DNA from: an uncultured Clostridia bacterium
GTDB lineage: Bacteria; Bacillota; Clostridia; Oscillospirales; Acutalibacteraceae
Length of the DNA: 64,000 bases
Assembly: GCA_947627345.1 (NCBI GenBank)
Contig: CANQVS010000002.1
Coordinates: 62,001-126,000, forward strand
Direction: 5' to 3'
The notes under the pieces are model-generated. The model worked only from the letters and a program-made list of their open reading frames with translations. It did no database searches and was not told the DNA's origin. Below are positions 1-64,000 of the stretch, in pieces; within the stretch, counting starts at the first letter, position 1, and the number at the start of each line of letters is the position of its first letter. Made by a program: the position numbers and the translations under genes.

Positions 1-1397
1 ACTTTGTCAAAAATATTAATAGCTTCCTCAATACGGGTAGGATAAATATTTTCTCCCTTGCTTATTATCATATCGTCCTTACGTCCCGCAATTGTTATAA
101 ACTGATTTTCGTCCCATGTACCGATGTCCCCTGTGTACATCCAGCCCTTATAGAACTTTTCCTTGGTTACCTTTTCATTGTTAACATAGCAGTAGGTTGT
201 TTTTGCAGGGGATTTTATAATAATCTCTCCGTCCGTTTTGCCGTCTGTAGGAACTAATTCGTCAGGTTCTCCCTTTTTATCATCATAGATTTTTACAATT
301 CTGACTTCGTCGTCAGTACAGCTTTTTCCCGCACTTCCCGACATTTCGGGTAAATCCTGCGGTCTTAAAAATGTATTCCAAAAAGATTCTGTTGTACCGT
401 AACCGTTAAAAATATTTGGAGTAAGTATATTCTGAAAACGTATGCATTCTTGCTTTTCGAGCGGACTTCCCATAGTTACAATACCTTTAAGAGAGTTTAT
501 ATTCTTGGGATGCTTTTCCTGTCGTGTAGCCAAAAGTCCGAGTACTGACGGAACGCCGATTAAAAATGTTATCGAATATTTTTCTACATAATCGAGAGTC
601 GTTTTGGGGTGGAAATCTCTCATAATTATAATTTCCGCTCCGGCATAGAGGCTCGGAGTAAGTCCGCCCGAGTGAATACCTCCTCTGTGGAACCACGGCG
701 TCATATTCATAGTTTTGTCATACGGAGAAAGCGGAAAGTGCATCATAACGTCGTGTGCCGAGAGAACCTCGTTTATATTATTAAGCGGAACTCCCTTTGG
801 TGTACCTGTAGTACCCGAGGTCTGCAGGCGTAAAACCTCATCATAAATGTGAGGATTAAAGTCAATTGGAGGGTTAGATTCACTTTGATTTTCAACATAG
901 TCCTCATATTTAATATGTCCCTCGGGAGCGCTCTCGTATTTTCCGATGCAGTCAGCCATAATAACTACCTTAGGCTTGTGAGTTGCAATTTCAAGAGCCT
1001 TGACAGCCGTTTCAACAATCGAACTGTCGTAAACATATACGGCAGGTTTGTTGTGGTCAATAATTTCCGCGGTTTCGCCCGGGGAAAGATTAAAATTCGC
1101 CGGGTTAGAGATAGCGCCGATTTTTTGAGGACTTATATATGAAAAAACAAAATACTCTGAATTATAAAGCTGATGAAAAACAATATCATTCTTTTTAATA
1201 CCGTCTTTTTTCATAGCGTTTGCAAATTTATTACACTCGGCGTTTAATTCGTTGTACGTCCATCTTTTTCCGCTTTGCGGGTCAAACAACGCAGGCTTAT
1301 CCGAAAATCTCATTACGTTTCTTAAAAAGCCGTTGAGCCATGTGTATTCGGATTCAAATGTTTCCTTGAACATTGTTATGTCGTATGTAAAGTCCAT
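1..1397 (-). CDS. ANL-superfamily acyl-CoA synthetase / AMP-binding protein, 3' end truncated by the window edge
   Basis: Manual reverse-strand translation starts MDFTYDITMFKETFESEYTWLNGF and contains the AMP-binding motif LQTSGTTGTPKGVP plus YTGDIGTWDENQFITIAGRKDDMIISKGENIYP. Not in the ORF track because it runs off the edge. Confidence 0.9.
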   Translation of the reverse strand, partial: MDFTYDITMFKETFESEYTWLNGFLRNVMRFSDKPALFDPQSGKRWTYNELNAECNKFANAMKKDGIKKNDIVFHQLYNSEYFVFSYISPQKIGAISNPANFNLSPGETAEIIDHNKPAVYVYDSSIVETAVKALEIATHKPKVVIMADCIGKYESAPEGHIKYEDYVENQSESNPPIDFNPHIYDEVLRLQTSGTTGTPKGVPLNNINEVLSAHDVMMHFPLSPYDKTMNMTPWFHRGGIHSGGLTPSLYAGAEIIIMRDFHPKTTLDYVEKYSITFLIGVPSVLGLLATRQEKHPKNINSLKGIVTMGSPLEKQECIRFQNILTPNIFNGYGTTESFWNTFLRPQDLPEMSGSAGKSCTDDEVRIVKIYDDKKGEPDELVPTDGKTDGEIIIKSPAKTTYCYVNNEKVTKEKFYKGWMYTGDIGTWDENQFITIAGRKDDMIISKGENIYPTRIEEAINIFDK

Positions 1398-1442
1398 AAT
1401 TACTCCTTTTTGTTTCCGTTATGAGTGAAACACAATTAAAAT

Positions 1443-2666
1443 TTATCCTCCGTATTTTCCTACAATAACGCTGGAATTTTGTCCGCCAAATCCAAAGGCA
1501 TTTGACATAGCGTATTTAATATCGGCTTTTCTCGCCTTGTTTGCGATAAAGTCAATGTTGCAGTCGGGGATAGGATTTTCTAAATTTATTGTAGGAGGCA
1601 AAATTCCCGTTTCAATCGCTTTAATACAGGATATTACCTCAGTAATACCGCCTGCGCCCATCATATGGCCTGTTGCTCCCTTGGTGGAACTTACGAGAGG
1701 TGTGTTCTCGCCGAAAACTTCCATAACCGCGTGGGTTTCAACCTCATCGCCCTTTGGAGTTGAGGTTCCGTGAGCGTTAATATATCCAATGTCCTCGGGC
1801 TTTAATCCGGCTTCCCTTAAAGCCTGTTTCATACAAGCGATTGCGCCTTTTCCTTCGGGGTGCGGAGCTGTAACGTGATATGCATCGCAAGTGTTTCCGC
1901 AGGCTAAAAGCTCGCCGTAAATTTTAGCGCCTCTCGCTTTAGCGTGTTCCTCTGTTTCAAGAACTATTGCTCCGCCGCCTTCGCCTATAACGAAGCCGTC
2001 CCTTGCTTCGTCAAACGGACGTGATGCCTGTTTTGGATTTTCGTTGTTTCGGGATAACGCTTTAGCGTTTGCAAGGCTGTAGATAAATATGGGGCAATGC
2101 GCAGATTCGGCGCCGACGGCTAACATAACGTCGGCCTTTCCCGAGTTTATAAGCATAGCAGCCTGATAAATAGCGTCACCGCCCGATGAGCAGGCTGTTG
2201 AAACCGTAAAACTCGGACCCTGAATATTATGAGAAATAGCTATGTTTGCCGCCGCGATATTTCCGAGGATTTTAGGTATAAAGCGCGGACCTACCTTTTT
2301 GTGAGACGCGCCTGTCAGAGCCTCCTGCGTAAACGCGATAGTAGAAATACCGCTCATAGCCGTACCCATAACTATCCCCGTTCTTTCGGGTTCAATCTCA
2401 AGCTTTGACTGGTTAAGAGCCTCTTCAGCCGCAATGTAAGCGTATTGCATAAATGCGTCGGTTTTTCTTACAACGTCTTTAGGAAGATAATCGGCAGGAT
2501 TGAAATTTTTAATCTCTCCCGCAATCTGGACGGCAAGTTCGCTTGTATCGAAACTTCGGATTTTATCAATACCCGATTTTCCCTCAATAAGACTGTTAAA
2601 ATAGTTTTCCGTGCCGATTCCGACAGGAGTTACGGCTCCCATACCTGTAATAACTATCTTTCCCAT
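1443..2666 (-). CDS. fabF: beta-ketoacyl-ACP synthase II
   Basis: KAS II architecture with the Cys-His-His triad motifs STACSSGGD, NAHGTSTPKGDEVE and GATGHMMGAGG. Confidence 0.95.
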   Translation of the reverse strand: MGKIVITGMGAVTPVGIGTENYFNSLIEGKSGIDKIRSFDTSELAVQIAGEIKNFNPADYLPKDVVRKTDAFMQYAYIAAEEALNQSKLEIEPERTGIVMGTAMSGISTIAFTQEALTGASHKKVGPRFIPKILGNIAAANIAISHNIQGPSFTVSTACSSGGDAIYQAAMLINSGKADVMLAVGAESAHCPIFIYSLANAKALSRNNENPKQASRPFDEARDGFVIGEGGGAIVLETEEHAKARGAKIYGELLACGNTCDAYHVTAPHPEGKGAIACMKQALREAGLKPEDIGYINAHGTSTPKGDEVETHAVMEVFGENTPLVSSTKGATGHMMGAGGITEVISCIKAIETGILPPTINLENPIPDCNIDFIANKARKADIKYAMSNAFGFGGQNSSVIVGKYGG

Positions 2667-2831
2667 AATTTACCTCCAAAATCTATTATTTGAAAATTGC
2701 ATATTCTTATGCTATAATCGAATTATATCAAATTATTTCCAATATTTCAACGCTTTATTAATGCAAATAAGGTCCCAATATTTCTTGATAAATTCATTTC
2801 CTGCATACTTAAATATATAGGAGGTATATAA

Positions 2832-3740
2832 ATGGACAATATTCAGCTTAAATGCTTTATCTCTGTCGCGAGAACGCTTAGCTTTTCGGAGGCGGCGCGT
2901 CGTAATTATGTAAGCCAGTCTACCGTAAGCCGTTATATTAGGGATTTGGAAAAGGAGTTTGGCGTTAAACTTTTTGAGCGTACGCGCCGTGAGGTATCAT
3001 TAACAAATGAAGGAAAGCTGCTTTTACCCTATGCTCAGGAGATAATCGACACTCTTAATAAAGCGACCTCCGTAGTAAGTCAGCTCAATAACGGCAGGGG
3101 CGGAAGGCTGAGACTTGCATATGATTCCACCTCTATAGATTATCCGATGAAATGCCTTAAAGCGTTTAGCGGTAAATATCCTGATATTGCCGTGGAAATG
3201 ATAAAACTTTCAGGAAGCGAAAGCGCGTCCGCCGTAAATTCCGCCGAATTTGATTTTTTCTTTATGCCAAGGGATATGCTCCCCGATAACGATAACATAG
3301 AATCAGTGATAACTCATAAAGACGCGCTTAATCTGTTAGTACCCAAAGGTTTAAAAAAAAGCGGTAAATCAGCAGAAGGTATCAACCTTAAAAATCAGAA
3401 ATTCGTTCTTCTCTCAGAGGCTGAAAGTCCCATTCTTTATATGGAAATTATGGATATTTTCCGAACCTTTCATTTTTCGCCCGATTCAATTGTCGGGTAT
3501 GACAGTGTAAGCTCCGTGTTTATGGCTGTCGCGGCGGGAATGGGTGTTTCTATATTACCGAAAAGTGTTATTGAAAATTGCTCCCGTCCTGATGTTAAAG
3601 CACTTGACTTTAACGGAATTGAGGCGGATTTGACATATGTGCTTGCCTGGAGAAAGAACAACTCAAATCCTGCGGCTCATTTGTTTTTAAACACAGTTAA
3701 CCGTGGAGGCTTTGTGGATGATGAAGAATATGTGCTTTAG
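2832..3740 (+). CDS. LysR family transcriptional regulator
   Basis: N-terminal LysR HTH (MDNIQLKCFISVARTLSFSEAARRNYVSQSTVSRYIRDLEKEFGVKLFERTRR); divergent from fabF. Confidence 0.95.
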   Translation: MDNIQLKCFISVARTLSFSEAARRNYVSQSTVSRYIRDLEKEFGVKLFERTRREVSLTNEGKLLLPYAQEIIDTLNKATSVVSQLNNGRGGRLRLAYDSTSIDYPMKCLKAFSGKYPDIAVEMIKLSGSESASAVNSAEFDFFFMPRDMLPDNDNIESVITHKDALNLLVPKGLKKSGKSAEGINLKNQKFVLLSEAESPILYMEIMDIFRTFHFSPDSIVGYDSVSSVFMAVAAGMGVSILPKSVIENCSRPDVKALDFNGIEADLTYVLAWRKNNSNPAAHLFLNTVNRGGFVDDEEYVL

Positions 3741-4165
3741 GTTTGCGCTAAATCTTTAAGCTTTAAATGCTCCTTTTTAAAATCCTTTCTGAATGAAAGG
3801 TAGGGGTTATATTCTTCCTTGCCGGTTTCCTTTGCGAAAAAGTGGGAGCTTTCACCCGTATAGCAGAGACTTTCGTCATTCTCGTTATAAATTTTATAGG
3901 AGAACGTCATTTTAATCCCTTTGTAGCTTTTTAAAACTACTTCAACCCTGAACGGGTCGTCAAATCTTAGATATTTTAAAAAATTCTCGCTTGCGCTTGT
4001 CGCGGGGATTATACAGCCTCTTTTTTCCATTTCACGGTAATTCATAATATTTTCGTTACACCACTGAAGACGAGCCTCCTCAATAATTTTCAGATAGTTT
4101 GAGTGGTGAACTACTCCCATTCGGTCGGTTTCGTAATATCTGACACGACGTCTGTAGGCAAACAT
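3737..4165 (-). CDS. 4HBT/YbgC-like acyl-CoA thioesterase
   Basis: Hotdog motif RVRYYETDRMGVVHHSNYLKIIEEAR. Tail-to-tail 4-nt overlap with the LysR gene. Confidence 0.9.
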   Translation of the reverse strand: MFAYRRRVRYYETDRMGVVHHSNYLKIIEEARLQWCNENIMNYREMEKRGCIIPATSASENFLKYLRFDDPFRVEVVLKSYKGIKMTFSYKIYNENDESLCYTGESSHFFAKETGKEEYNPYLSFRKDFKKEHLKLKDLAQT

Positions 4166-4270
4166 AATTTCACCTCCGAAATTTTATTGTCTGCTAATGT
4201 ATTTATTATAAGTTTTTAGCTTTAATTTTACAATATTTCGATCAATGCAAAATAGAACAAAAACAAATAA

Positions 4271-4293
4271 GCTTATGCAATTCTTGCATAAGC
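4271..4293 (-). terminator. Intrinsic terminator downstream of mnmA
   Basis: Hairpin gcttatgcaa-ttc-ttgcataagc followed by U-rich sequence on the minus strand; also U-rich on the plus strand. Confidence 0.75.
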
Positions 4294-4355
4294 CTATTTT
4301 TATGTATTTTATAATTAATGCGAATTTTTTATATACAATACAATAAATAAAATTT

Positions 4356-5429
4356 TTATTCTGTTATTGTTCCTCCGCCGACAACAATATCTCCGTCATA
4401 CATTACAACCGCCTGCCCCTTGCAAATAGCTCTCTGCGGTTCATCAAAAACAATATGGATTTTGTCCTTTGAAATTTGTGTAACCGTTGCATTCTGTTCT
4501 TTTTGATTATATCTGACCTTGGCTTTAATTTTCATAGGTTTTGTGATTTCATCGCAGGTTATAAGATTCAGCTCATCAGCATAAAGTTCGTTTGAAAACA
4601 ACTCGTCGTTGCTTCCGAGTACGACCTTATTTTCTTCTAAATTTTTTTCACATACATACATCGGAGCGGGAAGCGAAAGTCCCAACCCCTTTCTCTGACC
4701 TATAGTATAGCGGATAATTCCCTGATGCTCGCCTAAAATATTTCCGTTTTTGTCGACAAAATTGCCCTTTTCGTATTTTTTGCCTGTATAATTCTCTATA
4801 AATTCAGCGTATTTTCCATCGGGAACAAAGCAAATATCCTGGCTGTCGCGTTTATGAGCATTTATGAAACCGTTTTTCTCCGCAATTTTTCTTACCTCTG
4901 ATTTTGTCATATTTCCGAGCGGAAACAGAGTGTGCGCCAACTGTTCCTGCGTAAGCGAATACAGTACGTAGCTCTGGTCTTTGGTGTCGTCAACAGCCTT
5001 TTTAAGAATAAAACGCTCTCTTTTTTCATCGTACTCTATCCTTGCATAATGTCCAGTTACAACATAATCCATTTCAAGCTCTTTCATTCTTTGCATAAGA
5101 CGGTCGAATTTAATAAATCTGTTGCAATCAATGCAAGGATTAGGCGTTGAGCCGTTTTCATATGCTTTAATAAAACGGGAGATAACCTTTTCATTAAAGC
5201 TGTCGCGGAAATTAAAAACATAGTAGGGAATACCGAGTTTGTTGCAAACCGCCCTTGCGTCCTCAATATCGTCAAGCGAACAGCAGGTATTTGATTTTTT
5301 TATTCCTATATCCCCGTTGTCGTATAACTTCATAGTTATACCTGCCGATTTGTATCCGGCATCTTTAATTAAAAGAGAGGCGACCGAACTGTCCACGCCG
5401 CCACTCATAGCTACTAATGCTTTTTTCAT
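4356..5429 (-). CDS. mnmA: tRNA-specific 2-thiouridylase MnmA
   Basis: MKKALVAMSGGVDSSVAS PP-loop, PNPCIDCNRFIKF, DSQDICFVPDGKY. Confidence 0.97.
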   Translation of the reverse strand: MKKALVAMSGGVDSSVASLLIKDAGYKSAGITMKLYDNGDIGIKKSNTCCSLDDIEDARAVCNKLGIPYYVFNFRDSFNEKVISRFIKAYENGSTPNPCIDCNRFIKFDRLMQRMKELEMDYVVTGHYARIEYDEKRERFILKKAVDDTKDQSYVLYSLTQEQLAHTLFPLGNMTKSEVRKIAEKNGFINAHKRDSQDICFVPDGKYAEFIENYTGKKYEKGNFVDKNGNILGEHQGIIRYTIGQRKGLGLSLPAPMYVCEKNLEENKVVLGSNDELFSNELYADELNLITCDEITKPMKIKAKVRYNQKEQNATVTQISKDKIHIVFDEPQRAICKGQAVVMYDGDIVVGGGTITE

Positions 5430-5430
5430 T

Positions 5431-6345
5431 TTATCCCAGTCTTATCATTTCATCAATACATTTTTTAGCTTCTCTGATTATATCATCGTCAAGTAAAATC
5501 TCCTCGCCCGAGGTACCCTTGACGCAATTGTAAAGGTCAACAAGCGTTGTCGATTTCATATTGGGGCAAATAAGCTTTAAGGTAAGATAGTGGAATTTTT
5601 TATCGGGGCACATATACTGCAAATGCTCCGCGATACTGATTTCCGTACCAATAATAAATTCTTTCTTGTCAGACTTTACCGCGTAATTCATAATACCCGA
5701 GGTTGAGCCTACATAATCAGCAAGCGCAACAACGTCAGGCGTACATTCGGGATGAACGAGAACTTCTGCGTTTGGATAAAGTCCTTTGGCTTTCAGTACA
5801 TCGTCAGTATTAACGCAGGCGTGAATAGGACAACCGCCCGAGAGAAGTTTAAAATTTTTCTCGGGTATCTGCTTTGCGACATAATCTCCGAGGTTGCAGT
5901 CGGGAATAAAAAGTATATTATCGTTATCAATTTTTTTGCAAATATCAACAGCGGACGAAGAAGTAACGCAGACATCGCATATGGTTTTTAAATCTGCGGT
6001 TGTATTTATGTATGCAACGACTGTATAGTCGGGGTACATTTTTTTAATCTGAGAGATAAGCTGCTTGTCCATCTGCTCAGCCATTGAACAGCCCGCATGT
6101 GGATTGGGAAGAAAGACGCGCTTTTGCGGAGAAAGAATTTTGCAGGTTTCAGCCATAAACCGAACTCCGCTCATAATAATGTTTTTGTTAGGGGCTTTGC
6201 CTGCGTCTACTGAAAGTTTATATGAATCTCCGGTGAAGTCAGCCACCTCAATAATTTCTCTTGCCTGATAGCTGTGCGCAAGTATACAAATATCTTTCTC
6301 CTTTTTAAGTCTGATAATTTCATTTTGAATTTCTGAAATTGTCAT
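5431..6345 (-). CDS. nadA: quinolinate synthase NadA
   Basis: CILAHSYQAREIIEVADFTGDSYKLS, VHPECTPDVVALADYVGSTSGI; conserved Cys residues; adjacent to mnmA. Confidence 0.95.
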   Translation of the reverse strand: MTISEIQNEIIRLKKEKDICILAHSYQAREIIEVADFTGDSYKLSVDAGKAPNKNIIMSGVRFMAETCKILSPQKRVFLPNPHAGCSMAEQMDKQLISQIKKMYPDYTVVAYINTTADLKTICDVCVTSSSAVDICKKIDNDNILFIPDCNLGDYVAKQIPEKNFKLLSGGCPIHACVNTDDVLKAKGLYPNAEVLVHPECTPDVVALADYVGSTSGIMNYAVKSDKKEFIIGTEISIAEHLQYMCPDKKFHYLTLKLICPNMKSTTLVDLYNCVKGTSGEEILLDDDIIREAKKCIDEMIRLG

Positions 6346-6535
6346 AAACTCACCCCGAATCCTAAATATATCTTATTATACAGTTAATTGATAGGTTTTT
6401 CAAGGGTTTTAAATATTTTATAAATTTAAATGTTTTAACTATTTACTTTTTGAATTTTATATGTTATAATTCAATTGTATTTATGTGATTATGTATAATT
6501 TTGATTAAATATGTGAATTATTGGAGGAATGATTT

Positions 6536-7027
6536 ATGAAAAAGACTTTATCTGTATTAGTTGCGGCTCTTATTTTAGTTTTTTCTGCTATGCCTGTTTT
6601 TGCGGCTCCAAGCCCGTCAGCAAGCAAAGAGTACAATGTAAGAGTCCATAATCCTAACGGGGGCTCATCTACTTATACCACAAAAACTGATAAAGACGGC
6701 GAGCACGTTACATTAACTGCACATCCTAAAAACGGATATGAGTTTTCTAAGTGGATAATTAAAGGTAAGTACGTACTTGAAAAGGGAGATTTATCTGACG
6801 ATGTAATTACAATTCTCTTAAAAGGAGATGTAAATGTATACCCTGTATTTAAGAAAATCGGTTCTGAGAGTACATCTACAGGCTCGGGAACAAATATCAG
6901 TCAAAATACTTCCCCGACTTCACCGCAAACGGGTGACAATACAATTTATTTTGCAGTAGCGCTTTTAGCTGTAGTAGTTGTTGCATTCGGAGCAGTCGGA
7001 GTTAAAATCGCTGTTTCTAAGAAGTAA
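6536..7027 (+). CDS. Secreted small surface protein with InlB/Listeria-Bacteroides-type repeat and a probable C-terminal sortase signal
   Basis: Signal peptide, beta-repeat (GYEFSKWIIKGKY), C-terminal SPQTGD plus hydrophobic segment plus KK. Confidence 0.75.
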   Translation: MKKTLSVLVAALILVFSAMPVFAAPSPSASKEYNVRVHNPNGGSSTYTTKTDKDGEHVTLTAHPKNGYEFSKWIIKGKYVLEKGDLSDDVITILLKGDVNVYPVFKKIGSESTSTGSGTNISQNTSPTSPQTGDNTIYFAVALLAVVVVAFGAVGVKIAVSKK

Positions 7028-7063
7028 TTATTCTAAGTAATTAATTTTAAAAGTCTAATAATT

Positions 7064-7099
7064 GCGCTGTTTTGAGCAAGTCTTAAAACAGCGCTTTTT
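7064..7099 (+). terminator. Intrinsic terminator
   Basis: gcgctgtttt ... aaaacagcgc followed by a T-run. Confidence 0.85.
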
Positions 7100-7296
7100 A
7101 CATTTCGCTAAGCGAGGATTTCTCTTTTTTGCTTTATGAAAGAACGTTATGAAAATTAAATTCTCAATTTTTTATGTATTTTACTCTATCTTGTATTAAA
7201 TAGATTGTTTTAAAATTTTACGTGCTATTAGCTGTTGACACCTTACCATAATAATATTATAATATATTTGTATTAATATGCTTAGGAAAAGAAAAT

Positions 7297-8073
7297 ATGA
7301 AAAAAGATAAACGAATAAAGCTTATTGCACTGCTGATAATACTTATACTTCTAATTATTCTCGGTATTTTAGGCTATTTTTTATATACGGTTTATATTGA
7401 TAATATCGCAGAGAATAATTATAAAAATCTTAGCTCTTCGGTAGTTTCAACTACGGAAACCAAAGAGAAAAATAAAGTTCCTAAAAATCCAATCGATTTT
7501 AAAGCGCTAAATAAGATTAATTCCGAAATTTTTGCGTGGATTAATATTCCCGGCACGAATGTCGATTACCCGATTTTACAAAGCCAAAAGTCGGACGACT
7601 TTTATCTTCACAGAGATATTTACGGCGAATATAAATACTCGGGCGCGCTGTATATTGAGTATTGCAACAGCAGTGAACTCACCGATAGAGTCACAGTAGT
7701 TTACGGTCACAATATGCAAAACGGCTCTATGTTTGCTAATCTTCATAAATTTGAGGATTTATCCTTTTTTAAAAAGCACAGATATTTTTATGTATATACT
7801 CCTAACAGAAAAATGACATACGAGGTTGTATCTGCGCATAATTACGATAATAAGCATATTATGAATTCATATAATTTTGCAGAGGACAAGGTGTTTAAAA
7901 ATTACCTTAATTTTATACAAAATCCTCGTTCCACTGTTAAAAATGTTAGAAAAAAGTTAAATCATAAGTTAACTGTTAACGATAGAATATTAACATTGAG
8001 CACCTGCTTGAATATAGGTGACGGAAGGTATCTTTTACAGGGGGTATTGGTAAAGGATGAATTTACAAGGTAG
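7297..8073 (+). CDS. Class B sortase
   Basis: N-terminal TM, catalytic His context VVYGHNMQNGSMFANLHKF, TLSTC motif, Arg in GDGRYLLQG. Confidence 0.93.
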   Translation: MKKDKRIKLIALLIILILLIILGILGYFLYTVYIDNIAENNYKNLSSSVVSTTETKEKNKVPKNPIDFKALNKINSEIFAWINIPGTNVDYPILQSQKSDDFYLHRDIYGEYKYSGALYIEYCNSSELTDRVTVVYGHNMQNGSMFANLHKFEDLSFFKKHRYFYVYTPNRKMTYEVVSAHNYDNKHIMNSYNFAEDKVFKNYLNFIQNPRSTVKNVRKKLNHKLTVNDRILTLSTCLNIGDGRYLLQGVLVKDEFTR

Positions 8074-9430
8074 TGGGAGTAATCATAATCGAAAACCAAA
8101 TCTGAACGACGATAATTCAATTTTTATGAATTTTCAAGACGGCAACGAGTATGAGAGAATAACAGGGCAAAAGCCTTCGGTTTCAAATACCGCAGGCTTT
8201 GACTCTGAAGAAGAAAGAGCCACTAAGCTTAAAGAGGCAAAGGAAAAGGAAAATTCAAGAGCATATGATGAGCTCGATGATTTTGTTTACAGACAGGGCA
8301 GAAGACGTCATTATTCAAAAAAACATCACCACAGACATAGAAGTCATTCGAGTCATTCTTCCGAACACGGTACTTTGGTAAAAAAGAAAAAGCGCAAGCA
8401 CCGGAGAAAACGTTTTAAACGCTGGCAAAAAGTATGTATCGGGATAATTTGCACTATTTTGGCACTTATAATCGCCTCAATTGTCTCTTTGATTATAATG
8501 ATAAATATGGGGAAATCCGCTATGCTCGATAACAGCGGATTGAATATAAATGTTCCCGATAATGCTGTAACAGGTGACAATGGCAATACAATTATATACA
8601 AGGGAGAAAAGTACAGATACAACGAAAATATTACAAGTATCCTTTGTATGGGTATTGATAAGGATGAGTTCAGCGATGTAGACGGAGAAATCGGAACGGG
8701 AGGAAATGCTGACTCGATTTTTGTTATAACTTTGGACCTTTACGACGGCACAACAAAGCTTATTAATATATCTCGTGATACTATGACCGATGTAGGCATT
8801 TATTCTCCGAGCGGAAAATATGTCGGACAAAAAAATGCACAGATAGCTCTTGCATACGCATATGGCGATGGTCGGGATACAAGCTGTCACAATGAGCTTG
8901 TATCTGTCAGAGAACTTTTATATAATGTTCCGATTAATTCCTATCTATCGCTTGATATGAATGGAATTGTCGCTATAAATGATGCTATAGGCGGAGTTAC
9001 CGTTGTTTCTCCCGAAACAATCGGGGATTTTAAACAGGGAGAGTCATATACTCTTATGGGGGATTTCGCTCAATCATTTGTAAGGACAAGAAGTCACGCA
9101 ACCGTTGAAGGCAACAGCTTACGTATGCAACGACAGAAAGCATATCTTGAAGGTTTTGCATCATCTCTTGTATCTAAAACCAAATATGACTTGACGGCTC
9201 CAATAACTATTTTTAATACTGCGTCTCCCTATGTTTGCACGAATATAGACGCATCAAAGGTAGCGTTTTTATCAATGAATGCAATTCAGGGCAACTACAA
9301 GGCGTTTGAAATTGAAAATGTACCGGGTAAGGTAAAACAGGGCAAAAAATACGCGGAGTTTTATGTGGATGAAAATGAATTTTTTGAAATGTTCCTTGAC
9401 GTTTACTATATAAAAATAGGAAAAGCTTAA
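8057..9430 (+). CDS. LytR-CpsA-Psr (LCP) family protein
   Basis: LCP core (NADSIFVITLDLYDGTTKLINISRDTMTDV ... FVRTRSHATVEGNSLRMQRQKAYLEGF); 17-nt overlap with the sortase gene. Confidence 0.92.
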   Translation: MNLQGSGSNHNRKPNLNDDNSIFMNFQDGNEYERITGQKPSVSNTAGFDSEEERATKLKEAKEKENSRAYDELDDFVYRQGRRRHYSKKHHHRHRSHSSHSSEHGTLVKKKKRKHRRKRFKRWQKVCIGIICTILALIIASIVSLIIMINMGKSAMLDNSGLNINVPDNAVTGDNGNTIIYKGEKYRYNENITSILCMGIDKDEFSDVDGEIGTGGNADSIFVITLDLYDGTTKLINISRDTMTDVGIYSPSGKYVGQKNAQIALAYAYGDGRDTSCHNELVSVRELLYNVPINSYLSLDMNGIVAINDAIGGVTVVSPETIGDFKQGESYTLMGDFAQSFVRTRSHATVEGNSLRMQRQKAYLEGFASSLVSKTKYDLTAPITIFNTASPYVCTNIDASKVAFLSMNAIQGNYKAFEIENVPGKVKQGKKYAEFYVDENEFFEMFLDVYYIKIGKA

Positions 9431-9495
9431 TAAATGAAAACAAGGTCGGCAAGACAAAGTCGCGTGCTGATAAGGAAGTAATTACAGATGTAATT

Positions 9496-9533
9496 GGAAG
9501 GTGCAGTTTTAAGTGCTGTGCTTTCCTTTTTTT
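9496..9533 (+). terminator. Intrinsic terminator after the LCP gene
   Basis: ggaaggtgcag ... ctgtgctttcc stem including G-U pairs, followed by a T-run. Confidence 0.8.
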
Positions 9534-9539
9534 ATGTGG

Positions 9540-9858
9540 TGAATTTCCGTAACTCTTTGAGCAACAGTGTTGCAAATTAACGCTTTGTTTTTCCGCCTTA
9601 AAATCGTTTTCTGGCTTTCGTTGAGTGCTTTGTTGTGCTCCGAAGCCCAAATCTCATAAAGAAAAGCATCGTACAGCGTCAAAAGTTTTTGATAAGCCTA
9701 CCACAGTTCCATCACAGGGAGTTGCTTTTACAGTGGGTTCCGTTTCGAGGGTACGCAGATATTCCGACAGATTTATACCGCACTTCTTGGATTTTCTTAG
9801 AATTGTATTCTTTTCGGTTATGTAGACCCTTACATTGATTTCTTTTCTTAAATAAATA
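9540..9858 (-). pseudogene. Decayed MobC-like plasmid mobilization protein
   Basis: Reverse-strand translation LRKEINVRVYITEKNTILRKSKKCGINLSEYLRTLETEPTVKATPCD..., then a frameshift into YDAFLYEIWASEHNKALNESQ..., resembling MobC relaxosome proteins (R-x-Y-V-T-E ... A-x-x-x-G-L-S-L-S-E-Y-L-R). No intact start; frame-broken. Confidence 0.6.
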
Positions 9859-10037
9859 GAAAATGTTGTCTGTCAACAATATCACGCTATACTGTAAGAC
9901 AGACAGGAAGATAATGAGAGAAAACTTACGGCTTATAGGCAGTGGCGTTCTTTAGATTTCAAGATTATTAAATAGCGCGAGAAAAATAATCACGGGATAT
10001 AAAATTGAAATTTATTAAAAATTTTTTTTAAAAAATA

Positions 10038-10066
10038 TTGACACTGTGTCAGAATAGTGCTACACT
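10038..10066 (+). promoter_or_regulatory. Sigma-A promoter of the redox cassette
   Basis: TTGACA (10038-10043), 17-bp spacer, extended -10 TGcTACACT (TACACT 10061-10066). Confidence 0.8.
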
Positions 10067-10087
10067 AATTATGCTGACACGATGTCA
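10039..10087 (+). promoter_or_regulatory. Two palindromic operator candidates for the adjacent TetR
   Basis: TGACACTGTGTCA at 10039-10051 overlaps the -35; TGACAcgaTGTCA at 10075-10087 lies downstream of the -10. Confidence 0.65.
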
Positions 10088-10120
10088 GAATATATTTTCA
10101 AGTCAGGAGATAACGGAACT

Positions 10121-10675
10121 ATGAAGAAAAATGTCGGACAATTGCTTGCGCTGTATCCCACGCCGGTGACGATCATCGGTGCTATGAACGGGAAAAAGCC
10201 CACATGGACTTTGGTTGCACATATTGGAATCATCGGCCATGACCGGGTGTTGGTCAGTCTCGCCGCACCGCACTTTATCAACGGGTGTATCAAGGAGACG
10301 AAAAAACTCTCAATTAATCTTGTAGACGAGGCTATGCTGCCGGAGGCGGATTATGTCGGCTCGGTCAGCGGGGTGAAAGCAGATAAGTCCGCTGCCTTTG
10401 AATATGACCTTGGGAATGCGGGCGCGCCTGTCATCCGCAAATCCCCCTTGACGATTGAGTGCAGTGTTGCGGATGTCTACAATACCCCTGGTTTTGAGAG
10501 TTTCATCTGCACAATCGACAACACATATGTTGCGGAGGAACATCTGAATGAAAAAGGCAAGGTCGATTATGACAGTTTAAAGCCTGTGCTGTTTGAATTT
10601 CCCACCTACAAGTACATGAAAACCGGCGAAGTGATTGGTAAATGTCTGTCTTTCAAAAAGACGGCGAAAAAATAA
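10121..10675 (+). CDS. Flavin reductase family protein (FMN-binding split barrel)
   Basis: QLLALYPTPVTIIGAMNGKKPTWTLVAHIGIIGHDRVLVSLAAPHF. Start moved from the track's 10082 to ATG 10121, which has AGGAGA at 10105-10110. Confidence 0.88.
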   Translation: MKKNVGQLLALYPTPVTIIGAMNGKKPTWTLVAHIGIIGHDRVLVSLAAPHFINGCIKETKKLSINLVDEAMLPEADYVGSVSGVKADKSAAFEYDLGNAGAPVIRKSPLTIECSVADVYNTPGFESFICTIDNTYVAEEHLNEKGKVDYDSLKPVLFEFPTYKYMKTGEVIGKCLSFKKTAKK

Positions 10676-10687
10676 GGAGGACGCAAT

Positions 10688-11311
10688 ATGCCAAAAGGTT
10701 CACAGGAGCTGACAGAGACCCGCAGGGAGGAGATTATCAACGCCTGCGAAAAGCTCTATCAGGCCAAGAGTTTCAAGGAAATCACTATCAAGGAGATCGG
10801 GAACGTGACAAGCTTCACCCGCACCTCGATTTACAACTACTTTCAGACAAAAGAGGAAATCTTTCTGGCGTTGCTGAAACGGGAGTATGAGTTGTGGATC
10901 GACTCACTCAAAAAGACAATGGAGCAAGTTGAAGAAATGACGAAGGACGAGTTTGCATCCATGCTTGCACACTCTTTGGAAGAACGGGCGCAGCTTCTGA
11001 AAATTATGTCCATGAATCACTACGACATGGAAACTGGTAGCCGACCGGAGCATCTGGCAGCGTTCAAGGTTGTATATGGAGAATCGATCCGCACCGTGAT
11101 GACCGGTCTTAATAAATATTTCCCGGATATGGAAGTTTCCGGGAAGCAGAATTTTATTTACACGTTCTTCCCGTTTATGTTTGGTATCTATCCATACACG
11201 TTTGTTACCGAAAAACAGCGAACGGCAATGGAAGAAGCAAATGTCAACTATGTATTTATGACAATCTATGAGATTACATTCAATTGTGTGAAAAGGCTGT
11301 TGAACGAATAA
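10688..11311 (+). CDS. TetR/AcrR family transcriptional regulator
   Basis: TRREEIINACEKLYQAKSFKEITIKEIGNVTSFTRTSIYNYFQTKEEIFLALLKREYE HTH. Confidence 0.95.
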   Translation: MPKGSQELTETRREEIINACEKLYQAKSFKEITIKEIGNVTSFTRTSIYNYFQTKEEIFLALLKREYELWIDSLKKTMEQVEEMTKDEFASMLAHSLEERAQLLKIMSMNHYDMETGSRPEHLAAFKVVYGESIRTVMTGLNKYFPDMEVSGKQNFIYTFFPFMFGIYPYTFVTEKQRTAMEEANVNYVFMTIYEITFNCVKRLLNE

Positions 11312-11325
11312 AGGAGGATTTCACA

Positions 11326-12270
11326 ATGAATAAAGAAATGATATTACCGAAAATAGCGCTTGGCGCCTGGGCGTGGGGTAATGACGGAACCTTTGGAAAC
11401 AATCTGACGGAAGAGAGTATTCGCCCGATTTTCGATATAGCTATGGAAAATGGGTTGAACCTGTGGGACACGGCGTATGCCTACGGTATGGGAACCTCTG
11501 AAAAGGTACTTGCCAATTTCTTGAAGGGACTTCCGAGAAAATCCTACCTCATCTCCGACAAGTTCACACCCCAGTGCGCGGACACCTCATCGAAAACCGC
11601 TATGAGGGATATGATCGAAAAGCAGCTTGCCCTTATGAACCTTGATCGTTTTAATATTTATTGGATTCATAATGTGTGGGATGCCCCCAAGTGGACAGAG
11701 GAACTGGCGAAATACTTTGAAGGAAAGGACAATGTCCCGATGCTGGGCGTATCCAACCACAATCTGGCGGAAATCCGACAGGCAGATGAAATTCTGAGAA
11801 GTCACGGTCTAAAGCTGTCCGCAGTGCAGAACCATTACAGCCTGATCAATCGTTCTTCCGAGGATTCGGGTATTCTGGATTACTGCCATGCGAATGGCAT
11901 TACATTCTTTGCCTATATGGTTTTGGAGCAAGGAGCATTGTCCGGTAAATACGATACCGCTCACCCAATGCCGGCCGGCTCTGCGAGAGCGGAAACTTAT
12001 AACCCCGTTCTGGATAAACTGGAAATCTTGAACGCTGAATTAAAAAAGCTTGCAGACAGATATCACGTTGGCACGGCACAAATCCCCGTGGCATGGGCCA
12101 TCGCAAAGGGAACGCTGCCAATCATCGGCGTGACGAAAACAAGCCATGTGGAGGATGCGGTCAAGGCGGCGAATGTGACGCTTACCGAAGAAGAAACGAC
12201 AACTCTTGAAAAGCTGGCGGATAGTCTTGAAATCAATGCGATTCGTTTTTGGGAAAAGGTTATGGAATAA
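11326..12270 (+). CDS. Aldo/keto reductase
   Basis: LWDTAYAYGMGTSEKVLANFL, GVSNHNLAEIRQA, IPVAWAIAKGTLPIIGVTKTSHVEDA. Start chosen after AGGAGG. Confidence 0.95.
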   Translation: MNKEMILPKIALGAWAWGNDGTFGNNLTEESIRPIFDIAMENGLNLWDTAYAYGMGTSEKVLANFLKGLPRKSYLISDKFTPQCADTSSKTAMRDMIEKQLALMNLDRFNIYWIHNVWDAPKWTEELAKYFEGKDNVPMLGVSNHNLAEIRQADEILRSHGLKLSAVQNHYSLINRSSEDSGILDYCHANGITFFAYMVLEQGALSGKYDTAHPMPAGSARAETYNPVLDKLEILNAELKKLADRYHVGTAQIPVAWAIAKGTLPIIGVTKTSHVEDAVKAANVTLTEEETTTLEKLADSLEINAIRFWEKVME

Positions 12271-12285
12271 GGAAGGGGCAAACAA

Positions 12286-12819
12286 ATGAAAATTGTAATC
12301 ATCAAGGGTAGCCCACACAAAAAGGGCTCCTCAAATATGCTGGCGGAACAATTTGCGAAAGGCGCGCAGGAGGCCGGGCATACTATCATAGAGATGGACG
12401 CAGCCCATATGAACATTCATCCCTGCCTTGGCTGCGAGCATTGTGGCATGAATGGACCGTGCGCCCAAAAGGACGATATGGGTGAGATCAGGGATGCCCT
12501 GCTCTCTGCAGATATGGCGGTTTTTGTCACACCAATCTACTACTTTGGAATGTCGGCACAACTTAAAATGGTGATCGACCGTTTTTACAGTTACACCATG
12601 AAGCTCTCCGGCAAACACCTGAAAACGGTGCTGATTGCCACAGCGTGGGATTCTAATGCAGACGTAATGCCCTATCTTTTGGAGCATTACAAGAAGCTGT
12701 GCCGGTATATGAACTTCACCGACTGTGGCCAGATTTTAGGAACCGGCTGCGGAACTCCGCCTATGACGAAAATCAGCCGTCACATGACTGATGCATATCA
12801 GCTTGGAAAATCATTATAA
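12286..12819 (+). CDS. NAD(P)H-dependent flavin reductase / iron-sulfur flavoprotein-like (flavodoxin fold)
   Basis: IVIIKGSPHKKGSSNMLAEQFAKGA, compact Cys motif HPCLGCEHCGMNGPC, FVTPIYYFGMSAQLKMVIDRFY. Confidence 0.88.
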   Translation: MKIVIIKGSPHKKGSSNMLAEQFAKGAQEAGHTIIEMDAAHMNIHPCLGCEHCGMNGPCAQKDDMGEIRDALLSADMAVFVTPIYYFGMSAQLKMVIDRFYSYTMKLSGKHLKTVLIATAWDSNADVMPYLLEHYKKLCRYMNFTDCGQILGTGCGTPPMTKISRHMTDAYQLGKSL

Positions 12820-12833
12820 AGGAGTAAATAAAT

Positions 12834-13313
12834 ATGAGAAAGATATTAGTAGCCTATTTCAGCGCCAGCGGGACGACGGCGCGTGTTGCAAAGGAACTGG
12901 CACAGGCTGTGGAAGCGGACATTTATGAAATTAAACCCGCTGTGCCGTACACGAATGCCGACTTAAACTGGATGAATAAGAAATCCCGAAGCTCCGTCGA
13001 GATGAACGATAAATCGAGTCGTCCCGTACTGGCGGACCGGAATGCAAATATCGCGGACTATGACACGATTCTGCTGGGCTTTCCCATTTGGTGGTATGTG
13101 GCTCCCACCATCATCAACAGCTTTTTGGAGAGCTATGACTTTTCCGGTAAAAAGATTGTGCTGTTCGCCACCTCAGGCGGCAGCGGATTTGGAAAGACCG
13201 TAGCCGGATTGAAGCACTCCGTGGCGGCGGACACCGTCATTGCCGAAGGAAAAGTGCTGAACGGCAGACAGACGACGGCCGACCTTAAAGCATGGGCTGA
13301 AATAGTTCTTTAG
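12834..13313 (+). CDS. Flavodoxin (no signal peptide, probably cytosolic)
   Basis: MRKILVAYFSASGTTARVAKELAQAV, GFPIWWYVAPTIINSFLESYDFSGKKIVLFATSGGSGFGK. Confidence 0.92.
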   Translation: MRKILVAYFSASGTTARVAKELAQAVEADIYEIKPAVPYTNADLNWMNKKSRSSVEMNDKSSRPVLADRNANIADYDTILLGFPIWWYVAPTIINSFLESYDFSGKKIVLFATSGGSGFGKTVAGLKHSVAADTVIAEGKVLNGRQTTADLKAWAEIVL

Positions 13314-13324
13314 GGGGCATAAAA

Positions 13325-14335
13325 ATGAAGTACACGAAACTCGGCAAATCCGATCTGACCGTTTCTCGCATTTGTATGGGTTGCATGGGATTTGGCAACG
13401 CGACTACGGGGCAACATAGCTGGACGGTGGACGAGGTGCAGACAAGGAAAATCATCAAACACGGCCTTGAGTTGGGCATCAATTTCTACGACACCGCCAT
13501 CGCCTATCAAAATGGCACCAGCGAACAGTACGTGGGAAAGGCGCTCAGAGATTTTGCAAAGCGGGACGATGTTGTAATCGCTACAAAATTCACGCCTCGG
13601 ACACAGGATGAGATTGACGCCGGGATAAGTGGGCAGAAGCACATTGAGAATTACCTGAATCAGAGCCTTAAAAATCTCGGCATGGACTATGTGGACCTTT
13701 ACATTTATCATATGTGGGACTATCATACACCGATGGAAGAGATTATGGAGGGACTGCATAATGCGGTTAAAGCCGGAAAGACACGGTATATCGGCATCTC
13801 CAACTGCTTTGCGTGGCAGCTTGCCAAGGCCAATTTCTATGCCCGTGAACGGGGCCTTACAGAGTTCGTGTCTATTCAGGGACATTACAATCTAATCGCC
13901 CGAGAGGAAGAACGGGAAATGGCTCCTTTCTGTAAAGATCAGCATATAGCCATGACGCCGTACAGCGCTTTGGCCGGTGGACGGCTCTCCAAGCGCCCCG
14001 GTGAAACATCAATACGGTTGGAACAGGACGCATATGCCAAATTTAAATACGATTCCACTGCAGAGGCCGACGGCAGGATCATTGCTCGTGTGGCGGAACT
14101 GGCCGACCGTCGAGGAGTCTCCATGACAGAGATTTCTTTGGCGTGGCTTTTGACAAAGGTAACCGTACCGGTGGTGGGCGCGACAAAGTTCTCCCATGTT
14201 GAGGGTATGGCAAAGTCTGTAGAGTTGAAGCTTACGCAGGACGAGATCGACTATCTGGAGGAGTTGTATGTTCCTCACGCCCTTGTCGGTGTGATGGCGC
14301 AGAACGGAAAACAGAAGGCCGGGAATGTAGTCTAA
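13325..14335 (+). CDS. Aldo/keto reductase
   Basis: MKYTKLGKSDLTVSRICMGCMGFG, FYDTAIAYQNGTSEQYVGKAL, YIGISNCFAWQLAKA. Confidence 0.95.
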   Translation: MKYTKLGKSDLTVSRICMGCMGFGNATTGQHSWTVDEVQTRKIIKHGLELGINFYDTAIAYQNGTSEQYVGKALRDFAKRDDVVIATKFTPRTQDEIDAGISGQKHIENYLNQSLKNLGMDYVDLYIYHMWDYHTPMEEIMEGLHNAVKAGKTRYIGISNCFAWQLAKANFYARERGLTEFVSIQGHYNLIAREEEREMAPFCKDQHIAMTPYSALAGGRLSKRPGETSIRLEQDAYAKFKYDSTAEADGRIIARVAELADRRGVSMTEISLAWLLTKVTVPVVGATKFSHVEGMAKSVELKLTQDEIDYLEELYVPHALVGVMAQNGKQKAGNVV

Positions 14336-14355
14336 AATTTAAAAGCAGGAGGAAA

Positions 14356-15060
14356 ATGAAAATGAAAAAGATTTTAACGATTTTACTCGCGGTTGTTATG
14401 GTACTGACCCTTGCTGCTTGCACAGGTAACAGCAAATTGGCTGAAAATAGCGGAAATAGTGGTTCCTCACAAAATATAGAGGATAAGTCCTCTGTGTCTT
14501 CCAAAGCAGAAAATGTAAGTCAGCAATCCGGCAAAACGCCTGACGGTACTGTCTCCGAGCAAAATAAGGATACGGATGGTAGCAAAATCCTTGTGGCCTA
14601 TTTCTCTGCTACCAACAACACCGAGGGTGTGGCTCGTGAGCTTGCAGACGGGCTTGGAGCCGATCTATACGAGATTACACCGTCTAAGCCATATACGGAT
14701 GAAGATCTGGACTACAGCAACTCCAAAAGCCGTTCGTCTGTGGAAATGAACGATCCCGATACGCGTCCTGCGATCTCCGGCTCGGTGAAAAATATAAAGC
14801 AGTACGATGTAGTGTTCGTGGGATATCCCATCTGGTGGGGCGAAGCACCACGGATTATGAGTACCTTTATCGAGAGCTATGATTTCTCCGGCAAAACCCT
14901 CGTTGCGTTCTGCACATCCACAAGCAGCGGATTCGGCAACAGCGATTCGGCGCTACGCTCAAGCGCCGGAGGAGCTACATGGCTTGACGGACACCGCTTT
15001 TCCGCAGGTGCCTCTGCGGACGATGTACTTGCGTGGGCCAACGGGCTTGGAATCAACTGA
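14356..15060 (+). CDS. Flavodoxin-domain lipoprotein
   Basis: Lipobox MKMKKILTILLAVVMVLTLAAC, low-complexity linker, then flavodoxin fold ILVAYFSATNNTEGVARELADGL ... GYPIWWGEAPRIMSTFIESYDFSGKTLVAFC. Confidence 0.9.
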   Translation: MKMKKILTILLAVVMVLTLAACTGNSKLAENSGNSGSSQNIEDKSSVSSKAENVSQQSGKTPDGTVSEQNKDTDGSKILVAYFSATNNTEGVARELADGLGADLYEITPSKPYTDEDLDYSNSKSRSSVEMNDPDTRPAISGSVKNIKQYDVVFVGYPIWWGEAPRIMSTFIESYDFSGKTLVAFCTSTSSGFGNSDSALRSSAGGATWLDGHRFSAGASADDVLAWANGLGIN

Positions 15061-15172
15061 ACAGGAAATGATTTGAAATGCCTGTGTTAGTAGACACGGC
15101 ACAGGGTATTTCCTTATACAGTCGCACCATGGGGATTCTGAAAGTTAGCAGGACGGCAGAAAGGAGAACACT

Positions 15173-17362
15173 ATGAAGCAACCAAAACAAATCATAAAAA
15201 GGATTGTTGACCTTGCCATGATCGTTCTTTTGCCACTTTTGATGGCGGAGGTAATCATCGGGCAGGAAATTCATGAATGGCTTGGCACCGTTATTCTGGC
15301 GCTGTTTGCGACGCACCATCTTCTGAATCTGGGTTGGTGGAAAGGCTTACCCAAAGGAAAGTACACCCCGTCCCGCGCAATTAGCACGGCGTTTGACCTG
15401 CTGCTCCTGCTGGATATGATTGCATTGTGCGTCAGCGGTGTCATGATGTCGGGATTTGTTTTAAGCTTTCTGCACTTAAGCGGTGGTATGATTTTGGCAC
15501 GACAGCTTCACCTGTTTTCCTCCTATTGGGGACTGATCCTCATGTCGACCCACCTTGGGATTCACATTGAGCAATTCCTCCCGCTTTTCCGAAAGCTGTT
15601 CCGCCTATCCGAAAAGAACGTTGCAAGAACGTGGATCTTACGGATTGCTGCCACTGTCCTGTCTGTGTACGGACTCTACGCATTTATCACGCAGCACATT
15701 ACAGATTATCTCTTTATGCAAACTCATTTCGTAATGTTCGACGAGACAAAAGCGGCGGCCTGCTATTTTACCGAAACTGTCGCCATTATGTGCCTGTTCG
15801 TAGTGTCGGCATATTACATAAACAAGTTGCTCCGCAAGTCCATCAGGAAATACGAAAAGGAACGCTCAAACGGACGGATCCCCAAAGCCGTGGCTTTCCT
15901 CGTTCCGGCGCTTGTCTGTGTCTTTGTCGTGGTCGGACTGAACCTGTCTTCGCAAAGCGAGCCGTGGCAAGGAAATTCCACAGACTCCTCGGTTGAGAAT
16001 GGAGCAGACCCATCAAAGCCAAGTCAACCTGATGGACAGACTGCACCCGAGGAGGACGGCTTTGTGCTAATCAAAGGAGGAAGTTTTGCGATGGGCAGCC
16101 CGGAGGACGAACCGTGGCGTTCGTCAGACGAAACACAGCACACTGTGGCGGTCAGCGATTTTTACATGAGTCCCTATGAGGTCAGGCAGAGCGAATATGT
16201 GGCAGTAATGGGTAGTAATCCCTCCAACTTCAGCGGGGACAATCTGCCGGTGGAGAATGTGTCGTGGCTGGATGCCATCACGTTCTGTAATGCACGCAGT
16301 GAAAAAGAAAATCTCACGCCCGCCTATGCCGTTGACGGCGAAACCGTCACATGGGATAGGAGCGCAAACGGCTACCGTTTGCCTACTGAAGCGGAATGGG
16401 AATATGCCTGCCGCGCCGGAACGACGACGCCCTTCAACACCGAAACCTCCATAAGCTCGGATGAATCCAACTACTACGGCCATTATCCATACGAGATTGA
16501 GGACAACTATTTTTCGCAGGGTGATCTCAAAACGAAGCCCGGTGAGTACCGGCAGACCACGGTTGCCGTGGACAGTTTTTCTCCCAATGCGTGGGGGCTT
16601 TACAATATGCACGGCAATGTCAGCGAATGGGTATGGGACTGCTATGGCGAATATGATACATCACTTGATACCGATCCCACCGGTTCGCAAACCGGGACGA
16701 GGCGTGTCTATCGTGGTGGCGGTTGGAATGATTTTGCCAAAAATATGCGCTCTGCCTACCGAGCCACTTTGCCGGAGGACAAGGGTAGCTTCAATTTAGG
16801 AATCCGGCTTGTACGGGGCGCCGTAAACGGCACAGGAAACATTGTCAGCACCCGGACGGGAAAGAAAAACAAAAACGGAGGCAAAGTGCTGATTGCGTTC
16901 TTCTCCTGGGGAGGCAACACAAGAGACATTGCGGAGAAAATACAGTCTCAAACCGGCGCTGACTTCTTTGAGATCGAACTTGTGACACCTTATTCCACCG
17001 ACTACAACACCGTACTCGACCAGGCGCAGCACGATCAGAACATTCAGGCACGGCCGGAGATCAAGAATCAGGTGGAAAATTTTGAGCAGTATGACACCAT
17101 CCTGCTCGGGTATCCCAACTGGTGGGCGTCCATCCCCATGCCTATTGCCTCTTTCCTGGAGAAATATGATTTTTCAGGCAAAACGATTATTCCGTTTTGC
17201 TCCCACGGGGGCGGGCGCTTCGGACAGAGCCTTACGGCGATTACAAAGCTTGTTCCCGATGCGGTTATGGGCGAACCCCTGTCTGTCCATTACTCAGGCG
17301 ACAGCAGTCTAACGGACGATATAGCCGCGTGGCTGGAAACCAATTATATTCCTACAAAATGA
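15173..17362 (+). CDS. Triple fusion: DUF4405-like polytopic membrane domain, FGE/SUMF1-like domain, flavodoxin domain
   Basis: About 7 hydrophobic segments with paired His (HEWLG, THHLLN, THLGIHIEQF); FVLIKGGSFAMGSPEDEPWRSSDETQHTVAVSDFYMSPYEV ... LPTEAEWEYACRAGT ... MHGNVSEWVWD; VLIAFFSWGGNTRDIAEKIQ ... GYPNWWASIPMPIASFLEKYDFSGKTIIPFC. Confidence 0.85.
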   Translation: MKQPKQIIKRIVDLAMIVLLPLLMAEVIIGQEIHEWLGTVILALFATHHLLNLGWWKGLPKGKYTPSRAISTAFDLLLLLDMIALCVSGVMMSGFVLSFLHLSGGMILARQLHLFSSYWGLILMSTHLGIHIEQFLPLFRKLFRLSEKNVARTWILRIAATVLSVYGLYAFITQHITDYLFMQTHFVMFDETKAAACYFTETVAIMCLFVVSAYYINKLLRKSIRKYEKERSNGRIPKAVAFLVPALVCVFVVVGLNLSSQSEPWQGNSTDSSVENGADPSKPSQPDGQTAPEEDGFVLIKGGSFAMGSPEDEPWRSSDETQHTVAVSDFYMSPYEVRQSEYVAVMGSNPSNFSGDNLPVENVSWLDAITFCNARSEKENLTPAYAVDGETVTWDRSANGYRLPTEAEWEYACRAGTTTPFNTETSISSDESNYYGHYPYEIEDNYFSQGDLKTKPGEYRQTTVAVDSFSPNAWGLYNMHGNVSEWVWDCYGEYDTSLDTDPTGSQTGTRRVYRGGGWNDFAKNMRSAYRATLPEDKGSFNLGIRLVRGAVNGTGNIVSTRTGKKNKNGGKVLIAFFSWGGNTRDIAEKIQSQTGADFFEIELVTPYSTDYNTVLDQAQHDQNIQARPEIKNQVENFEQYDTILLGYPNWWASIPMPIASFLEKYDFSGKTIIPFCSHGGGRFGQSLTAITKLVPDAVMGEPLSVHYSGDSSLTDDIAAWLETNYIPTK

Positions 17363-17463
17363 TTGAGGTATTGAATTATGAAGAAGCATTATCATTTCTT
17401 GAATTTCTACAAATAGGATAGGTTGTCATAAGTTAATACTGGCGATTCTCTGTATGGCAGGTA

Positions 17464-17613
17464 TCAATTATAAATCAAATCGGCATTTATAATTTCTGTC
17501 TCTTGTTTTCGGATTTTGTTCATCCGCGCTATCCACGCTATTTGGTTTTGTGCTTTGAGTGTTTCGGTTACGCCCTCACGCTCTGCCATATGTTTTACCA
17601 ACTGAGAAAACAT
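17464..17613 (-). pseudogene. Truncated TnpV-like transposon-encoded protein (C-terminal fragment)
   Basis: Reverse-strand translation MFSQLVKHMAEREGVTETLKAQNQIAWIARMNKIRKQETEIINADLIYN*, resembling TnpV C-termini (QMxWVxxMNxIRxxAEEIVLxELIY). The frame upstream is closed by stops. Not in the ORF track. Confidence 0.6.
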
Positions 17614-17713
17614 TTTATCATTTTTTCAGTATTTTATTTTAAATTTATAAAAAGAATTAAGAATAGGGGAGGAATTATTTGAGCATAATACTACAAGAAA
17701 GCGAGGCAGTATT

Positions 17714-18382
17714 ATGTTTAAACACGAAAAACAACTTTTTCATCCCGTATCAGTTGAACGTCCAAATCCGCAGTACGCGGCGCTTCTCCAGGAACAGCTC
17801 GGAGGTGCTAACGGTGAGTTAAAAGCAGCACTCCAGTATATGTCGCAAAGCTTTAGAATTAAAGACCAGGAAATTAAAGACTTGTTTCTTGATATTGCGG
17901 CAGAGGAGTTAGGTCATATGGAGATGGTTGCGACCACAATAAATATGCTTAACGGCCACGATGTTGACGCTGCAACCGTTCCCGCGGGCGAGATACAGTC
18001 CCATGTCCTCTTAGGTTTAAATCCTGGTCTTATTAATGCGTCAGGATATTCGTGGACAGGCGACTATGTAAGCGTCACGGGCGATTTATGTGCGGATTTA
18101 CTTTCAAATATAGCGTCCGAACAGAGAGCAAAGGTAGTTTACGAATACCTTTACAGACAAATTGATGACAAAAAGGTCAAGGAAACAATAGATTTTCTAT
18201 TAAACAGAGAAGAAGCCCACAACCAGATGTTCAGAGACGCATTTAACAAGGTGCAGAACAGCGGTTCAAATCAGGATTTCGGCACAACAAAAGCGGCGAA
18301 GATGTATTTCAGTATGTCTGAACCATCGCCTGCTGACAGTCCATTCACTAATACAGATGTAAAACCGCCTTCATTTAATTAG
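17714..18382 (+). CDS. Manganese catalase family / CotJC-like protein
   Basis: Ferritin-like metal ligands (GGANGELKAALQYMSQ, AAEELGHMEMVATTINML, EQRAKVVYEYLY, REEAHNQMF). Confidence 0.88.
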   Translation: MFKHEKQLFHPVSVERPNPQYAALLQEQLGGANGELKAALQYMSQSFRIKDQEIKDLFLDIAAEELGHMEMVATTINMLNGHDVDAATVPAGEIQSHVLLGLNPGLINASGYSWTGDYVSVTGDLCADLLSNIASEQRAKVVYEYLYRQIDDKKVKETIDFLLNREEAHNQMFRDAFNKVQNSGSNQDFGTTKAAKMYFSMSEPSPADSPFTNTDVKPPSFN

Positions 18383-18392
18383 TATATAATTA

Positions 18393-18438
18393 AAACCGTA
18401 TCAGATTAATTGACGAAAATCTGATACGGTTTGTTTTA
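18393..18438 (+). terminator. Intrinsic terminator
   Basis: 15-bp perfect stem aaaccgtatcagatt / aatctgatacggttt followed by T-rich sequence. Confidence 0.9.
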
Positions 18439-18502
18439 TTTATAAAAGGTTGATAATGAATATAATTTAAATGAAATGATAGACCGTTTATCTTTTTTAA
18501 AT

Positions 18503-19252
18503 TTATTGATAATCGGCTACATTGGCCCATCTCATAAGCAATTCCTGTTCTTCAGGAATTTTCTTAACAGATTGTGAAGCCGCGACTATCGGCATCCAGT
18601 TTTGCACAAGTTGTTTTGCGGTATCTGTTTTTCTGCAATATGTGTTAAGATACTTTTCCGCCAAATCTTCCTTGCCTTTAAGCGTAAGCATAAGGTATGT
18701 TCTTGCCGCGTCAGCCGCTCCGTTACCCTGTGTGACGTGCGCCCAGTCTATTATATAAGCGTCTCCTACAGGGGTTATAATGACGTTGCTCGGTACAAAA
18801 TCGCCGTGGCAAACCTTGTTATGCTTTTTCATACTGTTTACTCTGGTATGAAGTTCGTAGCGAGTAGTAGCGTCAAGTTCTGTATCGCTGATTTTTCTCT
18901 GCATTTTGTCGCGTAAATCGGTTAAAAGGGGAGAGCGCTTTGAAAGAATCTCAATCTGAATATCAACAAATTTCTCGATAAACTCATCAACCTTGTCAGG
19001 ATTTTCGTCAATAAGCTCTCCAAGAGTTTTACCCTCAATAAAATCGCTGACAATCGCCCATTTTCCGTCTATTTTAGTAACCTCGTGAATTTTAGGAATA
19101 TTAAGACCTATTTCCTCAACTCTTGCCTGATTAAGAGCCTCGTTTAAAACGGAGGCTTTTGAAAAGTTTTCGTCAAAAACCTTGATGGATTTGTCGCCAT
19201 CGCGGTAGATTTTTTTGCCTTTTGTTTCGTAAATAATGTTATCAAGTTTCAT
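18503..19252 (-). CDS. Aminoglycoside phosphotransferase/kinase-fold protein (TIGR02172-like)
   Basis: VCHGDFVPSNVII and YIIDWAHVTQGNGAADAARTYLML kinase motifs. Start could instead be 19279. Confidence 0.75.
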   Translation of the reverse strand: MKLDNIIYETKGKKIYRDGDKSIKVFDENFSKASVLNEALNQARVEEIGLNIPKIHEVTKIDGKWAIVSDFIEGKTLGELIDENPDKVDEFIEKFVDIQIEILSKRSPLLTDLRDKMQRKISDTELDATTRYELHTRVNSMKKHNKVCHGDFVPSNVIITPVGDAYIIDWAHVTQGNGAADAARTYLMLTLKGKEDLAEKYLNTYCRKTDTAKQLVQNWMPIVAASQSVKKIPEEQELLMRWANVADYQ

Positions 19253-19385
19253 TATGAATTCCAAAGCCTTTCCGCCCACAAATAGAGTTAATAATACCCA
19301 CAGCCTTATCGTGGGCAGATAAGGAGTGCGTAAAAGTGTTTTACGATTATAATTATGTCAAACGATTAAATCTAATTTTATTGGT

Positions 19386-22007
19386 TTAATTTTCTTTATA
19401 ATCCTTGCCGTAGTAAGCTTTTAGATACATCTCTTTTATCTCGCTCATAAGCGGATATCTCGGGTTAGCGCCTGTACACTGGTCGTCAAATGCCTGCTCT
19501 GTCATATTATCAAGAGTATCAAGGAAATATTTCTCATCGACGCCGTAATCGCGGATAGTTTCCTTAATTCCGATTCTCGATTTTAAATCGTTAATCGCAT
19601 TAATTAGGTTTTCTACGCTTTCGTCGTCGTTCTTTCCTTCAATTCCGAGATATTTTGAAATTTCAGCATAACGAGCCTTTGTATGAGGATAAGAGTATTG
19701 CGGAAATGTTCCCATTTTTGAAGGCGTTTCAGATGAGTTAAAGCGAATTACATACTCAAGCATAAGAGCGTTCGCAACACCGTGGGGAATATGGTGGAAA
19801 GCGCCGAGTTTATGCGCCATAGAATGGCACACACCGAGAAATGCGTTTGCAAATGCCATACCTGCCATTGTCGCGGCGTGGGCAACCTTTTCGCGGGCAT
19901 ACGGCTCGTTTTGACCGTTGTCATAGCAAGCAGGTAGATATTCAAAAATTATTTTAAGCGCCTTTAATGCAAGACCGTCCGTAAAATCTGTCGCAAGCAT
20001 AGCTACATATGCCTCTAACGCGTGTGATACAGCGTCAATACCCGAAGCGGCGGTAAGCCCCTTAGGACCGCTCATCATAAGGTCAGCGTCAACAATTGCC
20101 ATATCAGGCATAAGCTCATAGTCTGCGAGAGGATATTTCGTACCGTCGTTTTCGTCCGTGATAACAGCGAACGGAGTAACCTCTGAGCCTGTACCCGAAG
20201 ATGTGGGAACAGCAATAAACATCGCCTTTTCGCCCATTTTCGGGAATTTGTAAACTCTCTTTCTTATATCGCTGAATCTCATAGCCATATCAGCAAAGTC
20301 AGCCTCGGGATGTTCATAAAGAACCCACATTATTTTACCCGCGTCCATAGCCGAACCGCCTCCGAGAGCGATTATAACATCGGGTTGAAATGCAGTCATA
20401 GCCGCCGCTCCCTCCTTAGCGGAAGCGAGGGTCGGGTCAGGCTGAACGTCAAAGAAAGTCGTGTGGGTAATGCCCATCTTATCAAGCTCATCCGTGATAC
20501 ACTTTGTGTAACCGTTGTTGTATAAAAATTCATCTGTAACGATAAATGCCTTTTTCTTTCCCAAATCATCTTTAAGCTCTTTAAGAGCGATGGGAAGACA
20601 GCCTTTTTTAATGTAAACCTTTTCGGGAGCCCTGAACCAAAGCATATTTTCTCTCCTCTCGGCAACTGTTTTAATGTTAAGCAAATGTTTACAACCTACG
20701 TTTTCACTGACGGAATTTCCTCCCCACGAACCGCATCCGAGCGTAAGCGACGGATTGAGGTCAAAGTTGTAAAGGTCGCCGATACCGCCGTGTGAGGACG
20801 GGGTATTTACAAGAATACGGCAGGTTTTCATTCTCTTAGAGAATTCATCAAGTTTTTCTTTTTCAGTAATCGGATTTAAATAAATTGATGACGTGTGTCC
20901 GAAACCGCCGTCAGCAATAAGCTGTTCTGCTTTTTTCAAAGCGTCCTCGAAGTTTTCCGATTTATACATAGCGAGTACAGGTGAGAGTTTTTCGTGCGCA
21001 AATTCTTCGCTGATGTTGACACTGCTCACTTCTCCAATTAGAATTTTTGTATTCTCGGGAACATTAATTCCCGCAAGCTTGGCTATATTATAAGCGGACT
21101 GACCGACAATTTTAGCGTTGAGCGCGCCGTTAATGATGATAGTTTTTCTAACCTTGTCGATTTCATCTTTAGAAAGGATGTGACAGCCTCTGTCCTTAAA
21201 TTCCTTTTTAACCTTGGAGTAAATGCTTTTGTCAACAATAACGCTCTGTTCAGAAGCGCAAATCATACCGTTGTCAAAGGTTTTAGAATGGATAACGGAG
21301 TTGACCGCCACGAGTATGTCGGCTGACGAGTCAATGATTGCGGGAGTATTTCCCGCGCCGACTCCTAAAGCGGGTTTGCCCGACGAATAAGCCGCCTTAA
21401 CCATTCCGGGACCGCCGGTTGCAAGAATTGTATCAGCCTCAGCCATAACAAGGTTTGTCATTTCGAGCGAGGGAACGTCAATCCAGGATATAATATCCTC
21501 GGGGGCGCCTGCTTTTACGGCAGACTCCAATACAATCTTTGCCGCTTCAATCGTACTTTTTTTAGCGCGCGGGTGAGGGGAGATGATGATGCCGTTTCTT
21601 GTTTTAAGGGCTATTAGACATTTAAATATAGCGGTAGATGTAGGATTGGTAGTGGGAATAACAGCGGCTATAACGCCGATAGGCTCCGCAATTCGTTTTG
21701 TGCCCATAGAAGCGTTTTCTTCAATAACTCCGCAGGTTTTAGCGTCTTTATATTTGTTGTAAATGTATTCGGAAGCGTAGTGGTTTTTAATAACCTTATC
21801 TTCTACAATTCCCATTCCTGTTTCTTCAACAGCCAATTTTGCAAGCGGAATTCTCTGCTTGTTAGCGGCAGTAGCAGCCGCGAGAAAAATTTTGTCAACC
21901 TGTTCCTGTGTGTAGGATGCATACTCCGCCTGCGCCTTTTTTACTCTTTTGAGAGCCTTTTCAAGCGAGGGAACGCTGTCAACTACAGCGTACTTTTTGG
22001 TACTCAT
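19386..22007 (-). CDS. adhE: Bifunctional acetaldehyde-CoA/alcohol dehydrogenase
   Basis: N-terminal ALDH half (FDNGMICASEQSVIVD) and Fe-ADH half (ALGGGSAMDAGKIMWVLYEHP, HSMAHKLGAFHHIPHGVANA). Start after GGAGGTC. Confidence 0.97.
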   Translation of the reverse strand: MSTKKYAVVDSVPSLEKALKRVKKAQAEYASYTQEQVDKIFLAAATAANKQRIPLAKLAVEETGMGIVEDKVIKNHYASEYIYNKYKDAKTCGVIEENASMGTKRIAEPIGVIAAVIPTTNPTSTAIFKCLIALKTRNGIIISPHPRAKKSTIEAAKIVLESAVKAGAPEDIISWIDVPSLEMTNLVMAEADTILATGGPGMVKAAYSSGKPALGVGAGNTPAIIDSSADILVAVNSVIHSKTFDNGMICASEQSVIVDKSIYSKVKKEFKDRGCHILSKDEIDKVRKTIIINGALNAKIVGQSAYNIAKLAGINVPENTKILIGEVSSVNISEEFAHEKLSPVLAMYKSENFEDALKKAEQLIADGGFGHTSSIYLNPITEKEKLDEFSKRMKTCRILVNTPSSHGGIGDLYNFDLNPSLTLGCGSWGGNSVSENVGCKHLLNIKTVAERRENMLWFRAPEKVYIKKGCLPIALKELKDDLGKKKAFIVTDEFLYNNGYTKCITDELDKMGITHTTFFDVQPDPTLASAKEGAAAMTAFQPDVIIALGGGSAMDAGKIMWVLYEHPEADFADMAMRFSDIRKRVYKFPKMGEKAMFIAVPTSSGTGSEVTPFAVITDENDGTKYPLADYELMPDMAIVDADLMMSGPKGLTAASGIDAVSHALEAYVAMLATDFTDGLALKALKIIFEYLPACYDNGQNEPYAREKVAHAATMAGMAFANAFLGVCHSMAHKLGAFHHIPHGVANALMLEYVIRFNSSETPSKMGTFPQYSYPHTKARYAEISKYLGIEGKNDDESVENLINAINDLKSRIGIKETIRDYGVDEKYFLDTLDNMTEQAFDDQCTGANPRYPLMSEIKEMYLKAYYGKDYKEN

Positions 22008-22058
22008 AGATTTGACCTCCATAAAATTAAATATTACAATTCATATTTTGAATAATGC

Positions 22059-22748
22059 TTACTTATTTGAAAATTCGATTCCCTTCGATTTCGCGAATGT
22101 CTGTGCCTTAGAATTTTTAGGCGCAGTAATTTTTACTTCCGTGCTTGTGTTAAACGCGGTTTCCGCAATTTCGGTATTTTTACCGTTTATAATTACCTGT
22201 TCAAGAAAGCGACACTCGGCAAATGCGTATTCGTCAATTTTCTTCGTTGACTTTGGTATTTCAATTTTTTTCAAACCGCTTGCATCAAAGCTGTACATTC
22301 CGATTGTTTTAAGTTTTTTAGGAAGCTTTACCTCTTTAAGATTTGAGCAACCAGAAAAAGCATTTGTTCCGATGCTTTTAACGCTGTCGGGAATAGTTAC
22401 TTTTTCAAGCGCTGTGCTGAAAGCAAAAGCGTAGTCGTCAATTTTTTCAACTCCATCAGGAATTGTTACACTTTTGACTTTTGACATCTTAAACGAACTT
22501 CTGCCGACTTCCTTTACTTTTTTTCCCTTGTATTCAGAGGGAATTTCAATATTTTTCTTACCGTCTTTAAAATCCGATATGACAAGTGTTTTATCGCCTT
22601 GTTCGTTGTATCCGATTCCGTTTTTATCCGTGTACTGCGCTTGCGTGGCTGTAGGAAGTGAAACTGTTTTCGTTTCACCCGAACAACCCGCTAAAGAGAA
22701 AACTGAGATTAAAGCGATTATAATTAGGGAAAAAGTTAATTTTTTCAT
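22059..22748 (-). CDS. Lipoprotein with BspA-like leucine-rich repeats (LRR_5)
   Basis: Lipobox SLAGC; repeats VEKIDDYAFAFSTALEKVTIPDSVKSIGTNAFSGCSNLKEVKLP. Confidence 0.88.
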   Translation of the reverse strand: MKKLTFSLIIIALISVFSLAGCSGETKTVSLPTATQAQYTDKNGIGYNEQGDKTLVISDFKDGKKNIEIPSEYKGKKVKEVGRSSFKMSKVKSVTIPDGVEKIDDYAFAFSTALEKVTIPDSVKSIGTNAFSGCSNLKEVKLPKKLKTIGMYSFDASGLKKIEIPKSTKKIDEYAFAECRFLEQVIINGKNTEIAETAFNTSTEVKITAPKNSKAQTFAKSKGIEFSNK

Positions 22749-22782
22749 TTTTTACATCCCTCCATAGTATATGGTAGCACAT

Positions 22783-22799
22783 TGTTAAAAGTTTGTCAA
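22783..22799 (-). promoter_or_regulatory. -35 region (TTGACA on the minus strand, 22794-22799) of the LRR lipoprotein-adhE unit
   Basis: Minus strand TTGACA-17 nt-TACCAT; overlaps a degenerate Rex-like half-site TTGACAAACTTTTAACAA. Confidence 0.55.
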
Positions 22800-22804
22800 T
22801 CTTT

Positions 22805-22822
22805 TTGTTAAATAATTAACAA
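22805..22822. promoter_or_regulatory. Rex (redox repressor) operator
   Basis: TTGTTAAATAATTAACAA exactly matches the consensus TTGTTAAnnnnTTAACAA; rex is present in this window at 54083-54715. Confidence 0.88.
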
Positions 22823-22978
22823 CTTTTAAACTGTATTTATTTAATGTTTATTATATAGAAAATACATTGTCTTATAATTGTATAAAGGAATATTATATAA
22901 ATCAAAATACAGATAATATGCTGTATTTAGAATATGTAATTTCCTAAAATAATTTTATTAAAAATTTAAAATCCAAGT

Positions 22979-23010
22979 AAAAAACCGCTCGTTAAACAAG
23001 CGGTTTTTTA
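22979..23010 (-). terminator. Intrinsic terminator for the PAP2 gene
   Basis: aaaaaccgct ... agcggttttt hairpin. Confidence 0.8.
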
Positions 23011-23012
23011 TT

Positions 23013-23522
23013 CTAAATAAGAAAAATACTGAAAATTCCGAGAATAATTGAGAATAATGCCCCGAAAACGACATCGCTTATGTAATGAACGCCCGCAAGA
23101 ACCCTTGATATGCAAATAAGCGTTCCAAAAACAGTTAACGTAATTCCGAGCGCTGTATTTAACGGAAAACAAACTGTTGCTATTATAAAAACGCTTGCCG
23201 AATGACGGCTGGGAAAGCTTTTTCCGACTGTGTTTTTTTTAATAAGCGGATTAATTTTAAGCGCCTCGTACGGACGCGGTCTGTTAATTATGCGTCTTAA
23301 AATTGTAACGCTTAAAAAAGCTGTTGCAGGTACTGTGAGTGTTCTTATAAATGCCTCTGCTTTCGCGTTATTTATCATATCCGTGAATGTCAGGATAAGC
23401 ATAAGCGGATAAATTACATAAACGGGATAGGGCAGATATTTATATATAATTCCTAAAAGGAAATATAATCTTTTATGTTTTCTAAAAAATATCTCAATTT
23501 TTCTGTATTTTTCTTCTGTCAT
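23013..23522 (-). CDS. PAP2-family phosphatase (membrane)
   Basis: RRIINRPRPYEA, SFPSRHSASVFIIA, RVLAGVHYISDVVFG. Confidence 0.93.
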   Translation of the reverse strand: MTEEKYRKIEIFFRKHKRLYFLLGIIYKYLPYPVYVIYPLMLILTFTDMINNAKAEAFIRTLTVPATAFLSVTILRRIINRPRPYEALKINPLIKKNTVGKSFPSRHSASVFIIATVCFPLNTALGITLTVFGTLICISRVLAGVHYISDVVFGALFSIILGIFSIFLI

Positions 23523-23558
23523 AAAATCACCGTGGTAATTTTATCACACTTATTTTAA

Positions 23559-25391
23559 TTATTCAATATCAACTTTATATTTATCAAACCAGTAGTCAAG
23601 CTCAATTATATACGCTAAAATTTGCGGAGCTTTCATAAGCTGACCGTACCACGGCGAGCTTATGCCCTCGGGATTTTGGATAATATTATTGATTCCCTCA
23701 GTGCTTAAAAGCTCTGTCAGGGCTGTTTTCTTTTTTAAAATTTCTTTAACCTTATCCGAACAGATTTTCATATATACGGGGTTGTGTGTTTTGGGATAGG
23801 GGCTTTTTTTCCGCCATACTATATCATCGGGTAAAATACCCTCAAAAGCCTTTCGTACAATACCCTTTTCACGTCCGTTATATGCTTTGATTTCCCACGG
23901 CATATTGTAAGCGTACTCAACAATTCTGTAGTCGCAGAAAGGAACTCTCACCTCAAGTCCGTTATACATACTGCACCTGTCTTTTCTTTCGAGCAGGCAT
24001 TGCATAAACCAGTAGTAGTTCAGCATAAACATTTCTCTCATTCTGCCCGTGACTTTAGAGTCCGTATTAAGCTTGTCGGTACCGTTTACGGTTTCAAGGT
24101 ATTTTTCCCTGACATACTCCTCTCCCTTGGGCAGAACTCCGTCTGTCAGAATACTCCGCCTTATATCCTGCGACCTTGACCACGGAAAATTATCCTCAAA
24201 AAGAATATCGTGATTGTGATACCAGGGATAACCGCCGAAAAGCTCATCCGCACATTCTCCCGAAAGCGCTACCGTGTAATTCTTTTTTATTTCCCTGCAA
24301 AAAAGCAGTAAAGACGAGTCGACGTCAACATAACCGGGCAAATCTCTCGCCTCAACGCTCGGATAAAGCGCCTCGGCTAAATCCGCATTATCAAGTATAA
24401 CTTCGTTATGCAGAGTGTTTGCGCTTTCAATCATCATTTTAATATATTCAACGTCCGAGCTCGGCTGAAAAAGGCTTTTTTCAAAGTATTTCATATTGTC
24501 CCTGTACTCAACGGAATAGGTGACGGCGTTATCCATACCGTTTCTTTTGTAAAAATTACTTGCGGTCTGAACGATAATACTGCTGTCAAGTCCGCCAGAC
24601 AGGAAAAAGCATAGCGGAACATCGCTCCTAAGTTGTTTTTCAATCGCGTCGGTAAGCAAACAGCGTACCTTTTCAACAGTTTGCTCGGGAGAGTCCGTGT
24701 GTTCTTTTGCCTCCAATTTAAAATATCTTGTCTTTTTTAATTTCCCGTCGCAATATGTTGCGTACTCGCCGGGCAAAAGCTCATTGATATTTTTAAAAAT
24801 TCCGTTGCCCGGAGTTCTCGCAGGTCCCAAAAAGAATATTTCATAAAGTCCCTCCTCGTCTATAACGGGCTTTACCTTTCCGCTTTTTAAAATTGCTTTT
24901 ATTTCCGAGCCGAAAACCAGTCCGTCCTTAAATTCACTGTAAAACAGAGGTTTAACTCCGACCTTATCTCTGCATAAAAAAACCTTTTTGTTATACATTT
25001 CATAAACAGCAAACGCAAAAATTCCGTTCAGCTTTTTTGCACATTCAGCTCCGTATTCTATGTACGTTTTTAAAACTACCTCGGTGTCGCTGTGACCTTT
25101 AAACTGATACCCCTTTGCTTTTAGGTCGTCTCTCAACTCCTCTGTATTATATAATTCCCCATTATATACGATAACGTACTTTTCTCCGTGAATACCGCAA
25201 ATCATAGGCTGTTTTCCATTTTCTTTATCAATAACGACAAGCCTGCGGTGTATAAGGGCAATATTATGGTCAATAAAAATTCCGTTTTCGTCAGGACCTC
25301 TCTTTGTGAGCGTTTTAGACATTTCGGAGAGCACCTTGATATTCTCCGATAAATCCTCGTGTTTACTCAATAAACCGGCTATTCCACACAT
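23559..25391 (-). CDS. asnB: Asparagine synthase (glutamine-hydrolysing)
   Basis: MCGIAGL with N-terminal Cys nucleophile, PLCFFLSGGLDSSII. Start trimmed to the MCG methionine with GGAGG upstream. Confidence 0.95.
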   Translation of the reverse strand: MCGIAGLLSKHEDLSENIKVLSEMSKTLTKRGPDENGIFIDHNIALIHRRLVVIDKENGKQPMICGIHGEKYVIVYNGELYNTEELRDDLKAKGYQFKGHSDTEVVLKTYIEYGAECAKKLNGIFAFAVYEMYNKKVFLCRDKVGVKPLFYSEFKDGLVFGSEIKAILKSGKVKPVIDEEGLYEIFFLGPARTPGNGIFKNINELLPGEYATYCDGKLKKTRYFKLEAKEHTDSPEQTVEKVRCLLTDAIEKQLRSDVPLCFFLSGGLDSSIIVQTASNFYKRNGMDNAVTYSVEYRDNMKYFEKSLFQPSSDVEYIKMMIESANTLHNEVILDNADLAEALYPSVEARDLPGYVDVDSSLLLFCREIKKNYTVALSGECADELFGGYPWYHNHDILFEDNFPWSRSQDIRRSILTDGVLPKGEEYVREKYLETVNGTDKLNTDSKVTGRMREMFMLNYYWFMQCLLERKDRCSMYNGLEVRVPFCDYRIVEYAYNMPWEIKAYNGREKGIVRKAFEGILPDDIVWRKKSPYPKTHNPVYMKICSDKVKEILKKKTALTELLSTEGINNIIQNPEGISSPWYGQLMKAPQILAYIIELDYWFDKYKVDIE

Positions 25392-25405
25392 ATTATCCTC
25401 CAAAT

Positions 25406-26452
25406 TTATTTATTTTTTATACTGTATAGGAAAGCAATTCCCATAAAAACAAGTAAAAAACTACCGATAACCGAAGTGCTGAGTCCAAGTGTAATTTCAC
25501 CTGTTACGCTTGAAAAAACGGGCAGGCTTATATTAAAAGACTTTACCGCAAAATATGTAATCAGAGCTGTTATAATTCCCTGTACTATTCTGTAAAGTAT
25601 GAATAAAAGTTTTTTAATACCAATACCGTTAAGCGCCTGAAAAATCTGAAAATGGACGCAAATTCCTCCGAATCCCACCGCAAAGGCGATTAAAGTAATA
25701 TTTCCGCTTTTTGAAAGCGTGTTGCAGGCGGTTGTTACCTCCAAGAGAGTTTCAACAAAAACATTTTCCCCGATTAAGCCTTCTATTACGCTTATGAAAG
25801 CCGAAAAAATAACGACAATACCGCACATTTCGATTATTCCGTAAACCGCCACTGAAACAGAGCTTACGAAAAGGTCAGATGAATTTTTTGTTTTTGCACT
25901 TTTATCTTTTTTCGGATTATAAAAGACCGTATCTTTAAATAAATATTTATTCACAATTCCTATAATTATGACGGATATAATCTGCGAGCAAAGCAGTATT
26001 ACACCAATTTGAAAATTGTTTAAAAGCTTTGTCCCGACAAAAGTAATTAAAAACCCCGGTCCCGCGCCCACCGCGGTATAAGACGCTTTTACCGCTTCGC
26101 TTTCGGAAATTTCTCCGTTTTCATAAAGCGTTTTAATTCCTCTCGCGCCGACAGGATAACCGCCTAAAACTCCTATTAATACGGCAACAGCCGTTTTTCC
26201 CGAAATTCCAAACAAAGCGTTTGAAATTTTGTTTAAAATTCTTCCCGAAAATGAAATTCCGCTTTTGGCAACAATTGATGAGATTACCATAAACGGAAAA
26301 AGCGACGGAACAAGTACCTGCGCGCAAAAGCATATGCCCTTGTAAAGTCCGTCGGACGACTGCTTTCCGAAAAAAATAACTGACGTTCCTGCCAATAGGA
26401 TAAACGTAAGCTTGAACACTGCCGAGAGTTTGCTCTCAATTTTATACATCAT
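25406..26452 (-). CDS. ylbJ: Sporulation integral membrane protein YlbJ-like (nucleoside-recognition domain)
   Basis: PSLFPFMVISSIVAKSG, GVLGGYPVGARGIKTLYENGEISESEA, GAGPGFLITFVGTKLL. Confidence 0.82.
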   Translation of the reverse strand: MMYKIESKLSAVFKLTFILLAGTSVIFFGKQSSDGLYKGICFCAQVLVPSLFPFMVISSIVAKSGISFSGRILNKISNALFGISGKTAVAVLIGVLGGYPVGARGIKTLYENGEISESEAVKASYTAVGAGPGFLITFVGTKLLNNFQIGVILLCSQIISVIIIGIVNKYLFKDTVFYNPKKDKSAKTKNSSDLFVSSVSVAVYGIIEMCGIVVIFSAFISVIEGLIGENVFVETLLEVTTACNTLSKSGNITLIAFAVGFGGICVHFQIFQALNGIGIKKLLFILYRIVQGIITALITYFAVKSFNISLPVFSSVTGEITLGLSTSVIGSFLLVFMGIAFLYSIKNK

Positions 26453-26493
26453 TTTTCTTCACCGTTAATATATATGTAAAAGGGTGATAGATA

Positions 26494-26757
26494 ATGAGAA
26501 AAAAGCGCCAAAATAAAGTAAAATCCGAACTCCCCATAGATTTTCACTATAATCTTCCCGTAATTGAATTCACGGGAAACAGGCAGGCAATGGTAGAAGG
26601 GTCTACAGGAGTTCTGCATTACAGTGAGGAGGCTGTTAGGATAAACACCCGAATGTCTGTAATAGCCTTTGAGGGCAGGGGATTAACCCTTAAATGCATT
26701 TCCCCGACCTGCGTAATAATTGAGGGCTTTATCGTTAATGTTGAATTTATTAGTTAG
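26494..26757 (+). CDS. yqfC: Sporulation protein YqfC
   Basis: Small YabP/YqfC-like protein immediately upstream of yqfD. Confidence 0.85.
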   Translation: MRKKRQNKVKSELPIDFHYNLPVIEFTGNRQAMVEGSTGVLHYSEEAVRINTRMSVIAFEGRGLTLKCISPTCVIIEGFIVNVEFIS

Positions 26758-26765
26758 GTGAATTT

Positions 26766-27962
26766 ATGCTTATAAAGTTGATACGATGGCTTAGAGGATA
26801 TGTAATTTTTTCGGTAAGCGGAAGCTTCCCGGAACGTTTTATAAATCTTTTGAACCGAAGCGGAATAACCTATTGGGATTTGCTCCCCGATGGCAAGCTT
26901 TATTCAGGAAGAATGTTGCTTTCCGATTATATGAAAATAAGGAAAACAGCAAAAAAATCTTCTGTCAGGCTTAGGTGCAAAAAGCGCGTAGGCTTTCCGT
27001 TTTATATAAGAAAATACAGAAACCGAAAGGGAATAGCCGTAGGATGTATATTAGCCGTAATTGTTATGGCGATTTTAAGCCAGTTTGTTTGGGATGTTCA
27101 GATAAAAGGAGCGGAAAGATTAAGTATATCGAATCTTAACTTGGCGCTTGATGAATGCGAACTGAAAGCGGGGGTTTTAAAATCCTCGGTTGATTTTGAG
27201 TCGGTTGAAAGAGAGCTTGTATTAAAAGTACCTCAGATACGTTGGATTTCAATAAACGCTTTAAACAGCATAGCTGAAATAGAAATTAAAGAAAAATCCG
27301 TAAAACCTAAAGTTAAAACTGAAAAATACCCCTGTAATTTAAAGGCCTCGTGCGACGGAGTAATTACAAAAACTCTCGTTTATAACGGAACCTGCGCGGT
27401 AAAAAAAGGCAGTGCCGTAAGTGAAAATCAACTCCTTGTCAGCTGTGTTGTCGAGGGAACCTCCGAAGCTGAGGGGAATTTGACATATGTTCATTCAAAC
27501 GGTAAAATTTTCGCCGATGTAATAGAAAATAAAAGTATAAATATTCCGCTTGAGAATAATATCTTAATTCCGAGTAAGAATTATATTGAGAAGTCAACTT
27601 TAAATATATTGTGGTTTAATATTCCGTGGAAGCTTGATTCTTCACCGTCTGAATTAAAGTCAAATATTTTTTCGGACTGCAAGCTTGTCGCCAACGAAAT
27701 TACACTGCCCCTCGGGGTAAATTCGATTAGAACTTATGATTTTGAAAAATCTCATAAAAACTTATCTTTGAAAAAGGCAAAAATTCTTATTAAGAAAAAA
27801 GCTTGCTTAAAAGAGGCGTTTAATTACGGAAAGTATGAGATAAAATCGAAAAAATATTCGTTTAAGGAATTAAATGGCAAACTTAAACTTAATGCTGAAT
27901 ACGTCATTAATAAAAATATAGCTGTAAAACAGCGTGTAAAAATCAACAAAAAGGTTGAGTAA
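26766..27962 (+). CDS. yqfD: Sporulation protein YqfD
   Basis: GYVIFSVSGSFPERFINLLNRSGITYWDL, single TM, long C-terminal domain; paired with yqfC. Confidence 0.9.
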   Translation: MLIKLIRWLRGYVIFSVSGSFPERFINLLNRSGITYWDLLPDGKLYSGRMLLSDYMKIRKTAKKSSVRLRCKKRVGFPFYIRKYRNRKGIAVGCILAVIVMAILSQFVWDVQIKGAERLSISNLNLALDECELKAGVLKSSVDFESVERELVLKVPQIRWISINALNSIAEIEIKEKSVKPKVKTEKYPCNLKASCDGVITKTLVYNGTCAVKKGSAVSENQLLVSCVVEGTSEAEGNLTYVHSNGKIFADVIENKSINIPLENNILIPSKNYIEKSTLNILWFNIPWKLDSSPSELKSNIFSDCKLVANEITLPLGVNSIRTYDFEKSHKNLSLKKAKILIKKKACLKEAFNYGKYEIKSKKYSFKELNGKLKLNAEYVINKNIAVKQRVKINKKVE

Positions 27963-28014
27963 CTAAGAAAAATATGTTAAGATAAATTATCTTAATGTAT
28001 AGAAAGTTGATTGT

Positions 28015-28788
28015 ATGAGAATTTTATGTATAGGCGATGTGGTAGGAAAGGTAGGATGCGAGTTTCTGCGCTCAAAGCTTTCAGGTTTAAAGAAAGTAAA
28101 GGGTATAGATATAGTAATATGTAACGGAGAGAATTCTGCCGACGGAAACGGAATTACTCCCTCGTCAGCAGATTTTATATTTCAAAGCGGTGTTGATGTA
28201 ATCACCCTCGGCAATCACTTCTGCCGAAGGAGGGAAGTTTTCGATTATCTTGATAATACCCCGTATATTATCCGCCCAGCCAATTTTCCTGAATCTTCAA
28301 CCCCAGGAGCGGAATTTTGTACTCTCGATTTGGGAAGACTACAGCTTACGGTAATCAATCTTATAGGAAATATGTATATGGAAAGCGGTGTTTTAAGCCC
28401 GTTTGACAAGATTGACGAGCTTTTAAAAAAGATTGACAGCCGTATAATTCTGGTTGATTTTCACGCGGAAACAACGTCTGAAAAATTAGCTATGGGATAT
28501 TATCTTGACGGAAAGGTTTCAGCGGTATTCGGAACTCATACCCACGTTCAGACCTCGGACGACAGGGTTCTGGAAAACGGAACGGGATATATTACCGATT
28601 TGGGAATGACGGGACCGCTTAATTCGGTCTTAGGCGTTAAACCCGAAATATCAATAGCAAAATTTAAAACACGTATGCCTGTTCGATTTGACCTTAAAAA
28701 GGGTGATTGTAAAATGGAATGTGTGATTTTTGATATTGATGATAAAACAGGCAAAACTCTATCGACCGAAAGACTTAGAATTGTTTAA
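28015..28788 (+). CDS. YmdB-family metallophosphoesterase
   Basis: MRILCIGDVVGKVGCEFL, CNGENSADGNGITP, TLGNHFCRRREV, FGTHTHVQTSDDRVL. Confidence 0.93.
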   Translation: MRILCIGDVVGKVGCEFLRSKLSGLKKVKGIDIVICNGENSADGNGITPSSADFIFQSGVDVITLGNHFCRRREVFDYLDNTPYIIRPANFPESSTPGAEFCTLDLGRLQLTVINLIGNMYMESGVLSPFDKIDELLKKIDSRIILVDFHAETTSEKLAMGYYLDGKVSAVFGTHTHVQTSDDRVLENGTGYITDLGMTGPLNSVLGVKPEISIAKFKTRMPVRFDLKKGDCKMECVIFDIDDKTGKTLSTERLRIV

Positions 28789-28904
28789 AATAACTATTGA
28801 AAAAATATATATTTATAGTATAATGACTTTGTATGTTTTATAATTTATAAGCAACACAACAGTTTGTTTTTAACTGTTTTTTGGTGAGGAAGTGTTTTAA
28901 GAAA

Positions 28905-30554
28905 ATGAATGGACTGGACTTGAAACAGGCAGTTTTATCGGGTTCAAATAATATTTGTATTAAAAAATCCTATATTAACGACCTGAATATTTTTCCTGTT
29001 CCCGACGGAGATACAGGAACAAATATGTCAATGACAACTACCTCGGCGGTAAAGGCTTTAAAGGAAATTGACTCCGATGAAATCGGCGTTGTCGCAAAAG
29101 CCGTAGCTTCCGCGATGCTTAGAGGCGCCAGAGGAAACTCGGGGGTAATTCTTTCTCTTTTATTTCGTGGATTTTCCGAAGGGTTGAAAGACAAATCAAC
29201 AGCGAACGGAAAAGACCTTGTCGATGCTCTCGGCTTAGGGGTTGACGCGGCATATAAGGCTGTTATGAAACCTACCGAGGGTACAATTCTTACGGTTGCG
29301 AGAGTAGGCTACGAGGGCGGACTTGAAGCCTGTAAAAAAAGCGAGGACGTTTTAGAAGTCTGGAGCGCAGTATGCAGCAGTGCGGAAGAGGCGCTCGCTA
29401 AAACTCCCGAATATCTCCCCGTTTTGAAAAAGGCTGGCGTTGTAGACGCGGGCGGTATGGGACTTTATTCGATATTTGAGGGAATGCTTTCTTACTTTAT
29501 AGACGGTAAAGTTGTAGAGTATGAGGAAACTCACGCAAGTGAGGAGCTTGAAAACTTTTCAAGTACCGTTGCCGAGTTTGACGAGGTAATTAATTTTACT
29601 TATTGTACTGAGTTTATAGTCGGCAGAGATGAGAAAGTTAAAACCGACCCCAACGAACTACGTTTATATCTTGAAACTATCGGTGATTGTGTAGTTGTTG
29701 TAAACGATGATGAAATAATCAAAGTCCATGTCCATACCGACAACCCCGGAAACGCTCTACAAAAGGGGCTTAACTACGGCCAGCTTCTTACAGTTAAGGT
29801 TGAGAATATGAAAGAACAGCACCGTCAGCGTGTTGAGGATAACGAGGCTAAAAAGGAAGAAAAGGTTAAGCTTGAACCTGTTGAGCCCACTGAAGAAATC
29901 GGTTTTGTCGCGGTTGCGGCAGGAGAGGGAATTACAAACCTCTTTAAGGATTTAGGATGTAATAATGTTGTATCGGGCGGTCAGTCTATGAACCCGAGTA
30001 CAGACGATATTTACGAGGCTGTTATGGCAACCCCTGCAAAGAATGTATTTGTTCTTCCTAATAATAAAAATATAATTATGGCGGCAGAGCAGACGGTTCC
30101 TATGGTTGAGGACAGAAATGTAATTATCGTTCCCACCCGTACCATACCGCAGGGAATGACGGCAATTTTGAATTATGATTCCGAGCTTTCGCCGGAGAGC
30201 AACAAGGATATGATGGCTGACGCGGCTAAACAGGTTGGGACAGGCCAGGTAACTTTCGCCGCTCGAAACAGCGAGTTCGGACACCAGAAAATCAAAGAGG
30301 GCGAAATTATTGCCCTTGAAAACGGTAAGCTTACAATAACCGAGAAAACTCCGGCTAAAGCGGCTGTTAAGCTTGCCAAAAATATGATTAATCACGATAC
30401 TTCGTTTGTAACGATTATTTACGGCGCAGATACCTCGGAAAAAGACGCGCAGGAAGTGTACGAGGCAATAAACGATAAATTCGGTAATAAGGTTGACGTT
30501 TCGCTCGTAAACGGCGGACAGCCGATATATTACTTTATTTTAAGTGTAGAATAA
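28905..30554 (+). CDS. DAK2/DegV-like fatty acid kinase subunit FakA-like
   Basis: NDLNIFPVPDGDTGTNMSMT, AMLRGARGNSGVILS, VHVHTDNPGNAL. Start reassigned to ATG MNGLDLKQ. Confidence 0.9.
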   Translation: MNGLDLKQAVLSGSNNICIKKSYINDLNIFPVPDGDTGTNMSMTTTSAVKALKEIDSDEIGVVAKAVASAMLRGARGNSGVILSLLFRGFSEGLKDKSTANGKDLVDALGLGVDAAYKAVMKPTEGTILTVARVGYEGGLEACKKSEDVLEVWSAVCSSAEEALAKTPEYLPVLKKAGVVDAGGMGLYSIFEGMLSYFIDGKVVEYEETHASEELENFSSTVAEFDEVINFTYCTEFIVGRDEKVKTDPNELRLYLETIGDCVVVVNDDEIIKVHVHTDNPGNALQKGLNYGQLLTVKVENMKEQHRQRVEDNEAKKEEKVKLEPVEPTEEIGFVAVAAGEGITNLFKDLGCNNVVSGGQSMNPSTDDIYEAVMATPAKNVFVLPNNKNIIMAAEQTVPMVEDRNVIIVPTRTIPQGMTAILNYDSELSPESNKDMMADAAKQVGTGQVTFAARNSEFGHQKIKEGEIIALENGKLTITEKTPAKAAVKLAKNMINHDTSFVTIIYGADTSEKDAQEVYEAINDKFGNKVDVSLVNGGQPIYYFILSVE

Positions 30555-30581
30555 AAAAGACGGCACAAGCCGTCTTTTTTT
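30553..30581 (+). terminator. Intrinsic terminator
   Basis: aaaaaagacggc-acaa-gccgtctttttt. Confidence 0.85.
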
Positions 30582-30596
30582 GAACGGGAAGATTTT

Positions 30597-32636
30597 ATGT
30601 CGTTATATTATATGAAAATAGAAGAGCTTTCCGGTATCGGAAAAAAACGCGCTGAACTTTTTAATAAACTCGGTGTGTTTTCTGTTGGCGAACTTCTTAA
30701 TTTTTATCCGAGAAATTATGAGGATTGGTCAGAAATTACAAGTATTTCAGAAGTTGAAAACGGAGCTACTGTATGTATAAAAGCCACGGTATATGAAGCT
30801 TTTCGCTCGGGGTATACTAAAACCGGAAAATTTATAACCAAAACTACTGTTTGTGATGACAGCGGTGTCTGCGAACTTGTATTTTATAATAACCGTTATA
30901 TAGACAAAATGTTGAAAAACGGGTCTACATACCGTTTCTTCGGAAAAGTCTCTAATGTTTTCGGAAAGGTAAGTATGACTTCCCCGACTTTTTCCTCCGA
31001 TGAAGTTACAGCCAATATGCATCCGATTTATAATTTAACTTCAGGACTAAATAATAATACTGTCATAAGAGCCGTTAAAGAGGCAATTAACCTGCTTCCC
31101 GAAAAAGTCAACGACCCTTTGCCTCAGAGTTTAAGAGAACGTTTCGGGCTTTGTAACTTAGAATATGCAATTAAAAATATACATTTTCCCGAAGATATGC
31201 AGGCTCTTGAAACCGCAAAAAAGCGCCTCGTAGTTGAGGAACTTTTGGTACTTAATCTCGGTCTTAGAAATCTGAAAAATCGTAAACGTTCAGAAAACCA
31301 AAATCCAATAAGTAAAGATTATTCCGCTGAATTTGAGAATTTTTTGCCCTTTAAGCTGACAAACGCGCAAAGACGCGTTATTTCTGAATGTGTAACTGAT
31401 TTAAAAAATCCCGAAGTTTCCCTTAACAGGCTTATTCAGGGAGATGTCGGCTCGGGAAAAACAGTTGTAGCAGGTTCGGTTTGCTATACTCTTATTAAAA
31501 ACGGTAAACAAACCGCGTTTATGGCTCCGACGGAAATTCTTGCCGAACAGCATTATAATTATTTTATAGAATTATTTAAAAATACAGATATAAAAATTGC
31601 TTTGCTTACAGGTTCTATGAAATCATCTGAAAAAAATGACGTGAGAAAAAAACTCGCTTTCGGAGAAATAGACCTTATAATAGGGACCCACGCCTTGATT
31701 ACAGATGATACTGAATTTCAAAATCTTGCACTTGTTGTAACAGACGAACAGCACCGTTTCGGCGTAACTCAGAGAGCAAAACTCCTCTCGAAGGGAAACA
31801 ACCCTCATTTGCTTGTAATGAGCGCAACGCCTATTCCGAGAACATTGGGATTAATCATTTTCGGAGATTTAGACATTTCTGTGATTGATGAGCTTCCTCC
31901 GGGACGTAAAGAAATTGATACTTTGCTTATTGGAGCTGATAGGCGCGACCGAGCGTTGGAGTTTATAAAAAAGGAAATCGCAAAGGGACGTCAGGCTTAT
32001 ATTGTTTGCCCTCTTGTTGAGGAGAACGAAACGGATTTAGCGTCTGCGGAGGAATACGCGGCTGAATTAATGCTTAATAATTTCAGCGACGTACCTGTCG
32101 GAATACTTCACGGTAAGATGAAGTCAGACGATAAAGAGGCTGTTATGCGTGATTTTTGCGATAACAAGCTGAAGCTTTTAGTATCAACAACTGTAATAGA
32201 GGTAGGTATTGACGTTGCTAACGCAACTATAATGATGATAGAAAACGCGGAGCGTTTCGGGCTTTCACAGCTTCATCAGCTTAGGGGACGCGTAGGACGC
32301 GGAGGAGAAAAAAGCTGGTGTATTCTTGTTTCTGACAGTAATACTGAAAACTCAAAGGAACGTCTGAGAACAATGTGTACAACAAACGACGGTTTTAAAA
32401 TAGCAGATGTGGATTTAAAACTGCGCGGACCGGGAGATTTTTTTGGCTCACGCCAACACGGACTTCCAAAACTTTCCATAAGCAGTCTTGCAGATACAAG
32501 AAGTCTCGAACTTTCTCAAAAAATAGCTGATTATGTAATTTTAGATTCACAAAATCTGTTTGACGACAGATACAGGGGACTAAAAGGAGAGGTTAAACGA
32601 CTGTTTAACACAATCGGCGAGGAATCGCTAAACTAA
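30597..32636 (+). CDS. recG: ATP-dependent DNA helicase RecG
   Basis: LIQGDVGSGKTVVA, VTDEQHRFGVTQR, ATPIPRTLGL, QLRGRVGRG. Confidence 0.97.
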   Translation: MSLYYMKIEELSGIGKKRAELFNKLGVFSVGELLNFYPRNYEDWSEITSISEVENGATVCIKATVYEAFRSGYTKTGKFITKTTVCDDSGVCELVFYNNRYIDKMLKNGSTYRFFGKVSNVFGKVSMTSPTFSSDEVTANMHPIYNLTSGLNNNTVIRAVKEAINLLPEKVNDPLPQSLRERFGLCNLEYAIKNIHFPEDMQALETAKKRLVVEELLVLNLGLRNLKNRKRSENQNPISKDYSAEFENFLPFKLTNAQRRVISECVTDLKNPEVSLNRLIQGDVGSGKTVVAGSVCYTLIKNGKQTAFMAPTEILAEQHYNYFIELFKNTDIKIALLTGSMKSSEKNDVRKKLAFGEIDLIIGTHALITDDTEFQNLALVVTDEQHRFGVTQRAKLLSKGNNPHLLVMSATPIPRTLGLIIFGDLDISVIDELPPGRKEIDTLLIGADRRDRALEFIKKEIAKGRQAYIVCPLVEENETDLASAEEYAAELMLNNFSDVPVGILHGKMKSDDKEAVMRDFCDNKLKLLVSTTVIEVGIDVANATIMMIENAERFGLSQLHQLRGRVGRGGEKSWCILVSDSNTENSKERLRTMCTTNDGFKIADVDLKLRGPGDFFGSRQHGLPKLSISSLADTRSLELSQKIADYVILDSQNLFDDRYRGLKGEVKRLFNTIGEESLN

Positions 32637-32644
32637 AATTAATA

Positions 32645-32673
32645 TTGAAAAATTGTTTTCTATATAGTATAAT
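32645..32673 (+). promoter_or_regulatory. Sigma-A promoter of the D,D-carboxypeptidase gene
   Basis: TTGAAA-17 bp-TATAAT. Confidence 0.75.
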
Positions 32674-32700
32674 GTTTAGGTGTAAATTGGAGGTATTCTT

Positions 32701-34053
32701 ATGAAAAAGAAAATTTCGATAATTCTTTCTGCCATACTTGTTATTTGTACAGTTTTTTTCTCAACATTTATTCCCGCAAACGCCATAAGCTACAAAAACA
32801 AAGTTAAGGTAGCTTCCAAGTCAGCTTTGCTTATAAACCTCGATACGGGACAGACTGTTTACGAGAAGAATGCCGATAAAAAGCGTTATCCCGCGTCCAC
32901 AACTAAAATTATGACCTACATTATTGTTGCGGAGCACGTTGATAATTTCAAGAAAACGGAAGTTGAAATTAAACAGAGCGTGCTGGACGTTTTAAACGGT
33001 ACAGGCAGCTCGGTCGCTAATGTGGCGTCCCACGTGGGTAAGAAAATGACGGTTTTAGACCTTCTTTACTCTATGATGGTTCCTTCAGGTAACGATGCCG
33101 CGGTTGTCCTCGCTGATTATGTCGGCGGGGGTAGTGTTGAGAAATTCGTTTCTATGATGAATGATAAGGCGAAGGAGCTTGGCTGTAAGAATACCCATTT
33201 TCAAAATCCCGACGGATTACATAACGAAAACCATTATACAACTGCAACAGACCTCGCAATTATGACGCAATATGCGCTCACTTTGCCCGAGTTTTCAAAA
33301 ATCACAAACACTACCACATATTATGTAAAGGACGAGAGCTTTCCTCTTGTAACTACTAACTACCTCATAGACGCTAACCGAGGAGGTTCGTATTACTATC
33401 AATACGCTCAGGGAATAAAAACAGGAACAACCGATGAGGCGGGACATTGCCTCGTTACTATCGGAAGTGCTGACGGGTATTCCTATCTCGGTGTATTTCT
33501 TAATTCACCGATAAATCCCGAAAATGATGTTTACGGTACAATGATTGACGCGAAGGAGCTTTTCCGCTGGTCGCTTACAAAGCTTGAGCTTAATCAGGTT
33601 GCGTCTTCCGAAACTCCCATTTGCGAAGAGAAAATAAATCACGCGTGGGGCAAAAACAGCGTTCAGCTTGTACCCGAGAAAAATATAAACGCAATAGTTC
33701 CAAAGACCTTTGAGGAGTCCGATATTAAGGTGGAAACCGAAATTCCCGACAGTATAGACGCCCCGATTGAAGAAGGAGATGTTGTCGGAAAAGCAATTGT
33801 TTACTATAACGGTAAGCAGGTAAAAGAAAAAACAAAGATAGCCGAGGTTAACTTAGTTTCAAACGAAACGGTTGAAAGAAGCGGAATACTTTATGTATTA
33901 TCTGTAATTCAGAGCATAGTTTTTTCAAACTGGTTTATAGTTGTTATCGCGGCAATAGTAATTCTCCTTGTTATTTATATTATTATAAGTTCCATTATCA
34001 GAAAGCGTAACCGCAGAAACAGAAGAAATATAAAACATTATCGTAATTTCTGA
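32701..34053 (+). CDS. D-alanyl-D-alanine carboxypeptidase (PBP5/DacF type)
   Basis: YPASTTKIMTYII (SxxK), PSGNDAAV (SxN), KTGTTDEAGH (KTG); C-terminal TM. Confidence 0.95.
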   Translation: MKKKISIILSAILVICTVFFSTFIPANAISYKNKVKVASKSALLINLDTGQTVYEKNADKKRYPASTTKIMTYIIVAEHVDNFKKTEVEIKQSVLDVLNGTGSSVANVASHVGKKMTVLDLLYSMMVPSGNDAAVVLADYVGGGSVEKFVSMMNDKAKELGCKNTHFQNPDGLHNENHYTTATDLAIMTQYALTLPEFSKITNTTTYYVKDESFPLVTTNYLIDANRGGSYYYQYAQGIKTGTTDEAGHCLVTIGSADGYSYLGVFLNSPINPENDVYGTMIDAKELFRWSLTKLELNQVASSETPICEEKINHAWGKNSVQLVPEKNINAIVPKTFEESDIKVETEIPDSIDAPIEEGDVVGKAIVYYNGKQVKEKTKIAEVNLVSNETVERSGILYVLSVIQSIVFSNWFIVVIAAIVILLVIYIIISSIIRKRNRRNRRNIKHYRNF

Positions 34054-34080
34054 TATTAATAAATAAAACAGAAAAATAAA

Positions 34081-34112
34081 ACAGGTCGGGTAAATTTACC
34101 CGACCTGTTTTA
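34081..34112 (+). terminator. Intrinsic terminator
   Basis: Perfect palindrome acaggtcgggtaaatttacccgacctgt followed by T-rich sequence. Confidence 0.85.
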
Positions 34113-34180
34113 TATGAAAATTCGTTTGCTGTTAATAAAAATAATGCACATTACAGTTGCGTCCTCAGCGTGAGTACAAA

Positions 34181-34765
34181 TTATAATTCACTGTTTACAA
34201 AATACGTCAATGCTTTTTTATAGTCTGCTCCCTGCTTGCAGATTTCATTAAGACTGTTAATGCTTACCCCGACGCTTTTACTTTCGGGTTTAAAGTCTTC
34301 TTTTAAACAGTCCCACGGACAGGCCGAAGATTTAAGATAAGGATATTTTTTGTCTTCTTCGGTACAGCCTTTTGAAATTTTAAAATAAGGAATATACACC
34401 GCCTTATTTTTATATGTAATATATTGGTCTGACATTTCTTTAACGGTATTTTCTATATTGGAATAATATTCCTGACCATTTTTATATTTTTTTATGAAAT
34501 CATCCTTACTTAAAATATCCTTGTTATTTATTTTATTTGCTTTGTAATTTGTATTTAGGATTAAAATTAAAGCTTTAATTGTTTCATTATCATAATGTTT
34601 CCTAAAATTATTTGCCGCAACCCCGACTATAATTTCTTCTTTTGTCATTTTATGTTGATTTAAGAGAGTATTTGTATCTTTTTTAATTTTATATCCCGAA
34701 TTGATAATCGGAACTGAAGCCATTATAGCAAGTATTAACAAAAGTCCTATTAATTTTCTTCTCAT
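34181..34765 (-). CDS. SpoIID/LytB-domain-like exported protein, possibly degenerate
   Basis: EEIIVGVAANNFRKHYDNETIKALILILNTNY and AVYIPYFKISKGCTEEDKKYPYLKSSACPWD resemble SpoIID core blocks; N-terminal signal/TM. Confidence 0.55.
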   Translation of the reverse strand: MRRKLIGLLLILAIMASVPIINSGYKIKKDTNTLLNQHKMTKEEIIVGVAANNFRKHYDNETIKALILILNTNYKANKINNKDILSKDDFIKKYKNGQEYYSNIENTVKEMSDQYITYKNKAVYIPYFKISKGCTEEDKKYPYLKSSACPWDCLKEDFKPESKSVGVSINSLNEICKQGADYKKALTYFVNSEL

Positions 34766-34873
34766 ATTCTCACTCGTATTCTTTTATTTTTATTTTTTAT
34801 TTCTTGACATCACTGACAGTTTGTCTTAAAATATATTATGTTCGTTTAGTTTAATATATGAAAGGAAACTACT

Positions 34874-36055
34874 ATGAAATCTAAATTGTGTTGGATATCT
34901 TTTATTCCTTTTGCTGTTGCGGCCATTGTAATAAAGGTTTTTCAAAATTATTCCATTGCATTTAATAATAATGCAAACTTAGCGTCATATGCTGTTGTTT
35001 GCGCGGTACTTGTAATGTTTTTAATAAATATTATTTTTGTAGCTCTCGACAGAAAAACTTCTCCTGCCTATCTGTTGTCAAGTAATATACCTGTAGCTAT
35101 TTTTGCCGTTTTAGCGGCTGCTTTAATAGCGTCAAAATCAGCGTTGACAATTATACTTGATTTGCAAAATCATACATACACATTGTTTACTTTAGCGCTT
35201 ACGGTTTTCGGAATGTTAACCTCAATCTGTCTTGTAACGATTGCGTTTGCTCATATTCAGGGAAGAAACTTTTTCCCGAGAATGGGAGTTTTATTTCTAT
35301 CAATGCCAATATGGGGCGGATTGATGCTTATTTCGGAGTTTTTAAGCAACCGTACTGTTTCCGTTTATTCGGTTAACCCCATAAATCTCTTCTGCTATGC
35401 TTTTGCTATGATTTATCTGTTTAAGCTTGCTATGATTATTGCAACCGTTGACGGAAAAAATCCTGTAAAATCTATGTTTCTTTACGGCTTTCCGCTTGCG
35501 GGTTTAGGACTTGCGTCGGGTGTCGATACTATTATTTCAATTATCAATAACGGTCTTGATTATTCCGAAAATGTTATTTCATTTGCCTTTTTTGCGCTTG
35601 CGCTTTATATAATTTTCTTTAATATTGAGATAACAAGAAAATGTTTAACAAAAGATGAACAGATATTACAGTTTGACCTTGAAGATTTTGACGAGGAACA
35701 GCGCGCTTATGGCGCAAATCAGGATAACACGGTTGTTATTTCAGAAACGGGAACAAACGACTACGATTATGATTATTCTAAGACAGTAGCAGACAACGAG
35801 ATTTATGTGGCAACTCCCGATAATAAAGATAAAGATAACAGTGAGTTTGATTACAGCTCAAATTCAGATGCAGACGATTTTGTTATTGCTCCTGATATTA
35901 AGGAGAACGATGCAATTTATATAGAAAAAGATAAGGCTGTAAATTTTGAGAGAGGAGTAGTTTCTCAAAATTCGCAGAAAAAAGATGAAGAAACTGATTA
36001 TGATGAAGAGCATTTAGAGAAGATTAATAGACTAATTGAGGATATTAACCGATAA
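34874..36055 (+). CDS. Multi-pass membrane protein with acidic cytoplasmic tail, unknown function
   Basis: About 8 hydrophobic segments then a D/E-rich tail; no family recognised. Confidence 0.75.
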   Translation: MKSKLCWISFIPFAVAAIVIKVFQNYSIAFNNNANLASYAVVCAVLVMFLINIIFVALDRKTSPAYLLSSNIPVAIFAVLAAALIASKSALTIILDLQNHTYTLFTLALTVFGMLTSICLVTIAFAHIQGRNFFPRMGVLFLSMPIWGGLMLISEFLSNRTVSVYSVNPINLFCYAFAMIYLFKLAMIIATVDGKNPVKSMFLYGFPLAGLGLASGVDTIISIINNGLDYSENVISFAFFALALYIIFFNIEITRKCLTKDEQILQFDLEDFDEEQRAYGANQDNTVVISETGTNDYDYDYSKTVADNEIYVATPDNKDKDNSEFDYSSNSDADDFVIAPDIKENDAIYIEKDKAVNFERGVVSQNSQKKDEETDYDEEHLEKINRLIEDINR

Positions 36056-36117
36056 AATCCAAAATTTATTTGTTGACTTTTTTATTTTTCGGTGATACTA
36101 TATATAAAAATAGTTTA

Positions 36118-36345
36118 ACGCTATGATAAGGACACGATATTTCGGATAAGTTTTTAAGAGAGCGCGCGGTTGGTGAAAGCGTGTAAAACTTCCGATATAT
36201 TACCGCCTTTGAGCTTTGCGCAGGAAATGACGCGACGGGTAGCTCCGTTAAAGGTAACGAGGGTTTTTAACCGAAGTTGGGTGGAACCGCGATTTGTAAA
36301 TTATATCGCCCCAATATTCTTTTATAGAATATTGGAGCTTTTTTA
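36118..36345 (+). ncRNA. T-box riboswitch leader of thrS
   Basis: T-box sequence gGGTGGAACCGCG at 36279-36291; ccaatattct/agaatattgg terminator stem with T-run at 36311-36345; candidate specifier ACC at 36202-36204; thrS follows. Confidence 0.92.
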
Positions 36346-36379
36346 TTTTATCTATTATAATGATAAGGAGTAGTCGATT

Positions 36380-38323
36380 ATGATTAATGTAGAATTAAAA
36401 GGCGGAGTTGTTAATCAATATGAAAAAAACATTACTCCCGCGGAGATTGCCAAAGGAATTGGTATGGGACTATATAAGTCCGTATGCGCCGCGAAAATAA
36501 ACGGAGACGTTTGCGATTTAAGAACCCCGATAACCGAGGATTGCAAGGTTGAACTTTTAACTTTTGATGATGTAAACGGTAAAAAAGCTTTTTGGCATAC
36601 TGCCTCCCACGTTCTTGCTCAGGCTGTAAAACGCCTTTATCCGAGCGCGAAGTGCGCTATCGGACCCGCTATAGATAACGGTTTTTACTATGACTTTGAT
36701 GTTGAAAAGCCATTTACAACAGAGGACTTGCAAAAGATTACCGAAGAAATGAAAAAGATTGTAAAATCAAAAATTTCTGTTGAAAAATTTGAGCTTGACC
36801 CGGACGAAGCCGTAAAGCTGTTAGAGGATATGAACGAGCCTTATAAGGTAGAGCTTTGCAGAGAACACAGCGATAAGGGCGAAAAAATAAGCTTTTATAA
36901 ACAGGACGATTTCACAGACCTCTGCGCGGGACCTCATCTTATGGACGTAAGCCCTATAAAGGCGATTGCACTGACAAATACAACAGGCGCATATTGGAGA
37001 GGCAATGCTGAAAACGCACAGCTTTGCCGTGTTTACGGCGTGGCGTTTCCAAAGGCTTCTATGCTCGAAGAGCATTTAAAAATGATGGAGGAGGCTAAAA
37101 ACCGTGACCACAATAAGCTCGGACGCGAGTTGGAACTATTTACAACGAGCGAGGTTATCGGACAGGGACTTCCCATTTTGCTTCCAAAAGGAGCAAGGGT
37201 TATTCAACTTCTTCAGCGTTTTGTGGAGGACGAGGAGCAAAAGAGAGGCTGGCTTTTAACAAAAACTCCGTTTATGGCTAAATCTGACCTTTATAAAATC
37301 AGCGGTCATTGGGGACACTATAAAGACGGAATGTTTGTATTGGGCGATGAGGAAAAGGATGATGAGGTTTACGCACTGCGTCCTATGACCTGTCCGTTCC
37401 AGTATCAGGCATATTTAAACCGCCAGCGTTCTTACCGCGATTTACCACTCAGATACAACGAGACATCAACACTTTTCCGTAACGAGGCTTCGGGGGAAAT
37501 GCACGGACTTATCCGAGTTCGCCAGTTTACAATTTCAGAGGGACACCTCATGTGTACTCCCGAACAGCTTGAAGGTGAATTTAAGGGATGCTTAGAGCTT
37601 GCGATATTTATGCTGAAAACTGTCGGACTTTACGAGGACGTAAGCTACCGCTTTTCACAGTGGGACCCGAATGACAGGGATAAATATATCGGAACAGAGG
37701 AAGAATGGAATGAAATTCAGGGAATGATGGGAAGAATCCTCAACCATCTTGACGTTCCTTATGAAATAGGAATAGGCGAGGCGGCTTTTTACGGACCGAA
37801 GCTTGACATTCAGATTAAGAATGTTTACGGTAAGGAAGATACTCTCATCACAATTCAGATTGACGGTATGATTGCCGAAAAATTCGGTATGGAATATGTT
37901 GATAAGGACGGCAAGAAAAAGAATCCTTATATTATTCACCGAACCTCAATCGGCTGTTATGAGCGTACCCTTGCATTACTTATTGAAAAGTACGCGGGAG
38001 CTTTCCCAATGTGGCTTGCCCCTGTTCAGGTTAAGATTCTGCCTATTGCCGACCGCCATATTGACTATGCTTACGATATTAAAAAAGCGCTTGAATCAGA
38101 GGGTATGCGTGTTGAAATTGATGACAGAAGTGAAAAAATCGGTTATAAAATCCGAGAGGCACAGCTTCAGAAAGTACCTTATATGTTTGTAGTGGGCGAT
38201 AAGGATATTGAAAATAACGCCGTATCCGTCCGCCATAGAAAAGATGGTGACCTCGGCTCAATGAAGCTTGATGATTTTATTGCCGTTGCAAGGAAAGAAA
38301 TTGATACCAAGGAGATAAAATAA
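36380..38323 (+). CDS. thrS: Threonyl-tRNA synthetase
   Basis: TGS domain, FWHTASHVLAQAVKRLYP, class II motifs (MTCPFQYQAY, RYNETSTLFRNEASGEMHGLIRVRQF). Confidence 0.98.
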   Translation: MINVELKGGVVNQYEKNITPAEIAKGIGMGLYKSVCAAKINGDVCDLRTPITEDCKVELLTFDDVNGKKAFWHTASHVLAQAVKRLYPSAKCAIGPAIDNGFYYDFDVEKPFTTEDLQKITEEMKKIVKSKISVEKFELDPDEAVKLLEDMNEPYKVELCREHSDKGEKISFYKQDDFTDLCAGPHLMDVSPIKAIALTNTTGAYWRGNAENAQLCRVYGVAFPKASMLEEHLKMMEEAKNRDHNKLGRELELFTTSEVIGQGLPILLPKGARVIQLLQRFVEDEEQKRGWLLTKTPFMAKSDLYKISGHWGHYKDGMFVLGDEEKDDEVYALRPMTCPFQYQAYLNRQRSYRDLPLRYNETSTLFRNEASGEMHGLIRVRQFTISEGHLMCTPEQLEGEFKGCLELAIFMLKTVGLYEDVSYRFSQWDPNDRDKYIGTEEEWNEIQGMMGRILNHLDVPYEIGIGEAAFYGPKLDIQIKNVYGKEDTLITIQIDGMIAEKFGMEYVDKDGKKKNPYIIHRTSIGCYERTLALLIEKYAGAFPMWLAPVQVKILPIADRHIDYAYDIKKALESEGMRVEIDDRSEKIGYKIREAQLQKVPYMFVVGDKDIENNAVSVRHRKDGDLGSMKLDDFIAVARKEIDTKEIK

Positions 38324-38327
38324 CTCA

Positions 38328-39158
38328 ATGTATAACCGTTCATATAATAGGGGCAGAAGGGGAATGACCTTTAAATTTAAACCTCCGAGGCGGAGAAGGT
38401 TTAAAAGTCTTAAATCCTCATCAATTAATAAAAGACCAAAAGCTCCCGTTTATAAATTACACTTGGCTAAAATCGCGGTTCTTGTACTTATTGTAGCCGT
38501 TGTTTTTGCATCAATTGTTATCGGAGTAAATCTATCTAAACCTGACAATAAAAGGGAGAAGTCTGTTTACTATAAAACCTCAACGGAAAACAATAATGCC
38601 GATTTATTGCGTGTTGTCAATAAAAGCAATCCGCTTGATAAAAATTACATCCCCGAGCTTGTTGAAAAGGACGGCTACCGTTTAAGCGTGCTTGCAGAAA
38701 AAAGTCTTGATGAATTGCTTGCTGACGCAAAGAAACAAGGTATAAGTCTTTATGTAAAATACGCTTATGTCTCCTATGACGAGCAGAAAAAGCTGTATGA
38801 CGCTCAGTATAAAATGAATCTAAAAAAATACGGACTTTCCGAGGTTAAGGCACAGGCAAGAACAAATGTCGTAATTCCACAGGCGGGAAGATGTGAATTT
38901 CAGACAGGTCTTATGGTAAGTTTCAGAAGTGAGCAGAAGGGTAAATTTAAGGACTCTACGGCTTCTGATTGGCTTGGTAAAAACGCTAAAAAATATGGAT
39001 TTGTACTGCGTTATCCTCCCGATAAAACCTCCCAGACTTCTATGAATTGGAATCCAAAATCTTACAGGTATGTAGGCAGGGAAAACGCTCAGGTTATGCA
39101 GAGCCTTAATATGTGTCTTAACGAGTACAGCTATTATGTTAGTTCACGAAACAATTAA
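38328..39158 (+). CDS. VanY/M15-like D,D-carboxypeptidase homologue with altered active site
   Basis: TM anchor, LDKNYIPELV, YVSYDEQKKLYDAQY, CEFQTGLMVSF, WLGKNAKKYGFVLRYPPDK, NPKSYRYVG. Confidence 0.8.
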   Translation: MYNRSYNRGRRGMTFKFKPPRRRRFKSLKSSSINKRPKAPVYKLHLAKIAVLVLIVAVVFASIVIGVNLSKPDNKREKSVYYKTSTENNNADLLRVVNKSNPLDKNYIPELVEKDGYRLSVLAEKSLDELLADAKKQGISLYVKYAYVSYDEQKKLYDAQYKMNLKKYGLSEVKAQARTNVVIPQAGRCEFQTGLMVSFRSEQKGKFKDSTASDWLGKNAKKYGFVLRYPPDKTSQTSMNWNPKSYRYVGRENAQVMQSLNMCLNEYSYYVSSRNN

Positions 39159-39181
39159 ATTTTAAAATTTTAAAAAAATAC

Positions 39182-39210
39182 TTGCATTTTGTAAAAAACT
39201 ATAGTATAAT
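39182..39210 (+). promoter_or_regulatory. Sigma-A promoter of rpmE
   Basis: TTGCAT-17 bp-TATAAT. Confidence 0.75.
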
Positions 39211-39252
39211 TCTACTGTTACATTGAAATATATCCTGAATGAGGTGAATAAA

Positions 39253-39453
39253 ATGAAAAGCGGAATACATCCGAAATATGAGCAGACTACAATTAAATGT
39301 GCCTGCGGTAACGTAATTGAAACAGGCTCAACTAAAAAGGATATCAGAGTTGAAGTTTGTTCTAAGTGCCACCCTTTCTTTACAGGTAAGCAGAAGTTAG
39401 TTGACACAGGCGGACGTGTTGATAGATTTAAAAAGCGTTTCAACATCGACTGA
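39253..39453 (+). CDS. rpmE: 50S ribosomal protein L31 (Cys-containing, zinc-binding type)
   Basis: [63 protein letters not shown]. Start moved to ATG 39253. Confidence 0.97.
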
Positions 39454-39469
39454 TTTTAATTTTACTTTA

Positions 39470-39496
39470 AAGACGGCATACTTTGCCGTCTTTTTG
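39470..39496 (+). terminator. Intrinsic terminator of rpmE
   Basis: aagacggca-tact-ttgccgtctttttg; overlaps the next listed ORF's upstream extension. Confidence 0.75.
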
Positions 39497-39536
39497 CTTT
39501 ATAGGAATTTTTTTGTATATTCCTAATTGTACATTT

Positions 39537-40175
39537 ATGAATGATATGAATAATAGATATAAAACCATAAAGCTTGAAGCTTTTGATGAATTTGTAGAAA
39601 AACGTTCACGGTTTATCGGATACGCAAAACCCGTAAAAACCGAAGCGCAGGCGATAGAGTTTATTAATAAAATTAAAAAAGAGCATTGGGACGCCAGACA
39701 TAATTGTTACGCTTATTCTCTCAGAGAGAGCGGTGTAAAACGCTACAGCGACGACGGTGAACCTCAGGGAACTGCCGGTGTTCCTATGCTCGACGTGCTT
39801 AATAAGAACGCGATTGTCGACGTTGTTGTCGTTGTAACACGTTATTTTGGCGGAGTTTTACTTGGTACGGGCGGTTTGGTGCGGGCATATTCTCAGGGAG
39901 CAAAAATTGCGCTTAATGCATCAGGCATAATCACTATGTGCGTTTGCAAAGAGTGCGTCATTCGTTGCACATATAACCAGTACGGAAAATTGAATACTAT
40001 GATAATCAATAAAAATGGTGTAATTGATAATATTGAATATTCAGATAATGTAACATTAAGCTTTCATATTCCCGCGGAAAATGTTTCTTTTCTTGAAAAA
40101 GAGTTCGCTGACGCTACGTCAGGTGAAGTGAAAATAGAAATTATTGACGAAAAATACTATGAAATAGACGAATAA
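39537..40175 (+). CDS. YigZ/IMPACT family protein
   Basis: EKRSRFIGYAKPVKTEAQA, RHNCYAYSLRESGVKRYSDDGEPQGTAGVPML, VVTRYFGGVLLGTGGLVRAYS. Confidence 0.93.
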   Translation: MNDMNNRYKTIKLEAFDEFVEKRSRFIGYAKPVKTEAQAIEFINKIKKEHWDARHNCYAYSLRESGVKRYSDDGEPQGTAGVPMLDVLNKNAIVDVVVVVTRYFGGVLLGTGGLVRAYSQGAKIALNASGIITMCVCKECVIRCTYNQYGKLNTMIINKNGVIDNIEYSDNVTLSFHIPAENVSFLEKEFADATSGEVKIEIIDEKYYEIDE

Positions 40176-40255
40176 ATAAAAAATTTTAAAAAATTTAGGA
40201 TTTTTTAATTTTTAATCGTATATATAATCGTAACAGATAAGCAGGGGGTGAATTT

Positions 40256-42019
40256 ATGCCGTTGCCCGATGAATTTTTACAGGAACTGAAATTTCGCAAC
40301 GATATGACTGAGGTTGCCTCATCGTATGTTAATCTCAAACGCCGAGGTCGTAATATGGTTGGGCTTTGTCCTTTTCACGGCGAAAAAACCCCTTCTTTTA
40401 ACATTTATACCGAAAACGGCTCGTTTTACTGCTTTGGATGCGGAATAGGCGGAGATGTAATAACCTTTATAATGAAGATTGAAAATTTAGATTACATTGA
40501 TGCCGTTAAGTTTCTGGCACAACGCGCGGGAATGAGTATGCCCGAGGACAGCTATGATGATTCTATGTCTGCATTGAGAAAGCGAATTTTTGAGGCAAAC
40601 CGTGCGGCCGCACGATTTTTTCACAGCACTCTCTACAGTGAAAACGGTAAAAATGGTCTTGCTTATTTAAGAGGACGAGCCTTGTCCGAACGTACAATAA
40701 GACGTTTCGGGCTTGGATATTCTGACGCAAACCGCTATTCGCTTGTCAATCATTTAAAATCGCTCGGTTTTAAAAATAATGAAATAGTTCAGGCAAACTT
40801 AGCGTATCAAAATAAAAACGGAAATATTTCGGACAGATTTTTTGACAGAGTTATGTTTCCGATTATTGATTTAAGAGGTAATGTAATCGCTTTTGGCGGA
40901 CGTATTATGACAGACGCAAAGCCTAAATACCTAAATACTTCAGATACCCCTGTTTTTAAAAAAAGCGCAAACCTGTTTTCGCTTAATAACGCAAAAAATG
41001 CGGACGGCAGAACGCTTATACTCTGTGAGGGATATATGGACGTAATTGCTCTTAATCAGGCGGGCTTTACAAATTCCGTTGCAACATTGGGAACAGCTCT
41101 TACGCAGGAACAGGCATTGCTTATGAAACGCTACGCAGATGAGGTGATAATCTGCTATGACTCTGATGATGCGGGGCAGAAAGCTACGGCGAGAGCAATC
41201 GGATTTTTAAGAAATGCGGGCCTTTTAATTCGGGTAATAAGTATTCCAGAGGGTAAGGACCCCGATGAATTTTTAAGAAACAAAGGAGATAAAGGTTATG
41301 ACGCTTTTAAAAATGTAATTGAATCAAGCGGAAACGACGTTGAATATCGGCTTAAAAAACTAAAAAAATTATATAATCTTGAACTCACGGAAGGGAAAGT
41401 CGGGTATCTAAACGAGGCTGTAAAGATATTATCCTCGCTTGATAATTTTATTGAGCGCGACGTTTATGTCTCAAAGCTGTCGCAGGAGGTCGGCGTATCT
41501 CCCGATGCCGTAAAACAACAACTTTCAAAAGCTACTAAAAGAAAAAACCGTGAAGAAAACCGCGAGCATTTCAGAAGTCTTCAAACAGATTTAAACGGCC
41601 GAAACGACAAGATAAATACTGACAGATATAAAAAGCCACGTATTTCAACTGCGGAGGAGGGCGTAATCGCTTATCTTATAAAAAATCCCGACAAACTTTC
41701 CTATGTAATCTCAAATTTAGATGAAAACAAGTTTCAGACCGAATTTAACAAAAAGCTTTTCACATATTTCTCTGAAAGAATAAAAAATGGTCAGGATATT
41801 TTTTCGTCAATATCAGGAGATTTTACTCAAGATGAAATCTCAAAGATTTTTAAAATCGTAAACTCTGATTTTGCAAAAATAGTTAATGATAATACTCTGC
41901 GTGAAAATATAGATGTCATTAATGATGAGTATTTAAAATTAAAAATTTCTGATATATCAGACGCATCAATTGATGATATACAGGAGCAATTAAAAAGACT
42001 GAGGAAGCACCATCAATGA
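40256..42019 (+). CDS. dnaG: DNA primase
   Basis: Zn finger [48 protein letters not shown]; followed by rpoD. Confidence 0.97.
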
Positions 42020-42059
42020 CCCCCATTACACAGATGTTTTGAGGAAAGGAATTAAATTT

Positions 42060-43145
42060 ATGGCACAGAACGACAAAAAAACTATTATTAAAGAGCTTAC
42101 CGAAATCGGAAAATCCAAAGGAAACCTTACCAACGATGAAATTATTGAAGCTTTGGGAGAGGTTGAGTTTAAACCCGAGGAGCTTGAGAAACTCTATGAT
42201 TCTCTTGAACAGCAAGGAATTGAAATAATAGAGGATATTGAGAACATTGACTTTGACCAAATCGCCGAGGACGAGTCAAGAAAGGATGATTTAAAATCTG
42301 AGTCCGGCGAATCTGTTTCCATTGACGATCCCGTAAAAGTTTATCTTAAAGAAATAGGACGCGTTCCTCTTTTAACGCCCGAGGAAGAAATTGAGCTTGC
42401 CATTAAAATTGCCGAAGGTGATATACAGGCCAAAAAACGTCTTTCCGAAGCAAATCTACGTCTTGTTGTAAGTATAGCTAAACGTTATTTGGGACGAGGT
42501 ATGCAGTTTTTGGATTTAATTCAAGAGGGAAATCTCGGCCTTATAAAGGCGGTTGAAAAGTTCGATTATACAAAGGGTTTTAAGTTTTCAACCTATGCCA
42601 CCTGGTGGATTCGTCAAGCTATAACACGAGCAATTGCAGACCAGGCGAGAACAATCCGTATTCCCGTACATATGGTAGAAACTATAAATAAGGTTAAAAA
42701 GGTCAGCACTCAGATTCTTCACGAAAAGGGTCACGAGCCATCGTCCGAAGAAATTGCGGAAAAGCTCGATATATCCGTAGAAAAGGTTCGTGAAATTGTC
42801 CGTGTTGCGCAGGAACCTGTATCTCTTGAAACGCCAATCGGTGAGGAGGAAGACAGCCATCTCGGCGACTTTATCCCCGACAGTGATACTCCCGCTCCCG
42901 TCGATGAAGCGTCCCACGCTCTGCTGAAAGAACAGCTTGAGGAGGTTCTTTCAACTCTGACCCCTCGCGAGGCAAAGGTTTTACGCCTTCGTTTCGGTTT
43001 GGAGGACGGAAAAAGCCGTACTCTTGAGGAAGTCGGAAGCGAGTTTAAGGTAACCCGTGAACGTATACGTCAAATTGAGGCAAAGGCTTTGAGAAAGCTC
43101 CGCCACCCTTCAAGAAGCAAAAAGCTAAAAGACTATTTAGATTAA
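42060..43145 (+). CDS. rpoD: RNA polymerase primary sigma factor
   Basis: Regions 2-4: [51 protein letters not shown] ... [27 protein letters not shown]. Confidence 0.98.
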
Positions 43146-43153
43146 TAATATTT

Positions 43154-43190
43154 TAGGAAGAAAGCTTAAATTATGCTTTCTTCCTTTTTT
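43154..43190 (+). terminator. Intrinsic terminator of rpoD
   Basis: aggaagaaagc ... gctttcttcct followed by T-run. Confidence 0.8.
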
Positions 43191-43328
43191 ATATTTCCAC
43201 ATAAGAAATTTCAGTTTTTATCAGAAATACATATCTATAAAAGTTTCTGCCTTTGTCTTATTTTGAATGGGGATGATAGATTTATATCTGAATTTATCAC
43301 CTTATAAGATTTTTTAGAATATACGAAA

Positions 43329-43356
43329 GCGCACGCACAACGTGCGCACGCCTTTT
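43329..43356 (-). terminator. Putative terminator hairpin of the LysM gene
   Basis: gcgcacg-cacaa-cgtgcgc hairpin downstream of the LysM stop. Confidence 0.55.
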
Positions 43357-43377
43357 ATACATTTATTTTAAGATTAA

Positions 43378-43686
43378 TTAAATGTAAAGTCTTGTTCCGG
43401 GGTAAAGTATATCCGGATTGCACATTCCGTTATTTTTAGCAAGTTTATCAACAGTAGTTCCGAATCTCTGCGCTATCGACCAGAGAGTATCACCCGGACG
43501 GGTGACATAAATATAACCGCTTAATTCTTCTGTATCAACGGGGACAAGAATAGTTTGGCCGACATAGAGGTTGTTCGGGTCGGTAATGTTGTTCATTTCT
43601 AAAATTTTTTCAACAGTAGTTCCGAAAAACTGTGCAATGCCAAATAAAGTATTGCCTTTTCGTACTGTATAACTAATTGTTTCCAT
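43378..43686 (-). CDS. Tandem LysM-domain protein
   Basis: Two LysM repeats (YTVRKGNTLFGIAQFFGTTVEKILEMNNI; YVTRPGDTLWSIAQRFGTTVDKLAKNNG). Start chosen after GGAGGAG. Confidence 0.93.
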   Translation of the reverse strand: METISYTVRKGNTLFGIAQFFGTTVEKILEMNNITDPNNLYVGQTILVPVDTEELSGYIYVTRPGDTLWSIAQRFGTTVDKLAKNNGMCNPDILYPGTRLYI

Positions 43687-43888
43687 ATTTTCTCCTCCGT
43701 TCAATATAGCTTATGTAGCAGTCAGAGAAAAGTGTATAAAATTTATATGGTTAAAATGCACATAAAACAAGCTGTATTTTCTACACATTGTATGCTCGTC
43801 ACTTTCTATATATTTCTATAAAAGAAATATATATTATTCATAATTTGGTACAATATTTAAGATAAAATAGGTATGTTCGGAGATAAAA

Positions 43889-46690
43889 ATGAAACTGAAA
43901 CGCATTTTTTCTATCTTTTTAATCTTAATAATAATGCCTTTGAGTTTTTTGTCGGCACTAACTGTTTCTGCCGTTAAGGATTATGAGTTGTACGCCGATA
44001 AACTCGATAAAACAACATTTGACGGACAGCTTGGCGCAATATACAGTAAAAAAGTTACCATTTTCAGAGTTTGGGCGCCTACATCCGATATGGTTCGAGT
44101 AAAGTTCTACAAATCGGGTACGGCAAAAAAGTATTCGAGAATTACAAATATGTCGAAAAATAAACGAACGGGCGTATGGGCTGTCCATGTTCGCGGGGAT
44201 TTGAAGAATGTATACTATACATTTGAAATTACAAGGGACGGAAAAACCTTTGAAACAACCGATATATACGCCAAAGCCTGCGGTGTAAACGGAAATCGCA
44301 GTATGATTGTTGACCTTTCCTCGACCAATCCCGAGGGGTGGGAGAACGATAAGCATATTACGGTTGACAGACAGACTGAAGCGAGAATATGGGAGGTTCA
44401 GATAAGCGATTTTTCTTCTTCCGATTCAAGCGGTGTGTCAAGAGAAAACAGAGGAAAATACCTTGCTTTTACCGAAAAAGGCACGACTGTAAATTCCGTT
44501 TCGGGAGCGGCGCCTACCTGCGTTGACTACCTCAAACAGCTCGGAGTTAATTTTGTGCAGATAAACCCGTTTTATGATTTCGGCTCAATTGATGAAACCG
44601 ATAAATCGGGAAACGATAATGTTTATAACTGGGGCTACGACCCTGTAAATTATAACTGTCCCGAGGGTTCATATAGTTCAAACCCGTATAAAGGAGCTGT
44701 AAGGATAAAAGAGTGTAAACAGATGATACAAGCGCTTCATAACGCCGGAATCGGCGTAATAATGGACGTTGTGTATAACCATACTCTTGAATGGGAAAAT
44801 TCAGCTTTTAATTTAACAGTACCTGACTATTATTACAGGATAAATCCCGACGGGTCGTTTTCTAACGGTTCGGGTTGCGGAAACGATACGGCGTCCGAAC
44901 GCAAAATGTTCAGGAAATTTATGGTCGATTCCGTGACATATTGGGCAAACGAATATCACATTGACGGTTTCCGTTTTGATTTAATGGGACTTCACGATGT
45001 TGAAACCATGAACGCAATAAGAACCTCTTTGGATAAGCTTGAAGACGGCGAAAAGCTAATTATGTATGGTGAGGCTTGGAATCTTTCCACTACTGCCGAC
45101 AGCGGAACGTTTTTGGCCAATCAGGATAATATCAGCAAATTAAGCTCCCGTATAGGCGCGTTTGACGATACATTCCGCGATGCTGTCAAGGGAAGTACGT
45201 CAGGCTCTGATTTTGGATTTATCCAGTCGGGGGAAGGCAGAGCTAATTTAAAGGTTGGTATAGCAGGTCAATCGGGTGAAAGTACAGGCTGGGCAAAATC
45301 GCCTTCGCAGTGCGTTACCTATGCTTCATGCCACGATAACCTCACATTATGGGATAAGCTTGTTAAGTCGGTAAAGGGCGGTAAATCCAAGTATAACAAG
45401 CGTTATGAGGATTTAGTCGCTATGAATAAGCTTGCAGGAGCTGTTACATATACATCACAGGGTATCAGTTTTATGCTTGCGGGCGAAGAACTCTGCCGTA
45501 CTAAAAACGGAGATGAAAACAGTTATAAATCAGGAGTAAAGGTTAATCAAATTAACTGGAATAACCTTTATACCTACGGTGACGTTTCTGATTATTATAA
45601 GGGATTAATTGAAATTCGTAAAAATATTTCCGCTTTTACGGATTCGTCTGCCGAAACTGCAAACAGCATTAAATTTTTACCTGATATGCCCGAGGGGGTT
45701 ATAGCCTATACTGTAAGCGATTCCGCATATAAAAAGGTTGCTGTAATTTTTAACAGCAGTGACAGTCAGCAATCAATTCCTATTGACGGCAGTTTTGTTC
45801 AGCTTGCGAATGAAACCGTTGCGGGAATGGAAAGCTTGGCTATTGTAAGCGGGAAGGTTTCAGTCAGTCCGAAATCCGCTGCAATTTTAGTTGACAGAGA
45901 GGGGTATAACAATTCTTCAAAGCACAGTAAAAACGGTAAGGTTATTGTTCGTTATTATAACGGAAATGATATTTTTAAGAGTTACGCCGTAAACGGAAAA
46001 ATTGGCTCTGATTTTAATATACAGCCGATAAACTCTGTTTTAATGGATTACAATATAAAGAAAACAGAGGGTTCTACGGGCAGTTTCAGTGATTCCGTTC
46101 ATTATTGTGATTTTCATTGTGAAAAATATAACGGTTCTTATTCAAGCGTTACCTTTAATTTTATAGATGATGCAACTGAGAAAAATATAACAGATTCCCT
46201 CGTTATGACTAACAGAAACGGACAGCCGTACATAACCTTGGAAATTCCGTCCGTAGACGGTTACAGCCTTAATCTTGATAAGCTTCCCAAAAACGGTTGC
46301 GGTACATTTTCAGATAAAAATATAAATGTAAATTACAGATACACAAAAAATTCTTCGGACGATAAGACTTGCAGTGTAAACATAATTTATATGTCGTCTG
46401 ACGGAAAAATCCTCGGAACCGATACATTATCGGGCGATAACGGTTCGGATTATAAAACTACAACTATAGATTTTGAAAACTATGAGCTTTCAAAAATTCC
46501 CGATAACAGTAAAGGTGTGTATACAGATGCACAGCAAAATGTTATTTATATTTATAATCCTGTTTCAATTGCATCATATATTCCTATGATTTTAATTATA
46601 TTACTGCTTATTGTCGCAGTAGCCTTTTGTTCATTTATTTACTATAAACGCCGAAAATCTTTTCTTATGAAAAGTATTGATATTTCATAA
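43889..46690 (+). CDS. GH13 pullulanase type I, membrane-anchored, with MucBP-like modules
   Basis: CBM48-like N-domain, YNWGYDP signature, GFRFDLMGLHD, GEAWN, SCHDNLTLWDKL; C-terminal TM. Confidence 0.9.
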   Translation: MKLKRIFSIFLILIIMPLSFLSALTVSAVKDYELYADKLDKTTFDGQLGAIYSKKVTIFRVWAPTSDMVRVKFYKSGTAKKYSRITNMSKNKRTGVWAVHVRGDLKNVYYTFEITRDGKTFETTDIYAKACGVNGNRSMIVDLSSTNPEGWENDKHITVDRQTEARIWEVQISDFSSSDSSGVSRENRGKYLAFTEKGTTVNSVSGAAPTCVDYLKQLGVNFVQINPFYDFGSIDETDKSGNDNVYNWGYDPVNYNCPEGSYSSNPYKGAVRIKECKQMIQALHNAGIGVIMDVVYNHTLEWENSAFNLTVPDYYYRINPDGSFSNGSGCGNDTASERKMFRKFMVDSVTYWANEYHIDGFRFDLMGLHDVETMNAIRTSLDKLEDGEKLIMYGEAWNLSTTADSGTFLANQDNISKLSSRIGAFDDTFRDAVKGSTSGSDFGFIQSGEGRANLKVGIAGQSGESTGWAKSPSQCVTYASCHDNLTLWDKLVKSVKGGKSKYNKRYEDLVAMNKLAGAVTYTSQGISFMLAGEELCRTKNGDENSYKSGVKVNQINWNNLYTYGDVSDYYKGLIEIRKNISAFTDSSAETANSIKFLPDMPEGVIAYTVSDSAYKKVAVIFNSSDSQQSIPIDGSFVQLANETVAGMESLAIVSGKVSVSPKSAAILVDREGYNNSSKHSKNGKVIVRYYNGNDIFKSYAVNGKIGSDFNIQPINSVLMDYNIKKTEGSTGSFSDSVHYCDFHCEKYNGSYSSVTFNFIDDATEKNITDSLVMTNRNGQPYITLEIPSVDGYSLNLDKLPKNGCGTFSDKNINVNYRYTKNSSDDKTCSVNIIYMSSDGKILGTDTLSGDNGSDYKTTTIDFENYELSKIPDNSKGVYTDAQQNVIYIYNPVSIASYIPMILIILLLIVAVAFCSFIYYKRRKSFLMKSIDIS

Positions 46691-46737
46691 AAGTAAATTA
46701 TACCTGTATATCAGGTTTTTAAAGGAGGAAACATAAT

Positions 46738-49700
46738 ATGGCAAAGAAAATTTTGTCCACATTACTCTGCGTTGTGCTTATGGCGTCATCATTTGTATTG
46801 GCTAACGCCGCAACTACTTCTAAAAGCTCTACGGGCGATACAGCTTATGCTACCGCTGCGCGTGAGCTTGATAAAGCGTACGGCTATAATGAAAATGACC
46901 TTGGCGCAACCTATTCAAAGGAGTCCACAACCTTTAAGGTATGGGCGCCTACAGCAACAGAAATAAGCGTAAACCTTTATGCTACAGGAAGTGACAGCGA
47001 AAAGGATGCTAAGGACCTTGGTACAACTAAGCTCGAAAAGGTTTATTCAACTCCCGGTGATGAATCAACCTTTACAGGCGTTTGGTCTGTTAAAATTGAC
47101 GGTGATTTAAAGAATAAGTATTATACTTACACAATTACCGCAAAGAATGTAACAGGCGCAAAAACAACAACAAACGAAACTGCTGACGTTTATTCTGTAG
47201 CAACAGGTGTAAACGGAAAGCGTTCTATGATTTGTGACTTAAACGATACTGACCCCGATGGTTGGGATAAGGATACCCACGTTCTTCGTGACAAAAACAC
47301 ACAGAATTCCGTTTGGGAAGTTCACGTTAAGGATTTCTCCTACGACGAAAACTCGGGAGTATCAGACGCTAACCGCGGAAAGTACCTTGCTTTCACAGAA
47401 AAGGGAACCACATTAAACAAAGAGGGAAAAATTGCAACCTGCGTTGATTATCTTAAAGAATTAGGCATCACAACAGTCCAGATTAACCCATTCTATGATT
47501 ACGGTTCAGTTGATGAATCAGGTAATGATTCACAGTTTAACTGGGGCTATGACCCTGTAAACTACAACGTACCCGAGGGTTCATATTCTTCAAACCCGTA
47601 TGACGGTAATGTTCGTATCAAAGAATGTAAGCAGATGATTCAGGCTCTCCATAATGCAGGTATCGCAGTTGTTATGGATGTTGTTTACAATCACACATTC
47701 TCGGCTGATTCCTGCTTTGAGCATACAGTTCCTAACTATTATTACCGTATGACCGCCACAGGTGCGTATTCAAATGGTTCAGGATGCGGAAACGAAACAG
47801 CGTCCGAAAACTTAATGTACAGAAATTATATGATTCAGTCCTGTCTGTATTGGGTAAACGAGTACCATGTTGACGGCTTCCGTTTTGACCTTATGGGACT
47901 TCACGATACGGAAACAATGAACCTTATCCGCGAGGCTCTTGATAAGGTTGACCCGCGTATTACAACATGGGGCGAAGGCTGGACAGGCGGTTCGGGTACA
48001 TATCCTGCAACAACCTGCACAGGCCAAACATTTAAACAGGCGGTTCAGGCTAATGCCTCCGAATTAAATGAAAGAGTTGCTTTCTTTAACGATGGTATCC
48101 GCGACGGTCTAAAAGGCGGTGTGTTCCAGAAAACCAACACAGGTTGGATTCAGGGTACAGCGGGTTCCTATCAGGCTGTTGTTTACGGCGTTTTAGCTAA
48201 TACAAAGAGCGGTAACTGGCATGCTAAACAGCCCTCACAAACTGTAACCTATGCTTCTTGCCACGATAACCAGACGCTTTGGGACAGACTTGCCGACTCA
48301 CAGCTTCTCACAGACTATTTCCGTGCGCGTCACTCAACTCTTGTAGCTGAAAACAAGATGACAGGCGGTATGCTTGCAATGTCACAGGGTATAACATTTA
48401 TGCTCGCCGGCGAGGAAATGGGACGTTCAAAAGACAATGATGAAAACAGTTACTCATCATCTGCTACAGAGAATATGATTGACTGGTCGCTCGCAAAATC
48501 AAATGCGGACATCGTTTCATATTATAAGGGTATGCTTAATATCCGTAAACATTTTTCACCTCTGACAGATAACACTAATGCGTCTGCTGACAATTATATG
48601 CTTTATTCGGGCTCTAAGAATCCGACTACAACATACGCAGGCGTTTGGACTAATAATACAGAGGGCGAGTGGAATAAGCTTGCTGTTATCGCCAATGCTT
48701 CAAAAAATCCTGCTGAATATACTCTTGATGAAGTAAGCGGAGTAAAAGATTGGGTTATTATTGCCGACGACCAGCAGGCAGGCGTAAAACAGCTTAGCAC
48801 AAACGGCAGTGTATTTAAACTTCCTGCAAGATCAATGATAGTTGCTGTTGATAAAGCAAGCTTTGACAAGGTTGCATTAAAGTCTGATCAAGGCTCTGTT
48901 AAGGTTAAAGCAGTTAATGCCGTAACAGGTGAGGTTATTGATTCTTATACCGTTACAGGTACAATCGGTTCAAAATATTCTGTAGCAATTCCGACAAGCG
49001 TTGACAGTTCTTATGAGCTTTCAGGTGTTGAGGGTGATATGGACGGCACATTTAAAGATGCTGACCAGAATGTAATCCTTAACTTTAACTATTATGTTCC
49101 CGCTTCGGTAAAGGTTGATGTTAACGGCGACAAAAAAGTAAATATCAATGACGCAACATTTGTTCAGAGAGCTGTTGCTAAAACCGTTCAGTTAACAAAT
49201 GAGCAGGAAAAACTTGCTGATGTTACAATGGATGGAACCGTAAATATCAACGATGTTACAATGATTCAGAAGTATCTCGCTAAAATGAGCGTGGGTACAG
49301 GATCGGTTACCGTTAACTATTATAAGAGCGGTACTACAGATAAGGTTTCAAACTCCGTTACTTATACAGGCAGAGTAGGAGAAACCTATAAGGCAAAGAG
49401 AGGAGTAGCGCTCGGCTATGCTCTTGACGAAAAAAATCTTCCCAAGGAAGAAGTAACCGTTCCGTTTGGAAATACTGAAATTAATTATTATTACAATGCC
49501 GGATCTGCCGATGTAAATATTCACGTTAAGCACAGCGGAGAAGGTACTTGGGCTCCAACGCTTTGGGTTTGGGGCGGTAAAAATGGTCTTGATTCAGCAA
49601 GCCAGTACACTACAAATAAAGATTGGCCCGGAGATACTTTAACATCAAAGGACAGCAAAGGCTGGTACACAATGAGCTTTACGGCTTCCAGCAGCGATGA

Positions 49701-49875
49701 TTCATACAACCTTATCGTTTCAAACAACGGCACTCCGCAGTCACCCGATTGCAAGGGCTTTGTGCAAAATGACCTTTGGGTTGTAATTGATGACAGCAAG
49801 GATGGAGCAAACTTAATTATCTACGATGTAAATCCTGATGATAATCCGGACGCAAAGCCAATTTACGAAACCTAA
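46738..49875 (+). CDS. GH13 pullulanase type I with dockerin, MucBP-like modules and starch-binding (CBM26-like) C-terminus
   Basis: Signal peptide, FNWGYDPVNYN, GFRFDLMGLHD, CHDNQTLWDRL; dockerin duplicated loops DVNGDKKVNINDATFVQRA and DVTMDGTVNINDVTMIQKYL; C-terminal WAPTLWVWGG ... WPGDTLTSKDSKGWYTMSF. Confidence 0.9.
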   Translation: MAKKILSTLLCVVLMASSFVLANAATTSKSSTGDTAYATAARELDKAYGYNENDLGATYSKESTTFKVWAPTATEISVNLYATGSDSEKDAKDLGTTKLEKVYSTPGDESTFTGVWSVKIDGDLKNKYYTYTITAKNVTGAKTTTNETADVYSVATGVNGKRSMICDLNDTDPDGWDKDTHVLRDKNTQNSVWEVHVKDFSYDENSGVSDANRGKYLAFTEKGTTLNKEGKIATCVDYLKELGITTVQINPFYDYGSVDESGNDSQFNWGYDPVNYNVPEGSYSSNPYDGNVRIKECKQMIQALHNAGIAVVMDVVYNHTFSADSCFEHTVPNYYYRMTATGAYSNGSGCGNETASENLMYRNYMIQSCLYWVNEYHVDGFRFDLMGLHDTETMNLIREALDKVDPRITTWGEGWTGGSGTYPATTCTGQTFKQAVQANASELNERVAFFNDGIRDGLKGGVFQKTNTGWIQGTAGSYQAVVYGVLANTKSGNWHAKQPSQTVTYASCHDNQTLWDRLADSQLLTDYFRARHSTLVAENKMTGGMLAMSQGITFMLAGEEMGRSKDNDENSYSSSATENMIDWSLAKSNADIVSYYKGMLNIRKHFSPLTDNTNASADNYMLYSGSKNPTTTYAGVWTNNTEGEWNKLAVIANASKNPAEYTLDEVSGVKDWVIIADDQQAGVKQLSTNGSVFKLPARSMIVAVDKASFDKVALKSDQGSVKVKAVNAVTGEVIDSYTVTGTIGSKYSVAIPTSVDSSYELSGVEGDMDGTFKDADQNVILNFNYYVPASVKVDVNGDKKVNINDATFVQRAVAKTVQLTNEQEKLADVTMDGTVNINDVTMIQKYLAKMSVGTGSVTVNYYKSGTTDKVSNSVTYTGRVGETYKAKRGVALGYALDEKNLPKEEVTVPFGNTEINYYYNAGSADVNIHVKHSGEGTWAPTLWVWGGKNGLDSASQYTTNKDWPGDTLTSKDSKGWYTMSFTASSSDDSYNLIVSNNGTPQSPDCKGFVQNDLWVVIDDSKDGANLIIYDVNPDDNPDAKPIYET
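49114..49287 (+). other. Dockerin domain coding segment, internal to the pullulanase
   Basis: Two Ca-binding F-hand-like repeats about 35 residues apart. Confidence 0.85.
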
Positions 49876-49879
49876 TATT

Positions 49880-49913
49880 AAAACCTGTCAGGATATTTCC
49901 TGACAGGTTTTTT
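49880..49913 (+). terminator. Intrinsic terminator of the pullulanase operon
   Basis: aacctgtcagga tattt cctgacaggttttttc. Confidence 0.85.
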
Positions 49914-49931
49914 CTTAGCCCTTATTTAAAA

Positions 49932-49979
49932 AATATCGGGAATACAGCTTTACTTAATCAAAGCCGTATTCCCGATATT
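49932..49979 (-). terminator. Intrinsic terminator for the downstream minus-strand gene
   Basis: aatatcgggaatac ... gtattcccgatatt hairpin with U-rich tail on the minus strand. Confidence 0.75.
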
Positions 49980-49991
49980 AAATATTAAAAA

Positions 49992-50369
49992 TTATTCAAA
50001 TTCGCCGTAAAAATCAAAATCCTCAAATACATCTGTAAGTAAATCCGCAGCTTCATCTCTGATTTCACTTTCATCCTTATTTCTGTCAAGCTCCTGTATA
50101 AAGAGATTAATACTTCCGAATAAATCAGTAAAGAGGATTTCAGCTATATCTTCCTTGGTTATTTCCGGGTTGCTGTCATAGAGAACCTTGGCAGTCTGAA
50201 CCATAATGTATTGCATCGTGCTTTCAATAGCCTCTAAATCAGCTTCTTCACAGCATACACCCGCATTAATATCTCCGTTTTGGTCGCAGTGACCATACAT
50301 AAAAAGTTCGCCTGATTTTAATTTTGTGTCCTCAATATCATTAATTTTTTTAGTTAAATCTGAAGCCAT
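49992..50369 (-). CDS. Conserved hypothetical acidic protein
   Basis: Open frame with RBS AAAGGG and a proper terminator; no family recognised. Confidence 0.65.
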   Translation of the reverse strand: MASDLTKKINDIEDTKLKSGELFMYGHCDQNGDINAGVCCEEADLEAIESTMQYIMVQTAKVLYDSNPEITKEDIAEILFTDLFGSINLFIQELDRNKDESEIRDEAADLLTDVFEDFDFYGEFE

Positions 50370-50452
50370 AATAAGCACCCTTTCTTATTTGATAATCTAA
50401 TTTTATCATATATTTTTTTAAATTAAAAGGTATAATATTTAATATTTGTCCA

Positions 50453-50626
50453 TTATTTTTGAAAATAACCTAAAAAATTGTCAATATTATTAAAAACAAT
50501 AAAATAAACACTGACAGCCGTCATAAAAATCAACATAAGTATAAACAACACAACAAATCTTATTCGTTTTATTTTCTGCTTTTTAAGGCTTTTATAAATT
50601 TCTTCTTTACTTCTGTTTTTTTCCAT
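50453..50626 (-). CDS. 57-aa single-TM small protein (absent from ORF track)
   Basis: Manual translation MEKNRSKEEIYKSLKKQKIKRIRFVVLFILMLIFMTAVSVYFIVFNNIDNFLGYFQK*; its ATG overlaps the upstream TAA (TAATG). Confidence 0.6.
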   Translation of the reverse strand: MEKNRSKEEIYKSLKKQKIKRIRFVVLFILMLIFMTAVSVYFIVFNNIDNFLGYFQK

Positions 50627-50892
50627 TATTTACCGTACCACACTATAAACGAAATTAAAAAATATAAAATAAAAATAAACGCGCAAAATGAAAAGCCGAA
50701 TATAATAAAATCGAGTATTATTTTACCTGTACTTCGCTTTTCTGTCAAATTGGGTTTAAAGTTATCATTAAAATTATCGGTTGCTTCCTTTGTTAAAACT
50801 TCCTCATTACAAAGAGGACAGGTGCATTTTTCTAAGCTTTCGTCAGTATCAAATATATAACCGCATTTGGTGCATTTCGCATTGTATTCCAT
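50626..50892 (-). CDS. Zinc-ribbon plus TM protein
   Basis: CTKCGYIFDTDESLEKCTCPLCNEEV; C-terminal TM. Start moved to MEYNAKC after GAGG. Confidence 0.75.
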   Translation of the reverse strand: MEYNAKCTKCGYIFDTDESLEKCTCPLCNEEVLTKEATDNFNDNFKPNLTEKRSTGKIILDFIIFGFSFCAFIFILYFLISFIVWYGK

Positions 50893-51087
50893 AATTACCT
50901 CGCAAATCTTTATATCTATATAATATAATATTTTCACGAAAAATTAAAGAGCAAAAGGAAAATTTACAGAAATGTTATTTTATGAATTATATAGTTATAA
51001 AATATTTAAATATAAAAGCTAAAAACCGTGTTTTTTTAGCTATTTTATAGATTTTTTGCAAGTTGAGGATTTTAACTCTGCATTTAC

Positions 51088-51116
51088 TTGACTTTATGTC
51101 GGTTTAGTATTAAAAT
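51088..51116 (+). promoter_or_regulatory. Candidate pckA promoter
   Basis: TTGACT-17 bp-TAAAAT. Confidence 0.6.
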
Positions 51117-51194
51117 ATAAAAAAATTGTTTAGTATCGCTAACCGGGTTTTGGCTTATACTTAAATGGTAATTTTTTAAGAAGGAGTAGATTTT

Positions 51195-52886
51195 ATGTCA
51201 ACAAAAGCTAATTACAAAACTGAAGAAATCGGTGCGGGAAAAGTTGGTTTTTCAAAAACCCGTTCCATTATTGAAACTGCTTTCTACGGCAACAATGTTG
51301 TTCAGGTTAATACCTTAAAGGAAGCTTATAATCTTGCTAAAAATTCACCGGGTACAATCGTAACCGACCTTCCCGTTTACAGAGGAGAGGAGTTTGGCTT
51401 GGACGCTGACGCTAAGGTGCTTCTTATGAATGACGGCGCGGTTACAGGACGTTACGCTGCCGCACGCCGTATCAAGGGCGAGCCGGGAGTAGACGATACA
51501 AAGCTTGATAAGGTTGTTATGGACGCAGTGTATAAAACACGTTTCAGAAAGCTTTATCACGCTACCGTATTCGTAGGTCTTGACCCCGAATTTATGGTTA
51601 AGGCACATCTTCTTATCCCTGAGGGAGAAGAAAATCTTATGTATTCGTGGATGTTAAACTTCCAGTATATGTCAGACGAATATGTAAAGATGTATAAAAA
51701 TTCAAAACCTGTAGGCGACGGCAAGGAAACTGATATTTACATTTTCTCCGACCCGCAGTGGGCTCCCACAGAGTCTCCCGACGTTGATTACAGCTGTCTT
51801 TCAGACCCGCTTACTCTCTGCTATTTTGACACAGACGCCAATGTTGCGGCTATTTTGGGTATGAAGTACTTCGGAGAGCATAAAAAGGGTACTCTTACAA
51901 TGGCTTGGGCTATTGCAAATCGTAACGGTTATGCTTCCTGTCACGGCGGTCAGAAAGAATATATTTTAAATGACGGCAGAAAGTTTGTCGCTTCCGTTTA
52001 CGGACTTTCTGGTTCAGGTAAATCAACTCTTACCCACGCAAAGCACAACGGAAAATATGAAATTAAGGTTCTCCATGATGATGCGTTTATTATCAATTCC
52101 GATACCTGCGCGTCAATCGCTTTGGAACCGACTTATTTTGATAAAACAGCCGACTATCCTGCTGGTTGTCCCGATAATAAATATCTCTTAACCTGCCAGA
52201 ACTGCGGAGCTACAATTGACGAGGACGGAAAGGTTCAGCTTGTAACAGAGGATATTCGTAACGGTAACGGCCGTGCTATCAAGTCTAAGCTTTGGTCGCC
52301 AAACCGTGTAGATAAGATTGACGCTCCCGTAAATGCAATTTTCTGGATTATGAAGGATCCGACAATCCCTCCCGTTGTTAAGCTGAAAGGTTCGTCTTTA
52401 GCTTCAGTAATGGGCGCAACTCTTGCGACAAAGACGTCTACCGCCGAGCGTGTAGCGGCAGGTACAGATATGAACGCTCTGCGTATTGTTCCTTACGCTA
52501 ACCCGTTCAGAACATATCCGTTAAAGAACGATTACGTTAAGTTTAAAAAGCTTGTTGAAGAGAAGAATGTTGACTGTTACATCATTAATACAGGCGACTT
52601 TATGGGCAAAAAGGTTAAACCTTCCGATACACTTGGTATTTTAGAGGCAATTGTTGAAGAAAAGGCTGAATTTAAGAAATGGGGTCCTTTCTCCGATATT
52701 GAGATTATGGACTGGGAGGGCTTTGACGTTAATATTGATGACGCTGATTATAAAGCCGCTCTTAAATCCGCTATGGAAAACCGTGTAAAAGCTATTGAGG
52801 GATTTGCGGTAAACAAGGAAGGTTACGATAAGCTTCCCGACGAGGCGTTAGAGGCTGTTAAAAAGGTTGTAGCTGAACTCAACTGA
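51195..52886 (+). CDS. pckA: Phosphoenolpyruvate carboxykinase (ATP)
   Basis: VYGLSGSGKSTLTHAKHNGKYEIKVLHDDAFII; HGGQKEYIL; overall PCK-ATP layout. Confidence 0.93.
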   Translation: MSTKANYKTEEIGAGKVGFSKTRSIIETAFYGNNVVQVNTLKEAYNLAKNSPGTIVTDLPVYRGEEFGLDADAKVLLMNDGAVTGRYAAARRIKGEPGVDDTKLDKVVMDAVYKTRFRKLYHATVFVGLDPEFMVKAHLLIPEGEENLMYSWMLNFQYMSDEYVKMYKNSKPVGDGKETDIYIFSDPQWAPTESPDVDYSCLSDPLTLCYFDTDANVAAILGMKYFGEHKKGTLTMAWAIANRNGYASCHGGQKEYILNDGRKFVASVYGLSGSGKSTLTHAKHNGKYEIKVLHDDAFIINSDTCASIALEPTYFDKTADYPAGCPDNKYLLTCQNCGATIDEDGKVQLVTEDIRNGNGRAIKSKLWSPNRVDKIDAPVNAIFWIMKDPTIPPVVKLKGSSLASVMGATLATKTSTAERVAAGTDMNALRIVPYANPFRTYPLKNDYVKFKKLVEEKNVDCYIINTGDFMGKKVKPSDTLGILEAIVEEKAEFKKWGPFSDIEIMDWEGFDVNIDDADYKAALKSAMENRVKAIEGFAVNKEGYDKLPDEALEAVKKVVAELN

Positions 52887-52908
52887 ATTAATAATTAAAG
52901 CGATAAAA

Positions 52909-52938
52909 AGCGTACGCACAAAGTGCGTACGCTTTCGC
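52909..52938 (+). terminator. Hairpin downstream of pckA
   Basis: agcgtacgcac-aaa-gtgcgtacgct perfect stem. Confidence 0.65.
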
Positions 52939-52960
52939 GTATATTACAAGATTTTACATT

Positions 52961-52990
52961 AAAAAACCTCCGATTAATCGGAGGTTTTTG
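52961..52990. terminator. Bidirectional terminator between pckA and the acyltransferase gene
   Basis: aaaaacctccgattaatcggaggttttt. Confidence 0.9.
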
Positions 52991-53001
52991 CGTATTATTT
53001 A

Positions 53002-54081
53002 TCAGTTGTTTCTACCGCCTGTCATAAGTTTATGAACAGGTCTAAATAATTTTCTTATAACCATACTAACTATAATACATACCGCGATAATTGAAATCGG
53101 GAGACATATATAAAGGATAAAATGGCTCGAATCACTGCTGTCAGGTAAAAAGGCGAGCTGATAGCTGATGCGTAATAACGGCTCGTGCAATGCGTAAACG
53201 AAGAATAGGTGAGCGGACGCTAAAAGCAGGAACTTTTTGTTGTTAATAAGCTTTACGATATGGTCGAACAAAAGCCACATTCCTGCAATTCCAATAACCT
53301 CCGTGAGTTTATGCAAGGTGTTTATCGCAATTAAATTTTTTGAAAGTGACGCCAAAAACATATTTCCAAAGCTTAACATAATCCATAGTGCGGAGAAAAA
53401 TCCTGCCTGTATCCTGTTGTCGCGTTTAGTAAAATTGCGCCATTTTCCTGAAATCGCGAATGACGCGCCAATGCTAAAGTAGAAAAGAGCCTGCGAATTA
53501 ATTATATAATCAATGTTAAAAAACCATAATACACCGAAAGGAATCAAAATAAAGGTTTTTGTGTACTTTACAAGAATATATATTATCGGGGCAAAAACAG
53601 AAAGCAGCATAATTTGCCTTAAAAACCAGAGCTGGTACGCAGGCGGTTTTATTAGATAGATATAAAACTCATTGAGTCCGACTAAATTATCCCTTATAAA
53701 TTTTAGGTTTTTAAAATTCTCAAAATTAGAAAGTATAATTATTGCTATACCTGAGAGAATTGACCAAATTACATAGGGGACAAGCAAGGGGAAAATTCTG
53801 CTCCGTATTTTATTGATATATCCATTAACACTGTTTTCGTATTTTATAAAAAACAGAAATCCCGAAAATATAAGGAACATCGGAACTGCAAACGCAAACA
53901 AACCGTTACTGAAAAAGTATTCAAACATTTCCGCAGCGTTAAAGCCTGTTTTTGTTACGGAATAGGGAGCGAGATAGCCGTTACCATAGTTGTATGAATT
54001 AACAAAAACAATAGCAAACATTGCAATAACCGAAATAAATTTAATTTTTCTGCTTAAATATTTGCTTAATGGCTTACTCAT
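53002..54081 (-). CDS. Acyltransferase-3 family membrane protein
   Basis: About 10 TM segments, FLIFSGFLFF, PAYQLWFLRQIMLLSVFAP, YALHEPLLR. Confidence 0.85.
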   Translation of the reverse strand: MSKPLSKYLSRKIKFISVIAMFAIVFVNSYNYGNGYLAPYSVTKTGFNAAEMFEYFFSNGLFAFAVPMFLIFSGFLFFIKYENSVNGYINKIRSRIFPLLVPYVIWSILSGIAIIILSNFENFKNLKFIRDNLVGLNEFYIYLIKPPAYQLWFLRQIMLLSVFAPIIYILVKYTKTFILIPFGVLWFFNIDYIINSQALFYFSIGASFAISGKWRNFTKRDNRIQAGFFSALWIMLSFGNMFLASLSKNLIAINTLHKLTEVIGIAGMWLLFDHIVKLINNKKFLLLASAHLFFVYALHEPLLRISYQLAFLPDSSDSSHFILYICLPISIIAVCIIVSMVIRKLFRPVHKLMTGGRNN

Positions 54082-54082
54082 A

Positions 54083-54715
54083 TTAAAGTCCCTCGTTCAT
54101 ACTGTAGCATAAGGTCATCATCATATCGCTTAAATGAACATTTTCAACCACAACATCAGGATAATCCCCTTGAATATCATAGTGTGTAAAGTTCCAATAG
54201 TTTTTAATTCCAAGCTGATAAAGTCTTTTCACTGTTTCGGGAGCCGCGTTTTTAGGAATACATAAAAATGCCACATCGACCTTGTTTTCATTGCAGAATT
54301 GCTCCAAGTTTTTTATATCCAGAATTTCAAGTTCATTAATTTTACTGCCCCAAATTTCTTCGTTGTTGTCAAAAATACCTATAAGCTCAAATCCAAGCTT
54401 ATTAAATTTCATATGTGCCGCGATTGCGGTGCCGATATGACCCGCTCCGATAAGCACGGCTTTATATCTGTTGTTAAGTCCGAGTATTTTTATTATCTCT
54501 GATTTAAGAGTAGAAACGGAGTAGCCGTAGCCTTGATGTCCGAATCCGCCGAAACAGTTTAAATCCTGTCTGACCTGCGACGCGGTAGTTCTCATAATTT
54601 GAGCAAGTTTTCCCGAGCTTACTCTCTCAACATTCTGTTCTTCAAGCTCGCTTAAAAATCTGTAATATCTCGGCAGTCGCCTGATTACCGACTTTGATAT
54701 TTTTTCCTTGTTCAT
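54083..54715 (-). CDS. rex: Redox-sensing transcriptional repressor Rex
   Basis: ISKSVIRRLPRYYRFLSELEEQNVERVSSGKLAQIMRTTASQVRQDLNCFGGFGHQGYGYSV; GAGHIGTAIAAHMKF Rossmann motif. Confidence 0.97.
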   Translation of the reverse strand: MNKEKISKSVIRRLPRYYRFLSELEEQNVERVSSGKLAQIMRTTASQVRQDLNCFGGFGHQGYGYSVSTLKSEIIKILGLNNRYKAVLIGAGHIGTAIAAHMKFNKLGFELIGIFDNNEEIWGSKINELEILDIKNLEQFCNENKVDVAFLCIPKNAAPETVKRLYQLGIKNYWNFTHYDIQGDYPDVVVENVHLSDMMMTLCYSMNEGL

Positions 54716-54792
54716 AACATATCCTTCTGTTTTGTATTAAAACTGACAAATGAACCTTGAAAATTTCAAGGTTCAATTCTCAATTTTTATAA

Positions 54793-54816
54793 TAGGCTGT
54801 TTAAAACAGCCTATTA
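54793..54816 (-). terminator. Intrinsic terminator of icd
   Basis: taggctgttttaaacagccta stem with flanking A/T runs. Confidence 0.7.
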
Positions 54817-54818
54817 TA

Positions 54819-56027
54819 TTATAAAAGTCCTTTGAGGGTTTCGTTTACTGCCTCTAAAAACTCCGTGGTATTAACTTTCTTTTTATTTTCAAGAGTTGAA
54901 ATGAGGTATAAATCGCCCGTCATTATTCCGCTTTCGATAGTGTCAATAACAGCTTTTTCAAGCTTATCGGCAAACGAAACAAGCTGTGAAAGTCCGTCAA
55001 GCTCGCCTCTTTTTCTAAGCGCTCCCGTCCACGCAAAAAGCGTAGCAACCGAGTTCGTTGAGGTTTCCTCACCTTTAAGGTGCTTGTAGTAGTGACGCTG
55101 TACTGTACCGTGAGCCGCCTCATATTCGTAAACCCCGTCGGGTGAAACGAGTACGGACGTCATCATAGCGAGCGAGCCGTAAGCAGTCGCAATCATATCG
55201 CTCATAACATCGCCGTCATAGTTTTTGCAAGCCCAGATGTAACCGCCGTTTGAACGGATAACCCTCGCTACAGCGTCGTCAATAAGGGTATAGAAATACT
55301 CAATTCCCGCCTTTTCAAATTTCTCCTTATATTCGTTTTCAAAAATTTCTGCAAAAATGTCCTTAAATCTGTGGTCGTACTTTTTGCTTATTGTGTCCTT
55401 AGTTGAGAACCAAACATCCTGTTTGGTATCAAGACCGTAATTAAAGCAGGCTCTTGCAAATGAGGAAATACTGTCGTCAAGATTGTGCAATCCCTGAATA
55501 ATACCATCGCCTTTAAATTCGTGAATAAGGCTTGTTTCCGTAGAACCGTCAGCCTTAGTTACCAAAAGCTCAGCTTTTGAACCGCCCTCAACTCTCATTT
55601 CCGTGTTTTTATATACGTCGCCGTAAGCGTGACGCGCTATTGTAATAGGCTTAGTCCAGGTCGGAATATATGGTGTAACACCTTTTACAAGAATAGGCGC
55701 TCTGAAAACAGTACCGTCCAAAGCGGCGCGGATTGTTCCGTTCGGGCTTTTCCACATCTCACTCAGGTTGTATTCGGGCATTCTTGCAGCATTCGGCGTA
55801 ATTGTAGCGCATTTTACGGCAACTCCGTATTTTTTAGTTGCTTCTGCGCTTTCAAAGGTAACCTTATCCTTAGTTTTTTCCCTGTTTTCAAGGCCTAAGT
55901 CGTAGTATTCCGTTTTAAGGTCAATATACGGCAGTAAAAGTATATCCTTTATCTCCTGCCATATAACTCTTGTCATTTCGTCTCCGTCCATCTCAACGAG
56001 CGGAGTTTTCATCTGGATTTTACTCAT
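54819..56027 (-). CDS. icd: Isocitrate dehydrogenase (NADP+, eukaryotic-like type)
   Basis: [55 protein letters not shown]. Confidence 0.95.
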
Positions 56028-57958
56028 TAGCTATTCTCCTTTGTGTAATCAAGCAAACCGCCTGCAATAATAATTGCCTTTGTCCTGTCCGTAAGCTCGC
56101 ATACAGCCGTGACAGTTTCGCCGTTAGTCTTGTTTACAACTGTTATATTTTTTCCATCCATAATTTCCTGTTTAACGTTTGGAAGCTCCAGCTGGTCGCC
56201 AAGGTTAAATTTATCATAATCCGAAGCATTTGCAAAAGTAAGAGGAATAATTCCCGCGTTAATAAGATTTGCCCTGTGGATTCTCGCAAAGCTCTTTACA
56301 AGAACCGCCTTAACTCCGAGATAAAGCGGGGCGAGCGCGGCGTGCTCTCTTGACGAGCCCTGGCCGTAATTTTCTCCTCCAACAACAATACTGCTTCCCA
56401 ATGCCTTTGCTCTGCTCGGAAAATCCTTGTCGCATACTGTAAAGCAATGCTCGGAGATTTTCGGAATATTTGAACGCAGCGGAAGAATTTTTGCTCCCGC
56501 GGGCATAATATGGTCGGTTGTAATGTTATCGCCGACCTTTAAACTGCAGGAGGCCTCAATTTTATCTGAAAGGGGAGAGGTTTTCGGGTAAGGCTTTATG
56601 TTCGGACCTCTGAGAACTTCAACGCTGTCCATTTCCTCAACTGAAGCGGGTTCGATTATCATATTATCATTTATAAGGAATTTTTCAGGCATTTCAATTT
56701 CAACATCATCACCGAGTGTGGTCGGGTCTGTAAATACGCCTGTTAACGCGGACGCCGCCGCGGTTTCGGGAGAAACGAGATAAATTTGTCCGTCCGCGGT
56801 TCCCGAACGTCCCTCAAAATTACGATTAAATGTTCTTAGTGAAATACCGCCCGAGTTCGGGGATTGTCCCATACCGATACAGGGACCGCACGCGCTTTCC
56901 AAAATTCTTGCGCCTGCCGCAATCATATCGCCCAAAGCGCCGTTTAAAGCGAGCATATTAAGAACCTGTTTGCTTCCGGGGGCGATTGCAAGGCTTACGC
57001 CGTCAGCAACAGTCTTGCCTTTTAGAATAGCGGCGACTTTCATCATATCTCTGTAAGATGAATTGGTACAGGAGCCTATACAAACCTGATTTACTTTTTG
57101 TCCCGAAAGCGACTCGATAGTTTTTATATTATCGGGTGAATGAGGACAAGCCGCAAGTGGTTTAAGCTTGTCTAAATTAATATTAATTATTTCGTCATAT
57201 TCAGCGTCAGCGTCGGAGGAAAGCTCAATATAATCTTCCTCTCTGTTCTGCGCCTTTAAAAATTCTTTTGTAACCTCATCTGACGGGAAAATTGATGTAG
57301 TAGCTCCGAGCTCCGCGCCCATATTGGTGATTGTGGCTCTTTCGGGAACGGATAAAGATTTAACTCCTTCTCCCGCATACTCAACGATTTTGCCTACTCC
57401 GCCCTTAACTGACATAACTTCAAGCACTTTGAGGATAATATCCTTAGCGCTGACCCAGGGCTTTAATTTTCCCGTAAGGTTAACCTTAACCATTTTAGGC
57501 ATTGTAATATAATATGCTCCGCCTCCCATAGCGACCGCAACGTCAAGTCCGCCCGCGCCTATGGCAAGCATACCGATACCGCCTCCCGTGGGGGTGTGGC
57601 TGTCCGAGCCGATTAATGTTTTTCCCGGTTTTCCGAAACGTTCCAAATGAACCTGATGACATATTCCGTTACCGGGTCTTGAAAAATAGATTCCGTGTTT
57701 TTTGCAGACTGACTGAATAAAACGGTGGTCGTCAGCGTTTTCAAAGCCTGTCTGGAGCGTGTTGTGGTCTATGTAAGCTACACTTTTTTCTGTTTTAACT
57801 CTCGGAACACCGATAGCCTCAAATTCGAGATATGCCATAGTTCCCGTGGCATCCTGGGTAAGGGTCTGGTCAATTTTCAGACCGATGTCCTGACCTACAA
57901 CCATTTCACCGTCAACAATATGGCTTTTTATTATTTTCTGCGCAATTGTTAAACCCAT
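56027..57958 (-). CDS. Aconitate hydratase
   Basis: [69 protein letters not shown]; 1-nt overlap with icd. Confidence 0.95.
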
Positions 57959-58054
57959 AAATTACCTCCTAAAAATACTTTATAATATTTTCATCCATTC
58001 CTGTTAATTTTATCACAACTTGAATATAAAGTAAAGTTTTTATAAATATGTATT

Positions 58055-58720
58055 TTACTTTAAACCTAATAATTTTGAAACAGGTTTTTTAAGAATTTTT
58101 GAAAACAAACTGACTGTAACTCCCGTAAAAAGCGCGGCGATAAGAGTACCCTCTCTTATGCCGACAATTTGAAAGTTAAAAAATATTAATGAAAGAGTTG
58201 CCGCTGTCGTTACACAGCATATATCAAAAATCGTTTTTATTTTGCCGAACGGTTTACCGCTTACATCTGAAATTGCTTTTACCATTCCTTCTCCCGAGTT
58301 AAAAATGACGTTCGCAATTATGGTAAGCGATATACCAAATGCAAGTACAACAACACCTATACAAACCAATAAAAATTTAACGATATATCCGTCTGAAAGA
58401 ATAATTGATACAATATTTAAGTTTATGTCGGTAAAATATCCGAACAAAAAAGACAAAGGTATCTGTAACAATTGCAGTTTCTGAAAATTCTTTCTAAGAA
58501 CTAAAATCTGCCCGAAAACAAGCAGAATATTCCACGCCATTGACCAAAAGCCAAATGAAAGAAAATCAAATTTAATGCTTATAACATTAGGTACAGAGGA
58601 AATTGTCGAAATACCGAGGTCGGCTCTCTTTGAAAATGCTATACCTAAAGCAACAAAAAACAATCCTGCTGTAAAAAGGAAAAATCTTTTTATAAATTCT
58701 TTTTTCGACAATTTTATCAT
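58055..58720 (-). CDS. YczE/YitT-like integral membrane protein
   Basis: FFVALGIAFSKRADLGISTISSVPNVI; 5-6 TM segments. Confidence 0.78.
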   Translation of the reverse strand: MIKLSKKEFIKRFFLFTAGLFFVALGIAFSKRADLGISTISSVPNVISIKFDFLSFGFWSMAWNILLVFGQILVLRKNFQKLQLLQIPLSFLFGYFTDINLNIVSIILSDGYIVKFLLVCIGVVVLAFGISLTIIANVIFNSGEGMVKAISDVSGKPFGKIKTIFDICCVTTAATLSLIFFNFQIVGIREGTLIAALFTGVTVSLFSKILKKPVSKLLGLK

Positions 58721-58784
58721 CTCCGAATTTTATTGTATCATAAAACAAGAAAATATTTAACATAAATTTTCAAATAATCATAGT

Positions 58785-58960
58785 CAAATATAACATAAGC
58801 GCAGATGCACTTCGCCTTTTAGGCGGGAAACATATCAGACTTTCATCGGTGGGATATAATCCCCCGCTGAAACCCTGAGGAGCTAACGCTCCTTGCGCTG
58901 GTTGCAATCGTTCGCAAGCTCTGCTCCTTGCAAGCAAAGCAGAGCGTTGCTCCAATTTAA
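58785..58960. repeat. Structured GC-rich intergenic element
   Basis: Cluster of hairpins (gcctttt-aggc; ggagc-taac-gctcc; cttgcg...cgcaag; gctctgct...agcagagc) within very AT-rich surroundings. Confidence 0.5.
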
Positions 58961-59045
58961 AGTTGAAATTTTAAATACAAAGTGTTATAATTACCCATTG
59001 GTAATTTAAAGGTAAAAAAATGGAATAATCAAAAGGAATGATTGT

Positions 59046-60866
59046 ATGAGTATTGCAGAAAATTTACGAAACGTAGCCATAATTGCTCACGTTGACCACG
59101 GAAAAACAACCTTAGTGGACCAGCTTTTAAAGCAAAGCGGAGTTTTTCGTGAAAATGAGGAAGTAAACGAGCGCGTAATGGATTCAAACGACCTGGAGCG
59201 CGAGCGCGGAATTACAATTCTTTCAAAAAATACCGCTGTTATGTACAACGGAGTAAAAATAAATATTGTGGATACTCCGGGCCACGCTGATTTCGGAGGC
59301 GAGGTAGAGCGTATCCTTATGATGGTGGACGGCGTTGTACTTCTTGTCGACGCATTTGAGGGCTGTATGCCTCAGACGAGATTTGTTTTAAAGAAAGCTC
59401 TGGGGTTAGGAAAAAAGCCCTTGGTTGTTCTGAATAAAATTGACCGCCCCGGCGCAAGACCTGAGGAGGTAGTAGACGAGGTGCTCGATTTGTTTATCGA
59501 GCTTGGAGCCGATGAGGACCAGCTCGATTTTCCCGTTGTTTACGCCTCAGCTAAAGACGGTTACGCGTCCAACGACCCGTATGAGAAAGCCGAAGATATG
59601 ACCGCGTTGTTTGACGCGATTATAAATGAAATTCCCGCGCCGAACGGCGACCCTGACGGCGGACTTCAGCTGCTTTTATCCAATATAGATTACGACCGTT
59701 TTGTAGGTCGTATCGGAGTGGGACGCATTGAGCGCGGAAGTGTAAAAAACGGTCAGCAGGCTGTTTTGTGCCACAGCGACGGTACTGTAACGAATGTAAA
59801 AATTTCAAAATTATATAAGTTTGAGGGCTTAAAGCGTGTTGAAAGCGAAACAGCGACCTGCGGAGATATTGTTTGCGTAAGCGGAATTAATGATATAAAC
59901 ATAGGAGAAACAATTTGCGATGCAGATAATATTGACCCTCTGCCGTTCGTCAAAATTGACGAGCCGACAGTAACGATGAATTTTATGGTAAATAACTCTC
60001 CCTTTGCGGGTCAGGACGGAAAATATGTAACCTCGCGTAATATCCGCGACAGGCTTTTCCGTGAAATTGAAACAAATATCGCGCTCAGGGTAGAGGAGAC
60101 GGATTCTGCCGATACGTTTAAGGTTAGCGGACGGGGAGAACTACACCTTTCAATTCTTATTGAAACAATGCGCCGTGAAAATTACGAATTTCAGGTTTCA
60201 CGCCCTCAGGTAATTACAAAAACAATTGACGGTGTATTGTGCGAGCCGATTGAATATCTTATGGTAGAAGTACCCGACAGCTATGTCGGAGCGGTAATGG
60301 AAAAGTTAGGCTCACGAAAAGCGGAGCTTGTCAATATGGGTACAAGAGAAAGCGGAATTACCCATATTGAGTTTAAAATTCCGTCAAGAGGGCTAATGGG
60401 TTATCGCCCCGAATTTTTAACCGATACTAACGGAAACGGCATTATGAATCACGTTTTTGACTCGTACGAGCCATTTAAGGGAGAGATAATAACACGTCAC
60501 CAAGGTTCTCTCGTAGCCTTTGAAACAGGAGAAAGCGTTGCCTACGGACTTTATCAGGTTCAGGAAAGGGGAAAACTTTTTATCGGAGCGGGAGTTCCCG
60601 TTTATGAGGGTATGATTGTCGGCGAATCTCCAAAAGCAGGAGATATTGTTGTAAATGTTTGCAAGAAAAAGCATATTACAAATACCCGTGCTTCCGGTTC
60701 TGACGACGCGCTTAAACTTACTCCTCCGACAGTTCTGTCACTTGAACAGTGCCTTGAATTTATAGCTGATGACGAGTTAGTCGAGGTAACTCCGAACAAT
60801 ATACGAATGAGAAAAATGATTCTCTCTAAAGAACAGAGAATGAAACAGCAGTTCAGAAAGAAGTAA
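59046..60866 (+). CDS. typA: Translational GTPase TypA/BipA
   Basis: [74 protein letters not shown]. Confidence 0.97.
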
Positions 60867-60870
60867 TTTA

Positions 60871-61731
60871 ATGGATATCGTTATTCTCGATTTGGAGTGG
60901 AATGGCTCCTACAGCAAAAAGGTTCACCACTATGTAAATGAAATAATTGAGTTCGGCGCGGTTAAAGTTGATAACGAGTTAAATATTAAAGATACTTTTT
61001 CAATGCTTGTAAAGCCTGAAATAGGGAAAAAATTAAGCAGTCATATCGCGTCGTTAACACATATTGACAACGATGAGCTTTTTACAAAGGGTGAAAGCTT
61101 TCAAACAGCTACGGACAAATTCACGGAATTTGCAAAAAACAGTATAATCCTCACTTGGGGAACATCAGATATTTTAACGCTTATGGACAATTACAACTAC
61201 TATACAGGCGACAGTGAAATTCCGTTTTTAAAGTATTACTGTAATTTGCAGGAGTACTGCGAATATGCACTCGGCGCTCATAATCCTGCGTCACAGCTCG
61301 GACTTCAGAACTGCGCTGATATGCTAAACATTAAAAGTGATGAACAAGACTTGCACAGAGCCTATACTGACGCAATTTTAAGCCTAAAATGCCTTAAAAT
61401 GGTTTATGATAAAGGAAAGTTCAAGAAGTATGTTTATAAAGCGAATGATGAATTTTATCACAAAGTCACCTTTAAAAATAAGCAGATTACTGATATAAAT
61501 AATCCGCTTGTAGACAGAAGCCAGCTTTACTTCATTTGTGACGACTGCCAGATTCGCGCCGAACAGCTTACCCATTTTAAGGTGAAAAATAAAAATTTCG
61601 TAGCAAAATTCCGTTGTCCTAAATGCAGAAAACAGTTTAACGGAAGAATTTCAATGCGCCTTAAATTTGACGGAATAACAATAAAGAAAAAAACCTTTCT
61701 TAATGAACCTCCCAAGCTCTCCGATGATTAA
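60871..61731 (+). CDS. DEDD-type 3'-5' exonuclease with C-terminal zinc ribbon
   Basis: DIVILDLEWNGSY; LHRAYTDAILSLKCLKMV; FICDDCQIRAEQLTHF ... FRCPKCRKQF. Confidence 0.85.
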   Translation: MDIVILDLEWNGSYSKKVHHYVNEIIEFGAVKVDNELNIKDTFSMLVKPEIGKKLSSHIASLTHIDNDELFTKGESFQTATDKFTEFAKNSIILTWGTSDILTLMDNYNYYTGDSEIPFLKYYCNLQEYCEYALGAHNPASQLGLQNCADMLNIKSDEQDLHRAYTDAILSLKCLKMVYDKGKFKKYVYKANDEFYHKVTFKNKQITDINNPLVDRSQLYFICDDCQIRAEQLTHFKVKNKNFVAKFRCPKCRKQFNGRISMRLKFDGITIKKKTFLNEPPKLSDD

Positions 61732-61923
61732 TTTTAATATCTCCGCATCATAAAATTAAACCATTTTCTGAAAAGAATATCCCTCAAACCGTATTGTTAA
61801 ATCCTCTTATTTTCTAAAAAATGTTTTTTAAGCCGTTCTTTACTTATTACTTTAGTTAGAGAGAAATTGAGCGCTATATATTTAATTCTTAACTTTAAAA
61901 TTAATAACAATTAATACCCATTA

Positions 61924-61969
61924 ACGTTTATGTTTCTATCCGACTTAGGATACAACATAGACGTTTTTT
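61924..61969 (+). terminator. Distal intrinsic terminator about 190 nt after the exonuclease gene
   Basis: acgtttatgtttctatcc-gactta-ggatacaacatagacgttttttat. Confidence 0.65.
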
Positions 61970-62126
61970 ATATATTTGAATATCTGCGATGAAGATATTG
62001 TAATTTTAAATTTCCAACCTGTTTTTTGCTGTATATTACTGCTTTTTTGCTGTATATTGCTTTAAATTAAATTAAAATTGTTTATGTTGTTAACAAAGTC
62101 CTGATTTTGATACATCACCACAAAAT

Positions 62127-62140
62127 CGAACAAATTTTCT
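62127..62140. promoter_or_regulatory. LexA/DinR-like box 1
   Basis: CGAACAAATTTTCT, similar to the Firmicutes CGAACnnnnGTTCG class. Confidence 0.45.
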
Positions 62141-62148
62141 AAAAAGTA

Positions 62149-62177
62149 TTGTAATCGAACAAATATTCTGCTATAAT
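62149..62177 (+). promoter_or_regulatory. Promoter of the sigma-like operon with LexA-like box 2 embedded
   Basis: TTGTAA, 17-bp spacer containing CGAACAAATATTCT (62156-62169), extended -10 TGcTATAAT. Confidence 0.7.
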
Positions 62178-62253
62178 TTAATTACAAGATTGTTAAGCCC
62201 CGAATAATCTTGCAAATATCAGAGAATAAAAATCATTTTTGAAAGGACTTTAT

Positions 62254-62469
62254 ATGAATTATATCGAATGGGCGCAGGAATATTATAAAGACGCCGAAAG
62301 AGTAATGAAAACTATAAGAAAATATGAGGCGATTTTAAAGAATAAAGGTCATGCAAACGAAGAAAAGCTCAACTCAATTATCGCTTCTTACCGTTATATT
62401 TATTATGATGTTTTAAATACCGCAAAAATGCTTGAATCAAGAGCAAAGGAGAATAAAAATGCGGCATAG
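62254..62469 (+). CDS. Small hypothetical protein, first gene of a two-gene operon
   Basis: MNYIEWAQEYYKDAERVMKTIRKYEAILKNKGHANEEKLNSIIASYRYIYYDVLNTAKMLESRAKENKNAA; preceded by GAAAGGA. Confidence 0.75.
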   Translation: MNYIEWAQEYYKDAERVMKTIRKYEAILKNKGHANEEKLNSIIASYRYIYYDVLNTAKMLESRAKENKNAA

Positions 62470-62752
62470 GAGAATTTCAATAACTGAAAAAAACGAGCAC
62501 AGGTTGGTTTACTTTGACCACGATTACAGAGAAACAAACGAAAACGATATTGCAAAAATGAAAAAAATTCTTAATTATGCTATTGCAAACGAACTTACCG
62601 ACCGCCAGCGCTATTGTATTTGCGAGCATTATTTAAAAGGGAGAAGTATGAAAAATATTGCGTGCGAGTTAAATCTAAATCCCTCAACCGTGACCCGTCA
62701 TATAAAAAGTGCGGAAAAACGTCTTAAAAGAATTGCTGACTGCTATTGCTAA
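62459..62752 (+). CDS. Sigma-70 region 4-like HTH protein
   Basis: LTDRQRYCICEHYLKGRSMKNIACELNLNPSTVTRHIKSAEKRLKRIA; overlaps the upstream ORF by 11 nt; RBS AAGGAG. Confidence 0.85.
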   Translation: MRHRRISITEKNEHRLVYFDHDYRETNENDIAKMKKILNYAIANELTDRQRYCICEHYLKGRSMKNIACELNLNPSTVTRHIKSAEKRLKRIADCYC

Positions 62753-62771
62753 AAGCAAGATATAATTAAAA

Positions 62772-62816
62772 AAGTCGGGTGACAAGGTAAATTTTGTCAA
62801 TATGTCACCCGACTTC
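62772..62816 (+). terminator. Intrinsic terminator of the sigma-like operon
   Basis: aagtcgggtgaca ... tgtcacccgactt followed by T-rich sequence. Confidence 0.85.
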
Positions 62817-62846
62817 TATTTCTAAATTTTTTATGTAAAAGTATCC

Positions 62847-63053
62847 TTAAATCTCAAAATCTTCTTTTTTAAATTTCATCATTTTTGCCTTGCTTTTTGG
62901 AATTCTAAGTGTAGGATTATATTCAAATTTTCTGCACTTGCCTTTTTTTATTTCCTTTTTTTTATCGCATCTAAACTCATTGTTTGATTTATTAAAGTTG
63001 TCGCAGTATTCGCAATTTGTCTCAATGTTATTACCAAAAATTTCCTTATTCAT
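62847..63053 (-). CDS. Small Cys-rich (CxxC...C...C) conserved hypothetical protein
   Basis: NCEYCDNFNKSNNEFRCDKKKEIKKGKCRKFEYNPTLRIPKSKAKMMKFKKEDFEI. Confidence 0.7.
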   Translation of the reverse strand: MNKEIFGNNIETNCEYCDNFNKSNNEFRCDKKKEIKKGKCRKFEYNPTLRIPKSKAKMMKFKKEDFEI

Positions 63054-63165
63054 TTTATCCGCCTCAAATCATTTTTATATCAAATTTTTCCTTAAATATT
63101 ATACCAAAGATTATTGTAACTTGCAAGATGTATAAATTTGGTATAGAATATATTTGGTGATATTT

Positions 63166-63999
63166 GTGAATTTTTCAAGCCATACAATGAGTCTTAATAA
63201 CCCTGATACAGTTCCGTATCTTACTTATGATTCTTTGAGCGAAATATCTTTTATTAAACACGCTTTTTCAACCCGATTGGGAGGAGTCAGCAAGGGAATT
63301 TTTTCCACAATGAATTTGGCATTTAACCGTGGCGATAAAAAAGAAGACGTTGTGGAAAACTATCACAGGTTATGTGAAAGCATCGGCCTTGACTTTGATA
63401 CCTTAGTTGCGTCCGCTCAAGATCACAATACGTTTGTGAGGTGTGTCACAAGCGAAAATTGTGGAGTAGGTATAACAAAACCCCGTGATATTGAGAGTGT
63501 TGACGCATTAATTACAAATGAAAAAAATGTTACTTTGGTAACTTATTATGCTGACTGTACTCCGCTTTTTTTTGTTGATACAAATAAAAAGGCAATTGGT
63601 TTAGCCCACGCGGGCTGGCGCGGAACAGTCGGAAGAATAGGTGAAAAAGTAATTAGGAAAATGACTGCTAAATTTAACACCAATCCAAAAGATTTGAAGT
63701 GTGCCGTAGGACCTGCTGTTTCCAAATGCTGTTATGAGGTAGATAAGGTTTGCGCCGATGAATTTTATAAGCTGTCGGACTTAGATACGTCAAAATTTAT
63801 TATTCCAAAACAGAATAATAAATTTATGATAGACCTTTTGGAAACAAATCGTCAAATTTTAATAAAATCAGGTGTTTTACCGAATAATATTACAGTATCG
63901 GATTTATGTACTAAATGTAACAGCAATTTTTTATGGTCGCACCGTGCGACAAACGGACGTCGAGGAACTATGTGCGCTATGATGTGTATTACAGAATAG
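63166..63999 (+). CDS. pgeF: Laccase-domain protein, peptidoglycan editing factor PgeF/YfiH family
   Basis: FSTRLGGVSKGIFSTMNLAFNRGD, YYADCTPLFFVDTNKKAIGLAHAGWRGTVGRI, GPAVSKCCYEV, DLCTKCNSNFLWSHRATNGRRGTMCAMM. GTG start at 63166 chosen after GGTGAT; the ORF track starts at 63154. Confidence 0.92.
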   Translation: MNFSSHTMSLNNPDTVPYLTYDSLSEISFIKHAFSTRLGGVSKGIFSTMNLAFNRGDKKEDVVENYHRLCESIGLDFDTLVASAQDHNTFVRCVTSENCGVGITKPRDIESVDALITNEKNVTLVTYYADCTPLFFVDTNKKAIGLAHAGWRGTVGRIGEKVIRKMTAKFNTNPKDLKCAVGPAVSKCCYEVDKVCADEFYKLSDLDTSKFIIPKQNNKFMIDLLETNRQILIKSGVLPNNITVSDLCTKCNSNFLWSHRATNGRRGTMCAMMCITE

Positions 64000-64000
64000 G

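Follow-up and report, generated by a model that had tools for sequence, protein, structure and literature searches.

Within the 64,000-nucleotide stretch of an uncultured Clostridia genome analysed here (the window), two short overlapping genes follow a promoter that carries two LexA-like boxes. Which repressor reads these boxes, when would the genes be expressed, and what kind of regulator could they encode? An earlier note on this DNA had read the locus as an SOS-like or self-repressed small regulatory module, perhaps of mobile-element origin. Our analysis indicates that DNA damage probably switches on an undescribed two-gene regulator at this position; the original observation is confirmed, with better support than had been claimed for it, and its interpretation is partly supported.

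Promoter, LexA boxes and leader of the gene pair

The promoter comprises a -35 hexamer, TTGTAA (62149-62154, plus strand like all elements of the operon), and an extended -10 hexamer, TATAAT preceded by TGc (62172-62177, kept in relatives), separated by a 17-bp spacer. Box 1, CGAACAAATTTTCT, occupies 62127-62140 and is kept in relatives, and box 2, CGAACAAATATTCT, lies 29 bp further on at 62156-62169—that is, inside the -35/-10 spacer, such that operator and promoter overlap. Both the spacing and the position of box 2 had been described in the earlier note, and the coordinates check out; in about ten relatives, too, a second box follows the first by 29-30 bp. The predicted mRNA begins with a hairpin (62185-62212) ahead of gene 1 (62254-62469, 71 amino acids) and gene 2 (62459-62752, 97 amino acids), whose 11-nt overlap, also as first reported, suggests coupled synthesis of the two proteins. 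The "strong terminator" placed at the end of the operon was overstated: an inverted repeat with perfect 13-bp arms (62772-62784 and 62803-62815) is present between convergent genes and is probably a shared terminator, but its loop spans 18 nt, its six-T run lies on the minus strand, and a simple terminator scan did not call the 62772-62815 repeat. Because of this minus-strand T run, the repeat better suits the convergent gene at 62847-63053 (minus strand). The latter encodes a 68-aa Cys-containing protein with no Pfam family over the cut-off, and is the convergent neighbour in about 19 relatives.

The boxes match the LexA sites of the home genome. A whole-genome search found the exact motif CGAACAAATNTTCT three times in 1.83 Mb, twice at the pair and once about 100 bp upstream of recA, where the 14-mer is identical to box 1; this rarity argues against a chance occurrence. 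The looser pattern RAACAAATNTTYK has eight matches: the two at the pair, one at recA, one upstream of lexA and four elsewhere. With half of these eight places falling at recA, lexA and the pair, the pair looks like a main SOS output beside the two master genes. The earlier note had proposed a comparison with the genome's own recA and lexA boxes, and these do not differ clearly from those of the pair.

Conservation of the boxes was assessed with a LexA matrix whose training set was limited to sites from the recA and lexA promoters of related genomes, selected for their resemblance to the known Gram-positive box. Of 40 named relatives—which, as one clade of mostly metagenome-assembled genomes, are not mutually independent—38 have a site of at least 12 bits in the 250 bp preceding the pair, as compared with 9 of 800 dinucleotide shuffles (1%) and 0.6% of other segments taken from these loci. 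A broader sample of 47 loci, for the most part a single one per genus, extends into further families of the order; 24 of them passed the same threshold within 300 bp, and some carry a perfect CGAACAAATGTTCG near the start codon. Among individual genomes holding the pair, Ruminococcaceae bacterium P7 (L191) has the box CGAACAAGTGTTTG, and in Anaeromassilibacillus sp. An172 (L188) the box is weak. When palindromic dyads were counted without bias in 49 upstream regions, GAAC-N4-GTTC was recovered in 15 (0.23 expected) and ACAC-N5-GTGT in 14 (0.17 expected); judged from these sequences, the two dyads are the specific operators of the pair. A third palindrome, AGTNC-N8-GNACT, was observed upstream of the LexA box at six loci (L038, L061, L079, L155, L162 and L193), and the form AGT[AC]C-N6-10-G[GT]AC[TA] occurs in 6 of the 49 regions versus 0.06 expected from shuffles; the window copy, at 62097-62114, is an imperfect, decayed version.

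That the boxes are coincidental A/T-rich repeats devoid of LexA function would fit the A/T-rich character of intergenic DNA, but such repeats would hardly be so rare in the genome, identical to the recA box and conserved before the pair, and we deem this explanation extremely improbable. LexA control of the pair, as read from the DNA, is instead well supported, and the proposal of a small operon under SOS control is borne out by the shared recA box, the related lexA box and the conservation in relatives. The locus resembles the Gram-positive LexA/SOS regulon exemplified by C. difficile (PMC4234289): a GAAC-N4-GTTC-type operator lies over a sigma-70 promoter, and in the present genome the same box precedes recA and a related one precedes lexA. 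In excerpts from that account, the core genes of the C. difficile regulon are lexA, recA, ruvCA and uvrBA, and a small sigma-like pair is not listed among them (PMC4234289).

The leader hairpin has a 10-bp stem and the loop AAGCCCCG at 62195-62202. Its folding energy is well below that of shuffled sequences (z = -7.05), with 0 of 200 shuffles folding as well. Across loci L151-L191, the stem letters vary by genome with the pairing kept, and the loop GCCCC is invariant; in eight sequences sharing one register, 90% of cells pair, nine of ten pairs change on both sides, and the covariation score was reached by 0 of 500 shuffles. Arm swaps between 22 genomes attained the native pairing in 0 of 2000 trials. 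Since the stem letters vary and only the pairing is kept, the conserved feature is an RNA-level signal rather than a protein operator. An Rfam search of the region returned no family at the gathering score and chance-level matches only; the hairpin is a possible new cis-regulatory RNA. We also considered it as a mark of a wider regulon and rejected the idea: the home genome holds a single match (E 2.6e-5), and with a strict model, 12 congeneric genomes gave no match at E<=1.

The two proteins and their chromosomal setting

Gene 2 is the more readily classified of the two. It matches PF08281 over the Pfam cut-off (E 2.9e-9), as do 28 of 28 members, in keeping with the sigma-70 region-4-only protein that had been proposed. 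Region 4 is the single sigma-70 part found, TIGR02937 scores below its cut-off, and the combination of regions 2 and 4 is not seen. The AlphaFold2 model adopts a region-4 fold, and a fold search of the PDB retrieved region 4 of ECF factors with a probability of 1.0 and modest E-values; the corresponding PDB sequence search gave weak HTH matches only. The protein belongs neither to the Xpf-like family NF005385 (26.4 bits, cut-off 136) nor to the NCBIfam family YlxM (21.9 bits, cut-off 80), and the HTH part lies marginally over the cut-off of Pfam UPF0122. Region-4-only proteins can also act as repressors. Gene 1 is predicted by AlphaFold2 to be a two-helix hairpin (pLDDT 93.9); it belongs to no family in Pfam, PHROG or NCBIfam, and a PDB search gave no significant relative of its fold. 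Against close relatives, dN/dS ranges from 0.06 to 0.13 for gene 2 and from 0.10 to 0.26 for gene 1, values that place both genes under purifying selection.

The two genes travel together. Among the best 30 gene 2 hits in the bacterial family, one of which was left out for a contig that is too short, gene 1 stands directly upstream of gene 2 in 28 of 29 readable loci, the exception (L051) having a different, probably phage-type gene there. The pair is kept together across many genera and several families of the order, with marginal matches only beyond it; named relatives include Ruminococcus-like, Oscillospiraceae and Anaeromassilibacillus genomes. The gene 2 count of 75 of 150 is an upper bound that includes other region-4 proteins, and no gene 1-gene 2 fusion occurs in the loci checked.

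Related genomes share the neighbourhood aconitase-typA-exonuclease-[pair]-pgeF. The exonuclease (60871-61731), of RNase_T type with C-terminal zinc-ribbon-like cysteines, adjoins the pair in 34 loci. Mobile cargo would show phage or ICE genes around it and a variable location; close relatives instead display core synteny, and our searches found neither phage relatives of gene 1 nor close phage relatives of the pair. On this sequence evidence, the locus is core chromosome and not a mobile element today, and the mobile origin suggested in the earlier note is not supported for the present locus. The deep ancestry may be mobile, given that other genera keep the pair beside an XRE/ImmA module of the prophage or ICE kind. 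Elsewhere in the home genome, a probable prophage with an S24 (LexA-like) repressor lies at about 102000-121000 of contig G000:C3 (L004 and L032), with capsid-type genes at L004.

Exchange of the damage switch and candidate targets

In other genera, the pair faces a divergent operon that encodes an XRE repressor together with an HExxH protease of the IrrE/ImmA type, accompanied by ACAC-N5-GTGT operators, two to four of which flank the promoter in some genera. This layout was seen at L036, L042, L043, L049, L050, L052, L053, L056, L059, L060 and L062. At L059, in a genome without lexA, a small peptide with a SASGGG-type leader is encoded just downstream of the pair (1810-1968) and could be a modified-peptide precursor. 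The XRE/IrrE operon, detected by motifs with perhaps one false positive (L068), is present at 15 of 17 loci with the ACAC operator versus 1 of 30 without it (p ~3e-9). LexA itself was considered as the binder of ACAC-N5-GTGT and rejected, the sites being absent from recA and lexA promoters; as the sites track the divergent operon, the XRE protein is the likelier binder.

The two inputs appear to be exchangeable. Four genomes more than 90% complete in which lexA was not detected (G116, G016, G041 and G093) all have the XRE/IrrE operon with ACAC sites and no LexA box, with the proviso that most genomes are draft metagenome assemblies, where a missing lexA may be an assembly gap (G105, for instance, is 80% complete). 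Over the 47 loci, a LexA box or an XRE/IrrE operon accompanies the pair at 36, both at four and neither at 11. IrrE/DdrO and ImmA/ImmR are described as damage-responsive switches (PMC8072749, PMC10233336). The loci of the other genera resemble these systems in placing an XRE HTH protein and a HExxH protease beside the pair, unlike the window locus, where both are absent and LexA boxes stand instead. Since XRE/IrrE takes the place of LexA and both are damage switches, the pair would stay under damage control even though the repressor differs, and this exchange supports a damage-response role independently of the LexA boxes.

Candidate targets come from one genome, G084, in which ACAC sites also precede a PAP2 phosphatase, a holin/GH25-endolysin cassette, and phage-like genes that include a Mor-type activator; the cassette and the phage-like genes stand as isolated operons in core DNA (L215, 2020-4232; L218, 943-2562). 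Further ACAC pairs of this genome, found close to galE and ldh, either have a repeated 13-mer in common or lack an evident target gene, and could be unrelated repeats. The lysis cassette of G084 is a lead for a target of the pair. As a general target, we rejected it: the holin family occurs in 8 of 33 pair-holding genomes, the window's not among them, and in G051 and G097 it is not accompanied by ACAC sites.

A proposed second tier of the SOS response and its rivals

We consider it likely that the pair is a chromosomal two-gene transcription regulator, repressed by LexA, that adds a second tier to the SOS response. With LexA dimers on both boxes, one of them in the -35/-10 spacer, RNA polymerase would be blocked. 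DNA damage activates RecA, and LexA then cleaves itself; at this promoter, we infer, the same sequence of events would open transcription and yield a two-gene mRNA with the conserved hairpin at its start. Gene 2 could then bind promoter DNA through its sigma region-4-like HTH, with the helical gene 1 protein as a putative partner for dimerization or RNA polymerase contact, and together they may turn on a further set of genes. In other genera, an XRE/IrrE-type damage switch would replace or join the LexA input. Counting against this reading, neither lead yielded a target, the leader hairpin being single in the genome and holin/lysis genes not being found in the window genome and in most of the genomes with the pair; region-4-only proteins may serve as repressors too; and 11 of the 47 loci show neither switch.

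The main mechanistic rivals are a split sigma factor and a self-repressing module. SigO-RsoA of Bacillus subtilis consists of two small genes, one with region 4, and the pair might likewise initiate transcription itself, with gene 2 supplying region 4 and gene 1 the core-binding part. The overlapping genes that stay together, and the combination of a region-4-only protein with a small helical partner, are what such a factor would look like; gene 1, however, is no more than a two-helix hairpin, none of the libraries gave it a region 2 match, the fold matches listed for it include no sigma structure, and nothing was seen that would melt a -10 element, which makes this reading quite improbable. 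We assign a similarly low likelihood to a self-regulating or toxin-antitoxin-like module, in which gene 2 would repress its own promoter, LexA would be one input, and gene 1 would be an effector held in check. Two small genes that overlap, behind a promoter that carries operators and is flanked in some genera by two to four ACAC palindromes, have the right outline, but the boxes match the recA and lexA sites of LexA rather than a private site, the ACAC sites track the divergent XRE/IrrE operon (15/17 vs 1/30), gene 1 has no toxin family match, and the locus gave no positive evidence for the self-repression put forward at the outset.

The pair might also control a phage-tail particle or a domesticated prophage, as a late activator of sigma-like type that has survived the loss of the structural genes or acts on unlinked ones. 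This reading is unlikely, although the divergent XRE and IrrE/ImmA genes of other genera reproduce the layout of PBSX-like and ICE regulators, and the ACAC sites of G084 also lie before the holin-endolysin cassette and phage-like genes. Against it stand the core synteny of the window clade, the lack of close phage relatives, the failure to find the holin family in the window genome or in most of the genomes that hold the pair, and an Xpf-like NF005385 score far below the cut-off.

Known systems place the LexA-repressed regulator in context. Xpf of PBSX, which operates with an XRE protein and the ImmA-like XkdA, is likewise a region-4-like regulator, and in several genera the pair is divergent to XRE and IrrE/ImmA genes; it differs in family score (26.4 vs 136) and in the core chromosomal locus of the window clade, which is free of phage genes. 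The UviA/TcdR group comprises complete small sigma factors with region 2, and includes a damage-inducible sigma-like regulator in Clostridia; damage inducibility (UviA's feature) would be shared, unlike the domain content, gene 2 having region 4 only. SigO-RsoA, alike in its two small genes, differs in that gene 1 lacks region 2 or any sigma fold match. Xpf and the UviA group are the closest working analogies, with the features examined here arguing against membership in either.

To our knowledge, little has been described of the SOS regulons in the Clostridia that abound in the gut. A broader reading, which we hold tentatively and somewhat lean against as a whole, is that gut Clostridia possess, throughout the order, an undescribed module for regulation upon DNA damage. 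It would combine a new helical protein family with a sigma region-4 protein and, in one clade, a structured leader RNA of its own; its damage input would have alternated between LexA and XRE/IrrE while the module itself was retained, and its output would be a second SOS regulon that has so far escaped recognition. Retention of the pair where LexA is lost, under an unrelated damage switch, implies that its output matters, and these losses let regulatory rewiring be tested in a natural setting. Should the pair activate late genes, a hidden damage response would come into view, with a possible link to prophages or to the lysis of cells in the gut.
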